From NCBI GenBank assembly GCA_022771265.1, contig JALFCG010000058.1:1-35403 (forward strand): a DNA stretch of 35,403 bases. Reading direction: 5' to 3'. Below are positions 1 to 35,403 of this stretch, piece by piece. This DNA is from Prevotella sp. Lineage in GTDB: Bacteria; Bacteroidota; Bacteroidia; Bacteroidales; Bacteroidaceae. Position 1 is the first letter of the stretch, and each line of letters begins with the position of its first letter. The position numbers were made by a program, and so were the translations under genes. A model generated the notes under the pieces. It saw only the letters and a program-made list of their open reading frames with translations, was not told where the DNA came from and did not search any database.

Positions 1-120
1 TCAACTTTAAGAGGGTAAGGAGGGTAAGGGGTGTAAGGAGGGTAAGGAGTGTAAGGAGGGTAAGGAGGGTAAGGAGGGTAAGGGGTGTAAGGAGTGTAAG
101 GAGTGTAAGGAAGGGAAGGA
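1..120. repeat. Degenerate 9-nt tandem repeat (GGTAAGGAG / TGTAAGGAG), G-rich on + strand
   Basis: Visible run gggtaaggagggtaaggggtgtaaggagggtaaggagtgtaagg... directly at window start, possibly continuing to the left. Confidence 0.9.
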
Positions 121-171
121 ATAAACCCCTTGCCTACACAAACGTAAACAAGGGGCTTAAAAAACTATTTT

Positions 172-197
172 GCTCCCCTCTCTTTGGGAGAGGGGCT
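172..197 (-). terminator. Hairpin CCCCTCTC-tttgg-GAGAGGGG 3' of the GH31 gene (possible terminator or interspersed palindrome)
   Basis: Perfect 8-bp inverted repeat 3' of the GH31 stop codon (minus-strand gene). Confidence 0.45.
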
Positions 198-213
198 GGG
201 GGTGAGGCTTTTT

Positions 214-3171
214 TTACATCCTCACACTAACCTCCTTACCATTATACTGAACCATCTTTCCCTCAGGATTGTCGAGGTTGAGCGGTGTGCCCTCGTTGAC
301 GAGGACGATGTTGAAACGGCGGGTCTTGAGCATGCCGTTGAACTGACCGCGGCGGGCACCTATGGTGAGGGTCTTGGAGGCATCGTCCCACTGGAAGAGA
401 ATCTTCGACGACTTGCCCTTCTCGTAGTTGTAGTTGGTGCCCTCGTCCTCATAAAGTTCAAACTCGGCGTTGGCTCCTGGATAGACGTAGAGGTTGATGA
501 GCTCAGGCTTCTTCTCGTCGCTCCACTGCAGTTCGGGACCGAAAGGAACTATTGATCCCTCGCGAACGAACACTGGCATCTTCTCGTATGGAGCAGGCAC
601 GCAAACGGTCTGACCGCCAGCATATTTCTTGCCCGTGTAGAGGTCGTACCAGCCGCACTGCTTCGGGAAATATACGTCGCGCGAGCGAGCCTTGTAGGTG
701 CCTATAGGACAAGCCATGAAGGCTGGACCGAACATCCACTGGTCGCCGATGTTGAGCACCTTGGAGTCGCAACCGAAGTCCATGGCAAGACCACGGAGCA
801 TGGTGTAGTCCTTGTAGTTCACCCAACCTGCCATTGAGTAGAGGTAAGGCATCATGCGGTAGCGCAGCTTGTCGTAATATACTATGGTGTTGTAGCAAGG
901 ATGTCCTTCGGGAGCAAGGTTCCACACCTCGCGCAGAGGCCACTGGCCGTGGGTGCGGTAGAGAGGTATGAAGCATCCGAACTGGTTCCAGCGGGCGTTG
1001 AGCTCACGCCACTCCTTGAGGTCCTCGTTCTCGTAGCCCGACTTCTCGAAAATCTGTTGTGCAGCCACATAGCGGTTTTCCACGCAGAATCCGCCCTGGT
1101 CCATTCCCCAGAAAGGCACACCAGCCATTGAGAAGTTGAGGCCTGCTGTCATCTGTGCGCGCATGTCCTCCCAACGTGTGCCAATGTCGCCACTCCATGT
1201 GGCTGTGGAGAATCGCTGTTCGCCGGCGAAGCCGCTTCGGGTGAGCAGGAGCACGCGCTTGTTGTTGTCAACGGAACGCTGTCCGTTATATATCGCGTCG
1301 GCATTAACCACAGAGTAGGCATTGAAATACTCCTCGCTGGTGCCCATGGCGGTAGGACCGCAGAGCAGCTTGCGATACTCTATAGGCGTGCAGTCGCGCA
1401 CGTTAGGCTCCGAGGCGTCCATCCACCAGCAGTCGATGCCGAGAGTGTAGAGATTGTTGTGCATCTGCTGCCAGAAGAGCTTGCGTGCGCCTGCTGAATA
1501 GGCATCGTAGAACGAACCGAGATAGCCGGGACCCACCCAGTCGCGGATGTTGTCCTTTATCGCCTGCTGATACATCCATCCGTTCTTGTCGAAAGCCTTG
1601 TAGTTGTCGGTGGAAGAATAGTATTTCGGCCAGTGGGAGATGAGTATGCGTGCGTTGTTGTTGTGGATGAAGTCAACCATTCCCTTAGGGTCGGGGAAGC
1701 GCTTGAGGTCAAACTTGAAGCTGCCCCACTTGTCCTCTTCCCAGTAGAGCCAGTCTTGCACCATCACATCTACAGGAATCTGGCGCTTGCGGAACTCGGC
1801 GAGTGTAGTCTCCACCTCCTGCTGCGTGTTGTACTTCTCGCGGCTCTGCCAGAAACCGAGAGCCCACTTAGGCATCACCTGTGCGCGGCCTGTGAGGAAG
1901 CGGTAGCCCTTGATTACGTCGTCGTAATTGTTGCCGGCGATGAAGTAGTAGTCCATCTCCTTGTCCATCTCCGCCCATATTGACACGCGTCCCTGCTCGT
2001 CCTCGGTCTGTGGAGTGGCGGCACGCAGTCCGCAGTAAGCCACACCTCCGTCGGGTTGCCATTCCACGCGGAGCGGAGTGCGCTCGCCCTTCTTCAGGTC
2101 AACCTCAAACTTGTAGGCATTGGGGTTCCACGCTGTGCGCCAGCGCTCCGGCACAACGAGGCGACCGCCCATATAGACCTTCACATAGCCAGAGTAGTAG
2201 AGTATGAAGCGGTATTTCGCAGTCTGCGGAGCCTCTATCTCACCCTGATAGACCACATTAGACTTGCCGAGGTTGATGTCCTGCGGAAGTAGGCCTACCA
2301 CACCGGAGTGCTCATAGTAGAGTGAGTCCTCATGACGCTCGATAATCTTGCCCGATTCTTCTGTGTAAGTACCTGAGAGCGCACCAAGTTTACCGTTCTT
2401 GTCGTAGAGTTTGAAGGCGCGGTGGAGCTGCTGGTAGTTGTTGGGGTTGCCCCAGCGTCCGTAGGAATAGGAGTCCCAGAGGATGCCGTAGTTCTTGTTG
2501 CTGACGACGAAGGGGATTGACACCTTTGTATTATATTGGAAGAGTTCCTCGTTGCGTCCCTTGTAGTTCATCTCTTCCGACTGGTGTTGTCCCAAGCCGT
2601 AGAAAGCCTCGTCGGGGTCGCTCTCGAAGAGTGCGTGCCAAGAGTAGCCTGAGCGGTCGTCTAATGACAGTTTGTTGAGGTCGGACGTCTTGCCCCAGTT
2701 CACCTCGTCGGGCGACGTTGGGCGATAGTTCTCAGGCAGTTCGGTCTGCGAGGATACGTAGCGTGAGAAGGTCTTGCTTCCGTCGGCTTCCTTCAGAAGC
2801 ACTTTTCCAGTTGTCCTGTCGGTGAAGGTGAGTTTTCCCGTAGCCTTGTCAACGGTCACGGTTAGTTTGGCAGTCTGGATGGTGAGGCTGTTGTCGTCTT
2901 CCTTCACGTCAGCCTTGTACTTTCCCTCGCGGTTGACCACCACGAGACTCTTCCTCTTGTTAGGTATTGCCTCTTCTGGTGTAGCCTCGACGCGTATGAT
3001 GTCGTCGCTGACAACCGTTAGCCGCATAGCCCTTACGTTGTTTTTACTTGTCTGCGGAATCTCGATATTGATTTTCCGTCCGTCGCGCACGTATGCGGCG
3101 GCATCGGCACTTACAGCAGAGCCTATAGTCGCAGCGAACAATGCGGTAGAAAAAAGAAGTCTTAATTTCAT
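214..3171 (-). CDS. Glycoside hydrolase family 31 protein, alpha-xylosidase-like, with PA14-like insert and signal peptide
   Basis: 985 aa; signal peptide MKLRLLFSTALFAATIGSAVSA; GH31 nucleophile region CWWMDASEPN; downstream RSGFAGEQRFSTATWSGDI; PA14-like segment YQGEIEAPQTAKYRFILYYSGYVKVYMGG. Confidence 0.9.
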   Translation of the reverse strand: MKLRLLFSTALFAATIGSAVSADAAAYVRDGRKINIEIPQTSKNNVRAMRLTVVSDDIIRVEATPEEAIPNKRKSLVVVNREGKYKADVKEDDNSLTIQTAKLTVTVDKATGKLTFTDRTTGKVLLKEADGSKTFSRYVSSQTELPENYRPTSPDEVNWGKTSDLNKLSLDDRSGYSWHALFESDPDEAFYGLGQHQSEEMNYKGRNEELFQYNTKVSIPFVVSNKNYGILWDSYSYGRWGNPNNYQQLHRAFKLYDKNGKLGALSGTYTEESGKIIERHEDSLYYEHSGVVGLLPQDINLGKSNVVYQGEIEAPQTAKYRFILYYSGYVKVYMGGRLVVPERWRTAWNPNAYKFEVDLKKGERTPLRVEWQPDGGVAYCGLRAATPQTEDEQGRVSIWAEMDKEMDYYFIAGNNYDDVIKGYRFLTGRAQVMPKWALGFWQSREKYNTQQEVETTLAEFRKRQIPVDVMVQDWLYWEEDKWGSFKFDLKRFPDPKGMVDFIHNNNARILISHWPKYYSSTDNYKAFDKNGWMYQQAIKDNIRDWVGPGYLGSFYDAYSAGARKLFWQQMHNNLYTLGIDCWWMDASEPNVRDCTPIEYRKLLCGPTAMGTSEEYFNAYSVVNADAIYNGQRSVDNNKRVLLLTRSGFAGEQRFSTATWSGDIGTRWEDMRAQMTAGLNFSMAGVPFWGMDQGGFCVENRYVAAQQIFEKSGYENEDLKEWRELNARWNQFGCFIPLYRTHGQWPLREVWNLAPEGHPCYNTIVYYDKLRYRMMPYLYSMAGWVNYKDYTMLRGLAMDFGCDSKVLNIGDQWMFGPAFMACPIGTYKARSRDVYFPKQCGWYDLYTGKKYAGGQTVCVPAPYEKMPVFVREGSIVPFGPELQWSDEKKPELINLYVYPGANAEFELYEDEGTNYNYEKGKSSKILFQWDDASKTLTIGARRGQFNGMLKTRRFNIVLVNEGTPLNLDNPEGKMVQYNGKEVSVRM

Positions 3172-3206
3172 ATCAATATTTTTTAGTTACTTTTCAGATT
3201 GTGGGG

Positions 3207-3214
3207 CAAAAGTA
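3207..3214 (-). promoter_or_regulatory. Bacteroidota -7 box TACTTTTG for the GH31 gene
   Basis: caaaagta on + strand = TACTTTTG (TAnnTTTG consensus), ~36 nt upstream of the ATG. Confidence 0.55.
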
Positions 3215-3357
3215 ATAATAAAATCTGAAACGAGAGGTCAAAAATGTTATTGTTTTATGTACGTTTAGTTAACAATTACCATTAGCTCACCAAAAACAAA
3301 CATATCATCACTCAAGTTTCAGGAGTTAAGTAGTGGACACGTTGACAAGTAATAAAT

Positions 3358-3391
3358 GAAGGCAGGCTGAACCGCGTCAACCTGCCTTCTC
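3358..3391 (-). terminator. Hairpin downstream of DUF349 gene
   Basis: GAAGGCAGG ... CCTGCCTTC perfect 9-bp arms; T-run weak. Confidence 0.5.
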
Positions 3392-3429
3392 CATAAATAT
3401 GTCACTACCCTATTGTCCTTTGGACGATA

Positions 3430-5295
3430 TCACTTGTCCTGCTGGTCAATAGCAATGATTTTCTCTTTTATGAGACTGATTTCGTCCTTTAGTTTCTGCA
3501 CCTTGCGGTTCATCTCGTCGATGAGGCTATTGCCTTTCTTGCTGCTTGCATTGAGGAAGCCGAGATTGTTTTCATAGGTCTGCACTTCACTCTTCATCTG
3601 CTCATACTGTCGCAGCAGTCGCGCACGCTCGTGTCCGAGTGCGTCGCCACCCTTTCCCGCTACATCCTTAATCTTGTTCTTGAAATTGTTTAGACGGTTG
3701 CGTGCCACGCTGATGTGCAAGCGCTTGTTGAGATCGTCGAGCACGGCATGGTACTCATCGTAGAGCTTGTCCTTATCCTTGAACGGCACGTGGCCTACGG
3801 AAGAATATTCATCGACGAGCTTCTGGAACTTCTGCTGGACGTCGTCGGCAGCGTTTTCGGCAAGCTCTTTCAGTTGCGCGATGATCTGTCGCTTCTTGTC
3901 GAGGTTGGCATGCTCTTCGCTTCGCTGTCCTGCCCCCGCCTTGTTTCTTGCCTCAAAGAACTCGTTGCACAGTCCGAGGAACTCCTCCCAAAGCTGGTCA
4001 CCCTGCTTCCTTGGCACCACGCCGATTGTTTTCCATTCCTTCTGTATGTTGATGAGCTTGTCGGAAGTCTTTTTCCAATCGGTGCTGTCCTTGAGAGCCC
4101 TTACCTTCTCGATGAGTGCCCGTTTTTTCTCAATGTTTGCCTTGTAAGTTTCCTTGAGAGCCTTGAAGAATTCGGTTTTTTCGGTGAAGAACTTGTCACA
4201 GGAGCTACGGAAGCGCTCGAAAATCTTCACGTTCATCTTCTGTGGGGCGAAGCCGATGGTCTTCCACTCCTTCTGTATCTCCATAACGTCGTTGGTGTGC
4301 TTCTCCCAGTCGGCGAAGGTCTTGTTAGGTTCAGCCACGAGAGCCTCAATCCGCTCGCAGAGTGCGGTTTTCTTGGCGAGGTTGTCCTCTTCCTTGGCGC
4401 GCAGGTCTTCGTAATACTGCTGGTGCTTCTTGTTGATGACGGTTGAAGCAGCCTTGAAGCGGCTCCATATTGCCTCGCGGAGGTCTTTGGCTACAGGTCC
4501 TGTCTCGCGATACTCCTGATGCAGCTTCTGCAGCTGGTGGAACGCGCTGATGACATCGTTCTCGTCGGCGAGGCGTTCAGCGGCCTCACAGAGCAGTGTT
4601 TTCTTTTCAAGGTTCTTCTTGAAGTCATATTCACGCGCCTCGCTGTTGAGCTTGAGCATGTCGTAGAACTGCTCGACATACAGCTGGTAGTTTCTCCAAA
4701 GCTCGCTCACCATTGTGACAGGTACGTTCTTTATTTCCTTCCATTCCTGCTGCAGTGCCTTGAAGTCATTGTAGGACTTGTTGGCATCCTCAGGCGAGGT
4801 GACCATTGCCTTTATCTGTTCAATAATCTCCAGCTTCCGCTTGAGATTGTTTTCCTTTTCTTCTTCCTGTTGGCGGAACAATTGTGCTCGCCGTTCCTTC
4901 ACGATGCCCATTTCCGCCTTGAACACTTCCTCGTCCTCATCGGGCAGTATTTGGAACGACGCCTCGTCAGCCCCGCTTTCGATGTGAGCCTTGAAGGCAG
5001 CCTCACGCTCGGCGATGTGCATTTTGTAGAACACGGTCTTGAGGTAGTCCACTTCATCCTTGTCAGGCTCTTCTTCACCGTGTGCGATTTCTTTTATTCG
5101 CTCCACTACTTCCTTTTTTGACGTATAGACGCGCCTTCCCTCTATAGGGGCATCAGTGTCGGCTGGTGTCTCCACGTCAGAAGGCTCTGCCGGCACCTGG
5201 TCCACAGTCAGAGTCTCTTCCTGATTATTCACTTCTTCAATGTTCACTTCTTCATTTTTGCCTGTTACCAGGTCTTTCTCTTGAGAGTCCATCAT
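3430..5295 (-). CDS. DUF349 domain-containing protein (multiple repeats)
   Basis: 621 aa, repeated 'LW..F...C..FF..' / 'EWKTIG..P' units typical of DUF349; Glu-rich N-terminus. Confidence 0.85.
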   Translation of the reverse strand: MMDSQEKDLVTGKNEEVNIEEVNNQEETLTVDQVPAEPSDVETPADTDAPIEGRRVYTSKKEVVERIKEIAHGEEEPDKDEVDYLKTVFYKMHIAEREAAFKAHIESGADEASFQILPDEDEEVFKAEMGIVKERRAQLFRQQEEEKENNLKRKLEIIEQIKAMVTSPEDANKSYNDFKALQQEWKEIKNVPVTMVSELWRNYQLYVEQFYDMLKLNSEAREYDFKKNLEKKTLLCEAAERLADENDVISAFHQLQKLHQEYRETGPVAKDLREAIWSRFKAASTVINKKHQQYYEDLRAKEEDNLAKKTALCERIEALVAEPNKTFADWEKHTNDVMEIQKEWKTIGFAPQKMNVKIFERFRSSCDKFFTEKTEFFKALKETYKANIEKKRALIEKVRALKDSTDWKKTSDKLINIQKEWKTIGVVPRKQGDQLWEEFLGLCNEFFEARNKAGAGQRSEEHANLDKKRQIIAQLKELAENAADDVQQKFQKLVDEYSSVGHVPFKDKDKLYDEYHAVLDDLNKRLHISVARNRLNNFKNKIKDVAGKGGDALGHERARLLRQYEQMKSEVQTYENNLGFLNASSKKGNSLIDEMNRKVQKLKDEISLIKEKIIAIDQQDK

Positions 5296-5405
5296 TTCAC
5301 TTTTTTATTAGTTAATGAATCGGTAAGATACGAAATTTAGGCACAAACTTACGCATTTTTTTTGTATCAGCCTAATTTTATGACGTTTTTTTTCAAAAAA
5401 ATGTA

Positions 5406-6332
5406 CTAAATGAGCCGTTTATGGCGGAAAATCCACCAAAACAGGCCTGAAACAGCCACTGAAATGACTATTGCGATGAAAAAGCCGTAATGGTTTGATT
5501 CCATGCCGTTGACAAGGTTCATACCGAAAAGACTGGCTATAAGAGTCGGGAACATCATGAGAATCGACACCGACGTGAGCGTTCGCATCACCGTGTTCAT
5601 GTTGTTGTTGATGATGGAAGAATAGGTGTCCATCGTCGACTCCAAGATGTTGGAATAGATGTTGGTCGTTTCACGGGCCTGGGTCATCTCGATGTTGACG
5701 TCTTCGATAAGGTCGGCGTCAAGTTCGTCAATCTGCAGCTTGAACTTCAGTTTCGACAGCAGGGTCTCGTTGCCGCGGATGGAGGTGACGAAATAGGTCA
5801 GTGAGTCCTGAAGGCGGCTAAGTCCGATGAGTGACTCGTTGTTCACCTCACGGTCGAGATTTCTTTTTGCCTTGTCGATAAGGCTGCTGATTTGTTTCAG
5901 CCGCTTAAGGTACCACACTGCCGAAGAGAGGAACAGGCGGAAAATCATGTCAACATAATCGGTGAAACCCTCTCCGCGCTTCTGTTGGTAGCTCACGAAA
6001 TCAATCATCATGTTTGTCTCGTAGTAGCACACCGTGATGGTAACGTCGCGCTTGTGGATGATGCCGAGCGGCACTGTGGTGTAAGGTGTGCGTGAGCGTA
6101 TTTCCTTTACGTAAGGAATACGCAGGATGATGAGCATCCACCCGTCGTCATATTCATAACGGGCGCGCTCGTCGGTGTCGCTGATGTCCGACAAGAAATA
6201 ATCGGGAATGTTGAATTGCTTCTCAAGATGAGTCTGGTCTTCCTCCGTTGGACACGTGACCTGTATCCAGCAGTTTGGTTCCCAGTCGTTGATGGCTGTC
6301 AGACCGCCATTAGTGTTCCAATATGTTCTCAT
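5406..6332 (-). CDS. corA: CorA family divalent-cation (Mg2+) transporter
   Basis: C-terminal FGMNLVNGMES (GMN motif) with two TM segments; start at MRTYWNTNGG (6332) preferred over ORF-track start 6401. Confidence 0.85.
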   Translation of the reverse strand: MRTYWNTNGGLTAINDWEPNCWIQVTCPTEEDQTHLEKQFNIPDYFLSDISDTDERARYEYDDGWMLIILRIPYVKEIRSRTPYTTVPLGIIHKRDVTITVCYYETNMMIDFVSYQQKRGEGFTDYVDMIFRLFLSSAVWYLKRLKQISSLIDKAKRNLDREVNNESLIGLSRLQDSLTYFVTSIRGNETLLSKLKFKLQIDELDADLIEDVNIEMTQARETTNIYSNILESTMDTYSSIINNNMNTVMRTLTSVSILMMFPTLIASLFGMNLVNGMESNHYGFFIAIVISVAVSGLFWWIFRHKRLI

Positions 6333-6335
6333 TGT

Positions 6336-6398
6336 GCCAATCCTGTTTTTGCGGTTACAATAATTGTTGCGGCAAGAGGATTGGCTTCTTGCCATCCT
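6336..6398 (-). promoter_or_regulatory. Structured 5' leader of corA with mutually exclusive hairpins
   Basis: GCCAATCCT (6376-6384, minus sense) can pair either with AGGATTGGC (6336-6344) next to the ATG or in GAGGATGGC-aagaa-GCCAATCCTC (6375-6398). Confidence 0.45.
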
Positions 6399-6467
6399 CA
6401 CGCCAAAATACTAAAGTTTTCCGCGTGATAATCGTCCATAATTATTGAAGTTTAAGAATTTTCGGTG

Positions 6468-6475
6468 CAAAGGTA
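6468..6475 (-). promoter_or_regulatory. -7 box TACCTTTG upstream of corA
   Basis: caaaggta on + strand; implies a ~120-130 nt 5' leader if translation starts at 6332. Confidence 0.5.
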
Positions 6476-6480
6476 TAAAA

Positions 6481-6506
6481 AAAATGAAGAATGAAGAATG
6501 AAGAAT
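6481..6506. repeat. Short GAATGAA heptad repeat (atgaagaatgaagaatgaagaat)
   Basis: Direct reading. Confidence 0.7.
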
Positions 6507-6534
6507 TTTGCACCCCGTAACGATTTTTTAACAT

Positions 6535-6748
6535 AAACTTAAGGAGTTACATTCAGGAGTTAAGGAGTTACATACAGGAGTTATGGAGTTTAAGGAGTTA
6601 AGGAGTTACATTCAGAAGTTAAGTTTTGGAAGTTAAGTTAAGGAGGTTAAGTTAAATGTCAATGCAAAAAAGCATTGCGCTTGGCCCACTATTGTCTTAA
6701 CTCCTTAAACTCCTTAACTCCTAAAACTTAACTCCTAAAAAAACTCCA
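6535..6748. repeat. AGGAGTTA-type octamer array followed by an inverted copy (TAACTCCT), with a central CAATGC-aaaaaa-GCATTG hairpin
   Basis: aggagttacattcaggagttaaggagttac... (about 6541-6655) and ttaactccttaaactccttaactcctaaaacttaactcc (about 6697-6740). Confidence 0.85.
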
Positions 6749-6758
6749 AATTCGCCCC

Positions 6759-8207
6759 TTAAATTTCCTCCAGCGCCTGTTTCAGCAGTTTCCAGAATGG
6801 CTCTACTGTCGCGATGAGGGCACGCTCGCCAGTGGTGTGAGGCGACTTCATCGTAGGACCTAACGAAACGACGTCGAGATTAGGATACTTGCCAAGGATG
6901 ATTGAACACTCCAGTCCGGCATGGTCAATCTGGATGATGCCATCCTCGCCGTTCTGCTCCTTGTAGATGCGAAGGAGATGGTGCAGGATGGGGCTGTCAG
7001 GATTAGGGTCCCAACCGCCGTAGCTTCCGGCGGTTTCAACCTTCATTCCTGCCATGTTAAGGCAAGAGGCAATCATGTTGACAACATAGTCCTTCATGTC
7101 CTCACGAGCCGAACGTGGCAAGAGCTTTATCAGGGCGTTGCCCCCTTCAATGTCGATGATGGCAAGGTTGCTTGATGTCTCAACCACATGAGGATAGGCA
7201 GGAATCATGCGCACCACTCCGTCGTGAACGGCGTAGATGGCATCAACGAGATTGTCCTGAATTTCCACGGGCAGTTCCATCGTTGGTGTCTCTACATCCT
7301 CGGCGAAGAACTCTATTCCGCTCTCGATGCCTTTGTACTCGTCCTCGAAGTCGGCTTTCCAGTCAGCGACGAGTTCCTTCAGAGCCTCTACGTTCTCCTT
7401 TGGCAATGTCAATACGACAACGGCCTGGAAAGGTATGGCGTTACGCATGTTTCCTCCGTGCCATGAGGCAAGGCGTGCCTCGCAGTCGGCAATCGCCTCC
7501 CTTACGAAACGCACCATTAGCTTGTTGGCGTTGGCTCGTCCTTCATTGATTTCAAGTCCGGAGTGACCTCCGCGCAATCCCTTGAGAGTCACCTTCACTG
7601 CTGCATCGTCGCTGTCGGTTTCCACTTCCTTATAGCCAAGTGTTGCTGTGACATTAATGCCGCCGGCGCTTCCGATGACAAACTTGCCCCAGTGTTCGGA
7701 GTCGAGGTTCAGCAGGATGTCGCCCTTGAGTTCACCCTCTGGAAGGTCGTTGGCTCCATACATGCCTGTTTCCTCGTCGGCAGTGATGAGTGCCTCGAGA
7801 GGTCCGTGTTTCAGCGTTTTGTCTTCCATGGCAGCCATGATTGTGGCGACACCGAGTCCATTGTCAGCTCCAAGGGTTGTGCCCTTGGCTTTCACCCATT
7901 CCCCGTCGATATAGGTCTGGATAGGATCAGTCTCGAAATTGTGTGTACTGTCAGGTGCTTTCTGTGGCACCATGTCCATGTGTGCCTGAAGAATGACGCC
8001 TTTCCTTCCCTCCATACCTGGGGTGGCAGGCTTGCGCATCACAATGTTCCCCGCGGGGTCCTTGAATGCCTCGACACCAGCCTTTTCGGCAAAGTCAAGA
8101 AGGAATTGCTGTACTTTCTCCAAATGTCCAGAAGGACGCGGCACTTGTGTCAGTGCGTCAAAGTTTTTCCAGATGCACACTGGATTAAGGTTTTTAATTT
8201 CACTCAT
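6759..8207 (-). CDS. pepD: Aminoacyl-histidine dipeptidase (PepD, M20 family)
   Basis: QAHMDMVPQK, GADNGLGVA, ADEETGMYGA motifs; 482 aa. Confidence 0.9.
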   Translation of the reverse strand: MSEIKNLNPVCIWKNFDALTQVPRPSGHLEKVQQFLLDFAEKAGVEAFKDPAGNIVMRKPATPGMEGRKGVILQAHMDMVPQKAPDSTHNFETDPIQTYIDGEWVKAKGTTLGADNGLGVATIMAAMEDKTLKHGPLEALITADEETGMYGANDLPEGELKGDILLNLDSEHWGKFVIGSAGGINVTATLGYKEVETDSDDAAVKVTLKGLRGGHSGLEINEGRANANKLMVRFVREAIADCEARLASWHGGNMRNAIPFQAVVVLTLPKENVEALKELVADWKADFEDEYKGIESGIEFFAEDVETPTMELPVEIQDNLVDAIYAVHDGVVRMIPAYPHVVETSSNLAIIDIEGGNALIKLLPRSAREDMKDYVVNMIASCLNMAGMKVETAGSYGGWDPNPDSPILHHLLRIYKEQNGEDGIIQIDHAGLECSIILGKYPNLDVVSLGPTMKSPHTTGERALIATVEPFWKLLKQALEEI

Positions 8208-9204
8208 AGCTTTTTTTGATTTTTATAAAATTTAATGCCACCCATGACCATATTCCAAGCAGGATGACAAGCATTGTCTGCACTGTATGTACGATAAGTA
8301 CAAAATAAAGGGCTTTCTCGTCAGCCACTCCATAGAGGATGAGCATCGTCTTCACGGCAAAATGCCAAGGACCGGCTCCGTTAGGCGTCGGCACCAGCAC
8401 TGCTATACTGCCAACGACAAACGTGACCATGGCACAGCCCACACCAAGGTTGGACGTGAAGTCGAAACAGAAGAATGTCAGATAGTAATGGAGGAAATAG
8501 CTTCCCCATATACCGAGAGTGAAAACGACGAACAACGGGATGTTTTTCACGTCCTTCAGCGAGAGCACGCCTTCCCAGATGCCTGCAAGGGTCGCCTTCA
8601 CCTTATTATATATCGCGAGCTTCTTCAACAGAAAATGAAGCGACACGAGGGCGGCAATGCCGCATACGGCGGTCACGAGATAACCCGTGGCAGAGAACTT
8701 GCGAAGCACGGTATCGACGCTCGTCCCGGTACGGTCGAAAAAGACATTGAAAATGTCAAGCTCTACAAGCAAGGTCACGCCTGTCACGCCAGCCACCAGC
8801 AACGAGTCGATGGCACGTTCGGTGACCACAGTGCCCAGGGCTTTGGAAAACGACACTCCGTCAAGCCGCTTCAACACTCCACAACGTGTGAACTCCCCTA
8901 TCCTGGGAACAAGGAGGCTGGCAGCGTACGACAGGAAAACGGCATTGACACTTGTCGAACGCCGCGGACGCTCACCAATAGGGTCAAGCATCAGTTTCCA
9001 ACGCCAGCCACGGCAAGCCTGGGCAAGGATTCCGAAAGGAAACGACAGCAACATCCACGTCCAGTCCATTTCGTGGAAGAGGACATGGCTTATGCTGTTG
9101 AAGTCGAAGCCTCGGTACATCCAAAAGAGAATGGCTCCTCCAAGCACCAAGGGCAACAGAATCTTTACTACAACGCTTGACAATTTCATACCCATTTCAC
9201 TCAC
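8200..9204 (-). CDS. Lysylphosphatidylglycerol synthase TM region / UPF0104 family membrane protein
   Basis: Multi-TM, PNGAGPWHFAVKTMLI and QACRGWRWKLML motifs; overlaps pepD start by 8 bp. Confidence 0.75.
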   Translation of the reverse strand: MSEMGMKLSSVVVKILLPLVLGGAILFWMYRGFDFNSISHVLFHEMDWTWMLLSFPFGILAQACRGWRWKLMLDPIGERPRRSTSVNAVFLSYAASLLVPRIGEFTRCGVLKRLDGVSFSKALGTVVTERAIDSLLVAGVTGVTLLVELDIFNVFFDRTGTSVDTVLRKFSATGYLVTAVCGIAALVSLHFLLKKLAIYNKVKATLAGIWEGVLSLKDVKNIPLFVVFTLGIWGSYFLHYYLTFFCFDFTSNLGVGCAMVTFVVGSIAVLVPTPNGAGPWHFAVKTMLILYGVADEKALYFVLIVHTVQTMLVILLGIWSWVALNFIKIKKSYE

Positions 9205-9228
9205 GTCTCGACTCTAACTTCCACTATA

Positions 9229-9693
9229 TCAGTTAAAGTAGTAGAGGAATGTCGCCACACCCTCAAGGGCATTCTTCTTCTGGTCTTTTATCTCGATGGC
9301 AAACTTTATCTCTGCCTTCACGGTGCCACGGAGGTTGGCTATCGACACAAGGTCGGCAACAAGGCGGATTGACTCACCTGACTTCACTGCCTGACCGAAC
9401 TTCATCTTGTCCATACCATAGTTGACCATCATCTTCAGGTTGTTGACCTCGATAATCTGGTTCCACAGGTGAGGAAGCATCGACAGCGTGAGGTAGCCAT
9501 GGGCAATGGTTGTCTTGAAAGGACTCTCCACGGCTGCTTTTTCTGGATTGACATGAATCCACTGGTGGTCAAGGGTGGCATCGGCAAAGAGGTTGATGCG
9601 CTCTTGGGTCAACTCAACATAGTCAGACACACCGATATTCTTGCCGAGCATAGCGGCAAACTCTTCATAGTTGTTTATTACTAATTTACTCAT
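9229..9693 (-). CDS. MaoC family (hotdog) dehydratase
   Basis: FADATLDHQWIHVNPEKAAVESPFKTTIAHGYLTLSMLPHL hydratase-2 motif. Confidence 0.88.
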   Translation of the reverse strand: MSKLVINNYEEFAAMLGKNIGVSDYVELTQERINLFADATLDHQWIHVNPEKAAVESPFKTTIAHGYLTLSMLPHLWNQIIEVNNLKMMVNYGMDKMKFGQAVKSGESIRLVADLVSIANLRGTVKAEIKFAIEIKDQKKNALEGVATFLYYFN

Positions 9694-9734
9694 AGCTATT
9701 TCTATTTATTATGAAAATTTCTACAAAACAAGTG

Positions 9735-9742
9735 CAAAGATA
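9735..9742 (-). promoter_or_regulatory. -7 box TATCTTTG upstream of maoC-like gene
   Basis: caaagata on + strand, ~45 nt upstream of ATG. Confidence 0.5.
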
Positions 9743-9808
9743 GCGTTTTTTTTTAATTACACAAAAGAAAACAGGTGAGTAATACGTTTTTATACATAGT
9801 TTAACTGA

Positions 9809-11574
9809 TTACAGATACAGCAGGCTGACGATAAACACGTTTGCGGCAAGTATGATGAAATTCATTGGCAAGCCTATTCTCACAAAATCAACAAAACGGT
9901 AACCGCCGGGGGAATAGACCAACATGTGGGTCGGAGAACCGATAGGAGTGGCGAAACTCGAAGCGGCTGACACCATCAGACCCATGCAGAAAGCCATCGG
10001 GTCGCAACCCAAGGTGAGCGCTGCGTCGTAGGCTATCGGGAAGAACATGGCGGATGTCGCAGTATTGCTGATAAACTCTGTGGCAAAAGTGGTGACAAAG
10101 CAGATGGCTGTCAGAACGACTATTGGGTCAGAACCGCAAACATTGAGCAAACCCTGCGCAAGAAGTTCCGACAAACCGGTATGCTCAATGGCCTTTCCAA
10201 AGCAGATGCTTCCGGCAAATACATAAGGGCCTTCCAGTTGATGTTGGCCTCAGCCTGCTTTATGCTGCAACACTTGGTAAGAAGCATTGCAAAGGCTGCC
10301 AAGAAACAGGCGCGAAGCAAAGGCAGGACATTGAAGGCGGCAAGAAGTATCATTGAAAGCATAATGACTGTCGATACTATGGTCTTAACACTGTAGTTGG
10401 CAACTATCTCTGAATCGAAGAAGCAGAGGTCATGATTCATGCCTTCCTTGTCGATGCCGCGACCTTCGAACATCAACGTGTCGCCAGCCCTGAGAACAAC
10501 CTCATGAGGACTGGTCTCGATGCGCTCGCCACTGCGTGCCACTGCCACAAGCACCATGTTGTGAGACTTCTCATAATCGGCTTCCACTATTGTCTTGCCT
10601 ATAAGAGAGCTCGCAAACGTCACGTACGCAGTGCTTATCTTCCTGCGGCGGTCAACATCGTCAAGCCTATATACATGCTCTGTCGCGCTCACGAGCTCAT
10701 GGCTCTTCTTCAACTCCAGGATTGTGCTTACGTCGCCGCTGAATATCAGACGGTCGCCGCCAAACACATACTCACTGTCAGCAACCGGCGAAATAATCTC
10801 CTTGTCGAAACGCACAATTTCTATCAGGCGGCCACCGCTGATGTCGGCAAGACCACACTCTTTCAACGTGTCGCCAACAATCTTCGACTCGGTAGGAACC
10901 AAAAGCTCAACCGTATAGTCGCTGATGGACTCAAAAGACTCTTCGGGAGACTTGCGGTCGGGTAGCAAGCGACGCATGGCAATGACTGAAAGAATGAGAA
11001 CACACACGCAGAACAAACCAGGGAGAAGAGGCTCAAAGAAAGATATCACATCGCCCGTCTTATCCTTATAGAAACCAGCTATAACAAGGTTCGTGGGAGA
11101 ACCGATGATGGTACAAACACCACCCAATCCGGCTGCATAACTCAAAGGAATGAGCATCTTTGAAGGAGTGATGCCAAGTTTCTTCGACCACATCTTGACA
11201 ACATTGATAAACAGCATCACCACAGTGGTGTTGTTTAGCAACGAACTGAGCACCGCCACTGGCAACATCAGCTTCGTAATGGCGCGTGCATAGCCTTTCG
11301 GCTGTCCAAGAAGGTTTTTCACCACCCACTGCAGCACACCGGTATGAACCAGTCCCGTGACCACGATAAACATTATGCCAATAACGACGACTGTCTCTGA
11401 ACTGAAACCCGAAATAGCTTCTTTCACAGGCAGTGACCCACTAAGTATCAGCGCTCCCATTCCTCCTAAAAACACCATTTCCACCGGCAACTTGGTTTTC
11501 AAAAGCAAACCAAACATCACCACTATGATCGTAATGGTGTACCATGCATGAACTTCTAATCCTAACAATTCCAT
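9809..11574 (-). pseudogene. SLC13 family permease with RCK_C/TrkA-C domains, broken into two ORFs by a 1-nt frameshift near 10216
   Basis: ORFs 10120..11574 and 9809..10174 are contiguous parts of one permease; adding one G after ...ATG TAT TTG restores ALMYLAGSICFGKAIEHTGLSELLAQGLL. Confidence 0.85.
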
Positions 11575-11629
11575 TTTTTCTTCATTTTGTGATATATCCT
11601 AAGCGTTCCTTTTATTATGGGAAACGCTG

Positions 11630-11637
11630 CAAAGGTA
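11630..11637 (-). promoter_or_regulatory. -7 box TACCTTTG upstream of SLC13 permease
   Basis: caaaggta on + strand. Confidence 0.5.
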
Positions 11638-11700
11638 ACAAATAATCATTAATAATATACTTTTTTTGACCGATATTTTTGCATTTTCCATATCTTTTTT

Positions 11701-11708
11701 TAATTTTG
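11701..11708 (+). promoter_or_regulatory. -7 box TAATTTTG for cyclophilin gene
   Basis: TAnnTTTG consensus 29 nt upstream of ATG. Confidence 0.5.
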
Positions 11709-11736
11709 CACCAGCAAAAACAACTCTTTTATCATT

Positions 11737-12522
11737 ATGAAAACAATAATCTGCGCCATACTAATGGCATTCGCACTGGGACTGAGTGCCCAAGAAAACA
11801 ACAAGTGCAAGGAAGTGATGCTCGAAACCACAGCTGGCAACATCCGACTGAAACTCTACAACGAGACACCGCTACACCGCGACAACTTCCTGAAACTCGT
11901 CAACCTCCACGTCTATGACTCGCTGCTCTTCCACCGGGTCATCAAGGACTTCATGATTCAATGCGGCGACCCGAAAAGCAAGGACGCAAAGGCTGGTGAC
12001 TTCCTCGGAGAGGGCGACCTCGACTGGACAGTAGAACAGGAACTAAGACTCCCGCAAATCTACCACCGCAGAGGGGTGCTCGCCGCAGCACGTGAGCCTG
12101 ACAGCGACAACCCATATCGCGAATCAAGCGCCTGCCACTTCTACTTGGCATGGGGAAAGACTTTTACCGATGCTGAGCTCGACAAGATGCAGTCGCGTCT
12201 TGACACTCTCTACGGCTATCGCGTGAAACTTACGCCTGAGATGCGCGAGACCTACAAGACCGTAGGCGGCATTCCTCATCTCGACGGCGGCTACACTGTC
12301 TTTGGCGAGATAACCGAAGGACTCGACGTATTGGAAAAAATCCAGCAGACAGCCACCGACAAAAACGACCGTCCGCTGGAAGATGTAAGGATTATTAAAG
12401 CTACCGTTGTCAGCGACACATCTGCCACGGCTGCAAAGAAACAGGCCATGGCAAAGCGTCCCGCCGCTAAAGCAGGAAATCAGTCAGCTCAGCGCAAGCC
12501 TTCTGGCTCTCGCGCTCGGTAG
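11737..12522 (+). CDS. Exported cyclophilin-type peptidylprolyl isomerase
   Basis: Signal peptide; VMLETTAGNIRLKLYNETPLHRDNFLKLV, FHRVIKDFMIQCGDP, YTVFGEITEGLDVLEKI. Confidence 0.9.
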   Translation: MKTIICAILMAFALGLSAQENNKCKEVMLETTAGNIRLKLYNETPLHRDNFLKLVNLHVYDSLLFHRVIKDFMIQCGDPKSKDAKAGDFLGEGDLDWTVEQELRLPQIYHRRGVLAAAREPDSDNPYRESSACHFYLAWGKTFTDAELDKMQSRLDTLYGYRVKLTPEMRETYKTVGGIPHLDGGYTVFGEITEGLDVLEKIQQTATDKNDRPLEDVRIIKATVVSDTSATAAKKQAMAKRPAAKAGNQSAQRKPSGSRAR

Positions 12523-13657
12523 TCAAGACATTGTCAATGGCGTCATAGTAGTAGGACAAACCGACAAGATATTCAACCAAGGATATCTCACCAGCCTTAA
12601 GGGCCTTGGTAAGCAGCTGGCTATTGTCGGCTTCCGCCAAGGCCTTTTTCGATGCCTCTGCAGCCTCGGCAAGTCCTTTCGCACGAAGATAACGCTCATA
12701 CAGCAAGCCACGAAGCTGTCCCTTGGCATCGTCGCGCATGGCATCGGCAGCCTCACTCTCGCGTTTCGCCTGCTTTATGCGTCGCCCACTGCTCCACAAT
12801 GGAACACTCAGACCAACCGTCACTCCCTGAAACTGCTCGCCCATTGTCTTCTCGCTCATATAACCAAGCGAGATTGAGGGAAGGGCGAACTGGCGTGCTG
12901 CCGACAACTGGCTGCGGCTCATCGCCGTCTGGCTCTCGGCATATCCCACGGAAGGATGGGCTGACGACACCTGCATGTACCATGAGTCGAAGTCGGAAGG
13001 AAGCTCCGGCAAGACATACTCGGTATCGGTCAACGACAATGGCTGTCCGCCGTTGAGTCTGGAGAGTTGCGTCAACAGCGACTGACGTTCCGTCACTGCT
13101 TTTTTCATCTCTGCCTCAACCTGCGACAAACTCAAACTGACGTTATTGTATTCAAGCCTGTTGCCAGCACCTGCCTCAAGGCTTCGTTTCTGTGCCTTAC
13201 AGATAGCGTCGGCATGGTTCTTCCTACGCTCCAGTTCTGCAATATATCTATTATAATAGACAACATCGATTAATGCTTGTTTTGCCTCGAGAAGTACAGA
13301 AACCCGTTCCGACTTGTACTGCCAGTCAACCATGTCGTCAAGACGACGCGCCACACGGGCCTTAGCACCGGAAATCGTAGGAATGTCAAATTCCTGGCTC
13401 ACACTGATATCGGTACGGTTACCTATCGACGACGGGTCGCCCCACAGCCTGTTAACCCCAACCTCAGGGTCAGCAAGAGCATTGTCGGCATGATTAGCTC
13501 TTTTCTGAGCCTCAACAGTTTTCTGCATTGCTTTCAATGTCGTGTTGTTGGCTTCTATTTCAGCCAAAGCCTTCTCTATGCCGTTTTGTGCAAAGAGTGT
13601 TGACGTTGCCAATATGGCAACAGATAATACGATACCTCTATTCATAATCTTTTTCAT
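12467..13657 (-). CDS. TolC family outer-membrane efflux protein (CusC/CzcC-like)
   Basis: Signal peptide and paired coiled-coil OEP repeats; co-directional with RND pump, 4-nt ATGA overlap. Confidence 0.85.
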   Translation of the reverse strand: MKKIMNRGIVLSVAILATSTLFAQNGIEKALAEIEANNTTLKAMQKTVEAQKRANHADNALADPEVGVNRLWGDPSSIGNRTDISVSQEFDIPTISGAKARVARRLDDMVDWQYKSERVSVLLEAKQALIDVVYYNRYIAELERRKNHADAICKAQKRSLEAGAGNRLEYNNVSLSLSQVEAEMKKAVTERQSLLTQLSRLNGGQPLSLTDTEYVLPELPSDFDSWYMQVSSAHPSVGYAESQTAMSRSQLSAARQFALPSISLGYMSEKTMGEQFQGVTVGLSVPLWSSGRRIKQAKRESEAADAMRDDAKGQLRGLLYERYLRAKGLAEAAEASKKALAEADNSQLLTKALKAGEISLVEYLVGLSYYYDAIDNVLTTERESQKACAELTDFLL

Positions 13658-16600
13658 TTTTTGTCTCTTAATATTTCCTCACTCAACAAATACATCACCG
13701 GAATGATAAATCCATTAAGCAATGTAGAGGTAAGCAAGCCACCAAGAATAACCTTTGCCATCGGGCTCTGAATCTCGTTGCCAGGAAGGTCGCCGCCGAT
13801 AACCATCGGTATTAATGCCAGGGCTGAAGTCAAGGCGGTCATCAGTATCGGGTTCAAGCGGTCGGCAGAACCTTGAAGTACGCTCTGCTCCAGTGGCATG
13901 CCTTCCTCACGAAGGTCGTTGTATCTCGACACGAGGAGCATTCCGTTACGTGTGGCTATTCCGAACAGTGAGATGAAGCCGATGATGGAAGGAATGCTTA
14001 CAACTCCACTCGTCATCCATATCGCCACCACACCACCAATCAACGCCAATGGAAGGTTGACCATCACCACAGCCGACTGCCTCATGCTGCGGAACTGACT
14101 GAACAGCAACATAAAGATGACAAGCAAAGAAAGCAACGAGGTCACAGTGAGAGTGCGTGAAGCCTTCTGCTGGCTCTCAAACTGCCCGCCGTATTCCACA
14201 TGATAGCCCTCAGGCATTGCGACATTCTTTTCCACAGCCTTCTGGATGTCGCGCACTACACCGATAAGGTCACGTCCTGCCACGTTACATGACACTACAA
14301 TCTTACGCTGCGCGTTTTCCCTGCTTACTGTGTTAGGTCCAGTCGTCGATGTAATATCGGCTATGTTCTCAAGAGCCACCTTTTGGCCGCCGGCATCAAC
14401 CATCAAATGGCGTATGCCCCAGATGCTCTGTCGGCTGGCATCGTCAACCTTCAGTGTCAATGCGAAGGTCTGGTTGCCTTCAAACACCTGCGACACTTCT
14501 CGCCCTTCCAGCAATACTTCTATCATATCGACAAATTCAGGCATCGTGACTCCATATTTTGCAAGTATCGTGCGCTTGGGCTTGATGGTCAGCTGAGGGC
14601 GCTCCACCTGTTGTTCCACGTTCAAGTCTGCCACTCCATCTATGTCCTTCACGCTCGCCTTTATCTCATTGCCAATCTTGAAAATGTGGTTAAGGTCAGG
14701 ACCGAACACCTTTATCGCAATGCTCGCCCTTGTGCCTGACAACATGGCATCGATACGGTGACTGATTGGAGAACCCACCTCTATGTTAACACCTGGTATT
14801 CCAGAAAGTTTTTGGCGTATGTCGGCTAAAAGTTCGTCCTTTGTCCTGTCCTTAAGCTCGTATGGAGCTTCTATCTCCGAGGTGTTCACTCCGAGGGCGT
14901 GCTCGTCGAGTTCTGCTCGTCCTGTCTTCCTTCCCACCACCTTTATCTCCGGAACGGAAAGCAACAGCTCTTCCGCCCTGTGACCGATTTTGTCTGACTC
15001 ATCGAGCGATATTCCTGGCAAAGTGCTCACATTGATGGTGAACGACCCCTCGTTAAACGGAGGAAGGAAACTGCTTCCAAGACCGGCAAACACTACGATT
15101 GCTCCCACGAGAGCCACAGCTGTCGTTGCCACAACTGTGCGTTTGTGACTTATCGCCCACCCTAACGCCTTGACATAAAGGCTTTTCAGTTCGCGTGCCA
15201 CAAAAGGCTCACGCCCCGTCTCGTTAAGCTTCCCCTTGCCAAGCAGGAAGCTGCACATCACTGGTGTCATTGTCAGCGCCACAACAGTTGATGAACACAG
15301 GGCAACGATGAACGCCACTCCAAGAGGCTGCAACATCCTTCCCTCCATACCCGACAGGAAGAAGATGGGCACAAAACTCGCAATGATTATTAACGTAGAG
15401 TTGAGAATAGGCAGGCGTACTTCCTTTGACGCCTCGAATATCACGTCAACGACCGATTGACGCTCACCCTCAGGCAACATTCTGTTGAGCCGCAACCGCC
15501 TATAAACGTTTTCCACATCAACAATAGCGTCGTCAACAAGCGACCCGATGGCTATACACATTCCTCCTAAACTCATCGTATTGATAGTCAAGCCCATGAG
15601 ATGCAATGCTACAATAGCTGCAAGCAGAGAAAGGGGAATGGTGACAAGTGAAATCAGCGTGGTGCGCACGTTCATGAGGAATAAGAACAGGATTGCAACT
15701 ACAAGCACGCCTCCTTCTATCAATGCATTCTTCACGTTGTCAATACTGCTCTCGATAAAATGCGACTGACGATAGACGTCGGTTGTCACTTTCACGTCGG
15801 CAGGAAGGCTTTTCTTCAACATGGAGATGGTTGAGTCGAGAGCCTCGGTCAGTTCAAGTGTCGGAACAGAAGGCTGCTTCGTCACCGTCATCATCACAGC
15901 GGGCTTGCCATTATAAGATGCTGTTCCCATACGCGGCATGCGGTTGCCAACCTTAACCTCCGCTACAGCATCAAGACAGATGGGAGCTCCCGAAGGTGAC
16001 TTCTTCACCACGGCCTTGCCTATCTCCACTGGGTCGTTGGTTGACAGCAAGCCTCTAATTATATATTCGTTACCGTATTCATAAAGTGTGTTACCTGCTA
16101 CATTACGGTTCATGTTGCCAACGGCATTTATCACCTCGTTAAGCCCAACGCCGAAGTGCTTCATACGCTCGGGGCTGAGCAGTATCTGGTATTCACGGAT
16201 GTCGCCTCCAAGCACTGCCACCTGCGCCACACCTCCTGACGACATCAGTCGAGGACGTATGGTCCAGTCTGCCAACGTGCGGATCTGTTGTAGCGAGGTG
16301 GAGTCTGACGTTAACGACACAAACATCAGCTCGCCAAGTATCGACGACTGAGGTCCAAGTGTCGGACTGCCAATGCCTTGCGGAAGGTCATCGGTGACGG
16401 TAGAAAGTTTTTCTGTAACTATCTGGCGGGCACGATAGACATCAGCGCCCCAGTTAAATTCTACCCATACTACAGAAAAACCGTTGGTCGATGACGACCT
16501 CACGCGACGAACGTCGGTAGCACCGTTGACTGCGGTCTCTATGGGGAAAGTGACAAGGCGCTCCACTTCCTCGGCTGCCATACCCTTAGCCTCTGTCATC

Positions 16601-16746
16601 ACCACCACGGTGGGAGCGTTGAGGTCAGGGAACACGTCAACCTCCATATTGTCGGCTGTATAAAGCCCACCTATGGTCAACAGCACTCCAACAATAAGCA
16701 CCACGAGACGATTGTCAAGTGAAAATCTGATAATCTTGTTCAACAT
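13654..16746 (-). CDS. CusA/CzcA family heavy-metal efflux RND transporter
   Basis: 1030 aa HME-RND; MLNKIIRFSLDNRLVVLIVGVLLTIGG, VDVFPDLNAPTVVVMTEAKGMAAEEVERLVTFPIE. Confidence 0.93.
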   Translation of the reverse strand: MLNKIIRFSLDNRLVVLIVGVLLTIGGLYTADNMEVDVFPDLNAPTVVVMTEAKGMAAEEVERLVTFPIETAVNGATDVRRVRSSSTNGFSVVWVEFNWGADVYRARQIVTEKLSTVTDDLPQGIGSPTLGPQSSILGELMFVSLTSDSTSLQQIRTLADWTIRPRLMSSGGVAQVAVLGGDIREYQILLSPERMKHFGVGLNEVINAVGNMNRNVAGNTLYEYGNEYIIRGLLSTNDPVEIGKAVVKKSPSGAPICLDAVAEVKVGNRMPRMGTASYNGKPAVMMTVTKQPSVPTLELTEALDSTISMLKKSLPADVKVTTDVYRQSHFIESSIDNVKNALIEGGVLVVAILFLFLMNVRTTLISLVTIPLSLLAAIVALHLMGLTINTMSLGGMCIAIGSLVDDAIVDVENVYRRLRLNRMLPEGERQSVVDVIFEASKEVRLPILNSTLIIIASFVPIFFLSGMEGRMLQPLGVAFIVALCSSTVVALTMTPVMCSFLLGKGKLNETGREPFVARELKSLYVKALGWAISHKRTVVATTAVALVGAIVVFAGLGSSFLPPFNEGSFTINVSTLPGISLDESDKIGHRAEELLLSVPEIKVVGRKTGRAELDEHALGVNTSEIEAPYELKDRTKDELLADIRQKLSGIPGVNIEVGSPISHRIDAMLSGTRASIAIKVFGPDLNHIFKIGNEIKASVKDIDGVADLNVEQQVERPQLTIKPKRTILAKYGVTMPEFVDMIEVLLEGREVSQVFEGNQTFALTLKVDDASRQSIWGIRHLMVDAGGQKVALENIADITSTTGPNTVSRENAQRKIVVSCNVAGRDLIGVVRDIQKAVEKNVAMPEGYHVEYGGQFESQQKASRTLTVTSLLSLLVIFMLLFSQFRSMRQSAVVMVNLPLALIGGVVAIWMTSGVVSIPSIIGFISLFGIATRNGMLLVSRYNDLREEGMPLEQSVLQGSADRLNPILMTALTSALALIPMVIGGDLPGNEIQSPMAKVILGGLLTSTLLNGFIIPVMYLLSEEILRDKK

Positions 16747-16757
16747 GGCTGTCGGGA

Positions 16758-17999
16758 TTAATGGTTGTGGTTATGGCCTTCAGGAATGACTGAAGACGAT
16801 GCAGCAAGTTTTACTTGATAAGCTCCTTTCGAAACAACAGTCTCGCCTGCCTTCAAGCCACCGACAATCTCAGTGCGCGAGCCATCTGTCTGCCCGATTA
16901 TCACCTCACGTTTCTCAAATATCCCTTCTTCGCCCTCATGCTTATGGACCTCGTGCTCATGTGGCTCATGATTATGATTCTCATGACCATGTGCCTCATG
17001 ACCATGATTCTCGTGCTCATGGTCAGCATGCAGCCTTACATATACATAATAGAGTCCTTGTTCTTCTGTCAGGGCAGAATTAGGCACCGTTATTACATTC
17101 TTTCTCGGCTGAAGCAACAGATATACTTCCACAAACGAACCGGCAATGATGTCGCCTACATTGTCAAACTCAAAGGTTGCAGGCAGATACGCCGAGCCCT
17201 CGGGTAGAGTGCGACTATACGACACGAGTTTTCCGTTAAGTTCAGAAAGCTTATAAACATTATCGTTACCAGTGGCACGGAAATTGGCACTTTTGATATC
17301 GCTCATCTTACGGTACGCACATTCAGGAACATCAACCACAAGCTGCTGCCTACGGTTCTGGGTGACAATGGCTATCGGGTCACCGACATTAACATAGTCA
17401 CCGGACTTGACAAGCAGCGACTTCACATATCCGCCCATGCCTGTCGTCACCACTGCGCTTCCGCTTCGCGATGCCTTCAGTCCTTCGTAAGCTGCGCGTG
17501 CCGTCTGATAGGTCAGCCTTGCCTGCTCCCATTCGCGCTGCGAGACGATGTTCTCATCAGCCAATGGCTTCACTCTCTCCATCTCGCTTTTCGCAGCCTC
17601 GAAGGCAGCCTTTGCCTTGGCAATCGGGTCGCCGTCCTGCAGGTGACGTGCAGTGATGTCAGCCAAAGCCTGTCCGCTTCCCACGTGACTTCCTTCCGAC
17701 AGCGACGCGTTTCTCCAATACACTATACCGCTTATTGTGGCAGCCACCGTCTGTTCGTCACCTTGCCTTCTGACTATCTGTCCTGCCGCCTTCATCACGG
17801 CTGTAAAGTCAGCCGCACTTACAGTCTCTGTCTCCACTCCAGCCTTTTCCATCTGTTCGTGGGTCATCACTATTTCACCGTTATGGTCTTTCTTCCCTTC
17901 TCCTTCATGGTCATGACCGCCATGACCTTTCTCTCCTGAATTACAACCTGCCAAAAGACTTGCTGCCATCAGGATTACAAATATATTCAAATGTTTCAT
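16758..17999 (-). CDS. Efflux RND periplasmic adaptor (CusB/CzcB-like) with His-rich insert
   Basis: Lipobox LLAGC; biotinyl-lipoyl-like fold; HADHEHENHGHEAHGHENHNHEPHEHEVHKHE insert. Confidence 0.9.
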   Translation of the reverse strand: MKHLNIFVILMAASLLAGCNSGEKGHGGHDHEGEGKKDHNGEIVMTHEQMEKAGVETETVSAADFTAVMKAAGQIVRRQGDEQTVAATISGIVYWRNASLSEGSHVGSGQALADITARHLQDGDPIAKAKAAFEAAKSEMERVKPLADENIVSQREWEQARLTYQTARAAYEGLKASRSGSAVVTTGMGGYVKSLLVKSGDYVNVGDPIAIVTQNRRQQLVVDVPECAYRKMSDIKSANFRATGNDNVYKLSELNGKLVSYSRTLPEGSAYLPATFEFDNVGDIIAGSFVEVYLLLQPRKNVITVPNSALTEEQGLYYVYVRLHADHEHENHGHEAHGHENHNHEPHEHEVHKHEGEEGIFEKREVIIGQTDGSRTEIVGGLKAGETVVSKGAYQVKLAASSSVIPEGHNHNH

Positions 18000-18049
18000 T
18001 TTGTTTCATGTTTTAGTTAACTTACAATAATTCCTAAAAATAATGACAC

Positions 18050-18412
18050 TTAACTAAAACACGGAGGTGCCCTGAGACCGCTCGCCCCTCCATAGCCTTG
18101 CAGAATAGCTATTGTCGAGCGGCAGAAATGTTTTCGCAATACGTCAATGCCTACATCCTCAACATGCCATTCATAGCCGAACAACACAAAAAGCGGCAGA
18201 ATAGTGATGTCGGGAATAATGCGGTTACTTCCAGCCTTCACGTTAAGCCCATGCGCGTTCTTTACGCACGAAGAACAGTCCTCACCTTCACCATGATGAC
18301 TGTGACTGACAACGCACATTTCCTCGCCATGATGATGGTGGGGAACCATTGGAGCTGTCAGCACTGCCAGCAGTCCGATCATGCAAACGATTATGGGAAG
18401 TATGCGTTTCAT
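18050..18412 (-). CDS. Small secreted His-rich protein of metal-efflux operon
   Basis: 120 aa; signal peptide followed by PHHHHGEEMCVVSHSHHGEGEDCSSC; directly upstream of adaptor gene. Confidence 0.65.
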   Translation of the reverse strand: MKRILPIIVCMIGLLAVLTAPMVPHHHHGEEMCVVSHSHHGEGEDCSSCVKNAHGLNVKAGSNRIIPDITILPLFVLFGYEWHVEDVGIDVLRKHFCRSTIAILQGYGGASGLRAPPCFS

Positions 18413-18436
18413 TTACACCTTATTATATATAGAAGC

Positions 18437-19240
18437 CTATTCCTTCTTCAATTCCTCATCAACCATGTTTGTCAGCTCCACGAACTCTTCTATCGTGAGC
18501 TGTTCCGGACGGCGTGTCATGATGTCATGGGAAAAGAAACCTTCGGTAACATTGTGACCTGCAAACAGCGGGCGCATGCTTACTCTTAGCATCTTCCTCC
18601 TTTGGTTGAACACCGTCTTCACCACCCTTTTGAACAACGTCTCGTCGCAACCAAGGTCAGTAGTCGAGTTACGGGTCATCCTTATCACCGCACTCTTTAC
18701 CTTTGGCGGCGGGTTGAACACATTCTCATCTACCGTGAACAAATATTCCACGTCATACCAAGCCTGAATCATCACGCTCAGTATGCCATAAGCCTTCGTC
18801 CCTGGTTGCGAAGCCATACGCTGTGCCACCTCACGCTGAATCATTCCAGTACAACAAGGTATCAAGTTTTTGTTGTCGAGCATCTTGAAAAATATCTGTG
18901 AAGAAATGTCGTACGGATAGTTGCCGGTCAGCACAAACGGTCCGCCGTCAAACACCTTCGTCAAGTCCATTCTCAGGAAGTCTTCACCAAGGATATTGTC
19001 GCGGAGTTTAGGAAAGCGTTCGTTAAGATAAGCCACCGACTCTGTGTCTATCTCCACAACCTTCGTCAGGCGAGGTTTCTCCATCAGATACTGTGTCAGC
19101 ACACCCATTCCCGGTCCAACTTCCAGGACAGGCAGCTCCGGACATGCATCGACCGTGTCGGCTATGCGTTTGGCTATCGAGAGGTCAGTAAGGAAGTGCT
19201 GACCGAGATTCTTCTTGGGGCGAACTTGTTTCATTGTCAT
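18437..19240 (-). CDS. rsmA: 16S rRNA dimethyladenosine transferase RsmA/KsgA
   Basis: KKNLGQHFLTD, VLEVGPGMGVLT, TGNYPYDISSQIFFKML. Confidence 0.95.
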   Translation of the reverse strand: MTMKQVRPKKNLGQHFLTDLSIAKRIADTVDACPELPVLEVGPGMGVLTQYLMEKPRLTKVVEIDTESVAYLNERFPKLRDNILGEDFLRMDLTKVFDGGPFVLTGNYPYDISSQIFFKMLDNKNLIPCCTGMIQREVAQRMASQPGTKAYGILSVMIQAWYDVEYLFTVDENVFNPPPKVKSAVIRMTRNSTTDLGCDETLFKRVVKTVFNQRRKMLRVSMRPLFAGHNVTEGFFSHDIMTRRPEQLTIEEFVELTNMVDEELKKE

Positions 19241-19298
19241 TCTTGTTTGTGACCTTTTTCTTCATTCGGCTTCAGTATTCCCGAAACCCTTAAACCGA

Positions 19299-19332
19299 AA
19301 GAGAGCGCAACCCTAAGATTGCGCTCTCTTTT
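19299..19332 (-). terminator. Hairpin terminator downstream of tRNA-Gln
   Basis: AAAGAGAGCGCAA-ccctaaga-TTGCGCTCTCTTTT. Confidence 0.75.
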
Positions 19333-19337
19333 GTTGT

Positions 19338-19407
19338 TGGGATACCCGGACTCGAACCAGGAAAGGCAGGACCAGAATCTGCAGTGTTACCATTACACCA
19401 TATCCCA
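19338..19407 (-). tRNA. tRNA-Gln (anticodon CTG)
   Basis: Minus strand TGGGATATGGTGTAATGGTAACACTGCAGATTCTGGTCCTGCCTTTCCTGGTTCGAGTCCGGGTATCCCA; 7-bp acceptor stem TGGGATA/TATCCCA, TTCGAGT loop, anticodon loop TTCTGGT. Confidence 0.93.
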
Positions 19408-19445
19408 ATTTCCTTTGCAACCGTGTTGTATCCTGATTGCGAGTG

Positions 19446-19453
19446 CAAAGGTA
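19446..19453 (-). promoter_or_regulatory. -7 box TACCTTTG for tRNA-Gln
   Basis: caaaggta on + strand, 39 nt upstream of tRNA 5' end. Confidence 0.5.
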
Positions 19454-19578
19454 CGCACTTTTTCCGAAATCTCCAAATTTTTACCTCTTTTTTTTCTCTT
19501 CCGCCCTATATTTTTCGTATTTTTTTACAAAATATTTCTTTTCTACTGCTCAAAGACCGTTTATTTAGGATATTTTGC

Positions 19579-19586
19579 TACCTTTG
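19579..19586 (+). promoter_or_regulatory. -7 box TACCTTTG for HI0933-type flavoprotein
   Basis: TAnnTTTG consensus 33 nt upstream of ATG. Confidence 0.5.
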
Positions 19587-19618
19587 CATCGGTATTGCGA
19601 TGATAATACATTATTGTT

Positions 19619-20845
19619 ATGAAGACTGAGATAGCAATCATAGGAGCCGGAGCAGCGGGCTGTTTTGCGGCTATCGAGATAAAGCGACGCTTCCCCGAAG
19701 CTGTGGTCACTGTATATGAGAGTGGCAATAAGGCTTTGGCAAAGGTGGCTGTGACGGGTGGCGGAAGATGTAATCTTACCAACTCGTTTAGTGGAGTACG
19801 CAGCATGGAAACGGTCTATCCGCGTGGAGCACGGCTAATGAAAAGACTGCTCAAGGAGTTTAGCCATGAAGACGCATACGGATGGTTTGAGCGCGAAGGA
19901 ATAAGGCTCACCACACAAAAGGACAACTGCGTGTTCCCCATGTCACAGGATGCCATGGAGATTGTCGATAAACTGCTATGGCTCATGCGAAGACATGGGG
20001 TGACGTTGAAGACGGGTCACCGTGTGACGACAATCACTCACCATGAGAGATACATCTTGACATTCTCCAATCACGACAGTGTTGAAGCCGACAAGGTGGT
20101 AGTGACTACCGGCGGCAGTCCCAAACTCAGCGGACTGAGGATGCTCGACGGCTTGGGGCTCGATATCGTGGAACCTGTGCCTTCACTGTTCAGCTTCTGT
20201 CTTGCCAACCATCCCATTACCGAAATGTCAGGCACAGTGGTTAAGGACGTGCAGACAAGTGTCGTGGGAACAAAGATGAGAGCCGACGGCCCGCTACTCA
20301 TCACCCATTGGGGATTAAGCGGTCCTGCCGTCTTAAAACTCTCGTCGTATGGTGCACGCCATTTTCACGACTCTGATTATAAGACAGATATTGCTGTCAA
20401 CTGGTTTGGACCTGCCAATGAGGGCGAGGTGACGGAGGAACTAAGCGGTTTAGCTGTGCGACATCCCCAGAAACAGGTGCAGAGCGTCTATCCCGAGCGT
20501 TTCAACAGTCGCCTGTGGCTTTATCTTCTCGACCACGCAGGCATCCGTCACGACATGCGATGGGCGGAGATGGGACGCAAGAGTTTCAACCGTATGGCGG
20601 CAATGCTCACCAACCATGTCTTCAGTGTCACCGGCAAGAACAAGTTCAAGGAGGAGTTTGTCACCTGTGGCGGTGTAGCCCTTTCAAATGTCAACTCCTC
20701 CACTCTCGAATGTCGCCTACATCCCGGTCTCTACTTCGCCGGCGAGGTGCTCGATGTCGATGCCCTCACCGGCGGTTTCAACCTTCAGGCTGCCTGGACT
20801 ATGGGGTATGTCGTGGCAAAGAACATTGATTACTTTTTGCGATAG
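19619..20845 (+). CDS. HI0933/YhiN-type NAD(P)/FAD-dependent oxidoreductase (flavoprotein)
   Basis: GAGAAGCFAAIEI dinucleotide-binding motif, ALAKVAVTGGGRCNLTNS, C-terminal GEVLDVDALTGGFNLQAAWTMGYVV. Confidence 0.92.
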   Translation: MKTEIAIIGAGAAGCFAAIEIKRRFPEAVVTVYESGNKALAKVAVTGGGRCNLTNSFSGVRSMETVYPRGARLMKRLLKEFSHEDAYGWFEREGIRLTTQKDNCVFPMSQDAMEIVDKLLWLMRRHGVTLKTGHRVTTITHHERYILTFSNHDSVEADKVVVTTGGSPKLSGLRMLDGLGLDIVEPVPSLFSFCLANHPITEMSGTVVKDVQTSVVGTKMRADGPLLITHWGLSGPAVLKLSSYGARHFHDSDYKTDIAVNWFGPANEGEVTEELSGLAVRHPQKQVQSVYPERFNSRLWLYLLDHAGIRHDMRWAEMGRKSFNRMAAMLTNHVFSVTGKNKFKEEFVTCGGVALSNVNSSTLECRLHPGLYFAGEVLDVDALTGGFNLQAAWTMGYVVAKNIDYFLR

Positions 20846-21396
20846 CCGCACTTCGGACAAACGCCGTTCTCGTCGAGAGAGATGCCGCAGAGCGAGCAAC
20901 GGTCAATCTGCTTGCGCTCGGTAAACTCGGCAGAAGCTGCATTGACACCGCTGGTGAAGGTAATCTTTGCAATGTTGAGCTTGTCCTTGAGCAGGTCATA
21001 GACAATCTTGATCATTCCCTCGACAGTCATGGTTTCCTTGGTGACAACGAGGCGGCTGTCGGGATAAGCCTGAGCAAGCTCGGTCTTGAATGCCTCACCC
21101 TTCATGGTGTTGCGCGGATGACCATTCTTCAACCCTGTCTTCTCGTAAACGTCGAGGATAGCTGGCAGCAGCGGGTCGTCCTGACGGAGTATCAGCGCGT
21201 GGTCGAAATTCTTTAGCACGTCCCATGCCACTTTTTGAATCTCGTTGCACGGATAAACCATATTCACTCCCTCGTTTACCGAGTCTTCAACCTCAATTGT
21301 CAGGACACCTGTATGGCCATGAAGATACTGAGCCTCGCCCTGGAATCCGTAGAACCTGTGTGCATACTGCAAGTCAAATGTTGTGATACTTCTCAT
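20830..21396 (-). CDS. 6-pyruvoyl-tetrahydropterin synthase / QueD-like protein with C-terminal zinc ribbon
   Basis: AHRF...LHGHTG and FDHAL motifs; C-terminal CSLCGISLDENGVCPKCGYRKK. Confidence 0.8.
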   Translation of the reverse strand: MRSITTFDLQYAHRFYGFQGEAQYLHGHTGVLTIEVEDSVNEGVNMVYPCNEIQKVAWDVLKNFDHALILRQDDPLLPAILDVYEKTGLKNGHPRNTMKGEAFKTELAQAYPDSRLVVTKETMTVEGMIKIVYDLLKDKLNIAKITFTSGVNAASAEFTERKQIDRCSLCGISLDENGVCPKCGYRKK

Positions 21397-21449
21397 AATA
21401 GTTTCTCCTTTTCTTTAATAAGTTAATACTCTTGTTTATTTTTCTGTTG

Positions 21450-21457
21450 CAAAGTTA
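21450..21457 (-). promoter_or_regulatory. -7 box TAACTTTG upstream of the PTPS-like gene
   Basis: caaagtta on + strand. Confidence 0.45.
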
Positions 21458-21565
21458 CGACAAAATATTCATGGCTGCAAACTGAAAATGTCTATATGAC
21501 AATAGATTCCATCTATTTAGGGCGAGATTTTCACGTAAAGTCTTGCACAGACGGAACAAATTTCG

Positions 21566-21573
21566 TAATTTTG
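21566..21573 (+). promoter_or_regulatory. -7 box TAATTTTG upstream of TonB receptor
   Basis: TAnnTTTG consensus; lies downstream of ORF-track start 21543, supporting ATG at 21606. Confidence 0.5.
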
Positions 21574-21605
21574 CAGCCGTTTTATTAACACATAATTATT
21601 TTACA

Positions 21606-23675
21606 ATGTACAACAACAATTCTATCAAGAAGCAGGGCACAGTGGTGTTCAAGCGTTTCGGACGCAAGGGCTACTCGCTGTTCTCGGTTCTTGGACGTGA
21701 GGTGCTCATCAGCGTGCTCAGCATCGCCACTCTCCAGCATGCAAGTGCGGGAAGCGTGAGCATGAAGCCTGTGACCGCCGATACCGTTGCGACCAAGACC
21801 GACCGCGAGATGACGCTCGACGAAGTGAGCGTCACCGGCTCACGTGCGCCACTCACAAGAGCCCAAGCTGCGAGAATGGTAACTGTACTGGAACGTGCCG
21901 ACATTCAAGCGGCTCCAGTGCAAAGTGTTAACGATTTGCTGAAATACGCCGCAGGCGTTGATGTCCGTCAGCGCGGACCAATTGGAGCGCAGACCGACGT
22001 GAGCATACGTGGCGGCAACTACGAGCAAATCACAATCCTCCTCAACGGCATCAACATCTGCGACCCGCAGACAGGACACAACGCCTTCGATTTCCCCGTT
22101 GACATTAGCGAAATTGAGCGTATAGAAGTTCTCGAAGGTCCTGCAGGAAGAGTCTATGGAACGTCTTCCCTGCTCGGTGCCATCAACATCGTCACCCGAC
22201 CACGTCCTTCCACAAGCGCCTCTGCCCATCTCGAGGGCGGAAGCTACGGATACCTGTCAGCAGGGGCAAGGGCAAACGTGGCAAGCGGCAAGTGGAACAA
22301 CCAGGTTTCGGGAAGCTACACACGCTCTGACGGCTACTCACGCAACAAAAAAGGCGGACTTAACGCCGACTACAGTGGAGGGAAGGCCTTCTATCAGGGC
22401 ATTTATGACGACTATGACATCAGCGTCAACTGGCATGCGGGACTGTCGGCAAGGGGCTATGGGTCGAACACGTTCTACGGAGCGAAATGGGACGACCAGT
22501 ACGAGCACACGCTGAAAACCTACACCGCCCTTCAGGCAGAGACGAAGCACGGCAAGTTCCACCTGAAGCCGCCAATCTACTGGAACCATTCCGAAGACCG
22601 TTTCGAGCTGTTCCGCGGCGCTCCCGATACCTATCCATACAACTATCACCGAACCGACATCTTCGGCGTGAACCTCAACGGCTATTTCGACTGGGCATTG
22701 GGAAGGACTGCCATAGGTGCCGAACTGCGAAATGAAGACCTCGTTAGCGGTAACCTCGGGGAAGTTATTGACAATCCCCACCACATCAGCGGCACCGACC
22801 GTTACTACGACCACGGCATCAACCGCACCAATGTCAGCTTCGTGCTCGAACACAACATCCTGTTAAAGCGTTTTACCCTGTCGGCAGGCCTTGTTGCCGT
22901 GAAGAACTCATGGAACGGAATGAACATGAAGGTCTATCCGGGAGTGGATGCGAGCTACCGCATTGGCGACAACTTCAAGTTGTTCGCCTCCTACAACACC
23001 TCGCTACGCATGCCTTCGGTCACAGAACTGTACTACTCCGTCGGCGGACATGTGGCTGACAAGAACCTGAAGCCGGAGGAGGTGAGTGCAGTAGAAGGAG
23101 GAGTGAAATACTCGTCAAGGGCACTGACCGCGCAAGCAAGCGTTTACCACAACAAGTGGAAAAACATGATTGATTGGATTCGATATACGTCCGACGGAGC
23201 CGACGCGCCGTGGCAGTCGGTGAACTTCACCGAAGTGAACGCGACAGGATTCACGTCGCAGCTGACCGTCGACTTCCGCCAGCTTATCCCTGGGCAAAAA
23301 GTGCTGAAGTCGTGGAGCACTTCATACAATTACCTTTTCCAAGACAAGGACATCGCCTCCGACGTTCAGAGCAAGTATTCGCTTGAATACCTTCGCCACA
23401 AGCTCGTGTCGGGCCTTCAGCTGAATCTTTGGCGCAGTCTCGACCTCGGAGTTAACTTCCGTTGGCAGGACCGTCGTGGCACATACACCGACTTCGACGG
23501 CGAGGTGAAGGACTATTCACCCTATTCCATCGTCGATGCACGGTTGTCATGGACAGCTCCCCGCTACAAGCTCTACGTTGAAGCCAACAACCTGTTTGAC
23601 AAGACCTACATCGACTACGGTTGCGTTCCGCAGCCAGGTGCATGGTTTATAGGAGGCCTGAGCTTTTCCTTATAA
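21606..23675 (+). CDS. TonB-dependent receptor (BtuB-like) with N-terminal extension before the hydrophobic signal
   Basis: Plug motifs VSVTGSR, VNDLLKYAAGVDVRQRGPIGAQTDVSIRGG, IERIEVLEGPAGRVYGTSSLLGAINIVTR; C-terminal aromatic beta-strand. Confidence 0.9.
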   Translation: MYNNNSIKKQGTVVFKRFGRKGYSLFSVLGREVLISVLSIATLQHASAGSVSMKPVTADTVATKTDREMTLDEVSVTGSRAPLTRAQAARMVTVLERADIQAAPVQSVNDLLKYAAGVDVRQRGPIGAQTDVSIRGGNYEQITILLNGINICDPQTGHNAFDFPVDISEIERIEVLEGPAGRVYGTSSLLGAINIVTRPRPSTSASAHLEGGSYGYLSAGARANVASGKWNNQVSGSYTRSDGYSRNKKGGLNADYSGGKAFYQGIYDDYDISVNWHAGLSARGYGSNTFYGAKWDDQYEHTLKTYTALQAETKHGKFHLKPPIYWNHSEDRFELFRGAPDTYPYNYHRTDIFGVNLNGYFDWALGRTAIGAELRNEDLVSGNLGEVIDNPHHISGTDRYYDHGINRTNVSFVLEHNILLKRFTLSAGLVAVKNSWNGMNMKVYPGVDASYRIGDNFKLFASYNTSLRMPSVTELYYSVGGHVADKNLKPEEVSAVEGGVKYSSRALTAQASVYHNKWKNMIDWIRYTSDGADAPWQSVNFTEVNATGFTSQLTVDFRQLIPGQKVLKSWSTSYNYLFQDKDIASDVQSKYSLEYLRHKLVSGLQLNLWRSLDLGVNFRWQDRRGTYTDFDGEVKDYSPYSIVDARLSWTAPRYKLYVEANNLFDKTYIDYGCVPQPGAWFIGGLSFSL

Positions 23676-23742
23676 ATGAAGAATGAAGAGTGAAGAATCG
23701 GCTGCGCAATATCCTTCACTCTTCGTTCTTCACTCTTCATTT
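23674..23742. terminator. Inverted GAATGAA-type repeat between convergent genes (probable bidirectional terminator)
   Basis: AAATGAAGAATGAAGAGTGAAG ... CTTCACTCTTCGTTCTTCACTCTTCATTT. Confidence 0.6.
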
Positions 23743-26700
23743 ACACCTCTTCCCTTTTGTACTGCGAAGGAATGACCCCATACTTCTCCTTGAAATACTT
23801 GGAGAAGGAACGGGGATTATTAAATCCCACACGATAGCTGATTTCACTGACCGAGAGCTGGCTTTTGAGGATGAGCTTTTCGGCATGGCGGAGGCGGATG
23901 TCTCGAATGAACTCCGAAGGTGTCTGACCTGTTATGGCAAGCAGTCGCTTGTAAAGGTGAACGCGAGACATATTCAACGCCACGCTCATGGTCTCTACGG
24001 TAATGTCGCCGTTTGCCATGTTGCTCTCGACATAATCGGTTGCGGAGTTGACGAGCTGCTGGTCAAGACTGACAATCTGCGTCTCGGTAATGGTCGGTTT
24101 GATGTATTCTGTCTTCTCTTCAGTCTTTCCGTTGAGTTCATGCACTTTAGTCATCAGCGACTCCACGTCCGAAAGCACTTCCTGTTGCTGCTCGTAGCGG
24201 TGCTCGTTGACCTCGGTTCTCATGAGCGAGTCAAGTTTCATGAATATCCCGTCGAAACAAGGTCTCAGGTCTCCGCTCATGTTATTATAGGCATCGGCAG
24301 TCTCGAGACGCTTGCGTTTCTCGTTTTCCTGTTCCATCTTCATTTTCTCAAGGCGCAGCTTGCGGGTTGAGCGTAAGTGGACGTAGCGCGCCAAGGCTGC
24401 TATCACCGCCAAATATAAGAGGTATGCCCACCAGGTCATCCAGAACGGCGGACGTATGACAATATCCAGCGAACTTTCCTCTGTTCCCATCTGGTTGCAG
24501 TCGTCGAGCAGTTTTACAACAAGTTTGTACGATCCTGGTGAAAGTCCGGCAAAGGTGATATCGGGATTGTCGGGGTCGGTCTTCATCCACTTGTCGCTGA
24601 AGCCTTCAAGCCGATATACATATTGCGAACGGTTGTTGATAAGTCCCTGGTCTGAAGCCATCTGTATGGAGAAGAGGTTGTCGTCGTGGCGCAACACCAC
24701 GCGTCGACACTCGTTAAGAGCCTCGGGCAGCACTACGTGTCCGTTGTATTTCTTTCCCACCTCAATCTGTTGTCCATATATCACGATACCGCTGAACAAT
24801 GGCTTGCCGACGTTTTTTCTGTTGCCAAGAAGGTCGGGGCGTATGATGTCAAGTCCGTTGGTTCCTCCGACGAGCACGAGACCGTCACTGGTCAGGAACG
24901 ACGACCTTTGGTTGTAAGGTCCAGGCAACAGTCCGTCCCTGTTGTTGTAGTTTCTGATGTCAAGCACCCATTGTCCGTCCTCATATCTTGGCATCACCAT
25001 CGACACTCCATATTCTGTTGCCACCCAAATATTCTTCAGCTTGTCCTCGACAACGGAATAGACTGCGTTTCCCGCCAGTCCTGTTTTCTGGTCGAGAAGT
25101 GTCACTCGTCCTGTGGCGTTGTCAAGCACATGCACTCCTGCAGCCGAGCAGTACCAGATGAGTCCGCGGCTATCGGAAAACACTTGCGTGTTCGATGCCG
25201 TGACTACGGTCATGCGTGTTGAATCCTGGTCGAGCTTCATGTTCACCACCTTCCGCGTGTCAGGGTCAATGAGCGAATAATTGTTCGACGTTCCCACGAC
25301 GATCCATCCCTCCTGTGTCATCTGCATCGACGACACATAGTTGCTTGCTAACCTGGAGTTCTCGCTGTCGTAGGTGTCAACCTTTCCTGTCGCTGGGTTT
25401 ATGCACTGTACTCCCGCTCCGAGCGTCCCGATCCAGATGTTCTTGTCGGGAGCTTCCACCACCGCCCACACGTTGTCGTCGCCTATTGCCCCTTTTCGGT
25501 AATAAGAGAAGTGTCCGTTGGCATAGCGGATAAGTCCTCCTCCGTATGTTCCGAACCACAACGTTCCGTCGCTGGCGCAAAGGCTGCTGACGAAGATGTT
25601 CGACGACAGTCCGTCGGCAGCTTTCGTGAACAGCCGTTTCTCGCCTGTCTTCGGGTTGTATCTGTACAGTCCGTCCTCGTTGGTACCGAGCCAGTAGTTG
25701 CCTTCCTTGTCTTCTACCACGGTGTTCACACTTCCCACCGCCACATTACTTATATATTTGTTGCCGAACACCACCTGGTTTATTCCACCGGTATATGTAC
25801 CGATCCACATCTGCCCGTTGTTGTCGTTGTATAGGCACATCACGTTAATGTCTGACAAGGAGGTTTCGTTGGCTACATTTTTCTGATAACCGTAGATTTC
25901 CTTCTTGTCGAAGTCTGCCACGAAGAGTCCCTGGTGGTTTGTTCCGATGAACATGTGTCCGTTGTTGTCTTCCATCACCACCGACACCATGTCGATAGTT
26001 GGCACGTCGCGGAAATTGAGGTGTCTCAACAGGCTTTCAACGCTGTCGTACCACCGGCGTGTCCTTTGGCTATACACATAGCACTTTCCTCCCGAGGTCA
26101 CCCAATAGTTTCCGTGGCGGTCGATATACAGGCGGTTGTCAATGCCCGTTGCCTTCTGTTTGCCCTTGACGTAGTTGCTGACCCATTCCACTTTTCCCTT
26201 GTCGCCGTCAAGGCTGACGATTGTTCCGTTGTTCATCATGACCACGGTGCTTCGTCCGCGGCTTGCAAAAGAGGTGACACCGACACCAATGCCATACTTC
26301 CCGTTGGCGACATCGAAGCTATTCTTTATGTTTTTCCTTGGGTTGTAGTAATAGAGTTTTCCATCCCACACCTTTATCCAGTAGTTCTTCGCCTTGTCGA
26401 TGTACATTCTCTCCACACCACCTGACGCGCCGACCTTCTCCAACCATGGAGAAAGATTTTGCGTGAAGGCTTCCTCTCTCTGGTTGTAAATGCAGAACCT
26501 TGTTTCCTGCTGCACCCAGATGTTGCCGTCGATGTCCTCATACAAGTTGTCAACATAGTCGCTTATCAAGGCTGTCGAGTCCTTGACGTGGGAGTGGAAC
26601 TCAAGGAAGCGGTAGCCGTCATAGCGATTCAGTCCGAACTTCGTACCAATCCACACGAAGCCCTTCGAGTCCTTGAGGATGCAGTTGACCTGCGAGTTGG

Positions 26701-26827
26701 AAAGTCCGTTGCGGGTGTCAATGCGCTTGAACTTCAGGTCAGGTTTCTCAGCCATGGCAACCAAAGAGAGTGCAAGCATGACAGAGGCAAGAGTCAGTTT
26801 GAAGTAGTTCTGTATTATGTAGTTCAT
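23741..26827 (-). CDS. Propeller (Reg_prop) - Y_Y_Y - TM - AraC-HTH regulator lacking histidine kinase and receiver domains
   Basis: Repeated 'G.VWIGT..GLNRYD' blades; Y_Y_Y region SQYVYRLEGFSDKWMKTDPDNPDITFAGLSPGSYKLVVK; TM MTWWAYLLYLAVIAALARYV; C-terminal AraC HTH MSRVHLYKRLLAITGQTPSEFIRDIRLRHAEKL...VGFNNPRSFSKYFKEKYG. Confidence 0.88.
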   Translation of the reverse strand: MNYIIQNYFKLTLASVMLALSLVAMAEKPDLKFKRIDTRNGLSNSQVNCILKDSKGFVWIGTKFGLNRYDGYRFLEFHSHVKDSTALISDYVDNLYEDIDGNIWVQQETRFCIYNQREEAFTQNLSPWLEKVGASGGVERMYIDKAKNYWIKVWDGKLYYYNPRKNIKNSFDVANGKYGIGVGVTSFASRGRSTVVMMNNGTIVSLDGDKGKVEWVSNYVKGKQKATGIDNRLYIDRHGNYWVTSGGKCYVYSQRTRRWYDSVESLLRHLNFRDVPTIDMVSVVMEDNNGHMFIGTNHQGLFVADFDKKEIYGYQKNVANETSLSDINVMCLYNDNNGQMWIGTYTGGINQVVFGNKYISNVAVGSVNTVVEDKEGNYWLGTNEDGLYRYNPKTGEKRLFTKAADGLSSNIFVSSLCASDGTLWFGTYGGGLIRYANGHFSYYRKGAIGDDNVWAVVEAPDKNIWIGTLGAGVQCINPATGKVDTYDSENSRLASNYVSSMQMTQEGWIVVGTSNNYSLIDPDTRKVVNMKLDQDSTRMTVVTASNTQVFSDSRGLIWYCSAAGVHVLDNATGRVTLLDQKTGLAGNAVYSVVEDKLKNIWVATEYGVSMVMPRYEDGQWVLDIRNYNNRDGLLPGPYNQRSSFLTSDGLVLVGGTNGLDIIRPDLLGNRKNVGKPLFSGIVIYGQQIEVGKKYNGHVVLPEALNECRRVVLRHDDNLFSIQMASDQGLINNRSQYVYRLEGFSDKWMKTDPDNPDITFAGLSPGSYKLVVKLLDDCNQMGTEESSLDIVIRPPFWMTWWAYLLYLAVIAALARYVHLRSTRKLRLEKMKMEQENEKRKRLETADAYNNMSGDLRPCFDGIFMKLDSLMRTEVNEHRYEQQQEVLSDVESLMTKVHELNGKTEEKTEYIKPTITETQIVSLDQQLVNSATDYVESNMANGDITVETMSVALNMSRVHLYKRLLAITGQTPSEFIRDIRLRHAEKLILKSQLSVSEISYRVGFNNPRSFSKYFKEKYGVIPSQYKREEV

Positions 26828-26864
26828 AAATTGTTGTATATAATGAAATGTTAGTTGTTTGTTG

Positions 26865-27893
26865 CTATTTGACATTTGCCTTTGCTGATGTTTCCCTTAT
26901 CACGAGTTTCTGCGGGACGATGACTTTCCTCACCTTGTTGTCGCCGCCGATGGCTTTCATCAACAGGCGGCACGCTTCCCTGCCCATGTCTCCCGACCTG
27001 TCGGCAATGACCGACATTCGCGGTGTCACGTATTCCGTGTGGACATCGTCGGAGAACCCTATGAGTGCCACATCCTCAGGGATGCGCAGCTTCTTTTGCC
27101 TGATGGCGGCGAAGGCAGCAAAGGTGATGATATCGTTGAAGGCGAGTATCGCATCGGGGCGGTCAGGACGTGAAAGCAGTTTCAAGGTGTTTTCAACCGC
27201 CGTCTCGTAGTCTATTTTGTCACACACCACAACCTCGCGGTCGATGGGTATGCGGTGTTCTCGCAGGGCTTCGAGATATCCATGCTTGCGGCGTTTCACC
27301 ATGTCGAGGTGGTTAGGGCCGCCGATGAATGCTATTCGCCGGCTTCCTGTCTTTATCAGATGTTCGGTGGCGAGTTGTGCAGCCTCGTCGCCGTTGGCTG
27401 TCACTGTCGATATCTTCTCGGTCATGCAGGTCCTTCCGAAGAACACGAGAGGTATTCCCATCTCGGCGATTTCCTCAAAATGCGAGTAGTCGGTGGTGTT
27501 CTGTGCCAGACAAGCTATGATGCCTTCTACGTGCATGTCGATGAACGTATCTACAGCCTTTGCCTCAGCCATGCAGTCCTCGTGGCTGTTGGCGCTGATG
27601 ACGGAATAGCCCGACCTCGCCGCCTCCTCCTCTATTCCGTCGAGCACGGCAGAATAGAAGTGTGTCACGAGGTTCGGCACCACCACTCCGATAATCTTCG
27701 GAGCCTCGCGACGAAGGCTGCGTGCAAACGGATTAGGCCTGTAGTTCAGTTCCTTTGCAAGAGCCTTCACTTTCTGCTGCATCTCCTGCCCTATCTCTGG
27801 ACTGTTCCGCAATGCCCTGCTGACAGTGGCAATGCTCACGCCGAGCTTTATGGCAAGGTCTTTCAGCGATGTTCTATGTCTTGTATTATTCAT
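26865..27893 (-). CDS. LacI family transcriptional regulator
   Basis: SLKDLAIKLGVSIATVSRALRNSPEIGQEMQQKVKALAKELNYRPNPFARSL; periplasmic-binding-type effector domain. Confidence 0.95.
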   Translation of the reverse strand: MNNTRHRTSLKDLAIKLGVSIATVSRALRNSPEIGQEMQQKVKALAKELNYRPNPFARSLRREAPKIIGVVVPNLVTHFYSAVLDGIEEEAARSGYSVISANSHEDCMAEAKAVDTFIDMHVEGIIACLAQNTTDYSHFEEIAEMGIPLVFFGRTCMTEKISTVTANGDEAAQLATEHLIKTGSRRIAFIGGPNHLDMVKRRKHGYLEALREHRIPIDREVVVCDKIDYETAVENTLKLLSRPDRPDAILAFNDIITFAAFAAIRQKKLRIPEDVALIGFSDDVHTEYVTPRMSVIADRSGDMGREACRLLMKAIGGDNKVRKVIVPQKLVIRETSAKANVK

Positions 27894-27937
27894 GCTTGTT
27901 AGGAGTCTTTATTTCAGGTTTTTGTTTCTTTCGAGTG

Positions 27938-27945
27938 CAAATATA
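27938..27945 (-). promoter_or_regulatory. -7 box TATATTTG of lacI-type gene
   Basis: caaatata on + strand; TTTG -33 element at about 27966-27969. Confidence 0.55.
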
Positions 27946-27963
27946 CACGTTTTTCAGGAAAAA

Positions 27964-27977
27964 TGCAAACGTTTACG
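27964..27977. promoter_or_regulatory. Putative LacI-family operator TGCAAACGTTTACG
   Basis: Matches 13/14 of the cre-like pattern TGNAANCGNTNNCA; central AAACGTTT palindrome overlaps predicted -33 region of lacI promoter. Confidence 0.5.
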
Positions 27978-28020
27978 TAATTTTTTTTTGAAAAACATTC
28001 GTTTTTATAAAAAAAAGGTG

Positions 28021-28028
28021 TATCTTTG
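28021..28028 (+). promoter_or_regulatory. -7 box TATCTTTG, plus strand
   Basis: TAnnTTTG consensus in lacI/panE divergent intergenic region. Confidence 0.5.
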
Positions 28029-28091
28029 CAGAAGATTTTGTAATGAGTAATGAATAGTTGATAATAAGTTAGTTAGAAAACGTTTGGAAAA

Positions 28092-28117
28092 GGGCTGTCG
28101 CGAGACAGCTCTTTTTA
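28092..28117 (+). terminator. Intrinsic terminator GGGCTGTC-GCGA-GACAGCTC-TTTTTA
   Basis: 8-bp stem, GNRA tetraloop, T-run. Confidence 0.75.
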
Positions 28118-28145
28118 TTTAGCAGAATTAAATACGATTATAGAT

Positions 28146-29045
28146 ATGAGATATGCTGTTATTGGCACCGGAGCTATCGGAGGCTACTACGGTGCGCGTC
28201 TTGACAAGGCGGGATTTGAGGTTCACTTCCTGCTGCATTCCGACTACAGGTTCGTCGTTGACAACGGGCTGACCGTTGACTCATGCGACGGGTCGTTCCA
28301 TCTGCCTTCGCCGAAGGTTTACGACAACACCGCCTCAATGCCTGAATGCGACGTTGTCATCGTGGCCCTCAAGACCACCAACAACCACCTTCTCCCCTCG
28401 CTTCTTCCTCCGCTCCTCAAGCCCGACACCATCGTGCTGCTCATCCAGAACGGCATCGGCGTAGAAGCCGACGTGGAGAATATGTTCCCCGGACAGCCAC
28501 TTGCCGCAGGACTGGCATTCATCTGCTCGGCAAAGGCTGGGCCAGGACACGTCAACCACCAGTTCTACGGAAACATCAACATCGGCAACTACAGCTGCAC
28601 CGACCTCCAGCGCTTCCAGCAGCTCGTCGACGACTTTCGTGCCGCAGGCATTGGGGCCGCAAGCGTCGGTTATCTTGAGGCAAGATGGAAAAAGGCAGTG
28701 TGGAACATGCCGTTCAACGGAATGACCGTTGCCCTCAACACCACCACCAACCGTCTCCTCTCCTGCGATGCCACCCGTCGTCTCATCTACGACCAGATGC
28801 TCGAAGTAATTGGTGCCGCCAATGCTCTTGGGGTGAATAACATCGACCCGTCGTTTGCCGACAAGATGATTGCCAACACGGTGAAGATGCCTCCTTATTC
28901 GCCAAGCATGAAGCTCGACTACGACTTCCGCCGTCCTATGGAAATCGAATATCTCTATTCCCGCCCGATAGCCGAAGCCAAGGCGGCAGGATTTGCAATG
29001 CCGAAGCTGGAGATGCTCGAAGCTGAGTTGAAGTTCCTTATTTAA
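28146..29045 (+). CDS. Ketopantoate reductase-family protein (2-dehydropantoate 2-reductase, PanE/ApbA)
   Basis: [19 protein letters not shown] Rossmann motif; [26 protein letters not shown]. Confidence 0.88.
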
Positions 29046-29640
29046 TTATCTTCAACGCCATCTTTATCACCTGCTCGACAGGAGCGGTCGGGTTGTCCTT
29101 CAATATCTGCAGCACAACCTTCTGCGACGGGGCAGGTGAGAAGCCGAGCATCGTCAACGCACTGACGGCCTCGTCCTTCACCATGTTGTCAACAGGATGG
29201 TCGATAGAGCCTCCCGCAGGTATCTCGTCGGCAATGCCAAGACTCACAATCTTGTCGCGCAGGTCAACGATGATGCGCTGGGCGGTCTTCAGGCCTATGC
29301 CTTTGATGGTCTTGATCATCCGCTCGTTGCCTGTCGAGATGCTGTTGCACAGTTCAGCAGGACTCATCGACGACAGCACCATCCTTGCCGTGTTGGGACC
29401 TACTCCCGACACGGTGATGAGCAACAGGAACATCTCGCGTTCTTTTTTCGACGCAAACCCGAACAGCACGTGCGCATCCTCTCTTATCGACTCGTAAGCG
29501 TACAGTTTCACCTCTTTCTTTCCCTGTATGGCAGTATAACTGTTGAGCGAAATGTTCATTGCATATCCCACTCCCGCAGCTTCAACCACAGCCATTGCCG
29601 GTGTCAACTCGGCAAGTTCACCTTTTATATAGTCAATCAT
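29038..29640 (-). CDS. ruvA: Holliday junction branch migration protein RuvA
   Basis: [67 protein letters not shown]. Confidence 0.95.
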
Positions 29641-29793
29641 GTCAGTATGTTCAAATTATTAATTCCACATTAATTAAAACGTTTTTGCTTACGGATTATT
29701 GTTTTAAGGCATAATAAAAATAACAATTCAACAAAATCGTGGCAAAATATTATTTTTTTATTCCAAATTGACAGATATTTCACGAAAAAACAG

Positions 29794-29801
29794 TAATTTT
29801 G
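29794..29801 (+). promoter_or_regulatory. -7 box TAATTTTG for ddh
   Basis: TAnnTTTG consensus; favours translation start at 29845 over 29815. Confidence 0.5.
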
Positions 29802-29844
29802 CAACCGAAAAGAAATGAATGACAAACAAGCAACAATAAAAGAA

Positions 29845-30744
29845 ATGAAAAAAATCAGAGCAGCCGTAGTAGGCTACGGCAACATCGGGAAATACACCGT
29901 GCAAGCTCTCGAAGCTGCAGGTGACTTTGAAATAGCTGGCATCGTTAGACGTAATGGTGCTGAAAACAAGCCAGTCGAACTGGCACAGTATGAAGTGGTA
30001 AAGAACATTCGCGAACTGAAGGACGTTGACGTCGCCATACTCGCCGCACCGACACGTTCCTGCCCAGAATTCGCAAAGGACATCCTGCCACTCGGCATCA
30101 ACACCGTTGACAGTTTCGACATCCACACCAGCATTCTTGACTACCGTCGCGAACTCATGCCAATCAACAAGGAGACCAACACCGTGTCGGTCATAGCAGC
30201 CGGCTGGGACCCAGGTTCTGACTCCGTGGTACGCACTCTCATGCAGAGTCTCGCTCCTAAAGGTCTGAGCTACACCAACTTCGGCCCAGGCATGTCGATG
30301 GGACACTCTGTTTGCGTGCGCTCAAAGGAAGGCGTGAAAAACGCACTCTCCATGACTATACCTCTCGGAGAAGGAATCCACCGACGCATGGTTTACGTTG
30401 AACTCGAAGAGGGCTACAAGCTCGAAGACGTCACGAAAGCCATCAAGGCAGACCCATATTTCGCCAACGACGAAACCCACGTGTTCCAAGTGGCTTCGGT
30501 CGACGACGTTCGCGACATGGGGCATGGAGTGAACCTCGTGCGCAAAGGAGTCAGCGGACAGACCCAGAACCAGCGCCTGGAGTTCAACATGAGCATCAAC
30601 AACCCAGCCCTCACCGGCCAGGTGCTCGTCAACGTTGCCCGCGCAACCATGCGCCTGCAGCCAGGTTGCTACACCATGATAGAGATTCCGGTCATCGACA
30701 TGCTCGAAGGCGACCGCGAAGACCTCATCGCACACCTCGTGTAA
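29845..30744 (+). CDS. ddh: meso-diaminopimelate D-dehydrogenase
   Basis: KKIRAAVVGYGNIGKYTVQALEAAGDFEIAGIVRR; AGWDPGSDSVVRTL; FGPGMSMGHS. Confidence 0.9.
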   Translation: MKKIRAAVVGYGNIGKYTVQALEAAGDFEIAGIVRRNGAENKPVELAQYEVVKNIRELKDVDVAILAAPTRSCPEFAKDILPLGINTVDSFDIHTSILDYRRELMPINKETNTVSVIAAGWDPGSDSVVRTLMQSLAPKGLSYTNFGPGMSMGHSVCVRSKEGVKNALSMTIPLGEGIHRRMVYVELEEGYKLEDVTKAIKADPYFANDETHVFQVASVDDVRDMGHGVNLVRKGVSGQTQNQRLEFNMSINNPALTGQVLVNVARATMRLQPGCYTMIEIPVIDMLEGDREDLIAHLV

Positions 30745-30786
30745 TTTTGACCACCCACACACAAAAACAATATCATAAAACCACGA

Positions 30787-30837
30787 CAGAAGGGGAGTTA
30801 AGAGACATTATTGTCGATTAACGCCCTTTTTTTTATT
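30787..30837 (+). terminator. Terminator-like hairpin downstream of ddh
   Basis: aggggagttaa...ttaacgcccttttttttatt imperfect stem followed by T8. Confidence 0.55.
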
Positions 30838-30866
30838 CTTTTATTTGATATATACGTTTTTTTGTC

Positions 30867-30874
30867 TATCTTTG
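30867..30874 (+). promoter_or_regulatory. -7 box TATCTTTG for GH3 gene, with TTTG -33 element at 30844-30847
   Basis: TTTG-N19-TATCTTTG. Confidence 0.65.
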
Positions 30875-30915
30875 CACACACAAACAACGTAACAACAACT
30901 TTAATCTCATTTCAT

Positions 30916-33261
30916 ATGAATATCAAAACCACATTACTGACCTTGGCCGCAGGAATCACAATGACTGTAGCGGCACAACAACCACCACAGTTAAATGCCG
31001 ACAACATCGACCAAGTACTAAAAGCCATGACGCTTGAAGAAAAAGCCACTCTACTCGTCGGGGCTACCAACCAAAGCGATGCTGGAAGCGGAGCTATGGT
31101 CGGACAAACAAAAAAACTCGTGCCCGGAGCCGCTGGTGTTACTGCCGCCATTCCACGACTCGGCATACCTATGCTCGTACTCGCCGACGGACCTGCAGGA
31201 GTGCGCATCGACCCACTAAGAGAAGGCGACAACAATACTTACTACGCTACAGGATTTCCTGTCGGCTCAACACTCGCGTCAACCTGGAACACTCGGCTCG
31301 TGGAAGAAGTTGGACGAGCCATAGGCAACGAGACGCGCGAATATGGCGTTGACGTGATACTTGGTCCTGGAGTGAACCTGCATCGCAACCCTCTCTGCGG
31401 ACGTAACTTTGAGTATTATTCAGAAGACCCACTGCTCACTGGCCGCATTGCAGCTGCTTACATCTGTGGAGTGCAAAGCCAAGGAGTAGGAACAAGCATA
31501 AAGCACTTTGCCGTAAACTCACAAGAGACCGACCGTACGCGTGTGGACGAGCGACTTTCTAAGCGAGCCCTGCGCGAGCTCTATCTGCGCGGATTCGAGA
31601 TTGCCATCCGCGAGAGCGACCCTTGGACCGTCATGTCATCATACAACAAGATCAATGGAGAGTATGCACAGGAGAGCTATGCACTTCTCACCGACATCCT
31701 GCGCCATGACTGGGGGTTCCGCGGTATGGTCATGACCGACTGGACCGGCCTGCGCAACACCGCCGCACAGGTTCATGCTGGCAACGACCTGATGGAGCCA
31801 GGATATGAAAACCAGATTGAGGACATAATAAACAGTGTGAAATCAGGAAAGCTGAAGGAGAGCGACATGGACATTTGTGTGCGCCGAATACTCGAGCTTT
31901 GCGTGCGCTCGCCAAAGATGAACGGAGTGGCTTTCACTAACAAACCAGACCTGAAAGCTCACGCACAAGTGACACGACAGTCTGCTGCAGAAGGCATGGT
32001 ACTGCTGAAGAACTCCGGTGTCCTGCCGATGCACAATATTAATAAGGTGGCGCTATTTGGTGTCAACTCCTACGACTTCCTCCACTGTGGATGCGGATCG
32101 GGCAATGTCAACGTGCCTTACGTCATCGACATGGTGAAAGGCCTGAAAAATGCTGGCATCTCGACGACAAAGACGCTCACCGACATCTATCAGAAGTATG
32201 TTGAGTATGCCCGTGTGAAGTTCGAAGCTGACCGCGAGACAACCAAGTGGTTCCAGATGCCACAGTTCGGAAAGGTGAAACTGCCAGAGATAGAAATCTC
32301 GCAACGCTGCATCAACGAGACCTGTCCCGAGGCCGACGCTGCCATCATCACTATCGGTCGTCAGGCTGGTGAAGGAATGGACCGCGACATTAAGAATGAG
32401 TTCAACCTCACCGACCTTGAACGCGACATGATATTCCGCGTCAGCGACGCTTTCCGTCTGGCAGGAAAACCGGTAATCGTAATCCTCAACTCAGGTTCAG
32501 TGGTCGAGACAGTGTCGTGGCGCGACCGTGTCGATGCCATACTCATGGCATGGCAGCCGGGCGAGGAAGGCGGCAACACTGTGGCTGACATTCTCACCGG
32601 AAAGGTGTGTCCATCAGGCAAGCTCACCATGACATGGCCTGTTACAGCCTTCGACCATCCTTCCACAGCCAACTTCCCGCAGGACGAGCTCTCGCTCTAC
32701 TCCTACCGCGAAATGAAAGGCTGGGGCTCACCGATGAAAGGCTTCGACTACACCAACCACGAGGAGGACATCTACGTAGGCTACCGCTATTTCGACACCT
32801 TCGGCAAGCCCGTAGCCTATCCTTTCGGCTTCGGTCTCAGCTATACATCTTTCTCCTACACTAAGCCTGTGGCAAAAGTCGCTGGCGACAACGTGGAGAT
32901 AAGTGTTTCAGTCAAAAACATCGGTTCTATGGAAGGTAAAGAAGTAGTACAGATATATGTCGCCGCACCTGAGGCAGGACTGGAGAAGCCAGCCAAGGAA
33001 CTGAAGTCGTTTGCCAAGACTCACTCGCTCAAGCCTGGCGAGAGCGAGACGCTGAAGATGAACATCCCCATCCGCGACCTCGCCTCTTACGACGAGCAGA
33101 ACAGCCAGTGGCTCGTAGCTCCAGGCAAATACACCCTCAGCGTCGCCTCCAACATCAACGACATTCGCGGCACCGCGACAGTCCAGCTGAAGCAATACAC
33201 CGAGAAGACCTCCGATGTCCTCTCCCCACGCGACCCCCTGAACCTTCTCAAAAGGAAATAA
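30916..33261 (+). CDS. Glycoside hydrolase family 3 (beta-glucosidase-type), exported
   Basis: MNIKTTLLTLAAGITMTVAA signal; GH3 motifs KHFAVNSQETDR, GFRGMVMTDWTGL; C-terminal Fn3-like domain; ORF-track start 30811 lies upstream of promoter. Confidence 0.93.
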   Translation: MNIKTTLLTLAAGITMTVAAQQPPQLNADNIDQVLKAMTLEEKATLLVGATNQSDAGSGAMVGQTKKLVPGAAGVTAAIPRLGIPMLVLADGPAGVRIDPLREGDNNTYYATGFPVGSTLASTWNTRLVEEVGRAIGNETREYGVDVILGPGVNLHRNPLCGRNFEYYSEDPLLTGRIAAAYICGVQSQGVGTSIKHFAVNSQETDRTRVDERLSKRALRELYLRGFEIAIRESDPWTVMSSYNKINGEYAQESYALLTDILRHDWGFRGMVMTDWTGLRNTAAQVHAGNDLMEPGYENQIEDIINSVKSGKLKESDMDICVRRILELCVRSPKMNGVAFTNKPDLKAHAQVTRQSAAEGMVLLKNSGVLPMHNINKVALFGVNSYDFLHCGCGSGNVNVPYVIDMVKGLKNAGISTTKTLTDIYQKYVEYARVKFEADRETTKWFQMPQFGKVKLPEIEISQRCINETCPEADAAIITIGRQAGEGMDRDIKNEFNLTDLERDMIFRVSDAFRLAGKPVIVILNSGSVVETVSWRDRVDAILMAWQPGEEGGNTVADILTGKVCPSGKLTMTWPVTAFDHPSTANFPQDELSLYSYREMKGWGSPMKGFDYTNHEEDIYVGYRYFDTFGKPVAYPFGFGLSYTSFSYTKPVAKVAGDNVEISVSVKNIGSMEGKEVVQIYVAAPEAGLEKPAKELKSFAKTHSLKPGESETLKMNIPIRDLASYDEQNSQWLVAPGKYTLSVASNINDIRGTATVQLKQYTEKTSDVLSPRDPLNLLKRK

Positions 33262-33299
33262 AACATGCTGCAAAACATGATTTCACACCACACAATAAT

Positions 33300-33335
33300 A
33301 AAGAGAGGCAGTCCTTCTGCCTCTCTTTATTTTAT
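33300..33335 (+). terminator. Intrinsic terminator of GH3 gene
   Basis: AAAGAGAGGCAG-tcctt-CTGCCTCTCTTT, 12-bp perfect stem followed by ATTTTAT. Confidence 0.85.
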
Positions 33336-33729
33336 AAAAAAGCCGATATAACACGAGACAAACACTTTTGTTAAGTTAGATTAATTGAATCGGCTTGGCA
33401 TGGCATTAAGGTTAAAAAGATGTTAATCATCTCCAGTTTTCGCATATTAAAATTGAAAAATTTGCATCCGATTTTTTAATGGCTAAAATAATGTCATAAA
33501 AGAAAAGCCGAATCGCTTGAAAGGACGTAGGCAAATAATAATTACTCAAGCTTCGCATATAGATTACTGGATAGTAAGGAAAGCCCACAACCTATGGTGT
33601 GGCTCACAACGAATAATGGAACATTGAGCAAAACAAGGTGAGAATAGACGACTTGTAGAATTTATTGTTTTCGGTACCGATTTGGGGAATATTTCTCTGT
33701 TTTTCAATACGGATTTTGGGAATTATTCG

Positions 33730-33737
33730 TATCTTTG
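33730..33737 (+). promoter_or_regulatory. -7 box TATCTTTG without a convincing downstream ORF
   Basis: TAnnTTTG consensus; nearest ATG (33756) opens only a 10-codon ORF. Confidence 0.35.
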
Positions 33738-33894
33738 TCACCAAGATCAGAGTATATGGAAATGCGGTCTTTGGTTTCGTTGGCTTGACTGTGGCGGTAA
33801 GCATCTCTCCACATGGTTTCATCATCTCGTGCCTATCAAGGTTGCATGGAAAAATACATATATGCAATACGCCATCGTGGAGACGCTTTCCGCA

Positions 33895-33997
33895 TGAATG
33901 TAGGGTGAATGTAGAATGAATGTAGGGTTGGAAGGCACCCTACATTATGCAAATTGCAGATTATCAGCGACTAAGATACAAATAATGTAGGGTGTAG
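33895..33997. repeat. AATGTAGGGTG short repeats plus inverted copy
   Basis: aatgtagggtgaatgtagaatgaatgtaggg ... caccctacatta ... taatgtagggtg. Confidence 0.75.
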
Positions 33998-34031
33998 AGT
34001 GTCAGCGGAGCTGGCTTATATACGACGCGGA

Positions 34032-34113
34032 AGAGACTACAGTCGCGATTTAGCGTAACGTCTCTTGCGAGACTGCCACGGTTATGACAGGCGACTGTCG
34101 TAAGTTGACAGTC
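34032..34113. other. Hairpin-rich non-coding segment with alternative pairings
   Basis: GTCTC-ttgc-GAGAC, GACTGTC-gtaagtt-GACAGTC, CAGTCGC...GCGACTG. Confidence 0.5.
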
Positions 34114-34196
34114 GGCGAAACATAAGTTATCTTTAATAACAGCATAAGCTATCGTCTCAACTTTCGGAAGTAATGGAACTTAAGTTAATAATACAT

Positions 34197-34235
34197 AAAA
34201 GTTACCTTAGGGTAAATTACCCTTGGGTAACTTTT
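34197..34235. promoter_or_regulatory. 39-bp near-perfect palindrome (putative operator) at ATPase promoter
   Basis: AAAAGTTACCttAGGGTAA-a-TTACCCttGGGTAACTTTT, 17 of 19 arm positions paired. Confidence 0.7.
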
Positions 34236-34237
34236 TG

Positions 34238-34245
34238 TATATTTG
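34238..34245 (+). promoter_or_regulatory. -7 box TATATTTG for ATPase gene
   Basis: TAnnTTTG consensus 33 nt upstream of ATG. Confidence 0.6.
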
Positions 34246-34278
34246 CATCCAGATAATGACATATATATAAATTTTGAT

Positions 34279-35403
34279 ATGGCAGGACTAATAAAGTCAC
34301 CATTCCAGTTTGGCACTCTTGCCACAAAGGATAATTTTATAGACCGCGTGGAAGACAGGGCATTGCTGAAGCAACTGCTTTCCTCGCATATTAACACCAT
34401 GCTTGTTTCGCCAAGAAGATGGGGCAAGTCGTCGTTGGTAAAAATGTCTATGGACGAATTGCAAGCTGAAGACAAATCGGTTAGGGTTTGTTATATAGAT
34501 GCTTTCAGTATAGCTTCGGAAGAGGAGTTTTATCGGGTTTTTGCAAGTCATGTCATTTCTTGTACCTCCACCAAGATTGAACGTTGGATAAGTGATGCAA
34601 AGAAATGGCTTACAGGTGTGGTGCCACAGATAGTTGTGAATGATCAGGTGACCGACTTTCTGGCTTTCGACCTGCGTTATGTACCGAGGGAGAACGACAA
34701 AAACACGATTTTGCAGCTCCCGGAATTGTTGGGTAAAGAGAAGGGGATTCATATAATTGTATGCATAGATGAATTCCAACAACTCGCCAATTTGCCGCAA
34801 TATAAGGACATGGAGGGGAAAATGCGTTCTGCATGGCAACAGCAGGAACACGTATCGTATTGTTTCTACGGAAGCAAAAGGACTATGATGCTTGAGATAT
34901 TCAATAATTCCAACAGTCCTTTTTATCGTTTCGGACAGGTTATCTTTATGGGCAAAATAGCCAAGGAAGACTGGATTCCATTCATCACCTCGTCGTTTGA
35001 GAAAACGGGCAAGAAATGTTCTGAAGAATATGCATCAAGAATATGTGACATTGTAGAGTGTCATTCTTGGTATTTGCAGCAGGTGTGTTATTTTATTTGG
35101 AGTTATACGGCAACCGAAGTGAACGAGGAATCATTCAGTAGAGGATTAAGGCAGACTATAAACATAAACACACCTATGTTTCAGAATGACACAGAGAATC
35201 TTTCGTTTAGCCAAATTGAAATGCTTAAAGCTATCAGTAACGGTGAGACAAAACTGTCGTCTGATGATGTTAAGCGCAGATATTCTCTCGGCAATCCAAA
35301 CACGATAACAAAAAACAAACTCGCATTAGTAAAACGCGACATACTTGACAACGACAAGGGCGTTTTGACTTTTGTTGACCCGCTCTATCGTATTTGGTTA
35401 AAA
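34279..35403 (+). CDS. AAA / archaeal-type (ATPase_2-like) ATP-binding protein, incomplete at window end
   Basis: 375 codons open to the window edge (absent from ORF track because no stop); MAGLIKSPFQFGTLATKDNFIDRVEDRALLKQLL, Walker A-like VSPRRWGKSSLV, Walker B-like IIVCIDEFQQ, C-terminal wHTH-like FSQIEMLKAISNGETKLSSDDVKRRYSLGNPNTITKNKLALVKRDIL. Confidence 0.88.
   Translation, partial: MAGLIKSPFQFGTLATKDNFIDRVEDRALLKQLLSSHINTMLVSPRRWGKSSLVKMSMDELQAEDKSVRVCYIDAFSIASEEEFYRVFASHVISCTSTKIERWISDAKKWLTGVVPQIVVNDQVTDFLAFDLRYVPRENDKNTILQLPELLGKEKGIHIIVCIDEFQQLANLPQYKDMEGKMRSAWQQQEHVSYCFYGSKRTMMLEIFNNSNSPFYRFGQVIFMGKIAKEDWIPFITSSFEKTGKKCSEEYASRICDIVECHSWYLQQVCYFIWSYTATEVNEESFSRGLRQTININTPMFQNDTENLSFSQIEMLKAISNGETKLSSDDVKRRYSLGNPNTITKNKLALVKRDILDNDKGVLTFVDPLYRIWLK

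Follow-up and report, generated by a model that had tools for sequence, protein, structure and literature searches.

The leader of corA in Prevotella sp. (contig JALFCG010000058.1; its 35,403 nucleotides are referred to here as the window) is probably a translational attenuator under the control of an acidic leader peptide, for which we infer Mg2+ sensing, the polarity of the response and its output. As judged by comparative sequence evidence, the anatomy of this leader consists of a selected uORF following the promoter, a hairpin near the uORF stop and an alternative pairing at the ribosome-binding region of corA. A leader ORF combined with mutually exclusive hairpin and start-site pairings is the anatomy of a translational attenuator. 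An earlier note on this leader had proposed a translational switch with start sequestration, which is borne out by order-wide conservation and by the coevolution of both pairings, while its suggestion of a possible Mg2+ riboswitch gives way to a translated acidic leader peptide, which the evidence favours as the sensor.

On the minus strand of the window, corA (5406–6332; ATG 6332–6330) encodes a CorA-family Mg2+ transporter of 308 aa that matched Pfam PF01544 with an E-value of 2.6e-50. It was the single CorA match of this kind in a search of the genome, and no MgtE was found in 9 genomes of the genus, this one included. A Bacteroidetes-type -7 promoter box (TAccTTTG) was read directly at 6468–6475 of the same strand, where the earlier note had also placed it, with a predicted transcription start near 6461 and a predicted leader length of about 130 nt that agrees with its estimate of 120–130 nt. 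In 126 of 142 leaders, the uORF ATG was preceded within 75 nt by a TAnnTTTG box, in comparison to 5.5% in shuffled sequences, and the median spacing between the two was 29 nt.

The uORF of the window (MDDYHAENFSILA*; 6439–6398, minus strand) comprises 13 codons and a stop (ATG GAC GAT TAT CAC GCG GAA AAC TTT AGT ATT TTG GCG TGA), begins 28 nt past the -7 box and lies in a different reading frame from corA. Its TGA (6400–6398) shares two bases with the beginning of the leader hairpin. Both pairings of the leader had been recognized in the earlier note, which overlooked the uORF that the hairpin overlaps.

Among loci chosen through CorA similarity alone, 76 of the 78 from Prevotellaceae (after deduplication) and 24 of the 32 from other Bacteroidales had an MDD/MDE uORF ahead of corA, where shuffling gave a mean of 0.13 for each set. 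The uORF frequencies are quoted from these sets only because loci fetched through the motif are biased for the uORF; the pairing tests are independent of that selection. In one of the two Prevotellaceae exceptions (L080), the peptide was present but displaced by one residue (MIDDYPAD). In the other Bacteroidales the peptide has diverged and its acidic start was retained (MDDYHPER, MDDSIPRE, MDDPYSRE, MDDGPYHS, MDEGPYHS, MDEVPDYR, MDDHHSYDY and others), with residues 2–3 being D-D or D-E throughout the order, apart from DG in L216, and a proline within residues 4–7 in 22 of 39 representatives. The length of the uORF ranged from about 8 to 27 codons, all three stop codons were used, the stop always preceded corA and the distance to corA represented all three frame classes, which amounts to a random frame relation.

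Codon changes were counted by parsimony on a corA tree covering 87 leaders, where values for codons 1–3, as in the codon table, are conditioned by the extraction pattern. Changes at positions 1/2/3 were 0/0/10 for codon 3, 0/0/5 for codon 4, 1/4/9 for codon 5, 5/0/1 for codon 6 and 2/0/18 for codon 7, in comparison to 11–30 changes at each of the upstream flanking sites. The acidic core (Asp-Asp, codons 2–3; 6431–6436, minus strand) had no first- or second-base change in the 87 leaders, subject to the same conditioning. Codons 3, 4, 5 and 7 thus changed mostly at third positions and the uORF peptide is therefore, on comparative evidence, under selection. This synonymous pattern at codons 3–5 and 7 together with the variable stop, length and frame is the signature of a selected peptide and not of a CorA extension. 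An N-terminal extension of CorA was ruled out, as the distances to corA were spread over every frame class and stop codons lie in between. Starts of CorA at 6395 or 6401, raised earlier as the case in which the leader would be coding, were unsupported, with open frames in relatives that varied in their upstream extent and measured 308 to 404 aa, and were also disfavoured by the three frame classes of the uORF-to-corA distance. An amino-acid-starvation attenuator was rejected as well, since there was no conserved run of a single amino acid and only acidic positions 2–3 were kept order-wide. Codon 6 (6422–6424 in the window) was GCG, CCG or TCG, with five changes at its first base and one at its third, and codon 2 (GAC) never changed on the 87-leader tree, again within codons conditioned by extraction. 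The fixed third base of codons 2 and 6 suggests further constraints at the nucleotide level, for which the model offers no explanation.

The leader hairpin, assigned to the predicted ON conformation, occupies 6376–6399 of the minus strand (GAGGATGGC-AAGAA-GCCAATCCTC, read 6399–6376), with a 5' arm at 6399–6391, a loop at 6390–6386 and a 3' arm at 6385–6376. The hairpin described earlier at 6375–6398 is therefore real and was placed off by one. By direct reading and comparative pairing tests, the switch arm GCCAATCCT (6385–6377) is common to both pairings, and it forms a perfect 9-bp complement with AGGATTGGC (6344–6336), located 3 nt upstream of the corA ATG. This start-site partner, assigned to the predicted OFF conformation, was identified by minimum free energy (MFE), the partner-swap test and RNAalifold, and the alternative pairing, mutually exclusive with the hairpin and 3 nt before the ATG at 6332, is present as the earlier note had claimed. 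The MFE structure of the whole leader included the start-site pairing (z = -2.4 in comparison to shuffles). Locking the hairpin cost only 2.8 kcal/mol in the window leader (-33.6 versus -36.4), so that both states are modelled as accessible. A perfect 9-bp complement occurred in 2.6% of shuffles of the window leader, therefore the single-sequence case is only moderate and it is the comparative evidence that decides. An intrinsic terminator was ruled out by direct reading, as no T run follows the hairpin in the window.

The partner-swap test compared the pairing energy of each leader with its own start region and with the start regions of other species. Start-site pairing energies were -14.7 kcal/mol (own) versus -10.0 kcal/mol (swapped) for 36 representatives with <80% CorA identity and -14.2 versus -9.8 kcal/mol for 14 representatives with <60% CorA identity, and the observed value was not attained in any of 20,000 permutations (p<=5e-5). 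Coevolution of this pairing was also found inside each subclade, namely Prevotella-type, other Bacteroidaceae and distant Bacteroidales. Hairpin arms coevolved as well (-12.1 versus -7.5 kcal/mol, p<=5e-5) and the cognate advantage was about 4.6 kcal/mol for both pairings; the coevolution tests rule out a chance hairpin. From 13 Prevotella-type leaders, RNAalifold arrived at the start-site pairing on its own, with both-side changes at 6 of 10 pairs. Covariation had been named at the outset as a check on the proposed switch, and both pairings were found to coevolve by the partner-swap tests, with RNAalifold adding compensatory changes for the start-site pairing.

Geometry was also consistent between lineages. 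A single 3' arm served both the hairpin and the start-site pairing in 35 of 37 lineages, the 5' arm of the hairpin began between -6 and +12 nt from the uORF stop in all 35 of the 35 shared-hairpin lineages, and the start-site pairing extended to the corA start codon in 15 of 37. Only one post-uORF hairpin and its start-site alternative were conserved. When the 5' arm was tested as a Shine-Dalgarno (SD) mimic, its sequence resemblance to the start of corA was no more than weakly supported (p 0.011). In our modelling, start-site pairing was predicted to be higher with a ribosome at the uORF stop than with a locked hairpin in 33 of 37 lineages. The weak hairpins of some leaders (L129, L201, L202 and L205) and the modest free-energy gaps between the two states count against the model.

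The proposed mechanism is as follows. Under ample Mg2+, the ribosome would read the uORF to the end and come to cover the 5' arm of the hairpin, whose location relative to the uORF stop approximates the area covered by a terminating ribosome, and the freed 3' arm would then pair with the corA start and repress translation. Under low Mg2+, the ribosome would drop off or stall at the MDD start through intrinsic ribosome destabilization comparable to that of MgtL, and a ribosome at codons 2–4 would be too far upstream to open the hairpin, which would stay closed and allow corA to be translated. This predicted polarity, with corA on at low Mg2+, suits an importer. In MgtL, acidic residues early in the nascent chain destabilize ribosomes (PMC11282234). 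As Mg2+ counteracts this destabilization and MgtL exploits it for Mg2+ sensing (PMC11282234, PMC11552253), the M-D-D/E start is by analogy the likely Mg2+ sensor, and we infer that the Asp-Asp codons 2–3 may destabilize or stall the ribosome at low Mg2+ in the manner of MgtL/EttA (PMC11282234). The leader peptides counted only 2–3 acidic residues, fewer than MgtL, and proline was not universal, both of which count against an MgtL-like model. Translation of the uORF was previously shown to oppose corA expression in E. coli (PMC11552253).

In its logic, this system most resembles the enterobacterial corL and mgtL leaders. Like the corL-corA leader of Gammaproteobacteria, the Bacteroidales leader is located upstream of corA and has a short uORF, as indicated here by its comparative coding signature, and two mutually exclusive RNA structures. 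The corL-corA leader forms a three-way junction with two alternative stem sets, whereas a single hairpin and start-site masking are found here, and its output is Rho-dependent while masking of the start site is the output predicted for Bacteroidales. The conserved N-terminal region of CorL contains one proline and fewer acidic residues (PMC11552253), in contrast to the acidic MDD/MDE start. The mgtL-mgtA leader of Escherichia and Salmonella shares N-terminal acidic, often proline, codons with the leaders described here, and it senses Mg2+ through the ribosome dropping off when Mg2+ is low (PMC11282234). It differs in its EPDP core in comparison to MDD/MDE, in belonging to another gene and another phylum, and in its Rho-dependent output where a translational output is predicted in Bacteroidales. 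In the erm and cat attenuators, as in the Bacteroidales model, it is a ribosome on the leader ORF that decides whether a hairpin forms or the downstream start is masked. Stalling opens the mask and turns the gene on in erm/cat, whereas here the mask is predicted to close, and corA to be turned off, once the leader has been completed. The M-box (ykoK) likewise controls Mg2+ transport genes in cis, and in mycobacteria it controls a uORF (PMC12810186), but its large conserved aptamer was absent from the Bacteroidales leader by Rfam search. No prior description of a Bacteroidales corA leader or peptide was found in the open-licence literature searched.

Alternatively, the same uORF and switch may respond to another signal, such as another cation, polyamines or the translation state, which we consider unlikely and yet the strongest of the competing explanations. 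CorA proteins can carry other divalent ions. The corA gene of E. coli also responds to Mn2+ (PMC11552253), but the other targets of the motif are magnesium-transport genes as well and the acidic MDD core agrees with the known Mg2+-sensing mechanism of MgtL. There is a small chance that the leader is a direct metal-binding riboswitch in which the uORF is incidental or merely assists. Two mutually exclusive structures in the leader of a Mg2+ transporter would fit such an element, and the corA motif, which is restricted to Gammaproteobacteria, was once proposed as a riboswitch candidate (PMC6429828). Against this, conserved structure was limited to one hairpin whose sequence varies, with no structured aptamer besides, and the strongest conservation was that of the uORF at the amino-acid level. 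A search of Rfam with the window leader and 20 related loci gave no match at the gathering score and chance-level matches below it, which rules out identity with a known Rfam riboswitch and agrees with the first impression that the leader is unlike the known Mg2+ riboswitches (M-box, mgtA leader). We give an equally small chance to uORF translation setting transcription through Rho-dependent termination, as in enterobacterial corA and mgtA, with a secondary role for start-site pairing; this is the known output of CorL/MgtL (PMC11552253), but the start-site pairing coevolves precisely and its extension to the start codon in many lineages would be needless for transcription control. Chance complementarity without function in an AT-rich leader is scarcely credible, as the shuffles of one leader that reach 9 bp are outweighed by order-wide conservation and coevolution.

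The element was found in Bacteroidales and in one genome (G828) of another family in the class. Spread to other orders was ruled out, as 9 of 10 CorA loci from the other families of the class were without the leader and only G828 had it. Outside the genus, 13 of 14 order-level matches to the MDDY(H/P) motif preceded magnesium-transport genes or operons (corA, 11; ksgA-corA, 1; CNNM/CorC, 1). Upstream of a CNNM/CorC-type magnesium transporter (L128, 1501–1627), an MDDYHAER uORF of 41 codons stops 1 nt before the transporter ATG, an architecture that differs from that of corA leaders. In L122 (1501–1600), an MDDYHAEN uORF overlaps the ksgA start in another frame and a corA-family gene is next in the operon. 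A 9-codon ORF (MDDYQSDGY*) was also found 88 nt ahead of a gene for a putative lipoprotein, both in the genome of the window and in one other genus (L136 and L144, 1501–1530), with no corA nearby and no obvious matching hairpin.

A second CorA subfamily (L177, L183 and L230–L253) had a different leader consensus, GGAATGTARAA, in which an AUG is followed by UAA or UAG. This consensus was present in 20 of 26 second-subfamily loci in comparison to 3.5 expected by shuffling and sits 21–53 nt upstream of the corA start, downstream of a TAnnTTTG box. This element may represent a uORF reduced to a start and a stop codon, or an RNA motif.

It is important to note that ribosomes of Bacteroidia do not recognize SD sequences in ordinary initiation (PMC9976891). 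An SD-like sequence was nevertheless found at 33 of 39 corA starts, whereas among the other genes of related loci 5 of 93 had one, and the simplest reading is that it was retained as the switch partner, giving a concrete case of a conserved SD-like sequence in a class that does not use SD for ordinary initiation. More tentatively, and at somewhat less than even odds, we propose that Bacteroidales independently evolved a ribosome-based Mg2+ sensor, combining an MDD peptide that aborts at low Mg2+ with a start-site switch in a clade that ignores SD sequences, and that the AUG-stop leader of the second CorA subfamily would be a second such sensor. In the papers found, the only genes for which Mg2+ sensing through the translating ribosome is established are enterobacterial mgtA and, less fully, corA; if dominant gut bacteria do have an independent version across a whole order, the Mg2+ dependence of the ribosome would be a recurrent sensor solution. 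The view that corA in these bacteria is a simple gene preceded by a plain leader is corrected by our analysis, which also predicts that Bacteroides engineering could draw on an expression element tunable by Mg2+; hundreds of natural leader variants would be available for testing which nascent peptides destabilize ribosomes.

Further upstream in the window, the intergenic DNA that separates the corA promoter from the end of the peptidase gene (6531–6742) is composed of GGAGTTA-type repeats and carries a 27-nt inverted repeat (6576–6602 and 6696–6722, 96%).
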